Source: Marinobacter alexandrii
Lineage (GTDB): Bacteria; Bacteroidota; Bacteroidia; Cytophagales; Cyclobacteriaceae
Direction of reading: 5' to 3'
DNA: 64,000 bases
Assembly (NCBI GenBank): GCA_039984955.1
Contig: JBDWTN010000005.1
Span: 434,001-498,000 of the forward strand
Shown: positions 1 through 64,000 of the stretch, piece after piece
How positions within the stretch are numbered: the first letter of the stretch is position 1
Layout: each line of letters starts with the position of its first letter
Notes under the pieces: generated by a model
The model's database searches: none
Seen by the model: the letters and a program-made list of their open reading frames with translations, nothing else
What the model was told of the DNA's origin: nothing
Program-made: the position numbers and the translations under genes

Positions 1-6
1 GAAGAG

Positions 7-1395
7 TTAGAAATCGAATCCAAAAAAGGTAACCAGAACAGTCATTACAAATATGGTAGCCAACAGTATGGGCACCAGATATGGTAATGCAATGCTGAGG
101 TATTTCTTAACAAACGATTTCTCGTAGTTTGGCGCTCCAATAGATATCTCAGCATCAATATTCTCTTTTTTCCATATGTGGGCAGCAAAGAAGACAATCA
201 AGCACCCACCTAATGGCAGGAATGAATCATTGGCCATGTTGACTACAAAGCTGAGAAAGTTTGTTTTCGTCTCCGCATTGAAATATTGAATAAATTCAGT
301 GAAATACGTTGAGTATCCATTTCCAATCAATGATGGGATTCCAATAACGTATACAACCCCTGCCATCAGCCACGCAGCATTTTTACGTTTAAACTTATGC
401 TCATCTACTAAATATGAAACTGGAACTTCAAGAAGTGAAACGGTTGATGTTAAAGCAGCGAAACAGAGTAATGCAAAGAATGAAGCGCCTAGTATTGAGC
501 CAGTGACTCCTCCAATACTTCCGAATATCTGAGGCAATGTAACAAAAATCAATTCCGGACCTCCACCTACGCCAGTAAGCTCCCCATTGCTAATGAAACC
601 TATGAAAGGAAATATCATTAGTCCCGCAATGAATGCGATACCAACATCTGCCAGTGTAATCAGCGCTGCAGACGATACAATGTTATCATTCTTTCCAACA
701 TAACTCCCATAGGTAATCAAGGCTCCCATCCCTAGAGAAAGCGAAAAGAATGCTTGCCCCATCGCATTAAAAACAACATTGAAGGAGAATTTAGAAAAGT
801 CCGGGAGGAGATAAAATTTCAAACCAGCCATTGCATTCGGTAAAAACAATGAATAAACAACCAGTCCTATGATCATGATGATCAATGTTGGAAGCAGAAT
901 TTTGGCTGCTTTTTCAATACCCCCTGCAATCCCTTTTGAAACGATGAACGCTGTGGCCACCATAAAGAGCAAACCATAGGTACCTACTGTAAAAACATTT
1001 GACGTAAACTCAGTGAAATTGTCTGCTACTGAAAAGTTGCCAGACCCTAGTTGGAAGGTATAGCCAAAAGCCCATCCTGCGATTACATTATAGAATGAAA
1101 GAATAAGTACCCCACTGAGTACACCTAATTTTCCAATAAAATTCCACTTCTTATGACCAAGCGCGTTGAATGCACCTACTGCATTTCTACCTGACTTTCT
1201 TCCGATCGCGATCTCAGTAATCATCACTGGGAAGCAAAGAGCAAAGCAAAAAAACAGATAAACCAAAACGAAGATAGCACCTCCTCCAGCTCCTACCTCG
1301 TATGGGAATCCCCAAATATTTCCTAATCCAACCGCAGAACCTGCTGCCGCTGCTATAAAACCTGCTTTGCTTGAGAAACCACCTCTAGTTGCCAT
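7..1395 (-). CDS. Sodium-dependent amino-acid/neurotransmitter symporter (NSS/SNF family)
   Basis: Predicted 462-aa polytopic inner-membrane protein of the neurotransmitter:sodium symporter family (LeuT fold), which couples Na+ entry to amino-acid uptake. The N-terminus carries the family hallmark around residues 13-30: a glycine-rich unwound TM1 (AAAAGSAVGLGNIWGFPY) that in LeuT and MhsT binds Na+ and substrate. About 11 hydrophobic segments follow, and 462 aa matches the bacterial 11-TM subgroup. The substrate cannot be read from the sequence. The gene stands alone and is divergent from the hypothetical at 1513. The family call is firm. Confidence 0.93.
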   Translation of the reverse strand: MATRGGFSSKAGFIAAAAGSAVGLGNIWGFPYEVGAGGGAIFVLVYLFFCFALCFPVMITEIAIGRKSGRNAVGAFNALGHKKWNFIGKLGVLSGVLILSFYNVIAGWAFGYTFQLGSGNFSVADNFTEFTSNVFTVGTYGLLFMVATAFIVSKGIAGGIEKAAKILLPTLIIMIIGLVVYSLFLPNAMAGLKFYLLPDFSKFSFNVVFNAMGQAFFSLSLGMGALITYGSYVGKNDNIVSSAALITLADVGIAFIAGLMIFPFIGFISNGELTGVGGGPELIFVTLPQIFGSIGGVTGSILGASFFALLCFAALTSTVSLLEVPVSYLVDEHKFKRKNAAWLMAGVVYVIGIPSLIGNGYSTYFTEFIQYFNAETKTNFLSFVVNMANDSFLPLGGCLIVFFAAHIWKKENIDAEISIGAPNYEKSFVKKYLSIALPYLVPILLATIFVMTVLVTFFGFDF

Positions 1396-1512
1396 TGTGC
1401 TTCATTGATGAATTGAGCAATTTAATGCCAGGAGTCGATTCAAAGTATTTAAATGAGCAAGTATTTTGCCTATTTCTAGCTGTTCAACTCTGAGTTATTC
1501 TATTTTTATAGC

Positions 1513-2037
1513 ATGAAAAAATGGTCTTCAGATAGATTACTTAGCATAGTTGCCATAATTGCATCTCTAGGAACATTGTTTACAATTGTCTATCAAACAG
1601 ATCTTATCCGAAAGCAACAATACGCCTCAGTACTTCCATATTTAGAAATGTGGAATTCAAATACAGGTCATCGAGGAGAATCTTACAAGTATATTCTAAA
1701 GAATAATGGAATTGGACCTGCATTTATTAAAGACGTTAAAATTCACTACGAAGATTCGGTCTATGTGGGCGATCCTGCAAGTTTTACTTTCCTTGTAATC
1801 AAGCCGAAAGATTCAATAAAAAATTATTTTTATTCAAATATTAAAAAAGGCACTCTTATTCCCGCAGGTGAAAAAGTAGAACTCATTGGTGTCTCGAAAG
1901 ACACAATTAATGCCCCTATTCTTAAAAAGTGGTTCTCCAATCAAGATATTGTTCAAGTAGAAATTGTTTACGAGTCGGTATATGGAGAACGATGGAGCGC
2001 TCTCGGATTAGCAAACGAGCCAAAGAAGCTAGAATAA
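1513..2037 (+). CDS. Hypothetical membrane-anchored protein
   Basis: 174 aa. One hydrophobic segment at residues 10-28 (LLSIVAIIASLGTLFTIVYQ) is followed by a short charged linker and a soluble domain that looks beta-rich (for example YILKNNGIGPAFIKDV). No catalytic motif is recognisable. Similar single-TM proteins with an N-glycine-G motif are common hypotheticals in Bacteroidota. It is monocistronic, preceded by a 117-nt gap shared with the divergent symporter and followed by a tandem hairpin terminator. Function unknown. Confidence 0.75.
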   Translation: MKKWSSDRLLSIVAIIASLGTLFTIVYQTDLIRKQQYASVLPYLEMWNSNTGHRGESYKYILKNNGIGPAFIKDVKIHYEDSVYVGDPASFTFLVIKPKDSIKNYFYSNIKKGTLIPAGEKVELIGVSKDTINAPILKKWFSNQDIVQVEIVYESVYGERWSALGLANEPKKLE

Positions 2038-2053
2038 CTCATACCTTGATTTG

Positions 2054-2094
2054 TTTAATGCTTAACAGCATTAAAGTGTTAATCACTTCTTTTT
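2054..2094 (+). terminator. Tandem hairpin terminator after the 1513-2037 gene
   Basis: TTTAATGC at 2054-2061 pairs perfectly with GCATTAAA at 2068-2075 (6-nt loop). It is followed directly by AAGTG/CACTT (2074-2088, 5-nt loop) and then CTTTTT. It sits between convergent genes, and the T-run fits termination of the plus-strand gene. Confidence 0.6.
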
Positions 2095-2095
2095 A

Positions 2096-2437
2096 TCAAG
2101 TCGCATCTTGACTCAAGAACTTTGCATGATCATGATAGACAGCAATCGGAGTTTTAAGTTTTGTAATGTTGGATGATAAGTAGTCTAAAAAATCATCTTT
2201 ATTCAAGTCCATCAAGTCTCCGATTGTAAACTCTAAATCTTGTCGTACTAAATCCTTCTCAGAAACATTCAATTTTTTAGCTAGATCAGCGAGCATGAGT
2301 TGATTCAAATCATTTCTTTGAATATCCAGCTCTCTAGTCACAACTTGTTTCAACGACTTGAGATAGAGCAATCTTTCACGCTGATCGATATCACGTGAAT
2401 CGTAAATGAAAAGAATTTCGTCTTTAGAAACCTTCAT
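2096..2437 (-). CDS. ArsC/Spx-like thioredoxin-fold protein lacking cysteine
   Basis: 113 aa, resembling the ArsC/YffB/Spx family: an N-terminal beta strand and helix (EILFIYDSRDIDQRERLLYL), a central helical insertion, and the C-terminal LKTPIAVYHDHAKFL, which corresponds to the conserved 'LR.P...' segment. The residues that normally hold the redox Cys (as in YHNPRCSKSR) read YDSRDIDQR, and the whole protein has no cysteine. Arsenate reductase activity is therefore not expected; a binding or regulatory role is inference. It lies 33 nt downstream of the PurF-like gene and is probably the last gene of that operon. Confidence 0.7.
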   Translation of the reverse strand: MKVSKDEILFIYDSRDIDQRERLLYLKSLKQVVTRELDIQRNDLNQLMLADLAKKLNVSEKDLVRQDLEFTIGDLMDLNKDDFLDYLSSNITKLKTPIAVYHDHAKFLSQDAT

Positions 2438-2470
2438 ACAACATAAAGCAATATGAAGACGAATTGTTTG

Positions 2471-4357
2471 CTAGTAAGCTCGAACCTCTATGCCTTTCAT
2501 GTAGTTCACAAAAGACCTATTCACAACTCTATTCCCTCCAAGTGTCGGGTAATCTCCTGTAAAGTACCAGTCTCCTAAATGATTGGGACATGCTTTGTGT
2601 AGGTTATCTACAGTCTGGTAAACAACCTCCACCTCTGCATTCATTCCATCTGGCTTCACTATTTCAGTAATCTTATCTGAAATTTGCTCATAGGTAAAAA
2701 GCTCATAAAGTTCATTGACATGATTCTTTGGATTTTCATCTGCTTGACTAGCCAAGCACTTATCAAAGACTTCATCCAACATATCTTCTTTGTTGTGATC
2801 CTTAAGCAAAGCCAATACCGCTCTAAAAGCAAGAAAGTCCTTCATTTTACTCATATCTATTCCATAACAATCCGGGAATCTAATCTGAGGTGCGGAGGAA
2901 ACTATTACAATTTTCTTAGGCTCAAGTCTATCTAAAAGCGTCAGGATACTTTTCTCTAATGTAGTACCTCGAACAATACTATCATCAATGATAACCAAGG
3001 TATCTGTTTTCTTATTGATTACTTCATACGTCGTATCATATACGTGAGATACTAGTTCATCACGACTACTGTCATCCGTTATAAAAGTCCTGAGTTTAGC
3101 ATCCTTTAGCACTAGCTTTTCAATTCGAGGATGAAAATTTAGCATCTCCTCAATTGAATCTGCAGATGGTTTTCCCTCAAGAATCACTTCTTTTCTCTTG
3201 GCAATTAAGTAATTCTCTACACCCCGCATCAATCCCAAAAATGAGGTTTCCGCAGTGTTGGGTATGTATGAAAAAACGGTGTTCCGAAGATCGAAGTTTA
3301 TTGCTTTTAGTACTTGAGGGACAAGTAGTTCACCTAAAGTCCTTCGTTCATTGTAAATATCTGGATCCGTACCTCTCGAGAAGTAGATTCGTTCGAAACT
3401 GCAAGACTTTCGCTCTATTGGTTCTATGAATTGTAATTGTTCATACTCCCCATCTTTGGAGATGATCAACGCATGTCCCGGTTTAATCTCTTGGATATCT
3501 GAATACTCACACCCAAAAGCCGTCTTGATTGCTTGTTTCTCAGATGTAACAACCACCACTTCGTCATCAGCATAAAAATAGGCTGGTCGAATACCAGCTG
3601 GGTCTCTCGCTACAAACGAAGCTCCATAACCAATGATACCAGCCATGGCATAACCTCCGTCAAAATCTCTACACGAACGATGTAGTACTCGTTGAAGATC
3701 TATTTCTTCTTCTATTTTATAGGTGATATCTTCATTGGAAAAGTCATCCTTATATTTATCAAATATTCGTTGATTTTCTTCATCAAGGAAGTGACCAATT
3801 TTCTCCATCACGGTCACGGTATCCACTTTGTCTTTCGGAAACTGACCCAGCCCAACAAGAATATCAAATAGTTCTTCAACATTCGTCATATTGAAGTTTC
3901 CTGCCATCACCAGGTTACGGCTTCTCCAGTTATTCTGTCTCAGGAAAGGATGACAATTCTCGATACTGTTTTTCCCGTGTGTCCCATATCTAAGATGACC
4001 AAGCCAAGACTCTCCTGTAAAAGCATAATTTTCTTTTAGCCATTCAGCATCTGTGACTTCACCTCGTGGATCTTTTTTTGCCTTGAGATACTTTTTGCTA
4101 ATCTTACCAAAAATCTCTTCAATTGGATTTGATCCTATTGTTCTATATCTGGATACATATCTATGCCCGGGAGGTAAATCAATCTTTATACTCGCAACTC
4201 CTACTCCATCCTGTCCGCGATTACTTTGCTTCTTCATTAGCAAATACATCTTCTTGGCTGCATAAGCAGGCGTGCCGTATTTGTCAATATAATATTGGAG
4301 GGGTTTCCGTAGACGGAGGTGGGCTATGCCACATTCGTGTTTTATTGGGTCACTCAT
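2471..4357 (-). CDS. Amidophosphoribosyltransferase (PurF family, long Bacteroidota form)
   Basis: 628 aa. The N-terminal class II (Ntn) glutamine amidotransferase domain contains the nucleophile candidate Cys9 in HECGIAHLR, preceded by an 8-residue leader that would need removal, as with the B. subtilis PurF propeptide. RYGTHG (about 123-128) and the NCHPF region follow. The C-terminal PRPP-binding phosphoribosyltransferase motif is VIIDDSIVRGTT (about 455-466). Known reaction: PRPP plus glutamine to phosphoribosylamine, the first step of purine synthesis. It is longer than canonical PurF (about 470-500 aa) and may be the second, paralogous form found in Bacteroidota, so I give no gene symbol. 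It overlaps nuoN by 8 nt. Confidence 0.85.
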   Translation of the reverse strand: MSDPIKHECGIAHLRLRKPLQYYIDKYGTPAYAAKKMYLLMKKQSNRGQDGVGVASIKIDLPPGHRYVSRYRTIGSNPIEEIFGKISKKYLKAKKDPRGEVTDAEWLKENYAFTGESWLGHLRYGTHGKNSIENCHPFLRQNNWRSRNLVMAGNFNMTNVEELFDILVGLGQFPKDKVDTVTVMEKIGHFLDEENQRIFDKYKDDFSNEDITYKIEEEIDLQRVLHRSCRDFDGGYAMAGIIGYGASFVARDPAGIRPAYFYADDEVVVVTSEKQAIKTAFGCEYSDIQEIKPGHALIISKDGEYEQLQFIEPIERKSCSFERIYFSRGTDPDIYNERRTLGELLVPQVLKAINFDLRNTVFSYIPNTAETSFLGLMRGVENYLIAKRKEVILEGKPSADSIEEMLNFHPRIEKLVLKDAKLRTFITDDSSRDELVSHVYDTTYEVINKKTDTLVIIDDSIVRGTTLEKSILTLLDRLEPKKIVIVSSAPQIRFPDCYGIDMSKMKDFLAFRAVLALLKDHNKEDMLDEVFDKCLASQADENPKNHVNELYELFTYEQISDKITEIVKPDGMNAEVEVVYQTVDNLHKACPNHLGDWYFTGDYPTLGGNRVVNRSFVNYMKGIEVRAY

Positions 4358-5783
4358 GGACGTTATTAAGCAATTGTTGCATTACTATTACCAGCTTCGG
4401 TGCAAAGAACAACAATAACAGGGCAATTGAAAAAAGAGTTGCGACTATTTTCGTTGAGAAACTGAAATTGATAGATTTATCTCGGCCTCTTGTCACGAGG
4501 AAGATGTTCCTGGAAATTTGAAGGTAGTAAAATAATGAACCTACTGTTGCAAGGATAGCCACTACTAAATACCATAAAATCAGATTGGAACTATGGATAA
4601 GATAAAATTCCCAAAGGGCACTGAAAAGAAAAAACTTAGCGGTGAAACCTGCTAGTGGGGGAATTCCTACCAGAGAGATCAGTGCCACTGTAAAACAGAC
4701 TCCTAACCAAACTGATTCTGATGCTTTGCTGTAGTCTTCAATATTTTCAATTTGCTTTCTCTCATAACTGTCCAATAGATAGAAGACAATTAGATTCATG
4801 AGGGCATAAGTAACCGCATACCACCAAAAAGCTTCTTGAGAAGTGGTTGTATCCATCAACGCAAATGGAAGTAAAAAACCAGAATGCGCAATAGCTCCAA
4901 AACTGATCATTCGACGTGCATTGGTTTGACGAAATGCACCCAGAGTACCCGCTATAACAGTAAAAATTCCTAAAATTAGAACAGTATTGAATATCCAATG
5001 ATCAACGTTAAATATACCCGTTGCGAAAATTCTTTGCATCAGTACCAATGCTGCTAATTTTGGTACAATCGACATAAATGCGGTAGCATCTGCAGGGGCA
5101 TATTGATAAGTGCCTGGAACCCATAGATGTGCTGGCATAATGGAAATCTTGAAGAAGATCCCAATGAGTAGCATTAATACACCTACTTGAGCTAATGTCT
5201 GAGAAAATAAGGTCGGGCTCCACTCAGAAATTGCAAACGTTCCTGTTAATCCATAAATCAACCCTAGGCCAAACAACATGACCGCTGAAGTCATAGCTCC
5301 AAAGAGTAAATATTTTATACCAGCTTCAAATCCCTTTTTTTTGAAAGAAAAGTTCGTGAGTATGTATGAAGAAAGTGATACCAGCTCTATAGCAACGTAA
5401 ATAATGAGCAGGCTATTGGCCTTCATGATAAATAGACTCCCAACTAGCATAGCTAGAATAAAGAAGTAAAATTCAGGTGCATGTGTCTTTTCTCTTTTGA
5501 AGACAAGAACCAACAACGAAACAAGTAAAAAAAGTGAGCCGAAATAAATAGAAGATGGGGATATGAATATTCCATTCATCATTCGTTCTCCTCCCAAATC
5601 ATTATCCATATTAAAATACAACGCCAACACTATGCTTATAGCAAAACCGCCCTTCATCAATAATTTACTTGGTTTGACCAAGCCCATTAGCAGAATAAAG
5701 ATCGATCCTATGATTAGCGTACTTTCCGTCCAGGTACCTTGGAGGTCTTTCAGTATCCCAACAAGTTGTTGATTGAAACTCAT
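4350..5783 (-). CDS. nuoN: NADH-quinone oxidoreductase subunit N
   Basis: 477-aa polytopic proton-channel subunit of complex I, antiporter-like (Mrp family) and homologous to NuoL and NuoM. It has about 14 hydrophobic segments, and family-typical charged positions within TM segments include the ELVSLSSYIL and KYLLFGAMTSAVMLFG regions. Its start overlaps the nuoM stop by 4 nt (ATGA), and it overlaps the downstream PurF-like gene by 8 nt, so it is translationally coupled at both ends. Seventh and last nuo gene of the cluster. Confidence 0.97.
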   Translation of the reverse strand: MSFNQQLVGILKDLQGTWTESTLIIGSIFILLMGLVKPSKLLMKGGFAISIVLALYFNMDNDLGGERMMNGIFISPSSIYFGSLFLLVSLLVLVFKREKTHAPEFYFFILAMLVGSLFIMKANSLLIIYVAIELVSLSSYILTNFSFKKKGFEAGIKYLLFGAMTSAVMLFGLGLIYGLTGTFAISEWSPTLFSQTLAQVGVLMLLIGIFFKISIMPAHLWVPGTYQYAPADATAFMSIVPKLAALVLMQRIFATGIFNVDHWIFNTVLILGIFTVIAGTLGAFRQTNARRMISFGAIAHSGFLLPFALMDTTTSQEAFWWYAVTYALMNLIVFYLLDSYERKQIENIEDYSKASESVWLGVCFTVALISLVGIPPLAGFTAKFFLFSALWEFYLIHSSNLILWYLVVAILATVGSLFYYLQISRNIFLVTRGRDKSINFSFSTKIVATLFSIALLLLFFAPKLVIVMQQLLNNVHE

Positions 5784-7363
5784 GGCTGCACCTTGCTAAT
5801 TTGCTCAATAAAGAAATTGATTGTTTCATTGGAGTAATCCAATATCAATCTTGGAAAAATTCCCAAAAGAACAACCAAAACTGTAAGTGGAATTAGCATT
5901 AATTTTTCTCTGGAAGTCAGGTCTAACATATGAGGCTCCCAGCTCCTCTCTTTCACGAAATATTTTCCATAGAACATTCTCTGGATAGTCCATAAGAAAT
6001 AAGCTGCTGAGATGGCAATACCAAGTGTAGCTAAAATTCCAATCCAAAGTGAAAGTTGAGAACTTCCAAAAGCGCCCATGAGCACCATCAATTCACCAAC
6101 AAATCCTGAAAGACCCGGAAACCCTAAGCCTGCGAAGAAAAAGATCGCGGTGAAAAAGGTGTATACTGGCATTTTACTAGCTAGCCCACTAAAACTCTCC
6201 ATCTGTCTATTTCCAGTACGATCATAGACTACTCCTGCAATTAGAAACAGTGCTGGTGAGATCAATCCATGTGACACCATATGAAAAAGTGAACCTGAAA
6301 ATCCTGCCGCTGTAAGTGAAGCTAAACCAACGAGAACAAAGCCCATATGAGAAACAGAGGAGTAAGCAACCATTCTCTTTAAATCTCTTTGAGCTAATGC
6401 ATTAAATCCACCATAAAGAATAGATAAAACTCCTACAACGGCCACTAAAGAAGCATAATCAAGTGCTGCATCCGGGAATATTCCGTAGGCAATTCTCAAC
6501 AAGCCATAGGCACCTACTTTTAACAATAATCCAGCTAAGACAACTGAAATGGGTGTGGGGGCTTCTACATGTGCGTCTGGCAGCCAAGTGTGAAATGGTA
6601 CAGCCGGGAGTTTAATACCAAACCCAATGATTAAGGATAAGAACGCCAAAACCCGGGCTGAATAGCCAAAGATCATCTGAGGAGAACCAGGATCTAGTAC
6701 AGATCCTGACTTATAACTTCCATCCATCATTTGCACCAGGCTAAAAGTGTTAGAATCGCCATCTATTACACTCATATATAAGCCTATCATCACTATCAAG
6801 ATAAATAGTGAACCCAATAATGTGTAAAGGAAAAACTTTATGGAAGCATAAGACCTTCGCTTGCCCCCCCATATGCCAATAAGGAAGAACATTGGAAGCA
6901 ACATAAATTCGAAACACAGGTAAAACAAGAAAAAGTCGAGCGCAATAAAGCACCCTATTATGCTTGAACTCAAAATCAGGTAGAGAATAAAATATCCTTT
7001 TGCTTTCTCTTGTATACTCCAGGAAGAAATGACTCCCACTAAAAGAACAAAAGATGACAGCATTACTAACGGAAGGCTAATTCCATCCACTCCTAAAAAA
7101 TACTGAATGCTTATTGAGCCTAGAGAGCCAAAGGACATATTTATCCATTCAGTTTGCTCTACGAATTGAAATGCAGAAGACCAGCTATCTGGAACCAGGC
7201 TCTGATCGAATCTAACCATCAATAGGACTGATAGTACAGTCTGAACTACAGTAGTCGCTAAGGCGAGTCGCCTAAACACCTTCCAATTCTCGGCAGGAAT
7301 GAAAAGCATCACTAAAGCAATCAGTATTGGAAGAAGGAATATGTAGGTTAATGTGTTTTGCAT
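5780..7363 (-). CDS. nuoM: NADH-quinone oxidoreductase subunit M
   Basis: 527 aa, antiporter-like membrane subunit of complex I. Conserved segments include CFEFMLLPMFFLIGIWGG, which carries the channel glutamate of TM5, HTWLPDAHVEAPTPISVVLA, and the broken-helix region KRMVAYSSVSHMGFVLVG. About 14 TM segments. It lies 6 nt after nuoL and overlaps nuoN by 4 nt. Length and motif order are standard for NuoM. Confidence 0.97.
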   Translation of the reverse strand: MQNTLTYIFLLPILIALVMLFIPAENWKVFRRLALATTVVQTVLSVLLMVRFDQSLVPDSWSSAFQFVEQTEWINMSFGSLGSISIQYFLGVDGISLPLVMLSSFVLLVGVISSWSIQEKAKGYFILYLILSSSIIGCFIALDFFLFYLCFEFMLLPMFFLIGIWGGKRRSYASIKFFLYTLLGSLFILIVMIGLYMSVIDGDSNTFSLVQMMDGSYKSGSVLDPGSPQMIFGYSARVLAFLSLIIGFGIKLPAVPFHTWLPDAHVEAPTPISVVLAGLLLKVGAYGLLRIAYGIFPDAALDYASLVAVVGVLSILYGGFNALAQRDLKRMVAYSSVSHMGFVLVGLASLTAAGFSGSLFHMVSHGLISPALFLIAGVVYDRTGNRQMESFSGLASKMPVYTFFTAIFFFAGLGFPGLSGFVGELMVLMGAFGSSQLSLWIGILATLGIAISAAYFLWTIQRMFYGKYFVKERSWEPHMLDLTSREKLMLIPLTVLVVLLGIFPRLILDYSNETINFFIEQISKVQP

Positions 7364-7369
7364 GCTGTG

Positions 7370-9265
7370 CTAAAAAAACAGTATCCAGCTTAAAATCAAA
7401 ATAAGACCAAGAATCAAAAGTGCTAATTGTGACTGTAAATCTCTGGAGCTAAGATTAGCCAATAGCCTACCAATCAATCTAGAAAGATATCCGATTAAAT
7501 TGACCGGTCCATCAATTAAAAAGCGATCTATCAGTGATATTATTTTTGACAATACAACTCCTCCAATCCCAACTAAATGAACAATTCTATCCAATACTTT
7601 CTGATCTATGACAAATGCATAAGTTGAAATTCGTTCCATTGCCTTTCCAAAAACATGATATAAAGAAATGAGGTAGAATCCTTCTATGGCTGCTCTGAAT
7701 CGATTTTGATCTAATGACAAGTAGTTCTTATTGTAATTTGATCCTGACTTAAAAAATGAATAGGCCAATACAAGGCCAGCTAAAGTCATAAGCAAGGACA
7801 AAAACATGACCTTTTGAGAAATAAAATCAGATTTGACAGAATTGCCTCCACCAAAAATATTTGTTAGCCATGAAGTATGAGCAAGTGGGTTCAGGTTAAA
7901 TATGAACCAAAGAGATCCTATGGCAAGCAATATCAACGGTAGTGTAATATTTAACTTTTCACTAAATAGCTTCACTGATTGTCCTAATCTACTTTCTCCC
8001 CAAAAAATAAGAAGTAGCATTCTGCCGACGTACATAGCTGTCAAAAAAGCTGTTATCAAAGCAATGTCAGGAACTAAGTAAGCCCATGTGCCCGTTTGCT
8101 CAGCCCATCCCCATGCAGCTATTATTATTCCCTCTTTTGACATAAAACCACTGAACAGCGGAATGCCTACAAGCGCTAATGAACAAATCAAAAATGTTCT
8201 ATATGTCCAAGGTAAAACTGATCTCAACCCTCCCATATTTTTCATATTCTGAGCATCTAGTTTTGTAGCATGATGCATGAAATGAATAATACTGCCGGCA
8301 CCTAAAAACAACCCGGCTTTAAAAAAAGCATGCGTAAATAGATGAAACATAGAAGCTTCCTCTCCTCCTACTCCAATTCCCAATACCATATATCCCAGTT
8401 GCGAAATGGTGGAATATGCCAGAACCTTTTTGATGTCATGCTGAAACAACGCACAAATACCTCCATAAAGAGCGGTAAATGATCCTATCAAAGCTATGAC
8501 CGTCAAGGCTTGAATATGTAAGAACGGGGCTACTCTATACAGAAGATAAACACCTGCCGCCACCATAGTAGCCGCATGGATTAGTGCCGAGACTGGTGTT
8601 GGTCCCACCATAGCTTTCGTCAACCAGCCTGAGAATGGAAACTGAGCTGATTTCCCAAAAGCCCCAATAGTTATCAGGATTGAGGGTAGAAATAGCCATG
8701 AATCATTAAAATAAGATATGGTAAGGGATCCTGAAGAATTCAATATTAGTATACCTGCTAGCAGCGCAACATCAGCTATTCTATTCACCATGAAAGCTAG
8801 CCTTGCTGATGAAGGAATTCCTTCGCTTTTATACCAAAATCCAATAAGTAGGTAGGAAGCTAACCCTACCAATTCCCAGAACACAAACAGTAGAATTAAA
8901 TGATCCGCGATTAGTAAACCAATCATTGAGAAAGTGAAAAATCCAAGCTTCGCAAAATATCTATTCTGGCCTCTTTCTTTCTTCATGTATTCCATCGAAA
9001 ATACATGGACTAATGTGGATACTAGAGTCACTAAAGCTATCAAAGTAATGGAGGCGTTATCAATTAAGATACTCATCTTCATACTTGGTAACCACTCAAA
9101 AGTGACAGCATAATTGAATTTAGTAATTGCGAGGTAAAGTGATGTAAAAAACGAAACGGATACTCCAGAAATAGAAAAGAGTTTTGTTTGCTTTTCAAAT
9201 AGGAAGGCAAGTAATCCTCCTGCTAAAGGAAGAAATAGAATGATTATGATGAATAGTGCCTCCAT
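7370..9265 (-). CDS. nuoL: NADH-quinone oxidoreductase subunit L
   Basis: 631 aa, the largest proton-pumping antiporter-like subunit. Visible motifs are FVFWELVGLASYLLIGFW, GPTPVSALIHAATMVAAGVY and KKVLAYSTISQLGYM. The hydrophobic C-terminal stretch after about residue 540 corresponds to the lateral (HL) helix and final TM typical of NuoL. It starts on a TAATG overlap with nuoK (shared base 9265) and is 6 nt from nuoM. Confidence 0.97.
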   Translation of the reverse strand: MEALFIIIILFLPLAGGLLAFLFEKQTKLFSISGVSVSFFTSLYLAITKFNYAVTFEWLPSMKMSILIDNASITLIALVTLVSTLVHVFSMEYMKKERGQNRYFAKLGFFTFSMIGLLIADHLILLFVFWELVGLASYLLIGFWYKSEGIPSSARLAFMVNRIADVALLAGILILNSSGSLTISYFNDSWLFLPSILITIGAFGKSAQFPFSGWLTKAMVGPTPVSALIHAATMVAAGVYLLYRVAPFLHIQALTVIALIGSFTALYGGICALFQHDIKKVLAYSTISQLGYMVLGIGVGGEEASMFHLFTHAFFKAGLFLGAGSIIHFMHHATKLDAQNMKNMGGLRSVLPWTYRTFLICSLALVGIPLFSGFMSKEGIIIAAWGWAEQTGTWAYLVPDIALITAFLTAMYVGRMLLLIFWGESRLGQSVKLFSEKLNITLPLILLAIGSLWFIFNLNPLAHTSWLTNIFGGGNSVKSDFISQKVMFLSLLMTLAGLVLAYSFFKSGSNYNKNYLSLDQNRFRAAIEGFYLISLYHVFGKAMERISTYAFVIDQKVLDRIVHLVGIGGVVLSKIISLIDRFLIDGPVNLIGYLSRLIGRLLANLSSRDLQSQLALLILGLILILSWILFF

Positions 9266-9573
9266 TAGTTGCCTACCTCCGTTAGCTCATCCAAATTGGA
9301 CACTTTGGATTTTCGATAAATATTTAGAAGAATGGCTAAAGCAATTGACACCTCACAAACTGTCAATACTATGGCAAATATGGCAAATACTTGGCCTCTC
9401 AAACTTCCATCAAATTGCGAAAAAGAGGCTAATACAATATTGGCTCCATTTAGCATCAATTCAATTCCGATGAGAACGAAAATAGCATTACGTTTTGTGA
9501 TGGTAACGAATACACCCGCGCTAAATATGAATGCTGCGAGATACAAGTAATATGTTAGCATTGTTTCATTCAT
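9265..9573 (-). CDS. nuoK: NADH-quinone oxidoreductase subunit K
   Basis: 102 aa with three TM segments (about 7-25, 30-52, 63-85). It contains the family signature IGIELMLNGANIVLASF, with the conserved membrane glutamate needed for proton translocation, and the second one in VCEVSIALAILLNIYR. It overlaps nuoJ by 8 nt and nuoL by 1 nt. Length is typical (about 100 aa). Confidence 0.97.
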   Translation of the reverse strand: MNETMLTYYLYLAAFIFSAGVFVTITKRNAIFVLIGIELMLNGANIVLASFSQFDGSLRGQVFAIFAIVLTVCEVSIALAILLNIYRKSKVSNLDELTEVGN

Positions 9574-10057
9574 CAGTAGCAGCTTTAGCCAAGTAGGCAG
9601 CTCCTATCAAAGCAACCAATAATACAAAAGCGATTAGTTCAAAAGCTACAATATGCTCTGTCAAAAAGGAGACTCCTATCTTTTTAACTTGGTCTTGTTT
9701 CAAATTTTCACTGACAGTGAAAGAAGTATTAGAAATAAAGAATACCAAGCTTCCAAAAAGGATAAGTGATATCATAGCTCCCAGAAGTTGATTTCTAGAG
9801 CCAGAAAGCACCTTTTCCCCTCTTAAACGATTCGTCATCATCACACCAAAAGCAAGTAAAATCACAACCCCTCCTGCATACAACATAATTTGTACTACCG
9901 CCAGAAGTTCTGACATGAGTATTACATATATGCCAGCAATACCTACTAATGAAAGGCAAAGTGCATATGCTGCATGAATAATGTTCTTTGTAGCCAAAAT
10001 CACCCCTACTCCGAGTAGAACAACTAACACTAAGAAGATTTGAATAGTAATGATCAT
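9566..10057 (-). CDS. nuoJ: NADH-quinone oxidoreductase subunit J
   Basis: 163 aa with five hydrophobic segments. The segment SELLAVVQIMLYAGGVVILLAF matches the conserved TM3 of NuoJ, the helix that contains a pi-bulge and couples quinone reduction to pumping. It overlaps nuoI by 4 nt (ATGA) and nuoK by 8 nt. Membrane-arm subunit of complex I. Confidence 0.96.
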   Translation of the reverse strand: MIITIQIFLVLVVLLGVGVILATKNIIHAAYALCLSLVGIAGIYVILMSELLAVVQIMLYAGGVVILLAFGVMMTNRLRGEKVLSGSRNQLLGAMISLILFGSLVFFISNTSFTVSENLKQDQVKKIGVSFLTEHIVAFELIAFVLLVALIGAAYLAKAATDE

Positions 10058-10704
10058 TTCTTCTTTGGAATACGAGGTTTGAAAACTGGTTTTGCTGCAG
10101 GTTTTTTCGAGACGTCTGCTTCCTTCTTGATTTCAGGTAACTCAGGCTTAGCCTTCAACTTTGTTACTTGATGCTCTTCAAATTCCTTCTTCTTCTCAGC
10201 TATTTCACGATCATTCATTTTACTAAATGAGAAGTTGTGATCTAGAATATCTGTGGTACTAAAATCAAATTCTTTTGTCATTGTGAGGCACTCTGTAGGA
10301 CAGACTACTGTGCATAGTCCGCAGAAACAACACTTTGACATATCTATATCAAATCTGGCTGCATGTATTCTTAAGGGTGTTCCATCTGAGGTCTGTCCGA
10401 AAACTTCCGGAGATCTCACTGGCTCAATATCAATGCAATCAACGGGACATATTTTGGCACATTTGTCACAAACTATGCAATCGTCAATTTCATTATGCAA
10501 TTGATACCTTCCATGGTCAGGAATAGGTATGCTTTCTTTGGGGTACTGTACTGTGAATGTGCCATTGGCCTTTTCAAAATAATTTTCTTCTGCTACCCAC
10601 TCTTTTTTACGACTTCTTCTTGCTTGAAAAAAGTACTTGATGGACAAAAACATCCCTTTCCATGTAGTTTTTGCTGATGATGATATGTTACGGAAATAGC
10701 CCAT
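10054..10704 (-). CDS. nuoI: NADH-quinone oxidoreductase subunit I (2x[4Fe-4S])
   Basis: 216 aa. Two ferredoxin motifs, CIVCDKCAKICPVDCI and CCFCGLCTVVCPTECL, bind clusters N6a and N6b, which pass electrons towards N2 and quinone. An amphipathic N-terminus precedes the core. After about residue 165 there is an extra Lys/Pro/Ala/Glu-rich tail (for example KKPAAKPVFKPRIPKKK), making the protein about 50 aa longer than the E. coli subunit. It is 3 nt from nuoH and overlaps nuoJ by 4 nt. Confidence 0.96.
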   Translation of the reverse strand: MGYFRNISSSAKTTWKGMFLSIKYFFQARRSRKKEWVAEENYFEKANGTFTVQYPKESIPIPDHGRYQLHNEIDDCIVCDKCAKICPVDCIDIEPVRSPEVFGQTSDGTPLRIHAARFDIDMSKCCFCGLCTVVCPTECLTMTKEFDFSTTDILDHNFSFSKMNDREIAEKKKEFEEHQVTKLKAKPELPEIKKEADVSKKPAAKPVFKPRIPKKK

Positions 10705-10707
10705 TGT

Positions 10708-11685
10708 TTACCCTATGATCCAAAGTTTCCACATAGCACAAATGAATAACATCAAAATGGATATAGGTGTTAAATATTTCCATGACAGGCTCATGAGTTG
10801 ATCGACTCTCAATCGAGGAAGCGTCCACCTTATCCACATTTGGATGAAAATCAATAGCATTGACTTAGAAAGCAACCAAAAAGATCCCCAAATAGGTCCT
10901 TCTGCAAAATTTGATATTAGAGAGCTCCATCCTCCTAAAAAAAGAACTGTACCCAGAATTGATAACAGTAGCATCATTCCGTATTCTGAAAGCATGAACA
11001 TGCCCCACCTGAAACCCGAATACTCTGTATGATAACCTCCTATTAATTCTGATTCTGACTCAGGAAGATCAAAAGGCGTTCTGTTTGATTCTGCTAATCC
11101 GGAAATGAAAAATATGATAAACGGAACGATCAATACCGGATGCCGAACAAGATTCCATGATAGAATACCTGAATCAGATTGAAGCACACTCATTTCATTT
11201 AGATTGAGTGTGCCTGAAATAATGACGACACATAGAACACTCAAACCTAAAGGCACTTCGTATGAAACAATTTGTGCGATAGAACGCATAGCGCCATATA
11301 AGCTATACTTATTATTAGAGGCCCAACCGGCCATTAAGATTCCCAATACATCTAAAGAAACAATCGCTAGAAGGAAGAAGACACCACTTGTGATGTTTGA
11401 ACCTATCAGTTCTTCATTTATTGGTAATACAGAGAAGCCCGTGAAAACTGCAGAAAATACAATAATTGGAGCTATGAGAAATGGAATCAAGTCAACGGCA
11501 TTGGCACGTATATCTTCTTTTTGAAGCATCTTCAGCAGGTCAGCTATAGTTTGCAGTATCCCTTTTGGACCTACTTCCATTGGACCAAGCCTATTTTGAA
11601 TAAACGCGGCAGTCTTTCGCTCTGCATATACAGCGAAAACCACGAAGATCAACAGAAAGGAGAGATAGAAGACGAATGAAATCAC
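10708..11685 (-). CDS. nuoH: NADH-quinone oxidoreductase subunit H
   Basis: 325 aa with about 8 TM segments. It contains the quinone-chamber signatures AERKTAAFIQNRLGPMEVGPKG, at the end of TM1, and SNRTPFDLPESESELIGGYHTEYSG. The start is GTG at 11685: no ATG lies in frame between it and the preceding stop, which is the TAA of the M43 protease gene only 18 nt upstream in the same frame. The N-terminus is a little shorter than in E. coli NuoH. First gene of the nuoHIJKLMN run; nuoA-G are not upstream. Confidence 0.95.
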   Translation of the reverse strand: MISFVFYLSFLLIFVVFAVYAERKTAAFIQNRLGPMEVGPKGILQTIADLLKMLQKEDIRANAVDLIPFLIAPIIVFSAVFTGFSVLPINEELIGSNITSGVFFLLAIVSLDVLGILMAGWASNNKYSLYGAMRSIAQIVSYEVPLGLSVLCVVIISGTLNLNEMSVLQSDSGILSWNLVRHPVLIVPFIIFFISGLAESNRTPFDLPESESELIGGYHTEYSGFRWGMFMLSEYGMMLLLSILGTVLFLGGWSSLISNFAEGPIWGSFWLLSKSMLLIFIQMWIRWTLPRLRVDQLMSLSWKYLTPISILMLFICAMWKLWIIG

Positions 11686-11703
11686 ACTCGAATTTACGGC
11701 TCT

Positions 11704-14511
11704 TTATTGTTTAAGAAAACGTCTTGTAATCTTTTGTCCTTCAAGTTCGAAATGAATGAAGTAGAGACCTGATTCAAGAGATTCAACATTGACATTTTCG
11801 TCATAATCCAGTTGGACTAGAACTTTCCCTGACAAGTCACTAATTGATAAATATTTAACTCTATTCTTAAGCTCATTAGAAAGAGATACTGAAAGTATTT
11901 TCTGAACAGGATTGGGATAAACCTCCAACGACCTAAAATCATCTTCTGCACCTAAGACAATGAACTCATCTGACATAGTGCTGCATGCTCCGTTAGAGAC
12001 TCTTACTGAATACAATCCATTTCCATCAGATGAGATAGTGCCAGATGTTTCTTCAAGTACAAGTTCTCCTTCGTAATACCATTCTACTGTTTGCCCTTCG
12101 GATAACAAGACTGAAAGTTCTCCATTTGACTTAGATATGATCGGCTTAGCAGGGTATTCATTTTCATACCCAATAGTGACTTCCATGGTCTCTTCACTAT
12201 CTGAGGAATTCCTTACGATAACATTATATGTTCCAGGGGAAAGGTTTGAAATCACACTTGATTCACCATAGGTTTCACCGTCAATACTATACTCATATAT
12301 TCCCTCTTTATTCACAGAGATAGACATGGATCCGTCTGCAATATCAGAGCATGAGGACTTTGTTACTTTGATATCAGAGATAAAGAAACCCGATTTTGAA
12401 AAAAAGTAATCATCTGATGTTATGCTGCACATTCCGTTTGAAACTTTTACTGAATAGTTGCCACTTTCATCAACAGAAATAGAATTAGAATTTACCTCAG
12501 GAATTAGAATTCCATTGATATACCATTCCACTGTTTGCTCCTCTATCAAATTAATAGACAGCTCTCCATTTGATTCTGATATAACTGGTTTGGATGGGTA
12601 TTGATTTTCGTAACCTACGGTGACTTCCATGGTTTCTTCATGGTTCAATACATTTCTAACTACAATGTTATATGTGCCTGGTGAAAGATTCGAAACTATA
12701 CTTGATTCGATAAATGTTTCACCATCGAGGCTATATTCAAATGCACCATACCCCTCTACAATAATTTCTATAGATCCATCTTCAATATCCGTACAAGTAG
12801 CATCTTTTACTTCAATATCTGAAATAGAAAAATTTGTATCAAAAGTTTCAATGGTGTAATTGTCAACAAATAAGGAATTCCCATTATCAGATGTCGTTTT
12901 CAACGCTATTTCAGCTACATCAACACTTTCATCCACTTCAAAAAAAATAGTCTCTGATTTCCATTGATTACTTGAAGGAAAAAAGAATACCTGATCTTCA
13001 TTAGGTGCAGTAGCCAAATCTTGTCCCTCTTTTGACCACACGGACTGCCATTCTCCACAAGGATCCCGATAGACGACCTCTAGGCGATCTTCTGTATTAT
13101 CATTTAAAGGTGCATATGCGTAATCAATGTTTAGCAAAAAACCTTTATCAACGGCAGAGTTCAATGGATCAATTACTAAATAATCTTCTTGGCCATTTTT
13201 CATAAAAACAAGTACTACATATGCTGATTTACTTCCATCTGATCCAACATTTGTTTGCTGCCAAGTATCAGTCCCACCACTAATCACAAGCTCTTGTAAT
13301 GACTCTTCTTCAAAGGAACCGCTTAAAGTATTCACTTCTGAGGTAATCTCTCCTCTAACGGAGACTAATTCAGTGAAAGTCTTTGTATTCGCAATATCAT
13401 TTTCGTCTTGAACAGTTAAGGAAACATCATAAGAACCGCTTGTTGTATAGACTACAGATGGATTAGCCTCAGTAGAAGTTGCCGGATCACCCCCTTCAAA
13501 CGTCCAAGAATAAGAAACTGCATTTATTGAGTTATCTGAGAAGTTTATCAACTCACCTTCACATATTTCTGCATCTTCAACATCGAATGCAGCAAGTACA
13601 TTATCCGTAAGTAAATAGTTTCTATCGTTTAGGTATGCAGAATTTATACGATTGTATTGCCCATTAGTAAAAAGATTTCTACAGGGTTTGGTTGAATAAG
13701 ACATAATATTGGTAGGGTCTGGCCGAAAAGCATCTCCATTAGGATCAACTTCACTATCAGTATAATTACAATCACCGTCTACCTTTCCAGACACATTCGG
13801 GTCTGCTTCGGTATCACAAAGTTGATCGCCATTTGTATCACAATTAGATGGTGCTGGTGTACAATCTGGTTCTATGCATCCTACTGATTCTTCACCTGGC
13901 CGAATTACGACTTCATCAGTGGTGCCTGTGTTTGTTGTCCCATGGGTGTGATACAAGTAAAAAAAATGTCCTATCTCATGTGGAAGAGTGCTACCATTTG
14001 TAGTACATCCGTTATTCATAAGAATTACGTCTGGTCCTCCTGGGAAATATGCATAACCACAATAGAATGAACCCGCTCCATTACTTACTGAGTTTGCAAA
14101 ATAAATATTTATCACACCATCGTAATTGTACTCAGAAGTAAGTTCTGACTCATCACCCGTCACAAAATCATAGTACTTATTATCATCAATGTATCTAATG
14201 TCCAGGTAGAAAAAAGACATGTTTGCATTGAGATAAAAACTATTAACATTATCTAAAGCATCTTGTAGTTCTTCTTCAGATAATCCACCAGTGCCATCAT
14301 CCTGCCTTATAACATGTGCAATAATTGCAATTTCGCTAACCCCAGAAGCTGCTAAAGTCACTAAATCATTTGACTGTTCCAATTCAACAAGTTGGTTCAA
14401 TCTCTGCTTTTGAGTTAATGAAGGCTCAGGAGTTCCACATGCTAGATTCTGTCCATATGCGAATCCTGAAAAAATGAATAAAATGAATAAGAATACTATC
14501 CTGGCAACCAT
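11704..14511 (-). CDS. Secreted M43-family metalloprotease with PKD, SprB-like repeats and T9SS C-terminal domain
   Basis: 935 aa. Signal peptide 1-20 (cleavage near AYG-QN). The metzincin domain has H178-E179-x2-H182-x5-H188 as the zinc site and a Met-turn at NIMSYS (M270), as in M43 (pappalysin/cytophagalysin). The usual glycine of HExxHxxGxxH is Tyr185 here. A PKD domain follows (about 308-388, YSWTFEGGDPATS), then a region like a carbohydrate/MAM-type beta sandwich. Two tandem copies of about 160 aa each contain an SprB-like unit (DGSIEI...YSLDGE) plus an Ig-like half. The T9SS type A sorting domain is at about 860-935 (LEVYPNPVQKILSVSL...GLYFIHFE). Likely exported extracellular peptidase. 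It overlaps the upstream lipoprotein gene by 16 nt. Confidence 0.9.
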   Translation of the reverse strand: MVARIVFLFILFIFSGFAYGQNLACGTPEPSLTQKQRLNQLVELEQSNDLVTLAASGVSEIAIIAHVIRQDDGTGGLSEEELQDALDNVNSFYLNANMSFFYLDIRYIDDNKYYDFVTGDESELTSEYNYDGVINIYFANSVSNGAGSFYCGYAYFPGGPDVILMNNGCTTNGSTLPHEIGHFFYLYHTHGTTNTGTTDEVVIRPGEESVGCIEPDCTPAPSNCDTNGDQLCDTEADPNVSGKVDGDCNYTDSEVDPNGDAFRPDPTNIMSYSTKPCRNLFTNGQYNRINSAYLNDRNYLLTDNVLAAFDVEDAEICEGELINFSDNSINAVSYSWTFEGGDPATSTEANPSVVYTTSGSYDVSLTVQDENDIANTKTFTELVSVRGEITSEVNTLSGSFEEESLQELVISGGTDTWQQTNVGSDGSKSAYVVLVFMKNGQEDYLVIDPLNSAVDKGFLLNIDYAYAPLNDNTEDRLEVVYRDPCGEWQSVWSKEGQDLATAPNEDQVFFFPSSNQWKSETIFFEVDESVDVAEIALKTTSDNGNSLFVDNYTIETFDTNFSISDIEVKDATCTDIEDGSIEIIVEGYGAFEYSLDGETFIESSIVSNLSPGTYNIVVRNVLNHEETMEVTVGYENQYPSKPVISESNGELSINLIEEQTVEWYINGILIPEVNSNSISVDESGNYSVKVSNGMCSITSDDYFFSKSGFFISDIKVTKSSCSDIADGSMSISVNKEGIYEYSIDGETYGESSVISNLSPGTYNVIVRNSSDSEETMEVTIGYENEYPAKPIISKSNGELSVLLSEGQTVEWYYEGELVLEETSGTISSDGNGLYSVRVSNGACSTMSDEFIVLGAEDDFRSLEVYPNPVQKILSVSLSNELKNRVKYLSISDLSGKVLVQLDYDENVNVESLESGLYFIHFELEGQKITRRFLKQ

Positions 14512-14984
14512 CCTACATATATATTTTCAAGGTATAAATAATCTATTGTCAGCGAGCCAAATATTACATTTTTAAGTATAACGGTAGCTCTATATGGTCT
14601 TTTGTTTTTAGCTTTTTCAAGTTCCTCCTTACTCAATTTTAATTCTACAATGCCACTTGTTGCTACTTCTTCCAGCTCCTCTTTCGGCATATCTATCATC
14701 ACATCATTACACAAAGAAGCGTCAACCTTTCCTGCGTATTTTTTTCGTTTTACTTCAACGATATCTGCCTTCCCTATAGCATAAGCCTGATCACTCTCTA
14801 CATCAATGGATCTTGCATTGACAGCCACAGACACATACTCGGTATTATCTTCCGACAATTTATAGACGATGAAATTTCCACACCCAACACTACCACCAGT
14901 AAACTGATGAGACGATTTTGTACTTTTAGTGACTGAACAAGCACTTATAATGATAAATAAAGCTAAAAAAAGTATTTTATTCAT
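14496..14984 (-). CDS. Hypothetical lipoprotein
   Basis: 162 aa. Lipoprotein signal with lipobox IISAC (Cys16), then a Ser/Thr-rich linker. The mature part contains a predicted beta-rich region (VYKLSEDNTEYVSVAVNA) and an acidic helix (DMPKEELEEVA). No known domain is recognised. It starts 9 nt after murI and overlaps the protease gene by 16 nt, so it is probably co-transcribed with both. Function unknown. Confidence 0.75.
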   Translation of the reverse strand: MNKILFLALFIIISACSVTKSTKSSHQFTGGSVGCGNFIVYKLSEDNTEYVSVAVNARSIDVESDQAYAIGKADIVEVKRKKYAGKVDASLCNDVMIDMPKEELEEVATSGIVELKLSKEELEKAKNKRPYRATVILKNVIFGSLTIDYLYLENIYVGWLPG

Positions 14985-14992
14985 AATTCAAT

Positions 14993-15817
14993 TTAAGACA
15001 ACTCATCCCATATCGGAATTCTCTCCAAATGTACTTCTTTACCGAAGAAAGTTTTTGTAGTCATCTCAAATGACTCAGTAAAATCGGATACCAGGAATTT
15101 ATCCATTGATTTTTTCTCTCGATTCTTTAGTTGATGAAATTCAAGAAAAGATTTGAGAGCATTGGCTACTGTATTGGCAGAATCAATTATTTCAACTTCA
15201 GATTTATGAGAACTGTAATGATTTAAAATCTGGCTTTTGATGATTGGATAATGGGTACATCCAAGAATAAGCGATTTGATATCGTTCAAAATAGGATCTC
15301 CCAAATATTTTGCAATCACATTTCTACTTATCTCATCATCATAGATTCCTTCCTCTATCATAGGGACCAAAAGAGGAGTAGCTAGTGACCTAAATTTGAT
15401 ACTTTGATTAAGCTCTTGAATTTTTTTCTTATATACACCTGCCGAAACTGTTTGCTTCGTACCGATCAACCCAATGGTGTCATCTTGATGATTCTCTCGA
15501 ATGAAATCTATCGTTGGGTTAATTACGTCAAACACCTTTGCTTTTTTGCCCACATATTCAATGACAAGATCATATGCCGCAGATGAGGCTGAATTGCACG
15601 CTATAAGAATAACCTTACATTTCTGAGTCAAAAGCATCTCAGCAATACGAACGGAATAGGCTTGAATTGCTGCCGTCGACTTATCTCCATATGGTAAGTG
15701 GGCTGTATCCCCAAAATAAATAATGGACTCATCAGGAAGCACCTCTTTTACTGCTTTGGCAACAGTGAGTCCCCCTATTCCACTATCAAAAATTCCAATT
15801 GGCTGATTCGATTTCAT
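14993..15817 (-). CDS. murI: Glutamate racemase
   Basis: 274 aa from the ATG at 15817 (MKSNQPIGIFDSGIGGL). A GTG 33 nt further upstream lies inside a terminator hairpin and is rejected as the start. Interconverts L- and D-glutamate for peptidoglycan. Conserved elements are FDSGIGGLTV, PYGDKS, the first catalytic Cys in IACNSASS and the second in ILGCTHYPII. Cytoplasmic, and of normal family length. Followed after 8-9 nt by the lipoprotein and protease genes. Confidence 0.96.
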   Translation of the reverse strand: MKSNQPIGIFDSGIGGLTVAKAVKEVLPDESIIYFGDTAHLPYGDKSTAAIQAYSVRIAEMLLTQKCKVILIACNSASSAAYDLVIEYVGKKAKVFDVINPTIDFIRENHQDDTIGLIGTKQTVSAGVYKKKIQELNQSIKFRSLATPLLVPMIEEGIYDDEISRNVIAKYLGDPILNDIKSLILGCTHYPIIKSQILNHYSSHKSEVEIIDSANTVANALKSFLEFHQLKNREKKSMDKFLVSDFTESFEMTTKTFFGKEVHLERIPIWDELS

Positions 15818-15830
15818 CCGTATTGCAAAT

Positions 15831-15856
15831 AAAAATCCCGACGAATACACGTCGGG
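15831..15856 (-). terminator. Intrinsic terminator of the cystathionine beta-synthase gene
   Basis: On the minus strand CCCGACG (15856-15850) and CGTCGGG (15843-15837) form a perfect 7-bp stem with a 6-nt loop, followed by ATTTTTA. It lies between the upstream PLP-enzyme gene and murI. It also explains why the longer murI reading frame is not used. Confidence 0.8.
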
Positions 15857-15901
15857 ACTGCAAGTAAAGAGTTAAAATTTAATTGTACTTATCAAATTTA
15901 A

Positions 15902-17275
15902 TCAATTCGTCATTGCAACCAAAAGGTCACTTTGCGTAATTATGTGAACATCATTGGCCTGATCTCTGACCAATAAAGCTTTTGTTTCCCTATTTAGCAT
16001 TGAAGACATTACATCAATCGTTTCATGTGGTGATACAAACTGGAAAGATTTATCCATGACATCAGCAACGGGTTTATCTTTTAATTCTGGGTTTTCAATG
16101 AGGCTACTTAATATTCTACTGTCAGAAATACTTCCGACAAAGTTACTCCCGTCTACAATCGGAGCTTGATCTATTCCCTTTTGATTCATGGTCTTAATGG
16201 CCTCACCAACCTTTAATTTTTGATTAATGGTTACCAGTTCTGATGATCCATTTCTATGTTGAATAATGTCTTTGGCAGTTGCAAATTTCCGTTCTTCAAG
16301 AAAACCATGATCCTTCATCCAATCATCATTATAGACTTTACCAAGGTATCTTGTACCGTGATCTGGAAGAATGATAACCATCACATCATCTTCTTTCAAA
16401 TTGCCTTTTGCAAACTCGAGCGCTCCAAATACAGCAGAGCCACATGACCAACCTATAAATAATCCTTCTTCTCTAGCCAATCTTCTGGTCATTATTGCAG
16501 CGTCCTTGTCAGTTACTTTCAGAATATGATCAACCATATCAAAGTCAACATTCTTAGGAAGAATATCTTCTCCGATTCCTTCCGTGAGATACGGATAGAC
16601 TTCTTTTTCATCAAAAATTCCGGTTTCCTTATACTTTTTGAATACAGACCCGTAAGAATCTAAACCTATAGTCACTACATCAGGATTCTGTTCCTTCAAG
16701 TATTTAGAAGTACCACTGATAGTTCCTCCTGTACCCATACCAGCAGCATAATGTGTGATTTTTCCATCTGTATCTCTCCAAATTTCTGGCCCTGTTGTTT
16801 CGTAGTGAGATTCAGCATTCGCAGGGTGGTCGTATTGATTAGGGTAAAAAGAATTAGGTATATCCTTTTCTAATTGTCTTGCCACCGAATAATAAGATTT
16901 TGGATCTTCAGGCGTTACATTGGTTGGACATACAATTACCTCTGCTCCTACCGCCCTCAGAATGTCCATTTTCTCTTTGCTTTGTTTGTCAGCCAAAGTA
17001 AAAATGCACTTATACCCTTTGGAAATAGCCACCAAAGCAAGTCCCATTCCAGTATTTCCTGAAGTACCTTCGATAATAGTACCCCCAGGCTTCAAAATCC
17101 CTTTTTCCTCAGCATCTTCTATCATCTTTAGTGCTATTCTATCCTTAATAGAATTGCCTGGATTGAAATATTCAACCTTTACTAAAATGGTTCCTTTTAT
17201 GCCTTTATTAACACTATTGAGTTTTAGAAGTGGGGTATTTCCGATTCCCTCCGTTAGATTATTGAGATAATTCAT
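15902..17275 (-). CDS. Cystathionine beta-synthase-type PLP enzyme with C-terminal CBS pair
   Basis: 457 aa. Fold-type II PLP domain: Schiff-base lysine in NPGNSIKDRIA (about K43), phosphate loop EGTSGNTGMGLA, and the PLP-phosphate glycine loop GMGTGGTISGTSKYL. The C-terminal 120 residues hold two CBS motifs (ATAKDIIQHRN..., and VADVMDKSF...), as in eukaryotic CBS, but no heme-binding N-terminal extension. It probably condenses serine or O-acetylserine with homocysteine or sulfide; substrate choice cannot be fixed from sequence. Monocistronic, with its own promoter and terminator. Confidence 0.9.
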   Translation of the reverse strand: MNYLNNLTEGIGNTPLLKLNSVNKGIKGTILVKVEYFNPGNSIKDRIALKMIEDAEEKGILKPGGTIIEGTSGNTGMGLALVAISKGYKCIFTLADKQSKEKMDILRAVGAEVIVCPTNVTPEDPKSYYSVARQLEKDIPNSFYPNQYDHPANAESHYETTGPEIWRDTDGKITHYAAGMGTGGTISGTSKYLKEQNPDVVTIGLDSYGSVFKKYKETGIFDEKEVYPYLTEGIGEDILPKNVDFDMVDHILKVTDKDAAIMTRRLAREEGLFIGWSCGSAVFGALEFAKGNLKEDDVMVIILPDHGTRYLGKVYNDDWMKDHGFLEERKFATAKDIIQHRNGSSELVTINQKLKVGEAIKTMNQKGIDQAPIVDGSNFVGSISDSRILSSLIENPELKDKPVADVMDKSFQFVSPHETIDVMSSMLNRETKALLVRDQANDVHIITQSDLLVAMTN

Positions 17276-17298
17276 TTATCAGTTTTTGATATATGGCT

Positions 17299-17325
17299 CA
17301 AAGGTAGAAAAAAGCAGGTCAACAA
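17299..17325 (-). promoter_or_regulatory. Candidate promoter of the cystathionine beta-synthase gene
   Basis: On the minus strand TACCTTTG (17306-17299) matches the Bacteroidota -7 box TAnnTTTG. A TTG at 17325-17323 lies 16 nt upstream as a -33 element, slightly short of the usual spacing. The predicted start is about 18 nt before the ATG. Confidence 0.5.
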
Positions 17326-17433
17326 GTAATATGAATGTTTGGTCGAAGAATAAAATTTAATACTCCAACAAAGAGTTACTTACCAATACAAAAAGGTATC
17401 TATTTACGTAGATTTATTATAATCGCTAAAATT

Positions 17434-18621
17434 ATGATCAGAAATCTTGGTTCAATTTTATTTATACTAATAACCATTACCGTTAGTGGTCAGTCCTCTT
17501 CCCAGCAAGGTCAGTGGACAACTAACGCAACATGGTCTGGAGGAAGCTTTCCTGGAACACTTACCGTAAACGCGGGTGACGACAATCTCGCATTCTCCAA
17601 TCAAACCATATCAGTAGATCATTATGTAACTGTTGGCACATCTAGCAGTGACAGAATAGATATGAGTTTTGCGAACTCAAATAGCAATGGCTCATTATCT
17701 ATAGAGGACAATGATACTTTGATCGTATATGGAGATTGGTCCTTTGCCAATAAATCTATGGATTTAAATATCGGTGCTAATTCAGTAGTAATCATTTTGG
17801 GCGATGCATCGTTTTCAAATAAAATTGACATTGCTACTTCAGGTACGTTAGTCGTATCAGGCAATTTTGGAAAATCAGGAAGTCAGGGTTCATACTCTGG
17901 TGGTGGTGCTGTCTACGCGGGCTCTTACTCGGGAAGTGCAGATGCCTTTATTCCTGGAGAAACTGGAACTGGTGGGGATCAACAACAAACTATTGATGAC
18001 TTATCGGATGATGGTTTTTCTCCAATAGAGGAATTTATAAATGGAGACGGAGCAACTCCTCTACCAGTAGAATTATTGTACTTCAGAACTTCTTCTATTG
18101 ACAAAAATGTCAGCATTGCTTGGGCAACAGCCTCAGAAATTAATAATGACTATTTCGTACTAGAACGATCAGAAGATGGCGAAAATTTTTATGAAATTGG
18201 TCAAATATCAGGTAATGGAAACACGAACAAAGTCATAGATTATCAATACATTGATAAGTTCGTTTATGCCTCAGTCGAGTACTACCGCCTCAAACAAGTA
18301 GACTTTGATGGCGCTTTTGAGTTTTTTGAAATCACAAGAGTTAATACCTCTGTTCAAAAAGAATCAATTGAAATCAAGTCTTATCCTACTGTCATCAAAG
18401 ATGGCACACTGAATATATCATCCAGTCAACCTTTTCAAATTCAAGAAATCGCTTTTTACAGCTTATCGGGAGGAACTGCCGGGAGTTTAAGAGAAGATAC
18501 TAAGCAAGAAAATCCACTAAACTATTTGGTGAATGTAAATAACCTTACGAAAGGCATCTACCTCTTGAAGGTAATAACTTCTGAGGGAGACCAATTGACT
18601 AATCGTATTATAGTAAAATAA
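17434..18621 (+). CDS. Secreted protein with T9SS C-terminal sorting domain
   Basis: 395 aa from ATG 17434. An in-frame ATG at 17335 adds 33 residues, but the later start begins directly with a signal peptide (MIRNLGSILFILITITVSG-Q). The mature N-terminal half is Ser/Gly/Asn-rich beta-strand repeat sequence (GQWTTNATWSGGSFPG), like G8/parallel-beta proteins. The middle contains the cargo segment PLPVELLYF...VSIAWATASEINNDYF, widespread before T9SS domains, and the C-terminus is a type A sorting domain (YPTVIKDGTLNIS, KGIYLLKVIT). Role unknown; surface or extracellular location is likely. Confidence 0.8.
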   Translation: MIRNLGSILFILITITVSGQSSSQQGQWTTNATWSGGSFPGTLTVNAGDDNLAFSNQTISVDHYVTVGTSSSDRIDMSFANSNSNGSLSIEDNDTLIVYGDWSFANKSMDLNIGANSVVIILGDASFSNKIDIATSGTLVVSGNFGKSGSQGSYSGGGAVYAGSYSGSADAFIPGETGTGGDQQQTIDDLSDDGFSPIEEFINGDGATPLPVELLYFRTSSIDKNVSIAWATASEINNDYFVLERSEDGENFYEIGQISGNGNTNKVIDYQYIDKFVYASVEYYRLKQVDFDGAFEFFEITRVNTSVQKESIEIKSYPTVIKDGTLNISSSQPFQIQEIAFYSLSGGTAGSLREDTKQENPLNYLVNVNNLTKGIYLLKVITSEGDQLTNRIIVK

Positions 18622-18781
18622 AAAAGGGCATCCGAGAGGATGCCCCTACCACCAAAAATTACTCCGCCTTTAGAGTAATTGTCTTCTCTTATCAAAACCT
18701 AATATTTGAGAAGAAGACGTTGCAAATATTACTTGATGACTCTAGTGAACCTATTTTTTATGGTAGACAAAAGGTCTACTA
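18622..18781. other. Convergent intergenic region packed with hairpins, including terminator
   Basis: Four inverted repeats lie in 160 nt. GGGCATCC/GGATGCCC (18626-18645, GAGA loop) is followed by a T-run on the minus strand and is therefore a good terminator for the TPR lipoprotein gene. The others are AATTACTC/GAGTAATT (18657-18680, 8-nt loop), TCTTCTC/GAGAAGA (18682-18714) and GTAGAC/GTCTAC (18763-18779, AAAAG loop). No ORF. Confidence 0.65.
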
Positions 18782-20542
18782 CTAAAAAAAACTGCAAAAA
18801 GAGGTTGAAATCCTCATTAAGTCGCTTGGATCTTTAGGTTCTACTTTAAGCGCTAAATTTCTTCTTTTACCCTCATCAATTCGAGAAAATTTAAGGTCAC
18901 TATCAGCATGAGACCAAGCAGTCTCCAAATCATTTTTCACCTTATTAGCTTCATCCTTCTTAGATTGAAACAATAGGCTGTGATATAGTCCATTCAAAGC
19001 AAATCCATTTTTCGGAAAATGTGATAGATCAGCTTTGTATACTTCCTCAGCATCCATATACCGGCCTTGCTTCATGAGGAAGTCTCCTAGAATATGCCTA
19101 ACTGAAAAGAACCAATCCGGAGGTTCATTATAACTCATACTGTCTTCTACAGCTACTGCTTTTAATAATAAGTCTTCGGTTAACACATAATCCCCCCCTT
19201 TCTGAGCAATCTCTGCTTCTAACACATACATAGCTATATCGACTACCATTTGACCAGGATTGATTCCGAATACAAGAAACTCTGAAAACCCAGCTCCATT
19301 TTGTGTGTTTTTTAGTGAAATGAGCTCATTATTTGCTGCTTGAACCTGTCCTAAATTCGCATATGCCATGCCTCTTGCATAGTGCCAAATTGTAGTCATG
19401 TATGGATATTGTTTATCTGGAGCGCTAAGAGTTAATATTTTCTCCCATTGTGCAAACTTCACAAGCACGTTATAAGGGATTGTCATAAAGTGCTGGGTTG
19501 TTTCAAACCCAGGGGTACCTAACAGTGTTTTGTCTATTGTATTTGTCATTTTAAAAGAAGACTCAATAGCAAGTGCCCCTCTACCTTCAAGTGCTGCGCA
19601 AGCAGCAAGAAAGTGATAGTTATGATAATAATATAATGGAAATGCCCCTTGTGATTCACATTGATCTAAATAGATACTATCCGCAATCACTGCTGTAAGA
19701 TTGACTTCTGTTCCAAGGTGATAATCTCCAGTATTTATATAAGTATGTGAAGGCATATGAACAATATGACCGGCACCTGGAATAATAATACTACTTAGTT
19801 CTTTTGTAGCATTCCACGCTAAACCTGGTTGATCTGATGCTTCCGTTGCATGAATGTATAGGTGATTAGCTAATGGATGTTTGGGGTCTAGATCAAGCGC
19901 CTTGTCTAGCACCGATAAAATCACTGGTGTCCATGTCTTAGCAGGCCCTCCTTTATAATCATATAGGTCCCAAGGATGAAGAAGCATTAATGCTTCAGCA
20001 TAAAGCGTTTGAATATCGACGTTATCATTATATAGCTCACTCAATTCCTTCATTTTTTGTGCAAATGCTTCTAATTGAGGATCATTCGCCTCTTCCACTT
20101 CCACATATTTGATTTCAATTGACTCTATCAAATCTTTTTGCCATGATTCTGCATCGGTTTTTAATTTTGAGGCTTTATACACCGCATCCATTATTTCATC
20201 TTTGTTGGTTGGATCTAGTGGAGCATTATAGTTTGGCCCTAATGCATATGCCAAACCCCAATATGCCATAACGAAATTGCTATCTAGTCTAATGGCCTCT
20301 CTGAATGACCGTGCAGCCTCACCATGATTAAATCCAAATGTGAAAACCATTCCTTGATCAAAAAACTTCCGAGCATTCTTAGAGGAGCTCGAAACGTCCA
20401 TTCTATAATCTCCAATTTCTTCAAACATTGGAGCTTGAAATGTTTCTTTCTGTTTGCAAGAAGAAAGTAGCACAATAGCCAATACAACACCAACCATTAC
20501 AATTATCCTTCTGATCAGTGATAACTCAATTGATTTTTTCAA
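18782..20542 (-). CDS. TPR-repeat lipoprotein
   Basis: 586 aa. The lipoprotein signal ends at lipobox LLSSC. TPR-type helical repeats are readable near the N-terminus (KNARKFFDQGMVFTFGFNHGEAARSFREAIRLDSNFVMAYWGLAYALG), in the middle (YARGMAYANLGQVQAANNELI) and near the C-terminus (LGDFLMKQGRYMDAEEVYKADLSHFPKN). A motif GHIVHMPSHTYINTGDYH is typical of a widespread bacterial TPR family found as uncharacterised secreted proteins. Probably a periplasmic or surface scaffold; no enzyme function is claimed. Confidence 0.8.
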   Translation of the reverse strand: MKKSIELSLIRRIIVMVGVVLAIVLLSSCKQKETFQAPMFEEIGDYRMDVSSSSKNARKFFDQGMVFTFGFNHGEAARSFREAIRLDSNFVMAYWGLAYALGPNYNAPLDPTNKDEIMDAVYKASKLKTDAESWQKDLIESIEIKYVEVEEANDPQLEAFAQKMKELSELYNDNVDIQTLYAEALMLLHPWDLYDYKGGPAKTWTPVILSVLDKALDLDPKHPLANHLYIHATEASDQPGLAWNATKELSSIIIPGAGHIVHMPSHTYINTGDYHLGTEVNLTAVIADSIYLDQCESQGAFPLYYYHNYHFLAACAALEGRGALAIESSFKMTNTIDKTLLGTPGFETTQHFMTIPYNVLVKFAQWEKILTLSAPDKQYPYMTTIWHYARGMAYANLGQVQAANNELISLKNTQNGAGFSEFLVFGINPGQMVVDIAMYVLEAEIAQKGGDYVLTEDLLLKAVAVEDSMSYNEPPDWFFSVRHILGDFLMKQGRYMDAEEVYKADLSHFPKNGFALNGLYHSLLFQSKKDEANKVKNDLETAWSHADSDLKFSRIDEGKRRNLALKVEPKDPSDLMRISTSFCSFF

Positions 20543-20662
20543 TGCATTCTAAATTTTAGGTAACGCATGCAAAAATCAAGGATGTGCTAGAATTTGTGCT
20601 TATAATTAGGTATACAAGCTGTGATCCAACGATAGACAATAGGTCACATTCCTTAAACTATT

Positions 20663-22297
20663 TTATTCCACAGTATTTAGAAAGTCATTTATAGATATAT
20701 CACTTTCCAGATTCAACTTTTTCTTTAGTCTGTATCTAGCAGTTTTGACGCTTTCAGTGGAGATACCTATCATATCAGCGATCTCTTTGATATTGAAATT
20801 CATTTTAACCAGGGCGCAAAGTTTTAAATCATTTCCTGTCAATCCAGACTCATGTGCCAAAAGCTTATCAAAAAAACCTGTGTGTAAGTTTTCGAATCGT
20901 AGTTTAAAATCCTCCCAGTCCCTATCTATTTGAAGATGGCGTCTAATTGTTCGCTCCATTGAGGTCAACTCTTTTGCATTGTCCTTAGACTTTTTCTTAA
21001 GATCTCCAATTGAATTTGTTAACTCCTCGAACAATTGATTTTTTTGAACAAAATTGACCGTGTAAGAAACAAGTTCTCTGTTCTTAGATTCTAAATCTCG
21101 CTTAATTTTATCTGCCTCTTCTTTAGCTTTCTCCTCCTTTTTTTCTGCTATTAATCTTCTATTCCTTACTATAAGTAATGAAGTGATGAGCACAGCCAAA
21201 ACTATGATCACTAGTATAATCAATCGAATACGTTGGAGTTCATATTCTTTTTCCAAGATCAAGATCTCCTTCTCTTTTGCTACAAGTTGTCTTCGTTGTT
21301 CTGCAGTCGCAAGTTCAGCCTCAAGCTTTGTCAAATTTTTTAAAGTCTCCTCATTAAAAATGCTATCCTTTTCTAGCGTATACTGATCATAAAATTCGAT
21401 CGCTTTCTCAAGGTCCCCGTTTCTCCTAGCTATCTGTTGAAGTCCCTTGTATATCTCTTTGAGCCATTTGTGGGAATGAATCTTTCGAGCATAAACCAAT
21501 CCCTCCTGAAGCAACTGCTCTGCCTCTGAATAATTACCAGTGCGTAAGGCCACCTCGGCCAAGTCAATGTGATTTTTTGTAACACCATCTATGTCTTCGA
21601 TTTCTTTACTTACTTCTAAAGAACTCTCCAAATAAAAATTTGCGCTATCATATTGTTCCATAGCAATATTCAATAGCCCATATCTATTTAAAACTTCAGA
21701 CATCCCATAAACAAATGAATCAGCGCCATGAATATTCATTGCGCGCTCTAAAAAATCTATTGCTGCACTAAATTTTCGTTCGGAGATAAAAATAGTAGCC
21801 AGTTTGACATAAGTAGTCGCCGATCTGTTCTCTGCCCCCTCCTCTTCAAATAGCTTTAAAGCTTCAAAAAAGTATTCTGTTGCAGACTTATTATCTGATC
21901 TATCTGAATAGATTAATCCTATGTTCATCAGACAATTTGCTCTTCCTAGCTTATCATCCAACCTCGTGTATAATGATAACCCCTCCAATAAATATTCTAA
22001 ACCTCTATCATAACTTCCTCTTGCCCAATGTGCTACCCCTATAACTCTATTGGAAAAAGCAAGCCCGGAAGAATCATTCAGAATTTGAGCAAGTGCCTTC
22101 GCTTGCTGCCCATAAATAATTGACTCAACCGGATTGATGATCCAATACTCATATCCAAGATTATTTAATAAATCAACTTTGATCGTATCTTCCTGCTCAT
22201 GTTTAAACAGCTCATATTTGAGGCTATCTACCTTTTGAATACCAAAAGCAGATATCTGGATAAAAGTGAGTAAAGCGATTAAGTATATTTTTTTCAT
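20663..22297 (-). CDS. TPR membrane protein with C-terminal LuxR-type HTH
   Basis: 544 aa. Signal peptide or TM at 1-18. TPR repeats run at about 50-310 (SDNKSATEYFFEALKLFEEEG; TGNYSEAEQLLQEGLVYARKI). A TM segment is at about 357-378 (LIILVIIVLAVLITSLLIV), followed by a long coiled coil (EEKAKEEADKIKRDLESKN) and a LuxR/GerE-like helix-turn-helix (LTGNDLKLCALVKMNFNIKEIADMIGISTESVKTARYRL). This architecture is common in Bacteroidota as a one-component membrane regulator sensing periplasmic cues. Target genes unknown. Divergent from the M24 peptidase gene. Confidence 0.85.
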   Translation of the reverse strand: MKKIYLIALLTFIQISAFGIQKVDSLKYELFKHEQEDTIKVDLLNNLGYEYWIINPVESIIYGQQAKALAQILNDSSGLAFSNRVIGVAHWARGSYDRGLEYLLEGLSLYTRLDDKLGRANCLMNIGLIYSDRSDNKSATEYFFEALKLFEEEGAENRSATTYVKLATIFISERKFSAAIDFLERAMNIHGADSFVYGMSEVLNRYGLLNIAMEQYDSANFYLESSLEVSKEIEDIDGVTKNHIDLAEVALRTGNYSEAEQLLQEGLVYARKIHSHKWLKEIYKGLQQIARRNGDLEKAIEFYDQYTLEKDSIFNEETLKNLTKLEAELATAEQRRQLVAKEKEILILEKEYELQRIRLIILVIIVLAVLITSLLIVRNRRLIAEKKEEKAKEEADKIKRDLESKNRELVSYTVNFVQKNQLFEELTNSIGDLKKKSKDNAKELTSMERTIRRHLQIDRDWEDFKLRFENLHTGFFDKLLAHESGLTGNDLKLCALVKMNFNIKEIADMIGISTESVKTARYRLKKKLNLESDISINDFLNTVE

Positions 22298-22319
22298 TGA
22301 AATACAGAAAAGAAAAAAT

Positions 22320-22327
22320 CAAAATTA
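22320..22327 (-). promoter_or_regulatory. Candidate -7 box of the TPR/LuxR regulator gene
   Basis: On the minus strand TAATTTTG matches TAnnTTTG, 22 nt before the ATG at 22297. No clear TTG -33 element at the right distance was found, so this is tentative. Confidence 0.3.
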
Positions 22328-22398
22328 TTATTACACCGATGATTCTGTAGTGTTGTTATTATTTATAAATTGATTCAAACCTTGAAACTCCTAGACCT

Positions 22399-23754
22399 AT
22401 GAAAAAGTTTCTCATTCTTCTCCTCATTTCACCTTTAACATCCATAGCTCAAAATCCCTATCTCCCAAAGATATTATCAATGCAGGAAAGAGCTGAAGTT
22501 ATTGATAATTGGTTGAAAGAACGAGTAGAAACAGTACTACCCGAAATTATGAATAGATCAGGCATAGATATGTGGATTGTTATTGCAAGAGAATATAATG
22601 AAGATCCAGTAATCAAAACGCTACTTCCTGCGACCTGGCAATCTGCAAGACGAACAACTATGCTCATTGCGTACAATCCTGGTAATGGAAAATCGCTAGA
22701 AACGTTTGGAATGTCTAGATACAATACTGGTGAGCTTTTCAAGACCATTTGGAATAAGGAAGAACAACCAGATCAATGGAAAGCTCTAGCTGACATGATA
22801 GCTGATAAAGATCCTCAGAAAATAGGTATCAATAAATCAGGAAATTTTGCTTTAGCTGATGGTATTTCTGCTACCCATCACGACATGCTGATGAATGTTC
22901 TTCCTAAGAAATATCAATCCAGGGTAGTAAGTGCTGAAAATGTTGCCATCGGATGGTTAGAGACTCGTACAGAAAGTGAGATGAGGGTGTATCAAAACAT
23001 CGTGCGAATAGCGCATCAAATTATAGCAGAAGGCTTCTCTGAAAAAGTAATTCAACCTGGCATTACGACCACAAACGATGTTGTTTGGTGGTATAGAGAC
23101 AGAATAAGGCAACTTGGCTTCACCGCTTGGTTTCACCCTTCGGTATCTATCCAGCGGAAGGACCCTGAATCTTTCGATCACCTTAGGTCATTTTCTGAAA
23201 GACCAGAACAGCAAATCATCTATCCAGGAGATTTATTGCATGTAGATTTCGGAATCACTTATTTGAGGTTAAATACTGATACGCAACAGCATGCATATGT
23301 TTTGAAGTCAGGAGAGACTAGCGTCCCTAATTTTTTAAAGGATGCTTTCAAAAAAGGAAGTAGAGTTCAGAATATATTAACATCCAATTTCAAAACTGGT
23401 CGAAGTGGTAATGAAATTTTAAAAGCTACATTGGATCAATGCAAGTCTGAAGAGATAAAAGGTGTGATTTATACTCATCCAATTGGATACCATGGACATG
23501 CCGCTGGTCCTACCATAGGATTATGGGATCAGCAAGGAGGTGTACCAGGCAAAGGTGACTACCCTCTTTATCCAAAAACGGCACACTCGATAGAATTAAA
23601 TGCCGGAGTATATCTTGAGGAATGGGGAAAGGAAATAAGGATTATGCTGGAAGAAGATGCCTATTTTGATGGTCAAGGTGTAAGATATATTGATGGTAGG
23701 CAAACCGAGATTATGACAATTCCACGAATACTATATCCTAACTCAAGAAATTAG
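22399..23754 (+). CDS. M24-family metallopeptidase (Xaa-Pro aminopeptidase-like), secreted
   Basis: 451 aa. Signal peptide at 1-17 (MKKFLILLLISPLTSIA-QN). A creatinase-type N-terminal domain is followed by the pita-bread catalytic domain. Metal ligands visible are Asp in LLHVDFGI, Asp in LNTDTQQ, His in THPIGYHGHAAGP, Glu in HSIELN and Glu in RQTEIMT. It removes N-terminal residues, often before proline. Immediately followed, with no gap, by the 165-aa hypothetical, so the two form an operon. Confidence 0.9.
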   Translation: MKKFLILLLISPLTSIAQNPYLPKILSMQERAEVIDNWLKERVETVLPEIMNRSGIDMWIVIAREYNEDPVIKTLLPATWQSARRTTMLIAYNPGNGKSLETFGMSRYNTGELFKTIWNKEEQPDQWKALADMIADKDPQKIGINKSGNFALADGISATHHDMLMNVLPKKYQSRVVSAENVAIGWLETRTESEMRVYQNIVRIAHQIIAEGFSEKVIQPGITTTNDVVWWYRDRIRQLGFTAWFHPSVSIQRKDPESFDHLRSFSERPEQQIIYPGDLLHVDFGITYLRLNTDTQQHAYVLKSGETSVPNFLKDAFKKGSRVQNILTSNFKTGRSGNEILKATLDQCKSEEIKGVIYTHPIGYHGHAAGPTIGLWDQQGGVPGKGDYPLYPKTAHSIELNAGVYLEEWGKEIRIMLEEDAYFDGQGVRYIDGRQTEIMTIPRILYPNSRN

Positions 23755-24252
23755 ATGAATAGAATCACGCTTACTATATCATTAATTGCTGGTGTTTATC
23801 TCTCTGCATCATCGCAGGAGAATCCTCTAACAGTATTCTCCAATTTAGTTGGTAGTGCATGGGTATCTGAGGGGGAGCAACTTGGAGGGCATCAAGGAAA
23901 GACAGTAAAGGAGTTTTCCTGGGGCCTGGACGGAAAAATAATTAAAGTCAAAACCTTTGCTACTGATCCTGAAACGCTTGAATTTGGATTAAGAAATGAA
24001 GGTGTGAGATTTTTAAATAATGAAAGCAACCAGCTTGAGTTTTATGAATTCGACAAACTTGGTGGCGTCAGCAAAGGAATTGTTAAGATCCAAGGTGAGA
24101 ACATTTACTATGAATACCAATATGGAGGTTTATTACTAAGGGATAGTTGGGTGTTTATATCAAAAGATGAATACCTCTATCGCGTATGCTCTTTGAAAGA
24201 TAGTGAGTGTGATCAAGTGTATCACAAAGGAGTATTTAACAGAAAAGAATAA
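23755..24252 (+). CDS. Hypothetical secreted protein
   Basis: 165 aa with a signal peptide (MNRITLTISLIAGVYLSASS-Q). The mature part alternates strands with a pattern like a small lipocalin or DUF1579-type barrel (GSAWVSEGEQLGG, GIVKIQGENIYYEYQYGG), and the two cysteines near the C-terminus (RVCSLKDSECDQ) could form a disulfide. It begins directly after the stop of the M24 peptidase. Function unknown. Confidence 0.7.
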   Translation: MNRITLTISLIAGVYLSASSQENPLTVFSNLVGSAWVSEGEQLGGHQGKTVKEFSWGLDGKIIKVKTFATDPETLEFGLRNEGVRFLNNESNQLEFYEFDKLGGVSKGIVKIQGENIYYEYQYGGLLLRDSWVFISKDEYLYRVCSLKDSECDQVYHKGVFNRKE

Positions 24253-24253
24253 G

Positions 24254-24287
24254 CTCTCAAATTGAGAGTTATTCTTTTTTATTTTGT
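24254..24287 (+). terminator. Probable terminator after the M24 operon
   Basis: CTCTCAA (24254-24260) and TTGAGAG (24262-24268) form a short perfect inverted repeat, followed by TTATTCTTTTTT. The stem is weak but well placed after the stop codon. Confidence 0.5.
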
Positions 24288-24304
24288 TAGCCATTTGTAG
24301 CTAT

Positions 24305-24712
24305 CTACATCACCGTAAGAATCACACCCATGAGTGTCAATAGTATCACAAAGTAAAAAGCATTGATAAACCACAGTTTCAGCGTTGCTCGTGAAAACAA
24401 TGCATTCACTCCCATAGCAGCAGCAATAAAAAATAAGCCTATATGCAGGCCATAAGCTGCTCCTTGACCTACGGATGGCTCACTACTTCCATGTCCCATA
24501 AAAAATGCAAGCTGCAAGGCAATGATAAATTCTAACACAAATGCACTCCCGTAAATCTTTGCCATGTTAGCATTCTTTAAGTCATCTTCTGTAAATCCCA
24601 TTTCGGCCATCCAGACCTTTCCAAAAATAGGTCCGTACCAAAGACCTCCTACGATAAATGATGAAACAGTTGCTACTAAAACAGCAAGCCAGTTGATTGA
24701 TGAAAAATCCAT
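24305..24712 (-). CDS. DUF1761 family membrane protein
   Basis: 135 aa with four hydrophobic segments. The N-terminal NWLAVLVATVSSFIVGGLWYGPIFGKVWMAEMGF is the diagnostic start of DUF1761, and the central FFMGHGSSEPSVGQGAAYGLHIGLFF also fits. Function of the family is unknown. Monocistronic. Confidence 0.85.
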   Translation of the reverse strand: MDFSSINWLAVLVATVSSFIVGGLWYGPIFGKVWMAEMGFTEDDLKNANMAKIYGSAFVLEFIIALQLAFFMGHGSSEPSVGQGAAYGLHIGLFFIAAAMGVNALFSRATLKLWFINAFYFVILLTLMGVILTVM

Positions 24713-24918
24713 AATTAAGAGTAGTTAAGTTAGTTTTAGGGAAAACAAGATAAAAAAAATCCATCATTGTTTATTGACGTAGCTTACTCACAAAATAAAT
24801 AAAGGAGTAAAGATTTAAGATTATTAAAAAGTCTGAGATTAACATTGCAATAACATTTCATTAATGTTGTTAATTTTATCAATTGCAAAAGTTAAAACAC
24901 AACTCGTCTTTCGCCGCT

Positions 24919-25032
24919 GTGAAAAAGCCATTCTTTAGAGCAAGTAACATCATACTAATCACGGAAGTGGTCATATTCCTATGCTTCTTGGCATTCATTG
25001 TTTTGAATAAATTTTTCCACTTTGTTTCCTGA
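24919..25032 (+). CDS. Possible 37-aa membrane miniprotein
   Basis: GTG-start ORF encoding a basic N-terminus (VKKPFFRAS) and one hydrophobic helix (NIILITEVVIFLCFLAFIVL), then an aromatic tail. It lies 55 nt before the helicase gene on the same strand. No homology can be claimed; composition alone could produce this by chance in AT-rich DNA. Confidence 0.25.
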   Translation: MKKPFFRASNIILITEVVIFLCFLAFIVLNKFFHFVS

Positions 25033-25075
25033 ATTTTTATAGACCTCAGTCGAAATTTTTGTTAGTCAAATCAAA

Positions 25076-25083
25076 TAGATTTG
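25076..25083 (+). promoter_or_regulatory. Candidate -7 box of the helicase gene
   Basis: TAGATTTG matches TAnnTTTG and ends 4 nt before the ATG at 25088, so a start from it would give a leaderless mRNA. The nearest upstream TTTG leaves only a 14-nt spacer, shorter than usual. Confidence 0.3.
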
Positions 25084-25087
25084 CGAG

Positions 25088-27367
25088 ATGGCAGAAGCGC
25101 AAGCAGATTATCTTGATCAGTTAAATCCTCCACAAAAAGAAGGTGTAGTAAACGTAGAAGGAGCATGCATGATCATTGCTGGTGCAGGTTCAGGAAAAAC
25201 ACGAGTTCTCACCTATAGAATCGCCCATTTGATTAAAGCTCATAATGTTGATCCCTTCAACATTATGGCACTAACCTTCACGAATAAGGCTGCACGTGAG
25301 ATGCAGAAACGTATACAGGAGATGGTTGGAAGTGAAGCAAAGAATCTATGGATGGGTACTTTCCACTCTGTTTTTGCAAGAATACTAAGATCGGAAGCAC
25401 ACCATATTGGATACCCTAGCAACTTCACGATTTATGATACGGATGATTCTAAGTCTCTCATTAAACTTATTGTAAAAGAGTTTAATCTGGACGATAAAGT
25501 ATACAAGCCAAACATTGTTTATAACAGGATTTCTAGTGCCAAAAATAGGCTGGTATCATGGAGGGAATACCAAAACAACCCTGTCTATTTAGAAGATGAC
25601 ACTCAGAATATGAGACCGGAGATGGGGCGAATATATAAGGCCTACTCGGAAAGATGCTTCGCCGCTGATGCAATGGATTTTGATGACTTGCTTTTCAATA
25701 CGAATATCTTATTTCAAGAACATCCTGATGTTCTAAATAAGTATCAGCAGCGTTTTCACTATGTAATGATTGATGAGTTTCAGGATACAAATATCTCACA
25801 ATACTTAATAGCTAAAAGACTTGCAGCCGTAAGACAGAATATCTGTGTGGTTGGTGATGATGCTCAAAGTATCTATGCCTTTCGTGGAGCGGACATTCAG
25901 AATATCTTAAATTTTGAAAGAGATTACCCCGATCTAAAAACCATTCGGTTAGAACAAAATTACAGATCCACTCAGACCATTGTAAATGCAGCAAACTCTG
26001 TAATCAATAAGAATACAGCCCAATTAAAGAAAAACGTTTGGACGGCAAATCAGGAGGGTGATCTTATTGAATTGATCAAGTCCACTTCTGATAACGAGGA
26101 AGGGAAACTTGTAGCTTCCGCAATCTTTGAAACGAAGATGCATAATCATGCCTCTGAAAAAGAGTTTGCAGTTTTATACCGTACCAATAGCCAATCCAGA
26201 GCTATTGAAGAAGCTCTAAGACGAAATAACATTCGTTATCGCATTGTTGGTGGTTTATCATTTTATCAGAGAAAAGAGATAAAAGACCTTTTGGCTTACT
26301 TCCGATATACTGTAAATCCGAACGACGAAACGGGTATGCGTCGGATCATCAACCTTCCCAAAAGAGGAATTGGCCCTGGCACCATTGATAAGATGGTTGT
26401 AGCTGCAAGTGAGGAAGGGAAGACACTCTGGGAAATCATGGAGAGAGCTAGTTCCTATGTTGGTGGAAAAGGTGGAACTCAAGTTGAAAATTTCGCGACA
26501 CTCATTAAATCGTTTCGACTTACGAATGAGAAAAAGGATGCTTATGAAACTGCTTCTCAAATAGCCAAGACTTCCGGATTGTTAAAGGAACTCTATGAAG
26601 ATAAAACCATAGAGGGCATGAGCCGGTATGAGAACACACAGGAACTCCTGAACGCCATCAAAGAATTTACTGACGATCCAAATCGTGAAGATAAAAGTCT
26701 TGGGTCTTTTCTTCAGGATGTTGCACTTCTTACAGATGAGGATCGTAATCAAAAATCAGACGATGCAGTAACGTTAATGACGATCCATATGGCGAAGGGA
26801 TTGGAATTTCCATACGTATTCATTGTAGGATTAGAGGAGGAACTGTTCCCCTCTCAAATGATGCTCAGCAGCCGTGCAGACCTGGAAGAAGAGAGACGTC
26901 TGTTTTACGTAGCTATTACAAGAGCAGAAAAGAAACTCTATATGAGTTATGCACTTAACCGCTATCGATTTGGAAGATTGAAAAATTGTGAACCTAGTCG
27001 GTTTCTTGAAGAAGTAGATCCTCAATTTGTTAAAGTCAACCGTAAATTTTCCTCAAGTGATCCTGTTTCTCCAGGAGTGAATTATGTGACTAAAAACTTT
27101 GTCAATAACATTCAAAAAGAAAATACAACTAAACGATTTGCTGCTAAGGTAAATCATCGACCAAGCGCTGACTTTGAACCAAGTGATACCTCCAACCTTG
27201 CTGAAGGAATGAAGGTAGAGCATCCAAAATTTGGTTTTGGAGTTGTCACCACTATTGATGAGCAGGGGGCGAATAAAAAAGCAAAAGTTGATTTTGAAAA
27301 AGCGGGAGAGAAAACCCTCCTCCTAAGCTTTGCTAAACTTAGAATTCTGGATTCTGGATCTGAATAA
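25088..27367 (+). CDS. UvrD/PcrA-type DNA helicase (superfamily 1A)
   Basis: 759 aa, ATP-dependent 3'-5' helicase of DNA repair. Motifs in order: Q motif LNPPQKEGV, Walker A AGAGSGKT (about 33-40), Ia ALTFTNKAAREMQ, Walker B MIDEFQDTN, III VVGDDAQSIYAFRGA, IV RLEQNYRS, V VTLMTIHMAKGLEFP, VI RRLFYVAITRA. The C-terminal tail has a PcrA-like Tudor-type end (GMKVEHPKFGFGVVTTIDEQG) that in PcrA contacts RNA polymerase. Length fits PcrA/UvrD. Its 3' end overlaps the convergent gene by 45 nt. Confidence 0.96.
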   Translation: MAEAQADYLDQLNPPQKEGVVNVEGACMIIAGAGSGKTRVLTYRIAHLIKAHNVDPFNIMALTFTNKAAREMQKRIQEMVGSEAKNLWMGTFHSVFARILRSEAHHIGYPSNFTIYDTDDSKSLIKLIVKEFNLDDKVYKPNIVYNRISSAKNRLVSWREYQNNPVYLEDDTQNMRPEMGRIYKAYSERCFAADAMDFDDLLFNTNILFQEHPDVLNKYQQRFHYVMIDEFQDTNISQYLIAKRLAAVRQNICVVGDDAQSIYAFRGADIQNILNFERDYPDLKTIRLEQNYRSTQTIVNAANSVINKNTAQLKKNVWTANQEGDLIELIKSTSDNEEGKLVASAIFETKMHNHASEKEFAVLYRTNSQSRAIEEALRRNNIRYRIVGGLSFYQRKEIKDLLAYFRYTVNPNDETGMRRIINLPKRGIGPGTIDKMVVAASEEGKTLWEIMERASSYVGGKGGTQVENFATLIKSFRLTNEKKDAYETASQIAKTSGLLKELYEDKTIEGMSRYENTQELLNAIKEFTDDPNREDKSLGSFLQDVALLTDEDRNQKSDDAVTLMTIHMAKGLEFPYVFIVGLEEELFPSQMMLSSRADLEEERRLFYVAITRAEKKLYMSYALNRYRFGRLKNCEPSRFLEEVDPQFVKVNRKFSSSDPVSPGVNYVTKNFVNNIQKENTTKRFAAKVNHRPSADFEPSDTSNLAEGMKVEHPKFGFGVVTTIDEQGANKKAKVDFEKAGEKTLLLSFAKLRILDSGSE

Positions 27368-27961
27368 TGCGATAGTGGAAATAATCAAGATTAGCAATGT
27401 CATTCCTCCAGCTATAACGGCTATACTGTTTGATGTAACTGGCTGATCTACTGCTATTATCCCATTGGAAGTGATTTCAGCGTTTACTGAAAATTCATTA
27501 TCCTCACTTAAAAAGAATTTCGTAAAACTCTCTCCTCCTCTATAAATTCTGAAAAGATTTGTCTGGTTGTAGACATCCTCAAACATTGGAAGGTAAACAC
27601 TCAAGTACTTTGGATTCAGAGGAATTTCAGGCAAAACAAATTTCACATCCGTCTGATGGCTTCCGAGAAGTATTCCTCCATTTTCAAATTCTACTTTCTT
27701 GCCGTCTACTCTTAGTTTAAAATTATCACGTAAATAGCTCAAAAACAGATTCTTGTAATCATTTTCATCGATCTCTTGGAGCCTATCCTTTCCATGAATT
27801 TTGATCATCTGAGCGTCAATAGCTGATTGCGCAAAATTCATTTCAACGAACCAACCAGCACCCGTATCTCTGAGCGTATATGTAGCGATTTTAGCATTAT
27901 GTGCGATGGCATTAACTGCGATCGCACCGAATAAAAATACTACCAAAAAAAGTCTCTTCAT
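27323..27961 (-). CDS. Hypothetical exported protein with C-terminal membrane anchor
   Basis: 212 aa from the ATG at 27961 (the frame can open at a TTG two codons earlier). Signal peptide MKRLFLVVFLFGAIAVNA, mature beta-rich domain with the segment NAKIATYTLRDTGAGWFVEMNFAQ, then a TM near the end (IAVIAGGMTLLILIISTIALF) and a basic tail. It looks like the DUF6702-type exported family. Directly downstream of the YHYH lipoprotein, so probably co-transcribed. Its tail overlaps the helicase gene by 45 nt tail-to-tail. Confidence 0.7.
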   Translation of the reverse strand: MKRLFLVVFLFGAIAVNAIAHNAKIATYTLRDTGAGWFVEMNFAQSAIDAQMIKIHGKDRLQEIDENDYKNLFLSYLRDNFKLRVDGKKVEFENGGILLGSHQTDVKFVLPEIPLNPKYLSVYLPMFEDVYNQTNLFRIYRGGESFTKFFLSEDNEFSVNAEITSNGIIAVDQPVTSNSIAVIAGGMTLLILIISTIALFRSRIQNSKFSKA

Positions 27962-27963
27962 AC

Positions 27964-29511
27964 TCAAGAAGGTTTATCAAAAGAGTTCACAGATTGCTTC
28001 CCAATAATACATGGAGGCACATTGGTGATGTCTGTAGATGCATGATAGTGATACACACCATCAGGATAATCAGCCGTTGGAGCCGTATGTCCATTACATC
28101 CATCAAGATCTGATGGAGTGGAATCATCCATATCATTACCTGAGTAGATAGGGTATCCATCTCTTGCATATCCAACTAGTGCAGTAGAACTCTGAGTTTT
28201 CTTAGAACACTGAATGTCATTATCCACATCCAACAATCCATTCGCATCAAGCGTTGCATCCATGTGAGCCGCTAAGAAATGCCAGTGGTAGTACCCAGCA
28301 GGATCGTGGTGCCCACCGCACCTATCCAATGATGGAATCTTTCCATTGTTTCCTACTACGGAAGGCGGAGCGCCATTTATCGGTACACCATCGAATGCCA
28401 AACCAACAAACTCAACACTTTCAATATCATCTGGTGTACCTATGGATGATGGTACAGCTGGGATTTGGAAGGTCAATGTGAGATTATCATCTGGTGCGGG
28501 TTCCAGGCATGCTGCACTTGGACCCATCATTGGTATTTCAGATCTACCCCCTCCTGGCACAACAGTTTCTATCGTTATATCAAAGCTACCATTCATGTTA
28601 GCGACATCAGAGATGATATCATAGCCATCATTTTCCATGGACTCAAACAACGAAGCTTTCATCACCTGAAACCCTGGATTGGTAGTACCGTCATAATTAC
28701 CAAATCCGCCTACGTCAAAAGTTGTTTCTGGGCAAAAAGGACCCTCATCATCAACAGGATTACTATTAAATACAATTTCATAGCATTTGCCAGATCCAGA
28801 TTCAGCATAGTTGCAATCCACAAGTGTTGCACTAACGAATCCCTCCATAGAGGAGTATTGAGAAATATCAACAACATATGAAGTGAAATCAAAAGATGCT
28901 TCCGCTGTTCCTCCATTTCCATCATCTGCAATTACTTTTCCTAAAAAACTCACACCAGAAGCTAAACCTGAAACTGTATAAGTAGTTTCTGTCGCCTCAG
29001 AGGCAATTTCTTCCGATCCAATTTCTACTGAATAAGTAACAGCATCACCATCCGGATCTGAAGCTGCAGTCCATGAAATAGAAGCAGTATTATGTGTGAG
29101 AGTACCGACTGTGACACTGAAAGATTCAGGTCCTGAATTACCTACAGTAGTCGTCGTAAAAGAAAAGGATCCTTTGGATTCCCCTCCATTCCCATCAGAA
29201 GCCACAACTTCACCCACATATTCTGTACTTGCAGTAAGCCCTGTGATTGTCCCTTCATTATTGGCATTTACCGTGACCGCCTCTGATCCAGAAAAACCAG
29301 AGATTGTATTGATGGAATAACTGATTTCATCACCATCCGGATCTGAAGCTGCAGTCCATGATATATCAGCAGATATAGATGTAATATTGCTGATAGATAC
29401 AGTAAAATTTCCAGGAGCATTATTTGTAGGTGAACTTGTGTCACCATCCTCCCCACAAGAAATCAAAAAGATGGAAACTGCCACTAGCAGTAATAATAAA
29501 GTATTTTTCAT
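27964..29511 (-). CDS. YHYH-domain lipoprotein with two fibronectin type III domains
   Basis: 515 aa from ATG 29511 (a TTG-opened frame extends 11 codons upstream, but the lipoprotein signal starts at MKNTLLL). Lipobox LISC. Two FN3 domains lie at about residues 25-120 and 125-215. The C-terminal YHYH domain has the histidine motifs CGGHHDPAGYYHWHF and DGVYHYH near the end. YHYH proteins are metal-rich, poorly characterised secreted proteins. The FN3 copies share an exact 34-nt DNA repeat (29043-29076 and 29328-29361), a sign of recent duplication. Upstream partner of the gene at 27961. Confidence 0.85.
   Translation of the reverse strand: MKNTLLLLLVAVSIFLISCGEDGDTSSPTNNAPGNFTVSISNITSISADISWTAASDPDGDEISYSINTISGFSGSEAVTVNANNEGTITGLTASTEYVGEVVASDGNGGESKGSFSFTTTTVGNSGPESFSVTVGTLTHNTASISWTAASDPDGDAVTYSVEIGSEEIASEATETTYTVSGLASGVSFLGKVIADDGNGGTAEASFDFTSYVVDISQYSSMEGFVSATLVDCNYAESGSGKCYEIVFNSNPVDDEGPFCPETTFDVGGFGNYDGTTNPGFQVMKASLFESMENDGYDIISDVANMNGSFDITIETVVPGGGRSEIPMMGPSAACLEPAPDDNLTLTFQIPAVPSSIGTPDDIESVEFVGLAFDGVPINGAPPSVVGNNGKIPSLDRCGGHHDPAGYYHWHFLAAHMDATLDANGLLDVDNDIQCSKKTQSSTALVGYARDGYPIYSGNDMDDSTPSDLDGCNGHTAPTADYPDGVYHYHASTDITNVPPCIIGKQSVNSFDKPS
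29043..29361 (-). repeat. Direct repeat within the FN3 modules (34 nt, two copies)
   Basis: The same 34 nt occur at 29043-29076 and 29328-29361, encoding the SWTAASDPDGD segment of each FN3 domain. The perfect identity over 34 nt, beyond what protein conservation requires, indicates recent duplication or conversion. Confidence 0.9.
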
Positions 29512-29615
29512 AGTCGTGTCTAAGCGTTTTTTGTTAGATGACAAGTAGAGGAAAAACTTGTGTTAGAATAAAATTAATTTCATGTAGCTACTGTTCATGA
29601 TTTTCAGAATCAGAA

Positions 29616-29623
29616 TAACTTTG
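29616..29623 (+). promoter_or_regulatory. Candidate -7 box for the FAN1-like gene
   Basis: TAACTTTG matches TAnnTTTG, 57 nt before the ATG at 29681. No convincing -33 TTG was found. Confidence 0.35.
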
Positions 29624-29680
29624 AATTGTTGAAACCAAAAAAAATTACAGGTGTACTTTTATAAGCGTTTCCTAATTTGA

Positions 29681-31297
29681 ATGTCTAAGAGTGAGCCCGT
29701 CATATTGCCAGAAAAGTATTATTTAGACTACTTCAATTATGTTTTGGAGTTTGTTGAAAAACAGTATGATCATGTTCTGGATATGCCAGAGCATCTGTTT
29801 TACCAATCATTTAGAAATCTTTCTGAACAAGCACAGTGTCTATATCTAAGATTTTCTAATAGACGAGGAGATTTCTTCAGAATAAATAAAGTCTCTTACG
29901 CAGAAATTCCGGATTTACATGAAGCTAAAAGTGAATTAATTCATCATGGATTCATTCAAATCAATGAAAGCGATGATCCAATTCAATTCAATCTGTTTAC
30001 AAAAAACGAACTAATTGAGGCTTTTGACTTCTTGCTTAAACCTCAAAAAAAGTCCGAACTTCTGGGTGAACTTACCATTGAAGACCTTGTTTTGATTCAT
30101 GAAAGAGAAGAAGTTGCTCAGGTATTGAAGAACGAAGAGGTCGAATTTATTAAGCTGCTTTTCTTTGGCAATCGCTATGGTGGAGTCACCGATTTTGTCA
30201 TCAGGGATGTTGGGAATGTGAAAATTGAAAAACTAGAGTCAGAAAATTTTAAACCTTGGTTCCAATCTCGTGAAGAAGCTCTTGCTGTCATGCATGTATC
30301 GCAATTAAGAAGGATGGTACGAGATCTATTATCGGAAAATCTTCCATTGGAAGATTATTTGGAGGATCTTCCATGGCATGTATGGCTTAGTTTCCCCCAA
30401 TCAGCCAAGTCTACAACAAAGTTGCTTTTAAAAGTTGCTTACTACTTTGAACAAGTTGATTTATTGGGAGATGCTATTAAATACTATTCACTCATTGATC
30501 AACATCCTGCGAGAGAGAGAAGAATTAGAATTCTTGAAAAACAAGACAAAAAAGAAGAAGCAATCAAAATAGCTAATCAAATACTTGATAAACCATCAAA
30601 TGCTTCAGAGCTCACTTTTGCAACAGACTATTTAAATCGAAAAGGTATTCGAATCAATCGCAGCATGACCGAGCGATTGAAAAGTGCTCCGAGCATTTCC
30701 ATTCCAACCCCTCAGAATGAACGTGTTGAAAATGCCGTTTTAAGTTACTTTGAAGAGTTAGGATGGGATGGCACTCATGCTGAAAACTACCTCTGGCGAG
30801 GTTTATTTGGACTGGTTTTTTGGGAGATCATTTTCGATACAAGACATGGGTCATTTCATCATCCGCTTCAGCGACAGCCATCAGATCTCAATGATGCTAC
30901 ATTTTTTGAAACACGCCAAAACCTCTTGGAAGAAAAACTGCGAACACTACGAACCAAAAAACAACTTGAAACCTCGCTGAAACGAACTCATGATGAAAAA
31001 ATGGGAACAGCAAATAGATTTGTAACATGGCATAAATCGCTTCTTCCAAACCTTACCATTATGGCTTCCAAAATCCCATTAAAATCGCTAAAAAAGGTTT
31101 TAATAGAGATGTCTAAAAATATGAAGGAAAATAGCACCGGTTTCCCTGACCTATTTCTATGGAATAATGATGAGTACATCTTCTATGAAGTCAAATCGCC
31201 AAATGATCAATTGTCTGCTCAGCAACTATTTTGGTTAGATTTTCTTCAAGCAACAAAAATTAAAGTCGATGTTTTGCGAGTTCAGTATTCCGATTAA
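29681..31297 (+). CDS. FAN1-type VRR-NUC structure-specific nuclease
   Basis: 538 aa. FAN1-family nuclease, which in P. aeruginosa and eukaryotes incises flap and crosslink-containing DNA. The N-terminal half corresponds to the NTD/SAP-like region. TPR-like helices lie at about 240-310 (LLKVAYYFEQVDLLGDAIKYY). The family block before the nuclease is ENYLWRGLFGLVFWEIIFD, and the PD-(D/E)XK VRR-NUC core is GFPDLFLW (D490), then YEVKSPNDQLSAQQLFWLDFL (E503, K505). These are the FAN1 catalytic residues. Followed after 13 nt by an FAD oxidoreductase. Confidence 0.92.
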   Translation: MSKSEPVILPEKYYLDYFNYVLEFVEKQYDHVLDMPEHLFYQSFRNLSEQAQCLYLRFSNRRGDFFRINKVSYAEIPDLHEAKSELIHHGFIQINESDDPIQFNLFTKNELIEAFDFLLKPQKKSELLGELTIEDLVLIHEREEVAQVLKNEEVEFIKLLFFGNRYGGVTDFVIRDVGNVKIEKLESENFKPWFQSREEALAVMHVSQLRRMVRDLLSENLPLEDYLEDLPWHVWLSFPQSAKSTTKLLLKVAYYFEQVDLLGDAIKYYSLIDQHPARERRIRILEKQDKKEEAIKIANQILDKPSNASELTFATDYLNRKGIRINRSMTERLKSAPSISIPTPQNERVENAVLSYFEELGWDGTHAENYLWRGLFGLVFWEIIFDTRHGSFHHPLQRQPSDLNDATFFETRQNLLEEKLRTLRTKKQLETSLKRTHDEKMGTANRFVTWHKSLLPNLTIMASKIPLKSLKKVLIEMSKNMKENSTGFPDLFLWNNDEYIFYEVKSPNDQLSAQQLFWLDFLQATKIKVDVLRVQYSD

Positions 31298-31310
31298 CTT
31301 AACCTGAATT

Positions 31311-32429
31311 ATGCATAGTCTTTGGGAAAAGCAATCATTTCTTTCCGCAGATGTCACAATCATAGGAGCTGGTATTACAGGCTTATCTGCTGCTGCTACC
31401 TTTAAGGAGCTTGATCCTTCACTTAGCGTTATTGTTCTGGAAAAAGGAGTATTACCCACTGGGGCGAGTACAAAGAATGCCGGGTTTGCTTGTTTTGGTA
31501 GCGTTTCAGAGCTTCTAAATGATGTAGAAACTCTTGGAGAAAATGGAATGATTAGCCTAGTCGAAAAAAGATGGGATGGACTTCAAAAAACATGTCAGAG
31601 ATTAGGTAGAAGTGTTATCGATCTACAGGTCAAGAATGGATATGAGTTGATTTTTGATCGTTCATCAAATGCTCTGCAGCAAATTGAGTATGTAAACTCT
31701 CTGCTAAGTCCTCTTTTTCAAGGATCTGTTTTTAGAAATGCAAATGAAAAGCTTGAAGCATTTGGATTTGGAACAACGACAGACTTGATTGAAAATACTT
31801 TTGAAGGCCAACTAGATACTGGCAAGCTGATATCATCGCTTTGGAATTACTGTAATCAACTAGGAATTAAAGTCCATACTGGTTGTCATGTTACAGATAT
31901 CAAAGAGGAAGAAACCTGTGTCAGGGTAGCATCTGATGATGTAGTTTTTAAGTCCGAAAAAGTGGCAATCTGTACCAATGCCTTCACAAAAAAACTCTTA
32001 AAAAAAGAAGAACTGGATATAGTTCCTGGAAGAGGTATCGTGATGAGCATCATCCCAAAGCAACCATTAAAATTTGAAGGAACCTTCCATTATCATGATG
32101 GGTACTATTATTTCAGAGACTACTATGACAAGCTATTGTATGGAGGTGGACGCAATCTCGCTCTGGAAGAAGAACAAACAGATTCATTTGGCATTAATGA
32201 GTCTGTTAAAAAAAAGCTAATTGAAGATTTAGAAACCATCATTCTTCCTGATCAGGAATATGAAATAGAAATGACATGGTCAGGTATAATGGCCTTTGGA
32301 TCAAATAAATCCCCAATAGTAAAGAAACTTTCCAATAGAATAGCCATGGGTGTTAGACTTGGCGGCATGGGTGTAGCTATTGGGAGTTTAGTAGGTGAAG
32401 AGGTGGCGGAACTTCTTACAGCTGATTAA
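31311..32429 (+). CDS. FAD-dependent oxidoreductase (DAO family)
   Basis: 372 aa. Rossmann GxGxxG in VTIIGAGITGLSAAATF, an ELEKG-type acidic strand end (VIVLEKG), and the DAO segment TGASTKNAGFACFG. The C-terminus has the second FAD contact GIMAFGSNKSPIV...GVRLGGMGVAIG. Likely oxidises an amine or amino acid; substrate unknown. Its stop overlaps the convergent histidine kinase gene by 4 nt. Possibly co-transcribed with the FAN1-like nuclease, without an obvious functional link. Confidence 0.88.
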   Translation: MHSLWEKQSFLSADVTIIGAGITGLSAAATFKELDPSLSVIVLEKGVLPTGASTKNAGFACFGSVSELLNDVETLGENGMISLVEKRWDGLQKTCQRLGRSVIDLQVKNGYELIFDRSSNALQQIEYVNSLLSPLFQGSVFRNANEKLEAFGFGTTTDLIENTFEGQLDTGKLISSLWNYCNQLGIKVHTGCHVTDIKEEETCVRVASDDVVFKSEKVAICTNAFTKKLLKKEELDIVPGRGIVMSIIPKQPLKFEGTFHYHDGYYYFRDYYDKLLYGGGRNLALEEEQTDSFGINESVKKKLIEDLETIILPDQEYEIEMTWSGIMAFGSNKSPIVKKLSNRIAMGVRLGGMGVAIGSLVGEEVAELLTAD

Positions 32430-34222
32430 ACCGATAATTTCACAAAAAACGTACTTCCCTTCCCTTCCTCCGATTCTACCCAAACCTTTCCTCCAAGATC
32501 CTGAACGTACTTTTTCACTATTGAAAGTCCTAATCCAGTTGAAGCTTCTCCGGCAGTCGGCTTGGCACTTAATTTCTGAAAGCGATTGAACAACTTCTTT
32601 TTATCCTCTTCTGAAAAACCAGGACCTTCATCGGATACTTTGAAAAGCACACTATCATAGGCACATTCAGACTTTAACTCAACTGTTGTATTGGCATCCG
32701 AGAATTTAACTGCATTGGATATCAAGTTTTCAAGAACTAGCAAAAGCAGCAAATGATCTGTACGAACCATGTTATGATTTTCACACAATTCAACAGTCAA
32801 TTCAACTCCCTTTTTTGCTGCTATTGGACGGTACCTTTGAGCGACATCACGCATGATTACGGTAATGTTTACACGTTCCTGAAGAACTTTTATCCTCGTT
32901 TCTTCAAGACCATCTACATCCAGAATCTTGGTTACCATCTGATTAATTCTCTCAGCACTGGCAGTAACTTGACCAAGCAGTTTTTGATCTGACTCTTCAA
33001 TACTATCTGCCATTTTCTGATTAATAATATCAGCTATCATAATTATTTGACTCAGCGGTGATCTAATATCATGCGCAAGGATCTTCACAAGGTTATTTTT
33101 CTCTTCGTTTAAGGCAACCAACTGAGCGTTTCTATTCATCAGTTGTTCATTTTTTTGACGAATATCCTCCTGCTGCTCCTCTATCTGAGAATTCTGCCCT
33201 AGTATGAGCTTTGTTGTCCTTTGGTTATTATAAAATAAATATCCAATAGCGATCAAAAAGATAGATGTTACCGAGATAGCAATGGTAAGAACTTTTCTAA
33301 AAGCTTGCTCCTCCTCCAGTTTTAGATTAGCATTTTTAATCAACGCCAATTGTAACTCTTTCTCTTTCGTGAGTATGGAAGTCCCAATCTGATCACCAGC
33401 ATACACTTCATCAATAAATGCATAAAGTTCTTCTCCCATGTAGCTGGAAATGATTGACGAGATTTTTTCTGAAAATTTCTCAGAAGAAAGGAATTCATCA
33501 AAGTATTCTTTCCACCTATTTTCCAAAGGCATAATGAAAGAATAACCCTGCCCCTTAATTGTAAAGAAATTTTGTCGCGTAACATCACCTCCTCTTTCAA
33601 TAAGCAAAAGATAAACTGGGAGGTCAATAAATCCGAATCGATTATCTGCCTCCTCTACTCCTTCAATCACATTACGCTCACTTTCAATGTAAATAATATC
33701 AAAATCGACATTCAATTGACGTTTTAGGTTTTGAAGAAGCGCTTCGTACTTTGTCTCACGTATGGTCACGGCATCCATCTCTGACATCATTGCATTCATT
33801 TCATCAAAAGACCTGACAATAGGCGTACCCTTACTAGATACCAGCACAGTTATGTCTGGTAAATAAGGAACCGTAAAAGCTGCGTATTCTTTGCGTTTGT
33901 CTGTAATTGAAAGTGCTGACACTCCTAAAACATTTGGATTATCTGTGGTCTTGATGACACTCAAGATATTGGGAAAACTCTTGGCTTTGATCCAATTCAA
34001 ATGGACACTTTTTTCTTTTTCAAGCTGTAAGAATTCTTGAAAAGTCGTCAATATCTCAAACTCGATCCCTTCCAGAACACCAGCCTCATTTTCATAAATA
34101 AACGGCTTAGAAGTAAACCAGTAAAGGTCTAAGGTGTCCTCTTTCGTCTGCGTAAATTCATTACTCCATACGGAAGTAAATAAACCTAAGGCAATTAGAC
34201 TGATAAGAAGGCGATGGCACAT
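32426..34222 (-). CDS. Sensor histidine kinase with periplasmic solute-binding (SBP_bac_3) sensor
   Basis: 598 aa. Signal peptide at 1-20. An SBP-family-3-like periplasmic domain lies at about 30-265 (DLYWFTSKPFIYENEAGVLEGIEFEIL). TM about 311-331. A coiled coil is followed by the HisKA H-box ILAHDIRSPLSQII (H384). HATPase motifs include the N-box LENLISNAVKFSD, DEGPGFSEEDKKKLFNRF and the G2 loop STGLGLSIVKKYV. Likely senses an amino acid or similar small ligand. No response regulator gene is adjacent, so it is an orphan kinase. Confidence 0.93.
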   Translation of the reverse strand: MCHRLLISLIALGLFTSVWSNEFTQTKEDTLDLYWFTSKPFIYENEAGVLEGIEFEILTTFQEFLQLEKEKSVHLNWIKAKSFPNILSVIKTTDNPNVLGVSALSITDKRKEYAAFTVPYLPDITVLVSSKGTPIVRSFDEMNAMMSEMDAVTIRETKYEALLQNLKRQLNVDFDIIYIESERNVIEGVEEADNRFGFIDLPVYLLLIERGGDVTRQNFFTIKGQGYSFIMPLENRWKEYFDEFLSSEKFSEKISSIISSYMGEELYAFIDEVYAGDQIGTSILTKEKELQLALIKNANLKLEEEQAFRKVLTIAISVTSIFLIAIGYLFYNNQRTTKLILGQNSQIEEQQEDIRQKNEQLMNRNAQLVALNEEKNNLVKILAHDIRSPLSQIIMIADIINQKMADSIEESDQKLLGQVTASAERINQMVTKILDVDGLEETRIKVLQERVNITVIMRDVAQRYRPIAAKKGVELTVELCENHNMVRTDHLLLLLVLENLISNAVKFSDANTTVELKSECAYDSVLFKVSDEGPGFSEEDKKKLFNRFQKLSAKPTAGEASTGLGLSIVKKYVQDLGGKVWVESEEGKGSTFFVKLSV

Positions 34223-34364
34223 ATATAAAGATCATCAATTTGACGGTATGGAAAAATTGACAATTAATGGTTGTAAAACCAAAATAATTGATGAAATAAA
34301 TCAAAACTTCTTAAAACTATCCTTATCGTATATTGGTTTAATACTATAATCAATTGATTTACTC

Positions 34365-35021
34365 ATGGCTAAAAAAGCAGTTTCTAAATCTTCAATTCAA
34401 AAAGGTTATCAAAATTTCCTCTTAGATGAAGGAAAAAAACCTGAGACAGTTCGAATCTTCAGTAATTATCTGAAAATTTCAGATGATGAATTTTATAAGC
34501 ATTATGGTTCACTAAAAAATATAGAAGCATCTATTTGGGAAGATTATTACCTCAAAACAATGAAGGTAATCGATAACGATCCTGATTTTGAAGAGATGAG
34601 TTCAAGAGAAAAGCATCTGTCATTTTTATATACCCTTTTAGAAGTTATAAAGTCGGATAGATCTTATATACTATACAAATTAGAAGGCAAGAAGCCTACA
34701 GAGCTTCCTACCGAGCTAAGAAAAACTCAAAAGCTTATTAATGACTCGGATATTGATTGGGCAAAAACCTTTGAATTCCTTCCAGGAAAGGAACAGGATG
34801 GTACTCAAGCAGCTTATAAAAAAGTTTTGTGGTCCCACACTATAGCCATGCTTATGTTCTGGGTAAAAGACGATTCTGGTGATGCTAAAGATACGGACGT
34901 CTTTATTGAAAAATCAACGCGAACCGCATTTGATATTGGCGAACTTCCTGCACTTGAATCCATTGTTGACCTTAGTAAATTTTTCCTACAAAAAATGGGC
35001 TTTTCAAAAGCTACCGCATAA
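34365..35021 (+). CDS. TetR-like/COQ9-like protein paired with an ABC1 kinase
   Basis: 218 aa. The N-terminal 60 residues have the size and spacing of a TetR helix-turn-helix (DEGKKPETVRIFSNYLKISDDEFYKHYGS, with Y/HYGS where TetR proteins have YxHF). The C-terminal helical bundle resembles TetR C-terminal and COQ9-type domains. It is translationally coupled to the ABC1 kinase by a TAATG overlap. This tight pairing recurs in Bacteroidota (established observation for the family). It may be a lipid-handling partner of the kinase and not a repressor (inference). Confidence 0.7.
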   Translation: MAKKAVSKSSIQKGYQNFLLDEGKKPETVRIFSNYLKISDDEFYKHYGSLKNIEASIWEDYYLKTMKVIDNDPDFEEMSSREKHLSFLYTLLEVIKSDRSYILYKLEGKKPTELPTELRKTQKLINDSDIDWAKTFEFLPGKEQDGTQAAYKKVLWSHTIAMLMFWVKDDSGDAKDTDVFIEKSTRTAFDIGELPALESIVDLSKFFLQKMGFSKATA

Positions 35022-36337
35022 TGGCAAAAGAACTTGATCGAATTCCAATTGGCAAAGTAAAACGTGCCAGTAAGTTTGTTTCTACTGGAGCAAAGGTGGG
35101 TGTCAACTATGTAAAAGCTTACAGTAAGGCGGCTATCAAAGGCAAGCTGGACAAGGAAGAGCTAGATACAGAAAATGCAAAAGACATTTATAACTCATTG
35201 AGTGAATTAAAAGGAAGCGCACTCAAGATGGCTCAACTATTGAGTATGGATCAAAATGTATTGCCAAAAGCTTATTCTGATAAGTTTGCAATGGCCCAAT
35301 ATAGCGCTCCTCCTCTATCCTACCCATTAGTTAAGAAAACATTCAAACAAAATCTGGGGAAGGAGCCGAACGAAATATTCAATGACTTCAGCAAAACGGC
35401 CAGCAACGCTGCATCCATGGGTCAAGTACATAAAGCTGAATTGGACGGAAAACTATTGGCAGTAAAAGTTCAATATCCTGGTGTAGGCGATAGCATCAAA
35501 AGTGATCTAAAACTAGCTAAGCCATTTGCTCTCAAATTGATGAATGTCAAAGGGAAAGAGGTTGAGCCATACATGAAAGAGGTGGAAGGAAAGTTGCTGG
35601 AAGAGGCGGACTATGCGCTTGAACTAAAACAATCCATGGATTTTGCAGAGAAATGCAAAAATATCGATGGTGTCTTTTTTCCAACATACTACCCGGAACT
35701 CTCAGCTAATCAAATATTAACGATGAGCTGGCTCGATGGTGAGCCTATTGGTGCGTGGATGAAACGAGAGCAAAAACAAGAAGATAGAGATAGACTCGGA
35801 CAAATTTTGTGGAACTTCTATATGTTTCAGATGCATGAGCTACGTATGATGCATGCAGACCCACATCCGGGAAATTTCATTATCGACGAGAAAAATGATC
35901 TTGGAGTTATCGACTTTGGGTGTATCAAACATATTCCAGATGACTTTTATGATGCTTACTTCGAGCTGGCAAGCAATACAGTACTTGAAGATGCTGAAAG
36001 AGTAAATGAGCTATTCAAACGCCTAGAAATCATCCGTCCGACAGACCCTGAAAAAGACGTAAAAATTGTTACCGCAATGTTTACGGACTTAATCAAATTG
36101 CTTGCAAGGCCTTTCAATGATGGCATATTCGATTTCAGCGATGATTCTTATTTCACTGAGATCTATATGATGGGAGATAATCTCGCTAAAGATCCAGAGA
36201 TGAGCAGACTTCAAGCAAGAGGATCAAGACATTTCATCTACTTCAACAGGACATTCTTTGGTCTATACAATATTCTTCATGCCTTAGGAGCTAAAGTAGA
36301 TTGTACGAAGATTGACTTTTTGAAAGCGGTCGTATGA
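35021..36337 (+). CDS. ABC1/UbiB (AarF) family atypical kinase
   Basis: 438 aa. The ABC1-specific KxGQ element appears as LKGSALKMAQLLS (about 60-72), with the QVHKAELDGKLLAVKVQYPGV nucleotide-binding lysine strand, the catalytic loop MMHADPHPGNF and the metal motif GVIDFG. UbiB-family proteins are ATPases that support isoprenoid-quinone or lipid metabolism. No C-terminal TM pair is evident. It starts on the stop of the TetR/COQ9-like gene. Confidence 0.9.
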   Translation: MAKELDRIPIGKVKRASKFVSTGAKVGVNYVKAYSKAAIKGKLDKEELDTENAKDIYNSLSELKGSALKMAQLLSMDQNVLPKAYSDKFAMAQYSAPPLSYPLVKKTFKQNLGKEPNEIFNDFSKTASNAASMGQVHKAELDGKLLAVKVQYPGVGDSIKSDLKLAKPFALKLMNVKGKEVEPYMKEVEGKLLEEADYALELKQSMDFAEKCKNIDGVFFPTYYPELSANQILTMSWLDGEPIGAWMKREQKQEDRDRLGQILWNFYMFQMHELRMMHADPHPGNFIIDEKNDLGVIDFGCIKHIPDDFYDAYFELASNTVLEDAERVNELFKRLEIIRPTDPEKDVKIVTAMFTDLIKLLARPFNDGIFDFSDDSYFTEIYMMGDNLAKDPEMSRLQARGSRHFIYFNRTFFGLYNILHALGAKVDCTKIDFLKAVV

Positions 36338-36354
36338 AATGATTTTCAGTTTAA

Positions 36355-36373
36355 CTCCCTCACCCGGAGGGAG
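36355..36373 (+). terminator. Hairpin after the ABC1 kinase gene
   Basis: CTCCCTC (36355-36361) and GAGGGAG (36367-36373) form a perfect GC-rich 7-bp stem with an ACCCG loop, 17 nt after the stop codon. The following sequence is only moderately T-rich (AATATTCTTT), so termination is likely but not certain. Confidence 0.45.
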
Positions 36374-36386
36374 AATATTCTTTAAA

Positions 36387-36413
36387 TGTTCTATTTTCGA
36401 GGGTTATAGAACA
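36387..36413 (+). promoter_or_regulatory. Perfect inverted repeat just before nhaC-like gene
   Basis: TGTTCTAT (36387-36394) and ATAGAACA (36406-36413) flank an 11-nt spacer and end 7 nt before the ATG at 36421. It could be a dimeric-regulator operator or an RNA stem near the translation start. Confidence 0.4.
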
Positions 36414-36420
36414 ACATTAT

Positions 36421-37911
36421 ATGACCACAAAACGAGAACCCACATTACTGGAATCTTTCATACCCATCATTTTCTTGATACTACTTCTGGTAGTGAATGT
36501 CGGGATATTTGGAAGTGAGGCACTCGGAGGCTCTAATCAAATCGTTCTCATACTGTCTGCAGGAGTAGCTGCCATTGTAGCTTTCAAAATTGGTTACAAG
36601 TGGGAAGAGATTCAAACAGGTATTGTAAAAAGTATCAGTTCAGCAATGGCGTCCATTCTAATACTACTGCTTATTGGAGCTTTGGCAGGTGCATGGATGC
36701 TCAGTGGTGTAGTACCTGCAATGATTTATTACGGCCTGCAGATTCTTAATCCTACCATTTTTCTAGTTGCTGCATGCATCGTCTGTTCCATTGTATCTAT
36801 AGCAACCGGTAGTTCATGGACAACAGCAGCCACAGTGGGTATTGCATTAATTGGGATAGGTCAAGCTTTAGGTATATCAGAAGGGTTGGTCGCTGGAGCG
36901 ATTCTTTCAGGAGCATATTTTGGAGATAAGATGTCTCCCCTATCCGATACAACAAATCTTGCCCCTGCCATGGCGGGAACAGATCTTTTTACTCACATTC
37001 GATACATGACAATCACCACTGTTCCATCAATCATTCTAGCACTTATTATTTTTTTGGTGATAGGATTCACAAATTCCGCTGATGGAGCAATCGAAGGGAA
37101 GGCTGCAATACTTGAAGCCATTGATTCTACATTCAATATTTCTGGATGGTTATTTATTGTACCAATAGTTGTGGTTGTGTTGATTGTAAAAAAGATGCCA
37201 GCATTACCTGCTCTGCTTATAGGAACACTTCTTGGGGTTGTTTTTGCGTTGATTTTTCAGCCAAATCTAGTAGCTGAAGTGGCCGCAACAGCCAGCTTTG
37301 ACGGTAAACTTTACGACGATTTTTATAGCATTTCTCCAGCTCTCACAAATGGCTTCATTGGAACTATGCAGGCTATGTTTGGAGACATTGCGTTCACAAC
37401 AGGAAATGGAGTTCTAGATGACGAAGGATTATTAAGCAGTTCTGGTATGGCAGGTATGCTAGGGACCATTTGGTTAATACTTTCAGCAATGATTTTTGGA
37501 GGTGTAATGGAAGGATCGGGAATGCTTAAGCGAATTGCCTCAGCAATTATCTCTAAGGTAAACTCTACAGGGTCACTTATATCTTCTACAGTTGGAACTT
37601 GTGTATTTTTCAATCTAACTGCCTCAGATCAATATTTAGCCATAGTAGTTCCAGGAAGAATGTATGCTGATACCTATCGCGAAAAAGGATTGGCTCCTGA
37701 AAATCTTAGTCGGACACTGGAGGATTCAGGTACGGTAACTTCCGTTATGATCCCTTGGAATACATGCGGTGCATATCACTCTACAGTCCTGGGAGTAGCA
37801 ACACTCTCCTATTTACCATTCTGTTTCTTTAATATCATTAGTCCTATCATGACAATGATAGTAGGTTACACAGGCTACAAGATCAAAAAACTGGGAGCTA
37901 AAAGTGAATAA
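36421..37911 (+). CDS. Na+/H+ antiporter, NhaC family
   Basis: 496 aa with about 11-12 hydrophobic segments. Family-typical stretches are ATGSSWTTAATVGIALIGIG, the ion-binding segment GAILSGAYFGDKMSPLSDTTNLAPAM, and the C-terminal repeat SGTVTSVMIPWNTCGAYHS. It exchanges cytoplasmic Na+ for H+, or acts as a Na+/substrate exchanger in related branches. It overlaps the exonuclease gene downstream by 8 nt. Confidence 0.9.
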   Translation: MTTKREPTLLESFIPIIFLILLLVVNVGIFGSEALGGSNQIVLILSAGVAAIVAFKIGYKWEEIQTGIVKSISSAMASILILLLIGALAGAWMLSGVVPAMIYYGLQILNPTIFLVAACIVCSIVSIATGSSWTTAATVGIALIGIGQALGISEGLVAGAILSGAYFGDKMSPLSDTTNLAPAMAGTDLFTHIRYMTITTVPSIILALIIFLVIGFTNSADGAIEGKAAILEAIDSTFNISGWLFIVPIVVVVLIVKKMPALPALLIGTLLGVVFALIFQPNLVAEVAATASFDGKLYDDFYSISPALTNGFIGTMQAMFGDIAFTTGNGVLDDEGLLSSSGMAGMLGTIWLILSAMIFGGVMEGSGMLKRIASAIISKVNSTGSLISSTVGTCVFFNLTASDQYLAIVVPGRMYADTYREKGLAPENLSRTLEDSGTVTSVMIPWNTCGAYHSTVLGVATLSYLPFCFFNIISPIMTMIVGYTGYKIKKLGAKSE

Positions 37912-38494
37912 CAGATTTACTGAAAATATCACCAAGGAAGATATTCAAGCCCTACCGCTACAAGCTTTCGAAGGAGAAATAAATGTCATCGAAACAGAAG
38001 AAGATTGTAACGAAGCAGTACATATTCTGAATAAAGAATCCGTCATTGGTTTTGACACTGAAGCTAAGCCTGCTTTCAATAAAGGTGAGTACAATCATAC
38101 CGCTTTAGTTCAGCTGTCTACGCTTGATGAAGCTTTCCTTTTTCGATTGAATAAGATGGGTTATCCAAAATCCCTTTTCAATCTATTTGAAAACGAATCG
38201 ATTCTAAAGTTAGGAATAAGTATCACTGATGACCTCAAAGACTTGCAAAAGGTTAGAAAGTTTATGCCCGGATCATTCGTGGATATGAATGATGTTGCAA
38301 GAGATTTAGGAGTAGTTCACATGGGTGTCAAGAAATTAGCTGCCATATTTTTGGACGCTCGAATATCGAAAAATCAACAGGTATCAAACTGGGAAAATGA
38401 GACACTTAGCCCTGCTCAACAAAAATATGCAGCCACAGATGCCTGGATATGTCTGGCTATTCATGATGAATTAAGAAAAAGAGGATACGCTTAA
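37904..38494 (+). CDS. RNase D-like 3'-5' exonuclease (DEDDy)
   Basis: 196 aa. ExoI VIGFDTEAKPAF (D-x-E), ExoII with Asp in KLGISITDDLKDLQ, and ExoIII KYAATDAWICLAI (Y-x3-D) define the DEDDy exonuclease domain. It consists of the catalytic domain only, with no HRDC domain, like the short RNase D/WRN-exo-type proteins of Bacteroidota. The start overlaps the antiporter gene by 8 nt. Confidence 0.88.
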   Translation: MNNRFTENITKEDIQALPLQAFEGEINVIETEEDCNEAVHILNKESVIGFDTEAKPAFNKGEYNHTALVQLSTLDEAFLFRLNKMGYPKSLFNLFENESILKLGISITDDLKDLQKVRKFMPGSFVDMNDVARDLGVVHMGVKKLAAIFLDARISKNQQVSNWENETLSPAQQKYAATDAWICLAIHDELRKRGYA

Positions 38495-38520
38495 CTTCAT
38501 CTTATTTTTTATCTTTCATT

Positions 38521-38871
38521 ATGGCAAAAAGTGAAGCGACAGAAGAAACGATTCAATTATACGCTGATTTGTTAAAATCAGTTGGTCTCGAGCAAAAAGG
38601 AAAAAACATGCCGTACACCTCGTTAAATGGCAACATGTTTTCGTTCGTAGCAAAAGAGGGCTATGTAGCTATCAGACTATCCAAAGAAGATAAAGAAGAC
38701 TTTATGAAGAAGTACAATGCAGAACCAGCTATATCCTATGGTGCTGTAATGAACGGCTATGTTCATGTACCAGACAGCATGCTAAAAAAAACCAATGAAA
38801 TCAGCGAATACATGCAAAAGAGTTTTGAGTTCGCTCAAACGCTGAAGCCTAAGCCAACAAAGAAAAAATGA
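38521..38871 (+). CDS. TfoX/YjbR-like small protein
   Basis: 116 aa. The central stretch PYTSLNGNMFSFVAKEGYVAIRLSKEDKEDFMKKY resembles the TfoX N-terminal or MmcQ/YjbR-like fold, where a G.MF.FV strand pair precedes a D/E-rich helix. Lys-rich C-terminus. It overlaps the cupin gene by 4 nt (ATGA). Function unknown. Confidence 0.6.
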   Translation: MAKSEATEETIQLYADLLKSVGLEQKGKNMPYTSLNGNMFSFVAKEGYVAIRLSKEDKEDFMKKYNAEPAISYGAVMNGYVHVPDSMLKKTNEISEYMQKSFEFAQTLKPKPTKKK

Positions 38872-39200
38872 TATTTAGAGAATTAGATAAAATCAACTCA
38901 AAGGAAATCTTACCTGGATATACGGTAAGGTTTGTTCATTCAGAGCGAATGACTTTCGCTTATTGGGATGTGAAAAAAGGAAGTCCGCTTCCAGAGCACT
39001 CACACCACCATGAACAAGTAGCGAATGTACTTGAAGGAGAATATGAGCTAACAGTAAATGGGGAAACTAAAAGACTGGTTCCAGGAGATGTAGCTGTCAT
39101 TCCATCCAATATTCCACATTCTGGTGTGGCAATTACCGATTGTAAATTGTTGGATGTTTTTGCCCCAGTGCGTGAAGATTACCTTGGTACGACGGAATAG
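38868..39200 (+). CDS. Cupin-domain protein
   Basis: 110 aa, single beta-barrel. Cupin motif 1 is SPLPEHSHHHEQVANVLEGEYE (His and Glu metal ligands) and motif 2 is PGDVAVIPSNIPHSGVAI. Small metal-binding cupin; ligand unknown. Last gene of the antiporter-exonuclease-TfoX-like run and followed by a strong terminator. Confidence 0.9.
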   Translation: MIFRELDKINSKEILPGYTVRFVHSERMTFAYWDVKKGSPLPEHSHHHEQVANVLEGEYELTVNGETKRLVPGDVAVIPSNIPHSGVAITDCKLLDVFAPVREDYLGTTE

Positions 39201-39204
39201 AAAT

Positions 39205-39239
39205 AAAAAGAGCGATTCAAAATTTGAATCGCTCTTTTT
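39205..39239. terminator. Strong bidirectional terminator
   Basis: A 17-bp perfect inverted repeat (39205-39221 with 39223-39239) carries A5 on the left arm and T5 on the right, so it can end transcription on both strands. It separates the cupin gene from the convergent lipoprotein gene. Confidence 0.9.
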
Positions 39240-39256
39240 CAATTATTTCATCAAAA

Positions 39257-40030
39257 CTATCCAGGCCAGTTGCCTGACGCAACCTCATTGCCTTCACTAT
39301 CATAATTGGTATAAGTTCCAGCAGTTCCTGTTGAATTCCATGTAGCTTCATAGAACAAAACCCCATCTAGTCTATAACTCAACGTTCCAGAGTTATCCGC
39401 ATTTATTTTGATAGAAAGCAAAAATCCAGCGTCATCATTTGAAGCCGTATAGTCAAATGAACCATCACTATTTTCTTTCCATGTATATGCAATGATAATT
39501 TCTGAACCCGCTTCAACATCAGTTGGGTCACCTGCATAGATGTTCATAAGCCCTTCTCGTAAGTCAGCTTTAGACTCCTCAGCATAGATCAATAGATTAA
39601 AATCAACACCGTTTTGAGAAGTCAATACCTGAAACGTATACTTATCTGAGGTCTCGCAAATTTGATAAGCCACTGTAAAGGACTCTACACCATCAGATGC
39701 CGTATACGTATAAACTACAGCATCGCCACCGCATGTCCCAATAGGCGTATTCGTCTTTATAGATCCTTGAGTTTCCTCAAAGAAACCAAGGTAAAGGGTC
39801 ATCAGGTTGGCTATTGAAAGTTGCGATGCAATCTGTGTTGCATTTGCATCTCCAGAACTACTGAGGTTGGAAATGATTGTCTGATCTACTGGTGGATTAG
39901 ACTGATCAAAGACAAACTCTAATTCACTCAGGTCAGTAGTTACATCATCTCCATCATCCTTACTACATGATACATTAAATATCAAAGAGACGACAGCTAA
40001 AAGCAGTACAATTTTTTTAAGGTGTTTCAT
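39257..40030 (-). CDS. Hypothetical lipoprotein
   Basis: 257 aa. Lipoprotein signal with Cys22 in NVSCSKDDGDD, followed by an acidic linker, a common outer-surface export feature in Bacteroidota. The mature part is beta-rich (VVYTYTASDGVESFTVAYQI; GTLSYRLDGVLFYEATWN) and ends in a glycine/asparagine tail (SEGNEVASGNWPG). No domain recognised. Confidence 0.75.
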   Translation of the reverse strand: MKHLKKIVLLLAVVSLIFNVSCSKDDGDDVTTDLSELEFVFDQSNPPVDQTIISNLSSSGDANATQIASQLSIANLMTLYLGFFEETQGSIKTNTPIGTCGGDAVVYTYTASDGVESFTVAYQICETSDKYTFQVLTSQNGVDFNLLIYAEESKADLREGLMNIYAGDPTDVEAGSEIIIAYTWKENSDGSFDYTASNDDAGFLLSIKINADNSGTLSYRLDGVLFYEATWNSTGTAGTYTNYDSEGNEVASGNWPG

Positions 40031-40122
40031 TTTTATTCTCTTAAAAAGATAAATTTTTCTTATTTAAATACAAAAGTAAGAATCTGTTCGGAATAGCTCT
40101 CATATTATTGATATTTTCGATT

Positions 40123-40446
40123 ATGGAAGTCGACGAAATAAGAAAAAAAATCGAAGAAGAAATAACTAAAACCCAAAACCTCATTGATGATTACAAGGAA
40201 CAGTCGAAACCTGTTTCATTGGATAGCTCAATAGGTCGAATTTCCAGAATGGATGCCATCAATAACAAGAGTATCACTGAATCAGCTTTGCGCCAAGCTG
40301 AAGGTAAACTTTCCAAACTTCATCAAGCATTTGACAATATAGACAAACCGGATTTTGGAAAGTGTATCCGATGCAACCAAACCATTCCGATTGGAAGAAT
40401 CCTCCTAATGCCTGAAAGTAATAAATGTGTGAATTGTGCCCGATAA
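40123..40446 (+). CDS. DksA/TraR-like C4 zinc-finger protein
   Basis: 107 aa from ATG 40123 (the frame opens at TTG 40108, without support). An N-terminal coiled coil (EIRKKIEEEITKTQNLIDDY) is followed by a C-terminal C4 zinc finger CIRCNQTIPIGRILLMPES...CVNC. The region resembles DksA/TraR regulators that enter the RNA polymerase secondary channel. The usual acidic tip cannot be verified. Overlaps the following gene by 11 nt. Confidence 0.8.
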   Translation: MEVDEIRKKIEEEITKTQNLIDDYKEQSKPVSLDSSIGRISRMDAINNKSITESALRQAEGKLSKLHQAFDNIDKPDFGKCIRCNQTIPIGRILLMPESNKCVNCAR

Positions 40447-41158
40447 GAAAAAAGTAGTCTTTCATTGGAGTTCTGGAAAAGATTCGGCTTTAGCTCTATT
40501 TAGACTTTTACAGAAAAAAGAATTTCAGGTTGATCAATTGCTAACTACCATCAATGAGCATTATCAGAGAGTAACCATGCATGGAACTCCCTACCCAATC
40601 TTACAAAGACAGCTTGATGCTACAGGGATTGATTGGTCGACGGTATCCATACCAAAAGAGGCTTCCATGGATATTTATGAAGAAAGGATGAATCGTGTAA
40701 TGAGTCGTGTAAAAGAAAATGGGTATACCTATTCTGCATATGGCGACATCTTTCTTGCAGACTTAAAGAAGTATAGAGAATCAGAAATGGAAAAAATGGG
40801 AATGAAAACCGTATTCCCTCTTTGGCAAGAAGATACGCGAATGCTAATCGACGAATTCATTGATTCTGGCTTCAAAGCAATTGTTGTTTGCGCGAACGAT
40901 ACATTAGGAAAGAAATTTTTAGGAAGAGAGATAGATCATTCATTCATTGCTGATTTACCCAATGGAATTGATCCCTGTGGGGAAAATGGGGAATTCCATA
41001 CATTTTGCTATGATGGACCAATTTTCAAACAGCCAATTCAATTCCAGTTGGGAGAAAAAATCAAGCGATCATACCCTGACCCATCTGGTAAAGGCTTGAT
41101 GGACTTTTGGTTCATCGACATAATTGATCTAGAACCATTTTCAAAAAATAAAGGTTAA
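40436..41158 (+). CDS. Dph6-related ATP pyrophosphatase (PP-loop)
   Basis: 240 aa. N-terminal PP-loop FHWSSGKDSALALFRLL, with the SGKDS ATP pyrophosphatase signature, and the family segments YGDIFLADLKKYRE, PLW and the CANDTLGKKFLGREID region of the Dph6/MJ0570 family. The start is GTG at 40436, inside the 3' end of the DksA-like gene: no ATG lies in frame before the PP-loop, so translation is probably coupled. Likely an amide-bond-forming ligase; substrate unknown in bacteria. Confidence 0.85.
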   Translation: MPDKKKVVFHWSSGKDSALALFRLLQKKEFQVDQLLTTINEHYQRVTMHGTPYPILQRQLDATGIDWSTVSIPKEASMDIYEERMNRVMSRVKENGYTYSAYGDIFLADLKKYRESEMEKMGMKTVFPLWQEDTRMLIDEFIDSGFKAIVVCANDTLGKKFLGREIDHSFIADLPNGIDPCGENGEFHTFCYDGPIFKQPIQFQLGEKIKRSYPDPSGKGLMDFWFIDIIDLEPFSKNKG

Positions 41159-41167
41159 CCCTTCTTT

Positions 41168-42907
41168 ATGAGTAAAAATAAGAACGTCACCTTTGCCTGG
41201 GCAGTCCGAAACATCATCTGGCCAAGAAGAAAAACCATCTTCATCGGGCTATTACTAATCATTATCAGTAGGCCTGCAGGCCTGGTTCTTCCAGCAGCCA
41301 CTAAATATCTACTTGATGATGCTGTCCCAAATAAGGATTTTGAGATGCTCAAACTGATAGTCATTGTCATCGTAATCTCATTAGCCGTACAGGCGGTTTC
41401 CTCTTTCCTCCTTACACGGATATTGAGTGTAGAAGCTCAATTTCTAATCTCAGAGCTAAGAGTAAAAGTCCAGAAAAAGATTCTATCTCTCCCTATCAAT
41501 TTCTTTGATAACAATAAGTCTGGAGCCTTAGTATCCCGAATCATGACTGATGTGGAGGGCGTTAGAAATTTGGTAGGCACTGGACTTGTGCAACTTATCG
41601 GAGGCACAATTACCTCCGTATTAGCTTTGATATTGCTACTCAGAATTAGCCCTTCCATGACCATATTCACCTTAATTCCAGTTGGGCTCTTTGCCGTGAT
41701 TGCGATGAAGGCGTTTGGAAGGATAAGACCCATCTTCCGTGAGAGAGGAAAACTGAATGCAGAAGTCACTGGGCGATTAACGGAAACTCTCAATGGCGTT
41801 AGAGTAATTAAAGGATTTAACGCTGAAGAATCTGAAAACAAAACATTTGAGGATGGGGCCAGAAGCCTATATGAAAATGTGAAATCAAGCTTAACAGCTA
41901 CAGCACTTGTCACCAGTTCCGGCACTTTTCTGATTGGTTTCGCCAGTGCTGGAATCCTGGCAATGGGTGGTTACTATATGATAGAAGATAATCTGACTGC
42001 TGGAGAATTGATTTCTTTCATTTCCTTACTTGCCTTCATGATTGCTCCGATTGTGCAAATGAGTAATATTGGAAGCCAGCTTACTGAAGCATTCGCAGGA
42101 CTTGATCGTACGGAGGAAATCATGAAAATGGATCCAGAAGACATGACAGAAGATCGACCAATCTTGCTTGATCAAGTCCACGGTGATATCGTCTTTGAAA
42201 ATGTATCCTTCGCATACGAAGAAGGCAAAGAAGTATTGAAAGATATCTCATTCAAAGCTCCTCCGGGATCAGTAACAGCTCTGGTGGGAAGTTCTGGTTC
42301 AGGCAAATCTACTACTGCTAGTTTGGCTGCTACATTTTTAAGTGCCGAAAAAGGAATACTTACGATTGATGGTCATGATATGACTAAAGTGAATCTTTCA
42401 AGTTATCGGAGACATCTGGGAGTTGTGTTGCAAGATGATTTTCTGTTTGAAGGGACTATTCGTGAAAATATTCTTTTCCCCAGACCCGATGCAACCGAAT
42501 CAGAACTACAAGATGCAGTAAAAGGAGCTTACGTTAATGAATTCACTGATCGCTTTGAAGATGGGCTTAATACCGTCATTGGTGAGCGCGGCGTGAAACT
42601 ATCCGGAGGACAAAAGCAACGGATTTCCATTGCGCGTGCATTACTGGCTAACCCGAAAGTCATCATTCTGGATGAGGCTACATCTAATTTGGATACCGAA
42701 AGTGAGACCTATATTCAAAAGAGCTTGGATGGCTTAATGAAAGATCGGACTACCTTTGTGATTGCGCACAGACTAAGTACCATCCGTAAAGCAAATCAGA
42801 TTTTAGTGATAGAAGAAGGTCAGATCGTAGAGCGCGGAACACACGATGAACTTATTGCAAAGGAAGGAAGATACTTTGAGCTATATACATATCAAAGCAG
42901 AATTTAA
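41168..42907 (+). CDS. ABC exporter, fused permease-ATPase (MsbA/MDR type)
   Basis: 579 aa. An N-terminal six-TM domain (about 20-310) is followed by an ATPase domain with Walker A ALVGSSGSGKSTTA, Q-loop VVLQDD, signature LSGGQKQRISIARAL, Walker B VIILDEATSNLD and H-loop VIAHRLS. Works as a homodimer or heterodimer exporting lipids or drugs; substrate unknown. It lies just upstream of an AraC regulator on the same strand. Confidence 0.95.
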   Translation: MSKNKNVTFAWAVRNIIWPRRKTIFIGLLLIIISRPAGLVLPAATKYLLDDAVPNKDFEMLKLIVIVIVISLAVQAVSSFLLTRILSVEAQFLISELRVKVQKKILSLPINFFDNNKSGALVSRIMTDVEGVRNLVGTGLVQLIGGTITSVLALILLLRISPSMTIFTLIPVGLFAVIAMKAFGRIRPIFRERGKLNAEVTGRLTETLNGVRVIKGFNAEESENKTFEDGARSLYENVKSSLTATALVTSSGTFLIGFASAGILAMGGYYMIEDNLTAGELISFISLLAFMIAPIVQMSNIGSQLTEAFAGLDRTEEIMKMDPEDMTEDRPILLDQVHGDIVFENVSFAYEEGKEVLKDISFKAPPGSVTALVGSSGSGKSTTASLAATFLSAEKGILTIDGHDMTKVNLSSYRRHLGVVLQDDFLFEGTIRENILFPRPDATESELQDAVKGAYVNEFTDRFEDGLNTVIGERGVKLSGGQKQRISIARALLANPKVIILDEATSNLDTESETYIQKSLDGLMKDRTTFVIAHRLSTIRKANQILVIEEGQIVERGTHDELIAKEGRYFELYTYQSRI

Positions 42908-42924
42908 GCCGCAATGATCAAGTA

Positions 42925-43788
42925 ATGGATGAAATAAAGAAATACCACCTTTACAAAGACGATCACTCAAAATTACATTTTCAGATTAATGATGCTGCTA
43001 GCTATTGTGCTAAAAATGAAGCTCATTGCTATAAGCCACATCAACATTCTTTCTATCAGTTCATTTGGTTTCAAGAAAGTGGGTTACACTATGTAGACTA
43101 TGAGGTTATCGAGCACCAAGCAAATACACTCTTCTTTTTAGATAAAAAACAGGTACATAACTTCTGTAAGGATTCTTCAAACAAGGGGATTTTGTTTCAT
43201 TTCGATGAAGTATTTCTACATCAGCAAGACCCAGAGGCAGACGGCTGGCTTCAACATAAGCTATTCAATGCCATTGGTCCTCCATATATTCAGCTAACAG
43301 AGGGAGAAGTAAATTTTTTCAAAATGATCGCTGAAAAATTAGGTAAGGAGATGGAAAACAAAGACTACAACTACGCAAAACAGGTTTTTTACCTATTCCG
43401 ACTTTTAACCTTATCTATTGAGCGACAGAAGCATATTCAGTCCGATATTTCATCAATAAGCGATAAAGATTATAAGATCGCCGTAGCGTTTAAAAAAGCA
43501 ATTCAAGAAAATATCCATGCCTTTTTAAGTGTTGATCAATTCAGTGAAAAAATCGGTGTGAGCCCAAAGAAATTGACTAGTATTTCAAAAAAATACCTGG
43601 ACGATACTCCACTGAATGTTATTCATGCAAGAAAAATTCTTGAAGCCAAACGGCAACTGTCAAATACAAATACTTCGATCAAGGAATTGGCTTATTCGTT
43701 AGGCTTTGATCAACCCACCTACTTCACGAAATACTTCAAAAAACATACAGGTCTTACACCAAAGGAATTCACAAATCAAGTTCTTTGA
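42925..43788 (+). CDS. AraC-family transcriptional regulator
   Basis: 287 aa. An N-terminal cupin-like ligand domain (KPHQHSFYQFIWFQESGLHY) is followed by a C-terminal AraC double helix-turn-helix (about 190-287: LSVDQFSEKIGVSPKKLTSISKKYL and IKELAYSLGFDQPTYFTKYFKKHTGLTPKEF). Downstream genes for an amine oxidase and an SDR carry matching direct repeats in front of their promoters, so they are its likely targets. Confidence 0.93.
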   Translation: MDEIKKYHLYKDDHSKLHFQINDAASYCAKNEAHCYKPHQHSFYQFIWFQESGLHYVDYEVIEHQANTLFFLDKKQVHNFCKDSSNKGILFHFDEVFLHQQDPEADGWLQHKLFNAIGPPYIQLTEGEVNFFKMIAEKLGKEMENKDYNYAKQVFYLFRLLTLSIERQKHIQSDISSISDKDYKIAVAFKKAIQENIHAFLSVDQFSEKIGVSPKKLTSISKKYLDDTPLNVIHARKILEAKRQLSNTNTSIKELAYSLGFDQPTYFTKYFKKHTGLTPKEFTNQVL

Positions 43789-43845
43789 TTTACCATTATT
43801 TGACTCAATACTATCATTTTGTTTGACTTCCATGCTTCATTTTTG
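43789..43845 (+). promoter_or_regulatory. Putative AraC-type operator plus promoter of the amine oxidase gene
   Basis: TTTACCATT at 43789-43797 is followed 21 bp later by the related ACTATCATT (43810-43818). After exactly 19 nt comes CATTTTTG (43838-43845), one mismatch from TAnnTTTG. The ATG is 11 nt further on. The layout is identical to that before the SDR gene at 45022. Confidence 0.6.
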
Positions 43846-43856
43846 CACTCACTAGA

Positions 43857-44933
43857 ATGAAGGAATCAAAAAAGGAAATCACAATCATTGGAGCTGGGCT
43901 CACTGGCCTTACGCTTGCATACATTCTAAAAAAAGAAAATTATTCAATACGTATAATTGAGGCTCGAGAAGAGATCGGCGGTCGAATACTATCCGTCAGG
44001 AAAGAAAACCTTGCCCCTCTGGAAATGGGTGCAACATGGTTTGGGCACAAGCATACTCAGATCAATGAAATACTTGCTGATTTAGGAATTAATTCTTTTG
44101 AACAGCGACTTGGGGAAAACGCTATATATGAGCCTCTATCTACCAGTCCTCCTCAGCTTGTCAAACTCCCTCCTAATGGTGATGAATCAAGTTTCCGAAT
44201 AAAAGATGGATCTATTTCACTTATTCAGTGCTTGGCAAATCACCTGCAGTCTGCTTGTGAAATCTTCACCTCCAAAAAGGTAATCTCTATTGAGAAAAGT
44301 ACCGATGGCATATGCGTCAAAACCGAGAACGATGAGTTTAAAAGTGATGTTGTGGTTTCTACATTGCCACCCTACCTACTATTAAAGACGGTAAGCTTTT
44401 CCCCAGCCCTACATCCGAAAGTAAGAGAGGTTATGAGAGAGACTCACACATGGATGGGCGAATCAATCAAAGTAGGCTTAAACTATAAAAAGCCATTTTG
44501 GCGAAAAGCCAATTTGAGCGGGACTATCTTCAGTAACGTAGGGCCTATTCCTGAAATGTATGATCACGCTAATTTTGAAGATTCACACTTCGCGTTGAAA
44601 GGCTTTTTGAATGGTGCTTACTTTGCCCTGAAGAAAGAAGAGAGACTTGGGTTAATCTTGACCCAACTTCGAAAATATTTTGGAAATCAAGCAGATGATT
44701 TCATTTGGTACGAAGAGAAAGTATGGAGAAATGATCCTCTGACTTTTTCACCCTATGAATCAGACATCCTTCCTCATCAGAACAATGGTCATCCTGTTTT
44801 TGCGCAACCATTATTAGATAATACCTTTTTCATTGCAGGTTCTGAAACAGCTTCACAATTTCCAGGTTACATGGAAGGAGCCATTCGCAGTGCACAATAT
44901 GTAGCCGCTTCAATTAAAGGAATGTCGAAATAA
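43857..44933 (+). CDS. Flavin-containing amine oxidase-like oxidoreductase
   Basis: 358 aa. Dinucleotide-binding motif IIGAGLTGLTLAYIL, then IEAREEIGGRI (the second glycine pair of the amine-oxidase family) and the C-terminal FAD contact FFIAGSETASQFPGYMEGAIRSAQ. These match the FAD/NAD(P)-binding monoamine-oxidase superfamily. Cytosolic, with no signal peptide. Predicted target of the upstream AraC regulator. Substrate unknown. Confidence 0.9.
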   Translation: MKESKKEITIIGAGLTGLTLAYILKKENYSIRIIEAREEIGGRILSVRKENLAPLEMGATWFGHKHTQINEILADLGINSFEQRLGENAIYEPLSTSPPQLVKLPPNGDESSFRIKDGSISLIQCLANHLQSACEIFTSKKVISIEKSTDGICVKTENDEFKSDVVVSTLPPYLLLKTVSFSPALHPKVREVMRETHTWMGESIKVGLNYKKPFWRKANLSGTIFSNVGPIPEMYDHANFEDSHFALKGFLNGAYFALKKEERLGLILTQLRKYFGNQADDFIWYEEKVWRNDPLTFSPYESDILPHQNNGHPVFAQPLLDNTFFIAGSETASQFPGYMEGAIRSAQYVAASIKGMSK

Positions 44934-44941
44934 CAGATTGA

Positions 44942-44999
44942 TTTTACCATTCTTCGTCCTGTTTTTACCATTTCTACTCTTCGAGCAATTCTAGCTTTG
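44942..44999 (+). promoter_or_regulatory. Putative AraC-type operator plus promoter of the SDR gene
   Basis: Two exact copies of TTTTACCATT (44942-44951 and 44963-44972) are spaced by 21 bp. After 19 nt follows TAGCTTTG (44992-44999), a perfect TAnnTTTG box. The ATG at 45022 is 22 nt later. The downstream repeat covers the -33 region, as for class II activation. Confidence 0.7.
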
Positions 45000-45021
45000 A
45001 GTCAATCAAAAATTAAAGACG

Positions 45022-45756
45022 ATGACAAAACAAGCATTAATTATTGGCGGCACAAGTGGTATAGGAAAAGCCATAGCAGAACAGTTACTCAATGACGGTG
45101 TAACTGTCCACTTGGTAGGAAGAAGTCCAGAAAAGATTGACGATAACCAACAACTGATCAAGTACAAGACTGACATCACCAATTCAGATGATGTAAAAAA
45201 ACTTATTGATCAGATTGAACAATTTAATGGATTGGACTACTTGGTGAATGCCTCTGGTATTTTTGACCCCAAACCATTTTTAGACCATTCTGTAGAAGAT
45301 TATGACTCCTATCTGGATTTGAACCGAGGGTTCTTTTTTATCACTCAAGCTGCTGCCAAAGTAATGAAAAACAGCAACGGAGGATCAATTGTAAACGTGG
45401 GATCAATGTGGGCTAAGCAAGCAGTCAAAGCAACACCTTCGTCCGCTTACTCTATGCAAAAGGCTGGACTTCATTCATTTACTCAACATCTCGCAATGGA
45501 GTTGGCAGATCACAAGATTCGAGTAAATGCCGTATCTCCAGCAGTAGTAGATACACCAGTTTATCACGGGGTATTTGGTAGCGAAGAGGCAGCCAAAGAA
45601 GCACTCGTAGGTTTCAATAACTTTCATCCCATTGGACGGAATGGTACCGCTAATGATATCGCTTCTGCAATTCACTTTTTACTGTCTGATCAATCCAGTT
45701 GGATCACAGGATCTATTTTGGATATTGATGGCGGTGTGATGGCTGGAAGAAATTAA
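45022..45756 (+). CDS. Short-chain dehydrogenase/reductase
   Basis: 244 aa classical SDR. NAD(P)-binding motif [19 protein letters not shown] (NAG-type stabilising motif), catalytic Ser in NVGSMW and the active-site pair YSMQK (YxxxK), with the C-terminal GSILDIDGG. Substrate unknown. Likely co-regulated with the amine oxidase, and 19 nt upstream of the ABM-like gene. Confidence 0.93.
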
Positions 45757-45775
45757 AATCACTAAACAAAGCAAT

Positions 45776-46159
45776 ATGAAATTCTCTAAATCAATACTTT
45801 TCTTATCGGCTATTGCCGTGTTCACTTTTATAACATTAACAAGCATGTCCAATTCAAATCAAAGCAGTTCAGGAGCTTATCTTGAAATAACACTAGATAT
45901 CAAAGATGAAAATCGAAGCAACGCCGGAGCTGTGTACGTTAAATACAAGCAGCCATTCCTAGATCGAATCAAAGGAGCAGTTTCAAAACAGTTACTCCTT
46001 AGATCAGACGATGTTCAGGTATTGCATGGATTCAAAACAGAAGAAGACGTCAATGAATATTTGAAATCGGAATTGTTTCAACAGGATGTAGTAAGGGAAC
46101 TAAAGCCATATCTTGAAAGTGATCCTGAAATTAGAATTTATTCTGTTTTCTCCAATTAG
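45776..46159 (+). CDS. Exported ABM-like (dimeric alpha-beta barrel) protein
   Basis: 127 aa with a signal peptide (MKFSKSILFLSAIAVFTFITLTS). The remainder is a ferredoxin-like segment of the antibiotic-biosynthesis-monooxygenase or EthD type (KQLLLRSDDVQVLHGFKTEEDVNEYLKSELFQQDVVREL). Third gene of the putative SDR transcript, followed by a strong terminator. Function unknown. Confidence 0.7.
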   Translation: MKFSKSILFLSAIAVFTFITLTSMSNSNQSSSGAYLEITLDIKDENRSNAGAVYVKYKQPFLDRIKGAVSKQLLLRSDDVQVLHGFKTEEDVNEYLKSELFQQDVVRELKPYLESDPEIRIYSVFSN

Positions 46160-46184
46160 ATATACAAAGTATCACAGTTTGATT

Positions 46185-46212
46185 AAGGGCTTACTTAACG
46201 TGAGCCCTTTTT
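46185..46212 (+). terminator. Intrinsic terminator of the SDR operon
   Basis: AAGGGCTTAC (46185-46194) pairs with GTGAGCCCTT (46200-46209), with one G-T pair, around a TTAAC loop, followed by TTT. Placed 25 nt after the stop codon. Confidence 0.85.
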
Positions 46213-46239
46213 CTATTTCACATCTACTATATTTAATAG

Positions 46240-46863
46240 ATGGATGAAATACGTCAGTCCCTACCTTTTTTAAGCAATGAACTTATCACAAAGATCAAAG
46301 AAGTATCAACCATAAATGAGATACCAAAAGACACTGAAATCTTACGAGAGGGGCAATTCGTCAAGGTAATCCCGGTTGTATTATCTGGATTGGTTAAAGT
46401 GTTTTCTAGGTTTGGTGATAAAGAACTACTGCTCTATTATATAAGGCCAAAAGAAAGTTGCATTATGTCTTTTGCATCTAGTCTCGAAAATGATCCTAGC
46501 AAGGTATTTGCCAAAACAGAAGAAGACTCAAAAGTTCTTCTACTCCCCGTCAAGGAAGTCTCTAATTGGATTCAACAATTCCCTAGCATCAACACTCTTT
46601 TCTATCAACAATACAATTTGCGTTATAGTGAACTCTTAGACACGATTAACCATGTAATTTTTGACAAAATGGATAAGCGACTCAACGATTATCTTGTTGA
46701 AAAAAGTAAGCTTACCAAACAACACTTTATTAAGATCTCTCATCGTCAAATCGCTAGCGAGTTAGGTACTGCTCGAGAGGTTATTTCCAGAGTTATGAAG
46801 AAATTAGAGAATGAAGGTAAAATACTCCAACATTCCAATGGAATAGAAATTAAGTCCTGGTGA
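46240..46863 (+). CDS. Crp/Fnr-family transcriptional regulator
   Basis: 207 aa. An N-terminal cyclic-nucleotide-binding-type barrel (EIPKDTEILREGQFVKVIPVVLSGLVKVF) is followed by a long dimer helix and a C-terminal winged HTH (ISHRQIASELGTAREVISRVMKKLENEGKI). The N-terminus lacks an FNR-like cysteine cluster, so ligand or redox sensing is open. A palindrome overlapping its stop codon fits control of the downstream DUF2892 unit. Confidence 0.92.
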   Translation: MDEIRQSLPFLSNELITKIKEVSTINEIPKDTEILREGQFVKVIPVVLSGLVKVFSRFGDKELLLYYIRPKESCIMSFASSLENDPSKVFAKTEEDSKVLLLPVKEVSNWIQQFPSINTLFYQQYNLRYSELLDTINHVIFDKMDKRLNDYLVEKSKLTKQHFIKISHRQIASELGTAREVISRVMKKLENEGKILQHSNGIEIKSW

Positions 46864-46903
46864 CTTATGTCACTGTTTCCAATCATTTGACCTTTTAGTT
46901 TTG
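46860..46903 (+). promoter_or_regulatory. Putative Crp/Fnr-type operator and promoter for the DUF2892 unit
   Basis: The palindrome GTGAC-TTAT-GTCAC (46860-46873) includes the TGA stop of the regulator gene. Its centre lies 33 bp before the centre of TAGTTTTG (46896-46903), a perfect TAnnTTTG box. A start near 46908 would place the palindrome about -41.5, the class II position used by Crp/Fnr activators. Confidence 0.6.
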
Positions 46904-46908
46904 ATCTC

Positions 46909-47007
46909 ATGAATAGAGAAAAAGCAGCTAAACTGGTAGGCGTATGCATCGTATGCGTAAGTATCATTTATGGTCTTTTTCTCATCATAGAATTTTTGTC
47001 TAACTAA
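46909..47007 (+). CDS. Possible 32-aa membrane peptide
   Basis: The ATG ORF encodes a short charged start (MNREKAAKL), one hydrophobic helix (VGVCIVCVSIIYGLFLIIEF) and stops 11 nt before the DUF2892 gene. Its ATG is next to the start predicted from the promoter at 46896, so it would be leaderless. Conservation has to be tested. Confidence 0.5.
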   Translation: MNREKAAKLVGVCIVCVSIIYGLFLIIEFLSN

Positions 47008-47018
47008 ATATTACATAA

Positions 47019-47231
47019 ATGAAAAAGAACATGGGATCTGCAGATAGAGTTATCCGAGGGATAATCGCTGCAGTCATAGCATATCTGTACTTTACCAATG
47101 TTATAGGTGGAACCTTAGGATTAGTACTCCTCATTTTAGGAGTCGTATTCCTACTTACAAGCTTTATCAGTTTCTGCCCGCTTTATGCTCCTTTCAGGCT
47201 CAGTACATATCGCACAAAAAAGGATAAATAA
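47019..47231 (+). CDS. DUF2892 (YgaP-like) inner-membrane protein
   Basis: 70 aa. Two TM helices with the family start MGSADRVIRGIIAAVIAYLYF and the conserved segment FISFCPLYAPFRLST, containing the single cysteine of the CPLY motif. DUF2892 is a two-TM domain often linked to rhodanese or sulfur metabolism. It directly follows the possible 32-aa peptide and is ended by a bidirectional terminator. Confidence 0.9.
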   Translation: MKKNMGSADRVIRGIIAAVIAYLYFTNVIGGTLGLVLLILGVVFLLTSFISFCPLYAPFRLSTYRTKKDK

Positions 47232-47264
47232 AAAAATAGCCTCTTTAGGGAGGCTACCTTTTCT
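47230..47264. terminator. Bidirectional terminator between DUF2892 and ABC permease genes
   Basis: TAGCCTC (47237-47243) pairs with GAGGCTA (47250-47256), TTTAGG loop. It is followed by CCTTTTCT on the plus strand and by a run of seven T on the minus strand, so it serves both convergent genes. Confidence 0.85.
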
Positions 47265-47282
47265 ACTATGATAAAAACTTTC

Positions 47283-49880
47283 TTATTCATTTCTGATGCT
47301 CTCTGTAGGATCAGATATGGCTGCTTTGTATGTCTTAATAGAGACTGTAAGAAGAGCGATAAAAACAGTTAGTACACCACCTATTAGAAACACATACCAG
47401 TGATCGATTACTTCTATCCGATACGCATATCCGCTTAGCCATTCTTTGATAAAATACCAGACGATGGGAATGGATATTCCGGAAGCAATCAATACCAGCC
47501 ATACAAATTCCTTCGAAATCAATCCAATAATTTGCTGAACTGTAGCTCCAAGAATTTTTCGTATACCTAACTCCTTTTGTCTCTGCTGAGCGGCATAGGT
47601 AGCCAATCCAAAAATACCTAAGCATGCAAGAAAAATGGAGACTGCTGAGAAAGCACTAAAGACTCTTGCTTGTTGATGTTCTTTCTCATATAGTTTCTTT
47701 AGACTGTCATCCAAAAACTGATATGCCATAGGATATTCAGGAAAAAGTTCTGTAAAGGTTTGACCCATGAAAAGCAATCCATCTTTCATGTTTACCATAT
47801 TGATTTTTACCGCCAGTCTTCGGTGAAATCCACCTGAAAGAATAGCTAAAGGTTCAATCTCATCCTTCAATGTACTAAAGTGATAATCTGCAGCTACGCC
47901 AATAACAGGTACATTTTCAATATCCCATCCTGGCATACTAATCTTTCTTCCAAGAACTTCTTCCGGCTCTAAACCCAACTCCACAACGGATCGCTTATTT
48001 AATATCACAGTAAATTCTTCATCTGTACTTATATCTTTGGAAAAGGCTCTACCAGCGATCATATCAATGCCCATGACATCAAAATAATCAGTATCAGTAA
48101 AAAGCGTGCGCATACGATAGGTTTCAGGCAATCCGGTCACCTCGAAGCTTGAAGCATCATGAAAACCACCGGGAGCTCCGGATATTTTCGTCACTCCCTT
48201 AATATTCGCATTAGCCAGTAATCTGTTTTTGAATTCCTCGCGTTGAGAACGAATTTCAGAATTGTTCAATTCTACTAAAACAATCGCTTCTTTGTGAAAA
48301 CCAAGGTCTTTGGAATTGAGGTAATTGGTTTGAACGGATATCAGCATGGAGGCTACAATTAAGAAGATAGAGATCGCAAACTGTGTAATAACCAATGCCT
48401 TTCTCAAACCAACATTTTTTCCTGAAGTCAACTTACTTCCTTTTAAGATAGTGACCGACTTAAACGACGATAGTAAAAAAGCCGGATAGACCCCTGAGCT
48501 AAGCAGTATAATGATGACCAATGAAGTAAAAAATATGAGCACGTTTGTATCTACCCAATTCAGCACTACGTCTAAACCAAAAAAAGAATTGAATGCCTGA
48601 TCTAGCAATTCGCACAATGTGATGGATATCGCGATAGATAAGAACAATATCATCAATGACTCGCTAAGAAATTGAAAAACTAATCGCCATTTGGAACCAC
48701 CAAGTACTTTTCTTACACCTACTTCTTTAGCACGCATAAACGATTGAGCTATAGACAGGTTGACATAATTGAAGCATGCGATAAACAAGATTGCTATGGC
48801 TACAGCACCGAGTGTAAGAATAGAAGAAAAACTTCCATGTTTAGAAGTATCGTACCTAGTTTCGTTGTTGAAATAGATATCATCTAGTCTTTCAAGTTCC
48901 AATCCCACCCTACTACCTGACCTGGCGAAATCATCTCCCATATATTTCTCCATAAATTGGTCCAACTGACCTTCTAAATTAGAGGCAACTTGAGGATTCG
49001 CTATCTTCACATAGGTATTTAAGCTATTATTCCACCACCCACTAAACCAATCAAAACCCTCAAAAATAGAGATAGGTAAAATAATGTTAAAGTCTAAGTG
49101 CGTATTTCCGGGAAGCTCAGACAATACTCCGGAAACAATGAATTCGTATTCGTTATCCACCCGAATGATTTCACCAATTGGGTTGGCATCCCCGAAGTAT
49201 TTTTTTGCTGTTTCGCTAGAAAGAACAGCTGAGTTACCTGTAGCAAGTACTGTTTCCTTATCGCCATCTTTTAATGGATAAGTAAAGAATTCAAAAAAAT
49301 TATCATCCACGAAAACGATATTATCCTCCAGAAATTTCTTATTTGCTATTTCAACTAATCCATCATCCGAAACAACCCGGGTAGTCGAAAGAATATCAGA
49401 CGGATAATCATTGATAAGCGCTTTAGCATATGGAGCAGACGTCACACCTATTCGATAAGGTGTACCATTCATTTCTGATACTCTTATGGTTCGATAAATC
49501 TGATCACCATCTGCATGAAAGTCATCCGTTGTAATCTCTGAGTAAATGTAGAAGTACAAAAAAATTGTTGCGACAAGTCCCATCGTAAAACCAAAGAGGC
49601 TTATCAATGAAGTGGATAGATGCCGATACAAATTTCTGAAAGTAAGAATCGGGTTGAAAATAAACATAGTCCTTGATTTTGAGTTTTTGAAAGATTTTAG
49701 TGTAGATGGTCTCAGATAGTTAAAAACCTGATACCAGTATTTTAGTCCATTGAATGAGCTGCCAGAAGATTCAGCATAATATTGCTCCAGGTCCCCTTGC
49801 AGTTCTTCTACTAGCTCATCTTTGCAAAACCAGCGGATTAGTTTAAGTGAAAGCTTCGGTGGTTGAGATGAATTAGGCAT
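47283..49880 (-). CDS. ABC transporter permease (FtsX/MacB-PCD type) with N-terminal prefix domain
   Basis: 865 aa. The N-terminal about 85 residues are a permease prefix domain (LKLIRWFCKDELVEELQGDLEQYY), which marks permeases linked to PadR regulators. TM1 is at about 90-115, then a large periplasmic MacB-PCD domain, an FtsX core of three TMs (about 350-470), a second MacB-PCD domain, and a second FtsX core (about 740-860; ELGIRKILGATVQQIIGL). It lacks an ATPase, and none is adjacent. Works with a MacB/LolD-type ATPase, probably in efflux or stress response. Overlaps the padR gene by 8 nt. Confidence 0.92.
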   Translation of the reverse strand: MPNSSQPPKLSLKLIRWFCKDELVEELQGDLEQYYAESSGSSFNGLKYWYQVFNYLRPSTLKSFKNSKSRTMFIFNPILTFRNLYRHLSTSLISLFGFTMGLVATIFLYFYIYSEITTDDFHADGDQIYRTIRVSEMNGTPYRIGVTSAPYAKALINDYPSDILSTTRVVSDDGLVEIANKKFLEDNIVFVDDNFFEFFTYPLKDGDKETVLATGNSAVLSSETAKKYFGDANPIGEIIRVDNEYEFIVSGVLSELPGNTHLDFNIILPISIFEGFDWFSGWWNNSLNTYVKIANPQVASNLEGQLDQFMEKYMGDDFARSGSRVGLELERLDDIYFNNETRYDTSKHGSFSSILTLGAVAIAILFIACFNYVNLSIAQSFMRAKEVGVRKVLGGSKWRLVFQFLSESLMILFLSIAISITLCELLDQAFNSFFGLDVVLNWVDTNVLIFFTSLVIIILLSSGVYPAFLLSSFKSVTILKGSKLTSGKNVGLRKALVITQFAISIFLIVASMLISVQTNYLNSKDLGFHKEAIVLVELNNSEIRSQREEFKNRLLANANIKGVTKISGAPGGFHDASSFEVTGLPETYRMRTLFTDTDYFDVMGIDMIAGRAFSKDISTDEEFTVILNKRSVVELGLEPEEVLGRKISMPGWDIENVPVIGVAADYHFSTLKDEIEPLAILSGGFHRRLAVKINMVNMKDGLLFMGQTFTELFPEYPMAYQFLDDSLKKLYEKEHQQARVFSAFSAVSIFLACLGIFGLATYAAQQRQKELGIRKILGATVQQIIGLISKEFVWLVLIASGISIPIVWYFIKEWLSGYAYRIEVIDHWYVFLIGGVLTVFIALLTVSIKTYKAAISDPTESIRNE

Positions 49881-50211
49881 GACTAAACTTTAGTTCGAAT
49901 GACGGAACCTGATTCCAGAGGCTGGCACGCATTTCTTTCACCTCATTCAATGTTACTTTTCCATCAGCGGTCAACTCATAGATTCGCTTTCTTCTCCCTC
50001 CTCGCTCCTGGGTAGCTCCTCCCATTGCTGATTTAAGAAAGTCCTTTTTTTCTAGCCTCGTCAGTGTGGTGTGAAGTGCTCCCATCGAAATCGAACGATT
50101 AACTTGTTTCTTGATTTCATCTTTGATTCGAAGCATGTAAGCCTCGTCTTGTAATATCAGTACAACAAGAAGTAGTAACTCTTCAAACTCGCCAAGATTC
50201 GTTCCTTTCAT
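49873..50211 (-). CDS. PadR-family transcriptional regulator
   Basis: 112 aa from ATG 50211 (the open frame begins 18 codons earlier inside the palindromic region). Winged HTH in GEFEELLLLVVLILQDEAYMLRIKDEIKKQ...ISMGALHTTLTRLEKKDFL, with the wing ERGGRRKRIYELTADG. Member of the short PadR subfamily that pairs with prefix-domain permeases. Likely autorepresses and controls the overlapping permease gene. Confidence 0.93.
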   Translation of the reverse strand: MKGTNLGEFEELLLLVVLILQDEAYMLRIKDEIKKQVNRSISMGALHTTLTRLEKKDFLKSAMGGATQERGGRRKRIYELTADGKVTLNEVKEMRASLWNQVPSFELKFSHA

Positions 50212-50249
50212 TTTATTAGTTTCTATTTTGCAGTATTTACGAAAACAAA

Positions 50250-50284
50250 AATTATTTGTTTCCATTTTGTATAAACAAATAATT
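50250..50284. promoter_or_regulatory. Perfect 12-bp inverted repeat, putative PadR operator
   Basis: AATTATTTGTTT (50250-50261) and AAACAAATAATT (50273-50284) are exact inverted repeats with an 11-nt spacer, so the half-site centres lie 23 bp apart. The site is in the divergent region between padR and arfB, 39 nt upstream of the padR ATG. Confidence 0.65.
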
Positions 50285-50334
50285 AATCGACTCAGCCGGC
50301 TAGATATCCTAGATCAGCTTTACTTTGCACGTTC

Positions 50335-50742
50335 ATGAACCGAGTAACAATTAGTCAGATCAAAAATGAAATAGAGATATCTACTGCTCGAAGTGGTGGG
50401 CCTGGTGGACAGCATGTCAATAAAGTAGAAACTAAAGTCATTCTCAGATTCAATGTCATTAACTCTCGTTCGCTTACCGATATCGAGAAAGAAATAATCA
50501 AGGCTGCACATGAAACAAAACTCACCAAAGAAGGTGAGCTCATAATTACCTCTGACGAAAAGCGCTCCCAACTAAAAAACAAGGAAATTGCCTTCAAAAA
50601 ATTAGACCGCCTACTAACTAAAGCCTTCGTTAAAAAGAAAATTCGTAAGTCAACACAACCAACCAAAGCAGCAAAAAAGAAGCGACTGGACGCAAAAAAG
50701 AAACATAGCGAAAAGAAGAAAATGAGGCAAAAACCAATCTAA
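50335..50742 (+). CDS. arfB: Peptidyl-tRNA hydrolase ArfB-type ribosome rescue factor
   Basis: 135 aa. GGQ release-factor motif in STARSGGPGGQHVNKVETKV and a basic, Lys-rich C-terminal tail (KKKRLDAKKKHSEKKKMRQK) that inserts into the empty mRNA channel in ArfB/YaeJ. Rescues ribosomes stalled on mRNA ends without a stop codon. No RF codon-recognition domain, as expected. Monocistronic, divergent from padR. Confidence 0.95.
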   Translation: MNRVTISQIKNEIEISTARSGGPGGQHVNKVETKVILRFNVINSRSLTDIEKEIIKAAHETKLTKEGELIITSDEKRSQLKNKEIAFKKLDRLLTKAFVKKKIRKSTQPTKAAKKKRLDAKKKHSEKKKMRQKPI

Positions 50743-50839
50743 ATACATATTTAAGTAAAATGCTTAAATGTATTTAGGATTTTACCCGCAATCCCATAGA
50801 GGCTAGATTCCCTTAGTCTTGTAGTGTATAACATTAGTT

Positions 50840-50932
50840 ATGATAGCATTAATTTTCTCAATAATACTAGTAGGTCTATTTATTCCCACAGATCAAATAT
50901 GGTTTACTAGAAAAAGAAAACGATTAGGGTGA
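50840..50932 (+). CDS. Possible 30-aa membrane peptide
   Basis: ATG ORF with a hydrophobic start (IALIFSIILVGLFIP), then WF and a basic end (TRKRKRLG). It is followed after 16 nt by a hairpin terminator, which supports a short transcript. Without homologues the coding claim stays weak. Confidence 0.35.
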   Translation: MIALIFSIILVGLFIPTDQIWFTRKRKRLG

Positions 50933-50948
50933 TTATTTGTAGAAATGT

Positions 50949-50979
50949 TTTCCGATCACGAGTGATCGGAAACTTTTCT
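50949..50979 (+). terminator. Hairpin terminator in the arfB-DUF6089 interval
   Basis: TTTCCGATCAC (50949-50959) and GTGATCGGAAA (50962-50972) are exact inverted repeats, followed by CTTTTCTG. It ends either the arfB or the 30-aa ORF transcript. Confidence 0.65.
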
Positions 50980-50998
50980 GCAATATTTTTGAATCCTA

Positions 50999-51856
50999 AT
51001 GAAAAATCTCCTCTCCGTATTTTTCTTACTTACAAGCTTAATTGCCACTGCTCAGAATTTCCTATCGTGGCAATTCAACGATAGATACTTTTCAGTTTCA
51101 TTGGGAACTGGCACTTCTACCTATTTAGGAGAACTCAATAATCGGAACAGCATAAACAATAATCTTTCCTTAATTAGCGGAGGAATAGAGGCCAGGCTTT
51201 TAAATAGAGTGGCTGCAAGAGTTGACCTAAGTTACTTCTCATTAAAAGGATCCGATTCAAATGCGGGTGACAGCACATTCCAGCGTCAACGTAACCTCTC
51301 GTTCAATTCCAGAAATTTTCATACTCAACTACACCTCATCTATTATTTAAAACCCTATAAAGGTGATTATTATAAAAGATGGAATTTTGATCCATTCCTA
51401 TTCTCAGGTGTAGGGTATATGAAATTTAATCCGACAGCAGAACTTGGAGGAGAACGATATAATCTTAGAGAAGCACAAACAGAAGGTGTTCAATACAAAA
51501 AATGGGTAACCACCATCCCTATTGGCATTGGTGGAAAATTTAAAGTGAACGAGTTCTTTAATGTAAACCTTGAAATATCTTATCACTTTACATTTACTGA
51601 TTATCTAGATGACGTGTCGGATAGGTATGCACTTGAATTTCAAAGCACTACTTCAGAATTTTTGAGTGATCGTAAAGATGAAATTGGCGTAATCGATCCT
51701 GAGATTTATGATCAAATCCTGCCCGGAGCTGTAAGGGGTAATCCTGATGACAATGATAGTTTCTTGCAAATAAGCTTAAGAGCCGAAATTTTTATCCCTC
51801 CTAATCTTTTCAAGAAAAAGAAAAAAGCAATTATTAAGAAGCCTTCGGCTTATTGA
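50999..51856 (+). CDS. DUF6089 outer-membrane beta-barrel protein
   Basis: 285 aa. Signal peptide (MKNLLSVFFLLTSLIATA-Q), then the family start WQFNDRYFSVSLGTGTSTYLGELN. Alternating strands follow with the segments LHLIYYLKPYKGDYYKRWNFDPFLFSGVGYM and GIGGKFKVNEFFNVNLEISYHFTFTDYLDDV, typical of small OmpA-like eight-strand barrels in Bacteroidota. The C-terminus is lysine-rich. Tail-to-tail overlap of 7 nt with the aminotransferase gene. Confidence 0.88.
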   Translation: MKNLLSVFFLLTSLIATAQNFLSWQFNDRYFSVSLGTGTSTYLGELNNRNSINNNLSLISGGIEARLLNRVAARVDLSYFSLKGSDSNAGDSTFQRQRNLSFNSRNFHTQLHLIYYLKPYKGDYYKRWNFDPFLFSGVGYMKFNPTAELGGERYNLREAQTEGVQYKKWVTTIPIGIGGKFKVNEFFNVNLEISYHFTFTDYLDDVSDRYALEFQSTTSEFLSDRKDEIGVIDPEIYDQILPGAVRGNPDDNDSFLQISLRAEIFIPPNLFKKKKKAIIKKPSAY

Positions 51857-52938
51857 TTACAATATTCCCTGACCTTTTCTATTACATAAGCCTGCTCACT
51901 CTCTGTTAAACCAGTTCCTGAAGGCAAGCATATTCCTTTTTGGAAAATCTGTTCACACTTTCCAGTACCATAAAACTTGAAAGCATTGTAAGCTTCATGA
52001 AGATGTAGTGGTTTCCAAACTTCTCTGGATTCAATATCTTGTTCATAAAGGGCTTCAATCAATCCTTTTACCTCCACCCTTTTAACAAGCCCGGTTGTCA
52101 ACCACCTATTTGAGTAGTCATCAGACTCTGGGCCAAACTCAATAAAACCTGAAAGCTCTTCCTTATAACGATCATAGATAACCCTTTTCTTTTTAATGAA
52201 AAATGATAGTTTATTCAGTTGACCTAATCCAATTCCAGCAAGGACATTGCTCATTCTGTAGTTAAACCCCTTGACCTTATGATCATAGCCGTGGTTCCCT
52301 GAATTAGCCTGAGAAGCCAGGTACCTCCCTTGCTCCTTATCTTTCTCACTACAAACCAAAGCGCCACCCGCACTTGTGGTGATAATCTTATTTCCATTAA
52401 AAGATAGTACACCAAAATCTCCAAAACCTCCAACTTGTCGATCCCGTACTTTAGCCCCCAGAGCCTCCGCTGCATCCTCTATAACTCTTACACAATACTT
52501 TTTTGCGATTCTACAGACTTTTTCAATTTCAGCTGGCGTACCAAATAGATGAGTAACGATAAGTGCTTTTGGTAATCGTTTTGCATTCTTCAAATAGTCC
52601 TCCAATACCTCTGGATCTAAATTCCAGGTATACTCTTCACTATCTATGAATATGGGAACTGCTCTTTCATAAAGTATGACGTTTGCACATGCTGCAAAAG
52701 TGAAACTACTGACCAGCACGTGATCCCCCTCTTCTACTCCAGAGAGAATTAGGGCTAGATGAAGAGCAGAAGTACCTGAGTTTAATGCAAGCACACTTCT
52801 ATCACCATAATAATCAGCCAATAAATCTTCGAATTCATCAATGGCGCTACCAACCGAAGATACCCAGCCACTATCGATGACATGAGAAATTTCACTTAGT
52901 TCTTTTTTTCCAACATTTGGTGGAGATAGATATATCAT
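51850..52938 (-). CDS. DegT/DnrJ/EryC1/StrS aminotransferase
   Basis: 362 aa, PLP-dependent sugar aminotransferase. The N-terminal LNSGTSALHLALILSGV contacts PLP phosphate, VIEDAAEALGAK holds the PLP-binding Asp, and the Schiff-base lysine lies in SFNGNKIITTSAGG. It makes amino sugars for surface polysaccharide or protein glycosylation (PglE-like). Starts 7 nt after the sugar transferase gene, so one operon. Confidence 0.92.
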   Translation of the reverse strand: MIYLSPPNVGKKELSEISHVIDSGWVSSVGSAIDEFEDLLADYYGDRSVLALNSGTSALHLALILSGVEEGDHVLVSSFTFAACANVILYERAVPIFIDSEEYTWNLDPEVLEDYLKNAKRLPKALIVTHLFGTPAEIEKVCRIAKKYCVRVIEDAAEALGAKVRDRQVGGFGDFGVLSFNGNKIITTSAGGALVCSEKDKEQGRYLASQANSGNHGYDHKVKGFNYRMSNVLAGIGLGQLNKLSFFIKKKRVIYDRYKEELSGFIEFGPESDDYSNRWLTTGLVKRVEVKGLIEALYEQDIESREVWKPLHLHEAYNAFKFYGTGKCEQIFQKGICLPSGTGLTESEQAYVIEKVREYCNQ

Positions 52939-52945
52939 TTTCTAG

Positions 52946-53566
52946 TCACCTCTTCTTTGCGTAATCACTGAATGTAATCGTTTTCCCATCCTGAAAATTA
53001 GTTGGAGAAAACCTAACTAACTCGACCACTGTCTTCATCAAAATCTTTATGTCAAACAAAAAACAAGCATTCTTAACATAGTAAATATCTAGCTCCATTC
53101 TTTTACCCCAGTCGATGAGGTTGCGACCATTAACCTGCGCCCATCCAGTTATTCCAGGTTTCACGTAATGTCTACACTTTTCTTGATCATTATAAAAGGG
53201 TAAGTATTCAACAAGTAAAGGTCTGGGTCCCACCAATGACATTTCATTTTTAAGAACGTTCCATAACTGAGGCAATTCATCTAGTGAAGTTCTCCTGATA
53301 AATTTTCCAACCTTGGATACTGAAAGTTCTTCATCCGCCATCTGCATTGATCGAAACTTAACGAGACTAAACAATTCCTCATTTTTTCCTACTCTTTGCT
53401 GGACAAAAAATGGATTACTTCGATAATACAACCCAATAATGATGGCAATCAATAGCATTAGAGGTAGAGTAATAATGAAAAGAATCAATCCCACGAACCA
53501 ATCAAATGCGGGCTTTATCACTATAAGATACAAATTACTTCCTCTCATCAACTTAAAAATAGGCAT
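52946..53566 (-). CDS. Undecaprenyl-phosphate sugar phosphotransferase (PglC-type, short)
   Basis: 206 aa. One N-terminal membrane helix (about 17-43), then the bacterial-sugar-transferase domain: FVQQRVGKNEELFSLVKFRSM, LDELPQLWNVLKNEMSLVGPRP and GITGWAQVNGRN. Short monotopic form, as in PglC, which transfers a sugar-1-phosphate to undecaprenyl phosphate. Upstream of the DegT aminotransferase gene, with no dehydratase or acetyltransferase gene nearby. Confidence 0.9.
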   Translation of the reverse strand: MPIFKLMRGSNLYLIVIKPAFDWFVGLILFIITLPLMLLIAIIIGLYYRSNPFFVQQRVGKNEELFSLVKFRSMQMADEELSVSKVGKFIRRTSLDELPQLWNVLKNEMSLVGPRPLLVEYLPFYNDQEKCRHYVKPGITGWAQVNGRNLIDWGKRMELDIYYVKNACFLFDIKILMKTVVELVRFSPTNFQDGKTITFSDYAKKR

Positions 53567-53651
53567 TGCCCCATTTATTTGATATTTTTCACCTACAAAT
53601 TAAGTTAGCAATCAATCAGCATGAAATAAGCCTACAAATGGCTATAAGCAA

Positions 53652-56093
53652 ATGAAGACTTTTCGTTTCGTTCTCTCTTTTAGTATCACTCTAGCATTAG
53701 CAATAGCATTAAACTCTAAAATTGGAGAAGTTCCTCCATTAGGCAAGTTTCTTAGTCCTTTTCATGGGTTTTGGCAAAATGCCGAGAATGAAGCTATCGA
53801 CCTTCAATCCAAGACAGTAGATGATCTACTGACGGATAGTGTAAATGTTTATTTTGATGAGCATCTAATCCCTCATGTTTTTGCTAGCAATGAAAAAGAC
53901 TTATTCTTTACACAAGGTTATGTAACAGCCTATCACAGGCTCTGGCAGATGGAATTTCAGTTGTATTCAGCAGCCGGAAGATTGGCTGAAATCTTAGGTC
54001 CAAAGATTGGGAATACAAGTCTTGTTGATGTGGATAGAAGAATGCGCAGAATAGGATTGATGTATGGTGCCCAAAAATCTGAGGAGAAGTTCAAGAAAGA
54101 AGATCCAGAAATTTTTAAGTTAATAGAAGCTTACACTGCCGGTGTGAATGCCTATATAGAAGAACTATCATATGCAGATTTACCTATTGAATACAAGCTG
54201 CTGGACTACAAACCTGAAAAATGGACCTCTCTGAAATGCTTCCTTCTCATCTCTAACATGAACAATATGCTATCTAGAGGTGAAATGGATTTGGAACATA
54301 CCAATGCTTTGAAAAAATGGGGGCGTGAAACTTTTGAGATCTTATACCCTGAAAGACCAGATTCGGTAGATGCCGTTATTCCTTCAAGTACAGAGTTTGA
54401 CTTTGAACCTTTGATAGTAGAAAAACCTGATGTAAACTTTCCTTTGGTATTTACTGATCCCATCATCAATAAGCCGGATCCAGATAACGGGAGTAACAGT
54501 TTTGTGGTAAACGGAGAAAAAACGGCTAATGGAAGAGTTATCTTAACTAACGAGCCAGACCTTAGTCTAAACCTTCCCAGCATTTGGTATATCATGCAGC
54601 TAAACTCACCTACCATCAATACCATGGGAGCTACACTACCTGGTGGACCTAGCGTCATTGTGGGATTCAATGATTCTATCGCCTGGGGAAATACAAATGC
54701 AAAGCGTGACTTGGTGGATTGGTATTACATTCAATTCAAAGACAACCAACGAAACGAATATTTATACAATGACAACTGGGTTCCTACCCGGAAAGTCATT
54801 GAAGAAATTAAAGTGAAAGGCTCATTTAGCTACTACGATACGATCGTATATACACATCACGGACCTGTAGTTTATGACAGAAACTTTAGTGGCAGTCGTG
54901 CAGAAATAACAAATCTTGCTATGAAATGGACAGCCCATGAAGGAGGCAAAGAAATCAAAGCTTTGTACTTGGGTAATAAAGCCGAAAACTACGAGGAATT
55001 TGTTGACGCATTCAGTCATTTCGCAGGACCACCCCAGAATTATTCTTTTGCATCAGTAAATGGCGATATCGCTTTATGGGTCAATGGAAAATTTCCAGTG
55101 AAATGGGAAGAGCAGGGCAAATTTCTTATGGATGGCAGCAATATTGAACATGAATGGAAAGATTACATGCCTCATGAACACAACCTGCATGTGTTAAATC
55201 CTTCACAAAATTTTGTTAGTTCCGCAAATCAACATGCTGCTGATACGCTTTATCCTTATTATCAATACGATTATAACTACGAGTACTATCGAGGAAGAAG
55301 AATTAATGACAGACTGAAGGTAATGGATGATATTAAAGTAGAAGATATGATGGCTTTACAGCATGATAACTTCAATTACAATGCGTCTGAAGCTCTACCG
55401 ATGATGTTGGACAGTTTGGATTCTGCTTCTTTCAGCGATCTTGAATGGAGTTATTACGATAAACTCACAGGTTGGGACTTCTTCAACGAACCTGACAGGC
55501 AAGCTCCTACCATTTATGAGGTGTGGTGGCGAAAACTCAATAGTAAACTTTGGGATGAAATTGACAGCAGCAATGTTGCTGTCTATCGACCAAATTGGTT
55601 TAACACAGTAGCTATTATGAAAAATAAGCCTGATTTTTTCATGATTGACAATCAATCAACAGACCTGATTGAAACTACCGGCGATTTGTTCCGTCAGACA
55701 TTTAGTGAAACCATCGTGTCACTTGAAAAGTACCTGGAGAAAGAAGACAATTCTTTACTATGGTATCAATTCAAAAACACAACCATTAGGCATTTGCTTA
55801 GGATTGGCCCTTTTAATAAAGATAAAGTCAAAATAGGTGGCAATAGGTCTATTGTCAATGCAGCATCCAGTAGACACGGACCTTCCTGGAGAATGGTAGT
55901 AGAATTGGGAGATGGGGAGGTCAACGCATGGGGAGTATACCCCGGAAGTCAGACAGGTAACCCAGGAAATCCTAAATATGGGCACATGATAGGAGACTGG
56001 GCAAGTGGAAACTACTATAAGTTGCTATTCACTCCATCACTATCCGCTAATGATGATGCCATTGTTCACACAGTAACATTAAAACCAGAGTAA
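53652..56093 (+). CDS. Penicillin acylase-family N-terminal nucleophile hydrolase
   Basis: 813 aa. Signal peptide at the start (MKTFRFVLSFSITLALAIA). Ntn-hydrolase precursor: alpha chain followed by the autocleavage site PDNG-SNSF, putting the new N-terminal nucleophile at Ser281. Conserved beta-chain elements include TNEPDL and GFNDSIAWGNTN. Family members hydrolyse penicillins, acyl-homoserine lactones or other amides; substrate is open. Overlaps the following membrane gene by 1 nt (TAATG). Confidence 0.92.
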   Translation: MKTFRFVLSFSITLALAIALNSKIGEVPPLGKFLSPFHGFWQNAENEAIDLQSKTVDDLLTDSVNVYFDEHLIPHVFASNEKDLFFTQGYVTAYHRLWQMEFQLYSAAGRLAEILGPKIGNTSLVDVDRRMRRIGLMYGAQKSEEKFKKEDPEIFKLIEAYTAGVNAYIEELSYADLPIEYKLLDYKPEKWTSLKCFLLISNMNNMLSRGEMDLEHTNALKKWGRETFEILYPERPDSVDAVIPSSTEFDFEPLIVEKPDVNFPLVFTDPIINKPDPDNGSNSFVVNGEKTANGRVILTNEPDLSLNLPSIWYIMQLNSPTINTMGATLPGGPSVIVGFNDSIAWGNTNAKRDLVDWYYIQFKDNQRNEYLYNDNWVPTRKVIEEIKVKGSFSYYDTIVYTHHGPVVYDRNFSGSRAEITNLAMKWTAHEGGKEIKALYLGNKAENYEEFVDAFSHFAGPPQNYSFASVNGDIALWVNGKFPVKWEEQGKFLMDGSNIEHEWKDYMPHEHNLHVLNPSQNFVSSANQHAADTLYPYYQYDYNYEYYRGRRINDRLKVMDDIKVEDMMALQHDNFNYNASEALPMMLDSLDSASFSDLEWSYYDKLTGWDFFNEPDRQAPTIYEVWWRKLNSKLWDEIDSSNVAVYRPNWFNTVAIMKNKPDFFMIDNQSTDLIETTGDLFRQTFSETIVSLEKYLEKEDNSLLWYQFKNTTIRHLLRIGPFNKDKVKIGGNRSIVNAASSRHGPSWRMVVELGDGEVNAWGVYPGSQTGNPGNPKYGHMIGDWASGNYYKLLFTPSLSANDDAIVHTVTLKPE

Positions 56094-56464
56094 TGAAATT
56101 AATAATTCGATTGATAATTATAGGAGCGCTAACCTATCTGCTTTCCCCCATATCAGGATGGTGGATTTGTATGGTCATCGCTTTTGTGGTCTGCTACATA
56201 TCACAATCCTCTGGACTCAATGCATTTGTGGCCGGGTTTCTTGGAGTTGGTTTGGTTTGGATGGGACACGCCTGGAAACTGGATGTCAAAAATGAATCTT
56301 CTTTTTCAAGCGTAATTGCGGATATCATGCAACTTAGCGACCCTATCTTTTTAATTTTCGCAACAGGTTTGATTGGAGGACTAGCTGGAGGATTTGCCTC
56401 TCTTTCCGGCACCACATTCCGTCAACTATTTATAAAGCAGAAAAAAAGAAGCCTATATAGTTAA
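56093..56464 (+). CDS. Hypothetical four-TM membrane protein
   Basis: 123 aa with about four hydrophobic segments (LIIRLIIIGALTYLLSPISGW; MVIAFVVCYIS; LNAFVAGFLGVGLVW; IFLIFATGLIGGLAGGFASL) and a basic C-terminus. Translationally coupled to the penicillin acylase gene. A similar short membrane protein downstream of such acylases is not one I can name. Function unknown. Confidence 0.7.
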   Translation: MKLIIRLIIIGALTYLLSPISGWWICMVIAFVVCYISQSSGLNAFVAGFLGVGLVWMGHAWKLDVKNESSFSSVIADIMQLSDPIFLIFATGLIGGLAGGFASLSGTTFRQLFIKQKKRSLYS

Positions 56465-56474
56465 GATCACTGGT

Positions 56475-56906
56475 TCAGCTTTCTTTCACTAAAACACCAT
56501 GCGCAACGAATGTGATAGCATCTCGCATGGACTCATCGTATTCTTTGCCTCCATCTTCAGCGTAGTGCTTAGCTACGTCTTCATCTAGCATTTCTTTATT
56601 GGCTATTCCTTCGATGATGACTTCCCTTCCACTAATATCTTTTGGAACAAAAAAACCATAGTCTTTAAAGGTAACTCGAATACTCGCTCCAACATCATTT
56701 TTAAGTACCATCCAACAACCTTTCATCTGGCAGACTTCTTCTATTGTACCTCTCACCTTGAAATCTGCCTCTTGATCATTCACCTGATCAAGAAAAGCAT
56801 TTGTCGTAATAGCTCCATTGGATGAAATCTCTTCTCCATGGTTAGAAAATTTCTCTGCAGGCCCTGTGCATGCAACAGCTAATATGATCAATAGAAACTT
56901 CTTCAT
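56475..56906 (-). CDS. DUF4920 lipoprotein
   Basis: 143 aa. The short signal sequence with lipobox LAVAC (Cys13) is followed by the DUF4920 core: the CQMKGCWMVL motif and the downstream FKDYGFFVPKDISG, ending with HYAEDGGKEY and VAHGVL. The two cysteines and the histidine suggest metal or redox binding. Convergent with the acylase operon. Confidence 0.85.
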   Translation of the reverse strand: MKKFLLIILAVACTGPAEKFSNHGEEISSNGAITTNAFLDQVNDQEADFKVRGTIEEVCQMKGCWMVLKNDVGASIRVTFKDYGFFVPKDISGREVIIEGIANKEMLDEDVAKHYAEDGGKEYDESMRDAITFVAHGVLVKES

Positions 56907-57072
56907 AATTCAATTCTTTTTAGCAAAGATAAACAACCACTTTTTTACTAATAAATTTTACGTAGATAAAAATTTTTATTACATATAACTGTCTTATATC
57001 CAATTGTTTATCATACCAAAAATAATTTAAAATAAATTCATAGTAGTTATGTGTCATTTAATTTTTTTTGTA

Positions 57073-57080
57073 TATATTTG
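57073..57080 (+). promoter_or_regulatory. -7 box of the Gly-rich lipoprotein gene
   Basis: TATATTTG is a full match to TAnnTTTG in a very AT-rich 200-nt stretch, 27 nt before the ATG at 57108. No clear -33 TTG at the expected distance. Confidence 0.5.
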
Positions 57081-57107
57081 TGTTATCATTAAAACCTAAA
57101 TAGAGTC

Positions 57108-57293
57108 ATGAAAAGAAAATTAATCGCAGCATTCGTCGTAATAGGAGCATTAGCATTAACCTCGTGTCAAGAGGATACAGCCATGGAAGAGCTTCTTCAG
57201 GATACAACACTTAATTCCGTAGATAATGGAACAGGAAATGGTGGAAGTGGTGGAAATGGTGGAAGTGGAAGTGGAAGTGGAACTGGGGGTTAA
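57108..57293 (+). CDS. Small Gly/Ser/Asn-rich lipoprotein
   Basis: 61 aa. Lipoprotein signal MKRKLIAAFVVIGALALTSC with Cys20, then an acidic stretch (QEDTAMEELLQDTT), and a C-terminal 21-residue tail made only of Gly, Ser, Asn and Thr (GTGNGGSGGNGGSGSGSGTG). It has its own promoter and a strong terminator, so it forms a compact, probably well expressed transcript. Function unknown; a surface-displayed flexible peptide or peptide precursor is possible (inference). Confidence 0.75.
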   Translation: MKRKLIAAFVVIGALALTSCQEDTAMEELLQDTTLNSVDNGTGNGGSGGNGGSGSGSGTGG

Positions 57294-57358
57294 ACACTCT
57301 TTACGGGTGATACCTTCCACTTAGAGGAGATATTTGAACTTGTTGTCGAAGTTCTATC

Positions 57359-57390
57359 AAAACACCGTGAAATAATCGGTGTTTTTTTTT
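57359..57390 (+). terminator. Strong terminator after the Gly-rich lipoprotein gene
   Basis: AAAACACCG (57359-57367) and CGGTGTTTT (57377-57385) form a 9-bp stem with a 9-nt loop, continuing into a T-run to 57390. It separates the small lipoprotein from the TPR gene 30 nt downstream. Confidence 0.9.
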
Positions 57391-57419
57391 ATCATTGTTG
57401 GTAGAAACAGTTATTGGGA

Positions 57420-58664
57420 ATGAAGCAAACGCTTAATCTATTCTTTTTACTTATTAGCCTACTAGCATTTGGTTCTTCTACTACTAAAGAAGAACTAAAA
57501 TCTATTAATGGTTTAATAGAAAATAATATAGATACAGCACTTATTCTTTCTAAAAGAATACTTGAAAGGTCTTATACAAATGATGATTCTTACGGAATCG
57601 TAAAAGGAAATCTTTTTCTGGGCTATATCCACGAAAAACAACAAGACTATGTGAAAGCTGTACTTTACTACTTAGAAGGCATCAGACAGGCAGACAAACT
57701 ATCCTATGAGAATATAGAGAGAGATAAAATTCAAATTCGAAAAAACCTAGCAAACGTTTTTCGTCAATTTGAAGCAAATCGATTAGCTACTAAATATAAC
57801 CTTGAAGCCATTGACCTAGCCATAAATCACGATTTCTCTAATTATATTATTGATCTTAAATATAATCAGGCGCTTGTTTATCAAAAAAACAAACAGTATC
57901 ATGAATCATCTCAATTTATGTTGGAAATTCTTCCAATGATTGAGCATGAAGGGTATAAAAGTGAAATCATTAACCAAATTGGATTAGTCTATCTAGAAAG
58001 TAAAGAATATCAAAAGGCTGAAGAGTACTTCAATCAGCTAATAAATATACCTTATGAAGTAAGACTATTTAAGGCCAAAGCACTGCATAACCTTGGAGAA
58101 ATAAACTATGAAACTGGTAATATTGATAAATCCATTGACCATTTAAGACAGTCAATTAAAATAATGACTTCAATTGAAGGTGTAGATAATTACAGCATTT
58201 TTCTCTCTTTCAGAAACATTGGAAGATATCTTTTTGAAGTTGGGAATGTCGATGAAGCTGAGGAATTCCTCATAAAAGCAGAGCAAATAGCTGAATATGC
58301 TGAATGGGATGCCAGTAGTTTTGAAATATATAAAACACTTTCTTCGTTAAATTATTCTATAGGAAACGATAACCTAGGCAAAGAATATAGTGATCTGTAT
58401 TTTTCAAAAATTCAAGATTACTTAAAAACACAAGATGATCTCCAAAAGAAAGAAAAAGAAATCAACTTTGATCTAGTTGCTAAAACTTATCATGATGAGA
58501 TTGCTCAACAGGAACGCATTGCTGATATCTTATTCTATTCTAAACTAATTTCTTTCAGTTTACTCACACTCCTCATACTAGTCGTTGCATTCAATAGATA
58601 TCAGAAAGTAAGACTTAGAAAAAGTATCCTTGAGGACTTATTGGAACTGAAAATAGTAGAATAA
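57420..58664 (+). CDS. TPR membrane protein lacking an output domain
   Basis: 414 aa from ATG 57420 (an upstream TTG adds two codons). Signal peptide (MKQTLNLFFLLISLLAFGSS). TPR repeats span about 30-330 (YLESKEYQKAEEYFNQLI; YETGNIDKSIDHLRQSIKI). A TM segment is at about 378-400 (LISFSLLTLLILVVAF), then only 17 residues (RYQKVRLRKSILEDLLE). It looks like the TPR-TM half of the TPR/LuxR regulator at 20663-22297, but with no coiled coil or HTH after the TM. Truncation or a naturally output-less variant; which is not decidable here. Confidence 0.75.
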   Translation: MKQTLNLFFLLISLLAFGSSTTKEELKSINGLIENNIDTALILSKRILERSYTNDDSYGIVKGNLFLGYIHEKQQDYVKAVLYYLEGIRQADKLSYENIERDKIQIRKNLANVFRQFEANRLATKYNLEAIDLAINHDFSNYIIDLKYNQALVYQKNKQYHESSQFMLEILPMIEHEGYKSEIINQIGLVYLESKEYQKAEEYFNQLINIPYEVRLFKAKALHNLGEINYETGNIDKSIDHLRQSIKIMTSIEGVDNYSIFLSFRNIGRYLFEVGNVDEAEEFLIKAEQIAEYAEWDASSFEIYKTLSSLNYSIGNDNLGKEYSDLYFSKIQDYLKTQDDLQKKEKEINFDLVAKTYHDEIAQQERIADILFYSKLISFSLLTLLILVVAFNRYQKVRLRKSILEDLLELKIVE

Positions 58665-58674
58665 GCAAACGGTT

Positions 58675-58746
58675 AAGCTTCATTCTTCCTTCCTTGTCTC
58701 TCAGTGTTTCTAGCTTCCCCTCCAGTCTTTCATTCAACAGGATTAA
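58675..58746 (-). pseudogene. Remnant of a duplicated XRE-gene 3' end
   Basis: Translated on the minus strand, this 72-nt piece reads LILLNERLEGKLETLRDKEG..., matching the C-terminus of the XRE protein encoded at 58842-59297 (LILLNERQEGMLDVLREKL). The DNA stretch TTCATTCAACAGGAT is shared exactly (58729-58743 and 58896-58910). A stop codon lies in frame upstream, so it cannot belong to a full gene. Confidence 0.65.
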
Positions 58747-58841
58747 CCATACAATGATATTGTATAGATCGTAATCTAAAGACTAGAGATTTAGAAAGAA
58801 TATTCTAAGAGGTTTTTTTAGCTAAGAAAGCCGGATGGGTA

Positions 58842-59297
58842 TTACACTTTCAATTTTAACTTCTCCCTCAATACATCCAACATTCCTTCCTGTCGTTCAT
58901 TCAACAGGATAAGCTTGTTCTTCTGTTCGATGGATTCATCCATGAGAAATGTTACTAATTCCTCCAGCTCTAACACTTCATGCGACTCAGGTTGCGCTAG
59001 TCTCATTCGAACAAATAGTTCTCTGATTCTTGCTTGAAGATTAACATGTGTAGGAGCAATTTCTTGAGATGTGACAATGTCATCATTCCACATCGATCCC
59101 TCTCCCTTAATCAACCATTCGGCATTTAGCTTATCGTAAGCTTGTAGAATTTTGAGGATAAGATCGAAACTTGGTTTACTTCTTCGACCCTTTATGATAT
59201 TGAAGATAACCGTAACGCTTACAGACAAACTGTCTGAAAAAGAAGTAGGGTTCATATCTAAAACCCGAATTAGCTTATGGATACGATCGTTTATCAT
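58842..59297 (-). CDS. XRE-family HTH regulator with C-terminal coiled coil
   Basis: 151 aa. An N-terminal Cro/C1-type HTH (IHKLIRVLDMNPTSFSDSLSVSVTVIFNIIKGRRSKPSFDLILKIL) of the phage-repressor kind, followed by AEWLKGEGSM-like text (NAEWLIKGEGSMW), a linker and a C-terminal coiled coil (KNKLILLNERQEGMLDVLREKL), probably for oligomerisation. It is preceded by a promoter whose transcript first meets a terminator hairpin, so expression may be attenuated. Confidence 0.85.
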   Translation of the reverse strand: MINDRIHKLIRVLDMNPTSFSDSLSVSVTVIFNIIKGRRSKPSFDLILKILQAYDKLNAEWLIKGEGSMWNDDIVTSQEIAPTHVNLQARIRELFVRMRLAQPESHEVLELEELVTFLMDESIEQKNKLILLNERQEGMLDVLREKLKLKV

Positions 59298-59324
59298 GTG
59301 ATAAAAATAATCAATTAGTTGTAA

Positions 59325-59359
59325 ATAAAAAAAGAAGGGCCACTTGACAGTAACCCTTC
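59325..59359 (-). terminator. Intrinsic terminator in the XRE leader
   Basis: On the minus strand GAAGGG (59359-59354) pairs with CCCTTC (59339-59334) around a 14-nt loop, followed by seven T. It lies between the promoter at 59408-59438 and the XRE ATG at 59297. Confidence 0.65.
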
Positions 59360-59402
59360 GTCATTAAGAACCAGCTATGGAAAATAGATACTCACTATCT
59401 AT
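59327..59402 (-). ncRNA. Predicted short leader RNA or sRNA upstream of the XRE gene
   Basis: The promoter at 59408-59438 predicts a start near 59402, and the T-run of the terminator ends at 59327, giving about 75 nt. It contains a 5' hairpin (AGATA/TATCT) and a possible 17-codon ORF beginning MTKGYCQV that runs across the terminator. It is either a standalone small RNA or an attenuator for the XRE gene. Confidence 0.45.
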
Positions 59403-59407
59403 TGCTC

Positions 59408-59438
59408 CAAATTTATATGTATTTATGCTTCTAACAAA
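59408..59438 (-). promoter_or_regulatory. Consensus Bacteroidota promoter for the XRE leader
   Basis: On the minus strand TTTG (59438-59435), then 19 nt, then TAAATTTG (59415-59408): a full -33/-7 match with ideal spacing. The predicted start is about 6 nt further on. Confidence 0.7.
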
Positions 59439-59495
59439 AATTTTTGATGATTTTTTATCAAATGATAATACAAAAGAGTTATTTTAGATAAACAA

Positions 59496-60509
59496 TCAAC
59501 TGGGCACTTTGATAATAAGCTTCCCAAAAGAGTCTCTGGATTCCATAAAACGATGAGCTTTTGGTAGTTCATCGAAAGCAAAGACCTTACCTACTACGGG
59601 CTTCAGGTTGTGCTTATTGGTAAAAGAAGACAGTTCTTCCCATATGCCTGATGTCAATTCTTCATTGGCAGTTAAATAACCAATATGAGAGGCATATACC
59701 CCTTTACTTTCGGTTGCCATTTTCATCATGTTAACTTTTGGAGCATCCAGATAGGTTTTCACCCAGGAAATGGGATTCCATTTGACAAGGTTCATGCTTG
59801 CAAATCCGATGACGACCAACCTCCCAAAAGAATTTAGTAGTTTCATACTTTTTTTAAACACATCACCTCCTACCGTTTCCAACACACAATCAACTTGCCC
59901 TCCATCTTTCATTATCTCTTCGTAAAAATCTGTTGTTCTATAATTAATAGGCTTTCCTCCTAGCTTTCTAATTAATTCCAGCTTGTCCTCTTTACTTGCT
60001 GTGCCATAGACCTCACATTTAAGAGCAGTCCCAATTTGTACAGCAGCTGTCCCCAACCCACCTGCAGCGGCTTGGATCAAAATACGTTCCCCCTCTTCTA
60101 CTCTGCACAATTTTTTCAATGCCACCCAGGCAGTCATAAAACTCACCAGGTAAGCAGCATTTTCCTCTGGCGTAAAAGAAGAGAATGCCGGAAAACATAA
60201 GTGTTCTGGTGCGCAGGCATACTCTGCGTACGATCCATACTGCTGTCCTACGATAACTTTATCTCCAACATTAAATCGTTTAATGTCAATACCTACCTCG
60301 ACGACCTCTCCATAGCATTCCATACCCATGGTATATGGTTTTTTAGGAGCCCAGCTATACTGGCCTTTTCTTGATAAAATTTCAGCGTAGTTAATCCCAA
60401 TGGTTTCAACCTTCACCTTCACTTCGTTTGATTTTGGCGTAGGTTCAGAAATTTCTGTCATTTTTAAAATCTCTGGTTTGCCTGTTCTACGTAGTTGATA
60501 TGCTTTCAT
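59496..60509 (-). CDS. Zinc-independent quinone oxidoreductase (QOR/MDR family)
   Basis: 337 aa. Medium-chain dehydrogenase fold: N-terminal GroES-like domain (GINYAEILSRKGQYSW, the QOR-type start), then a Rossmann NAD(P)-binding region (RILIQAAAGGLGTAAVQIG) and the DCVLETVGGDVF segment. No zinc-binding cysteine set, as in quinone oxidoreductases. Divergent from the arsS cluster. Confidence 0.9.
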   Translation of the reverse strand: MKAYQLRRTGKPEILKMTEISEPTPKSNEVKVKVETIGINYAEILSRKGQYSWAPKKPYTMGMECYGEVVEVGIDIKRFNVGDKVIVGQQYGSYAEYACAPEHLCFPAFSSFTPEENAAYLVSFMTAWVALKKLCRVEEGERILIQAAAGGLGTAAVQIGTALKCEVYGTASKEDKLELIRKLGGKPINYRTTDFYEEIMKDGGQVDCVLETVGGDVFKKSMKLLNSFGRLVVIGFASMNLVKWNPISWVKTYLDAPKVNMMKMATESKGVYASHIGYLTANEELTSGIWEELSSFTNKHNLKPVVGKVFAFDELPKAHRFMESRDSFGKLIIKVPS

Positions 60510-60592
60510 TCGTAACTTGTATGACGTTTCAAGTGATTAATAATGGTCTGGCAATTTAATGTTTTAACTTCACCGATATAACTATTTTAATA

Positions 60593-60928
60593 ATGAAAGA
60601 GACCTATTATAATAAGGAAGACCTTAAGAAATTCGGGCAAATTACTGAATGGCAAAAAGAACTAGGAGATAAGTTTTTTGATTATTACGGTAGTGTATTT
60701 AAAGAAGGAGCACTGACAGAACGAGAGAAATCTCTAATTGCTCTAGCTGTTTCTCATGCAGTGCAATGCCCATATTGTATTGAAGCATATACGTCTGATT
60801 TGTTAAAGAAGGGTGTTGACGAGGAACAAATGATGGAAGCTGTGCACGTTACTGCAGCAATAAAAAGTGGAGCAGCCTTGGTTCATGGTGTACAGATGAT
60901 GAATCAGGTAAACGATAAATTAATGTAA
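60593..60928 (+). CDS. AhpD-like arsenosugar biosynthesis-associated peroxidase-like protein
   Basis: 111 aa, carboxymuconolactone decarboxylase/AhpD fold with the active-site CxxC in HAVQCPYCIEAYTSDLLKKGV and the helical tail AAIKSGAALVHGVQMMNQV. This small AhpD-like type is encoded next to arsS in many bacteria, and here it lies 2 nt before it. Probably provides redox support; direct role unproved. Confidence 0.88.
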   Translation: MKETYYNKEDLKKFGQITEWQKELGDKFFDYYGSVFKEGALTEREKSLIALAVSHAVQCPYCIEAYTSDLLKKGVDEEQMMEAVHVTAAIKSGAALVHGVQMMNQVNDKLM

Positions 60929-60930
60929 GG

Positions 60931-61968
60931 ATGCTAAAATCTTTAAAAAAACAAAATCACAAACTTTCTTCACCGGAGGGACAAATTGAAGTATTGGATG
61001 ATGCGGAAGCCATTAACATCCCTGCATTTAAAGACAAGATTTCGGACATAGGTCTATTACCTCTGAAGCCTACAAGCATTGAGATCTTTCAAGTCAATGT
61101 AGGCAAAATGTGCAATCAGGTATGTGCACATTGTCATGTAGATGCTGGTCCTGACAGAAAAGAGATTATGACCCAAGAAACCATGCAGCAATGTTTGGAT
61201 GCCATTCGGGACACTGATATAAAAACTGTTGACCTTACGGGTGGCGCACCTGAAATGAATCCAAGCTTCAGATGGTTTGTTGAAGAGCTCTCAGCAATGG
61301 GTAAGCAAGTAATCGTGCGATGTAATCTTACAATCATTCTTGCCAATCCAAAGTATAATGACTTACCTGAATTCTTCAAAAAGCACAACGTTAATGTAGT
61401 ATCAAGCCTTCCCTACTTTACTGCGAAGAGAACTGATGCTCAGCGTGGAGACGGTGTTTTTGACAAATCCATCAAAGCTCTGCAAATGCTAAATGCCGTA
61501 GGATATGGAAAGAAAGGAACCGGGCTGAAGTTAGATCTGGTTTACAATCCTGCTGGTGCTTTCTTACCCGGAGATCAAGGTACGCTTTTAGATCAGTTTA
61601 CCAAAAAACTATTAGAGTATGACATTGAGTTCAATGAGCTCTTTGCCATTACCAATTTGCCTGTAAGTCGATTCTTAGAGTATTTGGTAAAGACAGAAAA
61701 GTACGAAGATTACATGAATGAACTTGTGAATGCCTTTAACCCTATGGCTGCTCAAGGTGTGATGTGTAGAAACACTTTAAGTGTAAGTTGGGATGGGTAT
61801 CTGTATGACTGTGATTTCAATCAAATGCTGGAATTGAAAGTCAATGCTCCTAGTCATATTCAAGAATTTGACATTGACGCATTGACCAAAAGAGAGATCA
61901 TTCTAAATCAACATTGCTATGGGTGCACAGCTGGGGCTGGTTCCAGTTGTGGTGGTACTACAGCCTAA
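60931..61968 (+). CDS. arsS: Arsenosugar biosynthesis radical SAM protein ArsS
   Basis: 345 aa. Radical-SAM [4Fe-4S] motif CNQVCAHC (CxxxCxxC, about 55-62), then HVDAGPDRKEIM, GGAPEMNPSFRWFV and, near the end, the Cys-rich segment CYGCTAGAGSSCGGT of the DUF3641-type domain. ArsS adds a 5'-deoxyadenosyl group to dimethylarsenite, a step to arsenosugars. An arsenite methyltransferase gene (arsM) is not in the window. Confidence 0.93.
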   Translation: MLKSLKKQNHKLSSPEGQIEVLDDAEAINIPAFKDKISDIGLLPLKPTSIEIFQVNVGKMCNQVCAHCHVDAGPDRKEIMTQETMQQCLDAIRDTDIKTVDLTGGAPEMNPSFRWFVEELSAMGKQVIVRCNLTIILANPKYNDLPEFFKKHNVNVVSSLPYFTAKRTDAQRGDGVFDKSIKALQMLNAVGYGKKGTGLKLDLVYNPAGAFLPGDQGTLLDQFTKKLLEYDIEFNELFAITNLPVSRFLEYLVKTEKYEDYMNELVNAFNPMAAQGVMCRNTLSVSWDGYLYDCDFNQMLELKVNAPSHIQEFDIDALTKREIILNQHCYGCTAGAGSSCGGTTA

Positions 61969-61982
61969 TATTCAGATCTATC

Positions 61983-62849
61983 ATGCGTGAAATCAGAATT
62001 GGAGGTGTTCCTGAACACTACAACTTACCTATCCATCTAGCCATAGAAAATGGGCTCTTTGAAAAGGAAGGCATCCGAATCAAATGGACAGATTTTCCAG
62101 GTGGTACTGGCGATATGAAGGAGGCCCTGAGAAATAATGAAAGTGACCTTTGCATCTTATTGACAGAAGGAATAGTTACTGATATTCTAAATGGCAATCC
62201 ATCAAAAATTGTAAGTGGCTATGTTAAAACCTCTCTTACCTGGGGTATTCACACGCAAGCGCAAAGCTCTATAACAGACGCTGCGAACATTTTTGATAAA
62301 AGCATAGCTATTAGTCGATTTGGATCCGGCTCACACCTGATGCCTATTGTGAATGCCATGATGAGTGATCAAAGCATAGATGCTGGTCAGTTTGTAGAAA
62401 TAGGAAATATAGATGGAGCCATTTCTTCGTTAAATGAGGGGGCTACAGAAATTTTCTATTGGGAAAAATTTACAACTAAGCCTTATCTGGAGAAAGGGCG
62501 GCTAAAAAGAATAGGTGAGTTTATTTCTCCATGGCCCTGCTTTATGATTGCAGCTACGAATAATATCATTGAAAAAGATGCCGAGCTGATCAATAAAGTC
62601 TTAAAGATCATTCATAAAGGCAATAGCCTATTTATGGAGCTGAAAAATGCTCTAAACATAGTTTCTAAAAGGTATGACCTTGACACGAAGGACGCAGCAA
62701 GATGGTATCATGCAACAGAATGGTCCGTAAATGGATGGGTAAGTAACAAAATGCTTGAAGGAGTACTTTATTCGCTGAAGGAGGCTTCAATTGTTCCGGA
62801 AGTGGCCACCACTGAAGGTATTATTTGGAAACAAAATGAACGTAAATAA
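61983..62849 (+). CDS. Cytoplasmic solute-binding-like protein (PBP2, Ca3427-like)
   Basis: 288 aa from ATG 61983. Type 2 periplasmic-binding fold: start IRIGGVPEHYNLPIHLAIENGLFEKEGIRIKW, then KEALRNNESDLCILLTEGI and the hinge region SIAISRFGSGSHLMP. There is no signal peptide, so it probably stays in the cytoplasm, as in the Ca3427-like group. It starts 14 nt after arsS and shares its transcript. Ligand unknown. Confidence 0.85.
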   Translation: MREIRIGGVPEHYNLPIHLAIENGLFEKEGIRIKWTDFPGGTGDMKEALRNNESDLCILLTEGIVTDILNGNPSKIVSGYVKTSLTWGIHTQAQSSITDAANIFDKSIAISRFGSGSHLMPIVNAMMSDQSIDAGQFVEIGNIDGAISSLNEGATEIFYWEKFTTKPYLEKGRLKRIGEFISPWPCFMIAATNNIIEKDAELINKVLKIIHKGNSLFMELKNALNIVSKRYDLDTKDAARWYHATEWSVNGWVSNKMLEGVLYSLKEASIVPEVATTEGIIWKQNERK

Positions 62850-62885
62850 AAAGCCCCCATCAATTAAGACAAAGGCTTTTGTAGT
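62849..62885 (+). terminator. Terminator of the arsS operon
   Basis: AAAAGCC (62849-62855) pairs with GGCTTTT (62874-62880) around an 18-nt loop; the T stretch is part of the stem. Located at the end of the solute-binding gene. Confidence 0.55.
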
Positions 62886-62923
62886 CACGAGTTGGTATTC
62901 GTGTATATATATATGAAGAGAGA

Positions 62924-63661
62924 TTAATTTTGATTTTCGATCAAATAAGATGTGAAGCTCTGTCCGTTGATCTTCGTGTACTTAGCGTCCACATCATCGC
63001 GTACATCTAACCCTGCAATATCGAAATCGCCACGAGCTTTCATGTATTTAATATTCCAGGATTCTTTAAAAGTTGCATTCTTAAAGCTGGCCCCTTCATC
63101 AAATTCAGCATACTTAAATGTGGCATCATCTTCAAATTTCACTTCTGAGAAATCCGCTTTTTCATCAAATTCAGCATATTTAAAAGTGGTTTCTCTTTGA
63201 AACTCAGATCCTGAAAAGTCTGCTTTTCCGTCAAAGTCAGAGTATTTGAACATTGAGTTTCTTTGGAAATTACAGTTTTGGAAAATAACATCTTTATCAA
63301 AGTCAGCAGTAAATGTGTATCCTGATCTTTCGTCATGGATATATGCCAAAACATCTTCTTCGAAAGTACAATTCTTAAAAGAGACATTCACACCAATAGA
63401 TTCTTCTACAGTATTGCTTCCTCCATTATTCCACCACTTTGACTTCCTTGGTAAGTCAGGCATTTTTTCTGCCATGTAGGTAAAATCCAGTTCACCAACG
63501 ATTGTTGCATTTTCGTAAGAGATAGATTTTCCTTCTCGTATATCTTCCATTATCTGAGAAGCACTAACAGAAGTTTGAGCAAATCCACGAATGACAAAGA
63601 TGCCAAATAGCAAAAGCATTGCGATTCGTAGTTTAGTTGAGAGTGATTCTGATATTTCCAT
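62924..63661 (-). CDS. Secreted pentapeptide-repeat protein
   Basis: 245 aa. Signal peptide (LRIAMLLLFGIFVIRGFA-Q), then from about residue 90 a run of pentapeptide-type repeats with the pattern (A/S)(x)F(x)(x), for example ATFKYAEFDEKADFSEVKFED, building a right-handed square beta-helix. The repeats are irregular and acidic. Monocistronic. Function unknown. Confidence 0.85.
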   Translation of the reverse strand: MEISESLSTKLRIAMLLLFGIFVIRGFAQTSVSASQIMEDIREGKSISYENATIVGELDFTYMAEKMPDLPRKSKWWNNGGSNTVEESIGVNVSFKNCTFEEDVLAYIHDERSGYTFTADFDKDVIFQNCNFQRNSMFKYSDFDGKADFSGSEFQRETTFKYAEFDEKADFSEVKFEDDATFKYAEFDEGASFKNATFKESWNIKYMKARGDFDIAGLDVRDDVDAKYTKINGQSFTSYLIENQN

Positions 63662-64000
63662 GTCTTTAATTTTCAGGTGTTGTACTTATTAGATGCAGCT
63701 TTGAAGAAAAAGTTGCATCACAATAGAAATACTTCTAAAAAACTTAATAGTTACATTCCTCCCGGAGATCGGTTAAAACCTCGGGTTCAATGGCAATAGA
63801 AATTAGTATGAATGAAGTGATTGCTTAAAAATCCCAAAGGCGAGGGACACTCGCCTTTGGGTTGGTGTGGTCAGTAATACATAGATTAAAGATCCAATCT
63901 AACCACCTACAATGACTTAGTTCTTAATCTAAGCCATATTTAAGTTATTCAAAATCAACATCAATCCAAAGAAGAATATTGATTAAATAAAAAACCCTTA
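63662..64000. other. 339-nt right-end region without gene
   Basis: Contains no ORF I can support. A strong hairpin lies at 63833-63861 (separate entry). The sequence at the edge (63945-64000) is AT-rich and could be the 3' end of a gene continuing beyond the window. Confidence 0.55.
63833..63861 (-). terminator. Strong terminator for a minus-strand transcript from beyond the window
   Basis: CCCAAAGGCGAG and CTCGCCTTTGGG (63833-63844, 63850-63861) are perfect 12-bp arms. On the minus strand the hairpin is followed by ATTTTTAAG. No minus-strand gene ends here in the window, so it would serve a gene starting right of 64000. Confidence 0.7.

Follow-up and report, generated by a model that had tools for sequence, protein, structure and literature searches.

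A 21-bp-period direct repeat before an amine oxidase gene and a dehydrogenase gene, a probable operator of the adjacent AraC-family regulator

Gene order, repeats and promoter boxes

By the list of open reading frames and their Pfam matches, the window (the whole 64,000-nucleotide stretch analysed here) holds genes for an ABC transporter, an AraC-family regulator, an amine oxidase, a short-chain dehydrogenase/reductase (SDR), a 127-aa protein and a Crp-like regulator, in that order on the forward strand (Table 1). An earlier note had described, before both the oxidase and the SDR genes, a direct repeat of 21-bp period followed by an octamer matching TAnnTTTG, and reading the sequence back reproduced these features exactly in coordinates and letters: an exact pair before the SDR, an imperfect pair before the oxidase, and at both promoters a gap of 19 nt from the second copy to the octamer (44973-44991 for the SDR, 43819-43837 for the oxidase). 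The oxidase repeat begins on the base right after the araC stop codon (TGA, 43786-43788).

Table 1. Genes, predicted operators and promoter boxes of the locus (window coordinates)
Feature	Coordinates	Strand	Basis
ABC transporter gene	41168-42907	+	ORF, Pfam
AraC/XylS-family regulator gene, 287 aa, presumed repeat binder	42925-43788	+	ORF, Pfam, AlphaFold model, fold matches
Oxidase operator (predicted), promoter-distal copy TTTACCATT	43789-43797	+	Sequence read-back
Oxidase operator (predicted), promoter-proximal copy ACTATCATT, 6/9 match	43810-43818	+	Read-back, matrix scores
Oxidase promoter -7 octamer CATTTTTG, one mismatch to TAnnTTTG	43838-43845	+	Read-back, conserved spacing
Flavin amine-oxidase-family gene, 358 aa	43857-44933	+	Pfam Amino_oxidase 9.4e-49
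SDR operator (predicted), promoter-distal copy TTTTACCATT	44942-44951	+	Read-back
SDR operator (predicted), promoter-proximal copy TTTTACCATT	44963-44972	+	Read-back
SDR promoter -7 octamer TAGCTTTG, perfect TAnnTTTG	44992-44999	+	Read-back, conserved spacing
SDR gene, 244 aa	45022-45756	+	Pfam adh_short_C2 3.2e-53
127-aa protein gene, no Pfam family	45776-46159	+	ORF
Crp-like regulator gene	46240-46863	+	ORF, Pfam

Both promoters thus carry the Bacteroidota housekeeping -7 box, whose first T is not conserved across the sites described below. TAnnTTTG covers -12 to -5, and a -33 element is known from Bacteroides, according to the available portions of the respective papers (PMC9723704; PMC7366714). 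With the octamer at -12 to -5, the proximal copy would lie at about -40 to -32 and the distal copy at about -61 to -53. The proximal copy sits where a TTTG near -33 would be, and the oxidase promoter has a TTTG at 43821, about -29. Direct repeats two turns apart beside the -33 region, a placement that had been likened to the AraC-type layout, thus occur at both promoters. The oxidase promoter also has two copies of TTTGACT, at 43799-43805 and 43821-43827, 22 bp apart and overlapping the operator.

The AraC-family regulator

Pfam confirmed the AraC-family identity proposed for the regulator (HTH_18, E 3.3e-20; HTH_AraC, E 3.9e-12) and with it a C-terminal double helix-turn-helix, at 72.6 bits for HTH_18 (cut-off 33.6) and 46.4 bits for HTH_AraC (cut-off 26.6). 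Its AlphaFold model (pLDDT 91) is rich in beta strands towards the N terminus and helical towards the C terminus, and in structure comparison of the model the sensor part resembled that of RhaR and the DNA-binding part those of AraC, MarA and relatives. The sensor part matched the RhaR regulatory domain 5u93_B, which we take to be a cupin, with a TM-score of 0.78 (of target) and E 8.9e-6, and so appears to be of the cupin type. Cupin-type N-terminal sensor domains are common in the metabolic subgroup of AraC/XylS factors. In 30 aligned orthologues (alignment A3, from which L054 was omitted since its araC frame looks interrupted), H39, H55, H64, H78 and H92 of the sensor part are invariant and C81 is near-invariant (absent in L055), with no second conserved Cys; these conserved residues may or may not matter to sensing.

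The protein did not qualify as RclR (21.3 bits against an NCBIfam cut-off of 400), nor do the 30 orthologues share an RclR-type redox-active cysteine pair; it likewise scored below cut-off for HpaA, the 4-hydroxyphenylacetate regulator (93.4 bits against 274.65 in NCBIfam). At 287 aa, and with AraC HTH families as the only families found in Pfam, it lacks the architecture of a hybrid two-component system (HTCS). Autoregulation of araC through this type of site found no support, there being no matrix match above 10 bits in the available sequence upstream of araC in the window and the orthologue loci.

Conservation of the repeat beside araC

Searching for the regulator over one genome per species (84,980 species) gave 55 loci, of which 28 (L032-L059) align near full length at 42-53% identity and were taken as orthologues, and 27 (L060-L086), with low identity or short aligned segments, were treated as paralogues. 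Directly behind araC, 26 of the 28 orthologue loci carry a 21-bp-period repeat (not L040 or L050), and it also lies beside araC in all five further orthologues from the window's own family (L094/L197, L195, L198, L208 and L209; at least 41% identity); none was found beside araC for a 33% paralogue from the family (G120, L199). A related SDR (56-72% identity) is encoded directly downstream of araC in 24 of the 28 orthologue loci, the L039 SDR aligning over its last 194 residues only. Loci that appear to share a genome were counted once (L003/L050, identical in sequence behind araC; L056/L196; L094/L197; L036/L207), and the counts should not be taken as independent events, because L033/L034/L057 and L048/L049/L052 look like related lineages.

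For training, the best two-copy match in the roughly 200 bases following the araC stop was taken as the site. Among 29 aligned sites, including both from the window, the TACCAT columns are nearly invariant in both copies (A or G at the second position of the proximal one), a weaker GTCTC-like box lies 3' of the distal copy, and conservation extends to the A and TTTG in the -7 box, whose first base is poor (T in 5/29). The ANNTTTG box stands at one fixed distance in 27 of these sites (all except L056 and L059) when TTTG may also read TTTA, TTCG or TTCA, and in 25 the repeat starts immediately behind a stop codon. Read by eye, L198 (2340-2460) and L208 (near 1414) keep the 21-bp period with TTTG 3 nt closer, possibly a second spacing class; L195 has no well-placed -7 box.

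The conservation of the repeat in relatives, proposed earlier as a check, therefore held for the most part where an orthologue of the regulator exists, and the congeners proved uninformative, as all nine searched lack both an AraC orthologue at E ≤ 1e-40 and a strong site at E ≤ 1e-3. Across 295 genomes of the family, the regulator was found in 10 (E ≤ 1e-40) and a site in 7 (E ≤ 1e-3, strict filters), with a strong site in 4 of the 10 genomes with AraC versus 3 of the 285 without (P = 2e-5); leaving out the genomes that supplied training sites, G067 (L036) and G307 (L056), this became 2 of 8 versus 3 of 285 (P = 0.006). A local scan found the repeat beside araC in 8 of the 10 AraC-bearing genomes (not G011 or G120). 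Of the three sites in genomes without AraC, one precedes an NmrA-like gene (G019) and two lie inside reading frames (G071 and G178); weak sites of the latter kind, in G071, G178 and L188, were taken as chance matches.

Significance of the two sites

The exact pattern TTTACCATTN{11,13}TTTACCATT occurs once in the 4.88-Mb genome that contains the window, at the SDR site, and the reversed pattern does not occur. A loose pattern (TACCATT twice, with at most 2 mismatches) gave 144 matches against 115 for the reversed control, close to background, so the repeat alone cannot find targets; the full model of 58-60 columns can. Two alignments were used, each of 26 of the 29 sites, A1 without L034, L052 and L059, and A2 without both window sites and L094.

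A 58-column matrix built from 27 sites of other genomes scored the SDR site at 34.3 bits and the oxidase site at 28.0 bits, for which 2.4e-5 and 7.5e-4 chance matches per genome are expected (2 x 4.88 Mb, order-0 background). Within the window, a 26-site matrix gave 32.1 bits (SDR) and 27.3 bits (oxidase), the next best position scoring 3.0, and in Markov sequence (4 x 0.5 Mb) a single position exceeded 10 bits with the all-site matrix. A covariance model trained with the window sites included ranked the two sites at E 2.9e-7 and 2.4e-6 over the whole genome, with the next match at 0.12; without the window sites in training, the SDR site came first (E 2.6e-5) and the oxidase site narrowly second in 4.88 Mb (E 0.025, the third being 0.094), E values from a rough calibration. 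The SDR site is therefore significant unaided; the oxidase site, which the matrix score makes significant, rests on that score, its second rank, its position as in relatives, and comparative evidence. Further members of the regulon were not found in this genome by either covariance model, 0.12 and 0.094 being the best E values beyond the two sites.

Sites away from araC and the extent of the regulon

Twenty genomes were scanned whole with covariance model R1, and 18 have a site at E ≤ 5e-5, most such sites belonging to the training set. Others lay outside that set. At L181 the site (E 2.7e-5, with an imperfect distal copy) stands before an SDR gene, and at L187 (E 2e-4) before an amine oxidase gene whose product is 53% identical to that of the window, with no araC frame in either 3-kb locus; L181 comes from the same genome as L040, the orthologue locus whose araC has no adjacent site. 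The L185 site (E 3.3e-8; the upstream sequence covers 263 bases only) stands before a gene similar to the DJ-1/PfpI gene of L034, and a fragment of an oxidase comes next (52% over 87 residues). Other sites precede an NmrA-like gene (L180, E 9.9e-6, in G019, whose best AraC match is E 8e-28) and a DUF4493 gene (L036, at 2920). In the orthologue loci L056 and L209, the gene behind the site is one of the isochorismatase cluster (L056) or a frame that resembles, by sequence, the second OsmC cluster (L209).

The sites at L181, L187 and L185 indicate that, in some genomes at least, oxidase and SDR are independent members of one regulon. The oxidase would belong to it only in some lineages, because most of its homologues lack a site: among 29 oxidase loci drawn from 39 oxidase-bearing genomes of the family, 28 have no matrix score above 3, L094 alone exceeding it, and G102, G177 and G307 have no site at the oxidase even though the regulator is present. 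AraC at E ≤ 1e-35 is missing from 33 of the 39 genomes. In the congener G002 (L089), an oxidase gene (60% identity) begins 14 nt after the same ABC-transporter gene, the next matching sequence corresponds to window positions 50363-51738, and AraC, SDR and the further genes between are missing from that locus; nor does the G002 genome contain the regulator at E ≤ 1e-40 or a site at E ≤ 1e-3. Either AraC, SDR and operator entered an oxidase-bearing locus, or the congener lost them.

The small regulon proposed earlier comprised the oxidase, the SDR and the 127-aa protein, described as ABM-like; its first two members are upheld by the L187 and L181 sites, and the third is not. The 127-aa protein has no Pfam match at E ≤ 0.001 (at E ≤ 10 the only one is SAM_3, 0.085), and the ABM fold found no backing in Pfam, which gave no ABM match, or in a single-sequence structure model, which at pLDDT 43 was unusable. 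Its two relatives among the 295 family genomes (L211 and L212, 56-59% identity) read as 95 aa without the N-terminal extension, and neither has such an operator site nearby. The L211 relative has one weak match, to SchA_CurD (E 0.086, 13.4 bits against a cut-off of 24.2), and this sub-threshold match may hint at a related fold. With 19 nt between the SDR stop and its start codon, the 127-aa gene may share a transcript with the SDR. In this genome the regulon seems limited to the amine oxidase and SDR genes, the 127-aa gene being a possible passenger. A Crp-like gene lies about 0.6 kb upstream in L211, compared with just downstream in the window.

Proposed mechanism and alternatives

The AraC reading is well supported for the oxidase and the SDR by the significance of the sites, the conservation on the araC side and the L181 and L187 sites. 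We infer binding, activation and the type of signal, and consider it highly probable that both repeats are operators of the adjacent AraC-family protein, which would recruit polymerase at the oxidase and SDR promoters. Two subunits would occupy adjacent positions on the same side of the double helix, spaced by two turns, with the proximal half-site overlapping the -33 region; on detection of a signal by the sensor domain, RNA polymerase would be recruited to a weak housekeeping promoter (-7 box ANNTTTG). AraC-type activators that contact sigma have their proximal site placed in this way, over -33, and most AraC proteins with this layout are activators. Judged from sequence, the adjacent regulator very probably uses the shared repeat to switch a small set of genes, perhaps for detoxification.

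Activation does not follow from position by itself, since a protein on the proximal copy over -33 could also block polymerase; the regulator might then act by repression, or by repression and activation together, with a ligand that relieves it. The constant spacing of the -7 box and its poorly matching first position fit instead an activator-dependent promoter, and we regard a repressor role as unlikely. That the repeat so often begins right after the araC stop codon would also fit an element of the 3' end of the araC transcript, with a part in processing or termination, for example, and none as an operator. Such an element gives no reason for the conserved -7 box spacing, and a second copy of it stands before the window SDR; the same element before SDR and oxidase genes at L181 and L187, away from any araC frame, largely refutes the transcript-end explanation, which we hold to be very improbable.

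A third alternative concerns which AraC protein reads the sites. Matrix matches above 10 bits occur in 7 of 55 paralogue loci (0.48 Mb, both strands) versus one in 2 Mb of simulated single-strand sequence, which suggests that a wider AraC subgroup might share the half-site code, and the genome of the window itself has 22 AraC-like matches, so that one or more other AraC-type regulators could read the sites as well. Against this, the sites adjoin this particular regulator in its orthologues, and two genomes rich in AraC-like matches (40 in G003, 35 in G020) that lack an orthologue have no site at E ≤ 1e-3; we think additional readers quite improbable, and keep the adjacent regulator as the presumed binder of both repeats.

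Comparison with known AraC-type systems

Known systems are compared here as far as the available portions of the cited papers describe them. In Bacteroides thetaiotaomicron, the operators of HTCS regulators are direct repeats at an average distance of 21 bp (PMC3878776, 2013), and HTCS monomers have been proposed to sit on one side, two turns apart; spacing, AraC-type domain and phylum are the same as here. The HTCS are periplasmic-sensor kinase/response-regulator hybrids for glycan use (PMC3878776), whereas here a one-component protein stands beside oxidoreductases. The araI1-araI2 pair of Escherichia coli AraC likewise has 21 bp from TAGC to TAGC in direct orientation, going by the sequence in a primer table (PMC2893085), and differs in signal, phylum and core (TAGCATT, here TACCATT). 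The four half-sites of the window agree with the 17-bp I1 at 10, 11, 10 and 10 of 17 positions, a likeness that is suggestive only, as it was made without a shuffle comparison. RclR, the hypochlorite sensor of E. coli and Pseudomonas, is also an AraC-family regulator of a small oxidant-defence set (PMC7464077), from which the present regulator differs in its score against the RclR family and in having one near-invariant Cys in place of a pair. YqhC of E. coli is an AraC/XylS activator that adjoins NAD(P)H-dependent reductase genes and answers reactive aldehydes; the reductases under its control are aldehyde reductases (PMC5297802), and the neighbouring reductase here is an SDR.

The architecture is thus already known for AraC proteins, including those of Bacteroides, and the regulon is new; judging by titles and the openings of abstracts, we found no open-access paper on it. 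Nothing known about AraC proteins is overturned. What the locus offers is a candidate stress-type regulon in Bacteroidota and a precisely defined promoter geometry, in which a one-component AraC protein is paired with its probable operator. The pair should help to predict targets elsewhere in the phylum and might supply an inducible promoter element.

Neighbour genes and a candidate signal

Genes in an interval reaching 3.5 kb upstream and 7 kb downstream of the araC start were clustered by single linkage over the 28 orthologue loci and the window, and one representative of each named cluster was scanned with Pfam. The SDR cluster is present in 25 of the 29 loci (the L034 member being a distant SDR at 5 kb, and the shortened L039 frame falling outside the cluster), followed by OsmC-like, amine oxidase and isochorismatase-like genes (5/29 each), a second OsmC-like cluster (4/29), carboxymuconolactone decarboxylase (CMD) and alpha/beta hydrolase (3/29 each), and DJ-1/PfpI (2/29). 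Most recurrent neighbour genes have no site of their own, and several follow the SDR in the same direction. OsmC, isochorismatase-like, CMD and DJ-1-type genes are typical of the response to peroxide, hypochlorite or electrophile stress. OsmC-like and CMD genes were induced by hypochlorite in biofilms, according to the available portion of PMC7464077.

The OsmC, isochorismatase-like, CMD/AhpD-like and DJ-1/PfpI genes that neighbour the regulator or are targeted in relatives suggest a role in detoxifying electrophiles or oxidants, and from this gene content we guess at a signal of the electrophile/oxidant type. A wider picture, tentative and in our view rather doubtful, would be of a regulon in several lineages of Bacteroidota. 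In it the His-rich sensor of the one-component AraC protein would detect a reactive electrophile or oxidant through a bound metal or C81, and an invariable unit of operator and promoter, placed at the araC stop codon, would let the protein turn on an exchangeable set of enzymes for detoxification (SDR, amine oxidase, OsmC, isochorismatase-like, CMD, DJ-1/PfpI); related AraC subgroups of the phylum would use the same half-site code.

Similar repeats near other AraC proteins

Similar TACCATT repeats of 21-bp period were seen at L010 (2263), L016 (2365), L069 (8740), L073 (7374; first copy only good), L075 (7315) and L076 (7754), within about 700 bases of AraC proteins 23-35% identical to that of the window. 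Locus L032 has a second cluster (10427-13552) with an AraC paralogue (32%), an oxidase, a carboxymuconolactone decarboxylase and an SDR (67%), and a half-degenerate version of the repeat lies before this SDR.
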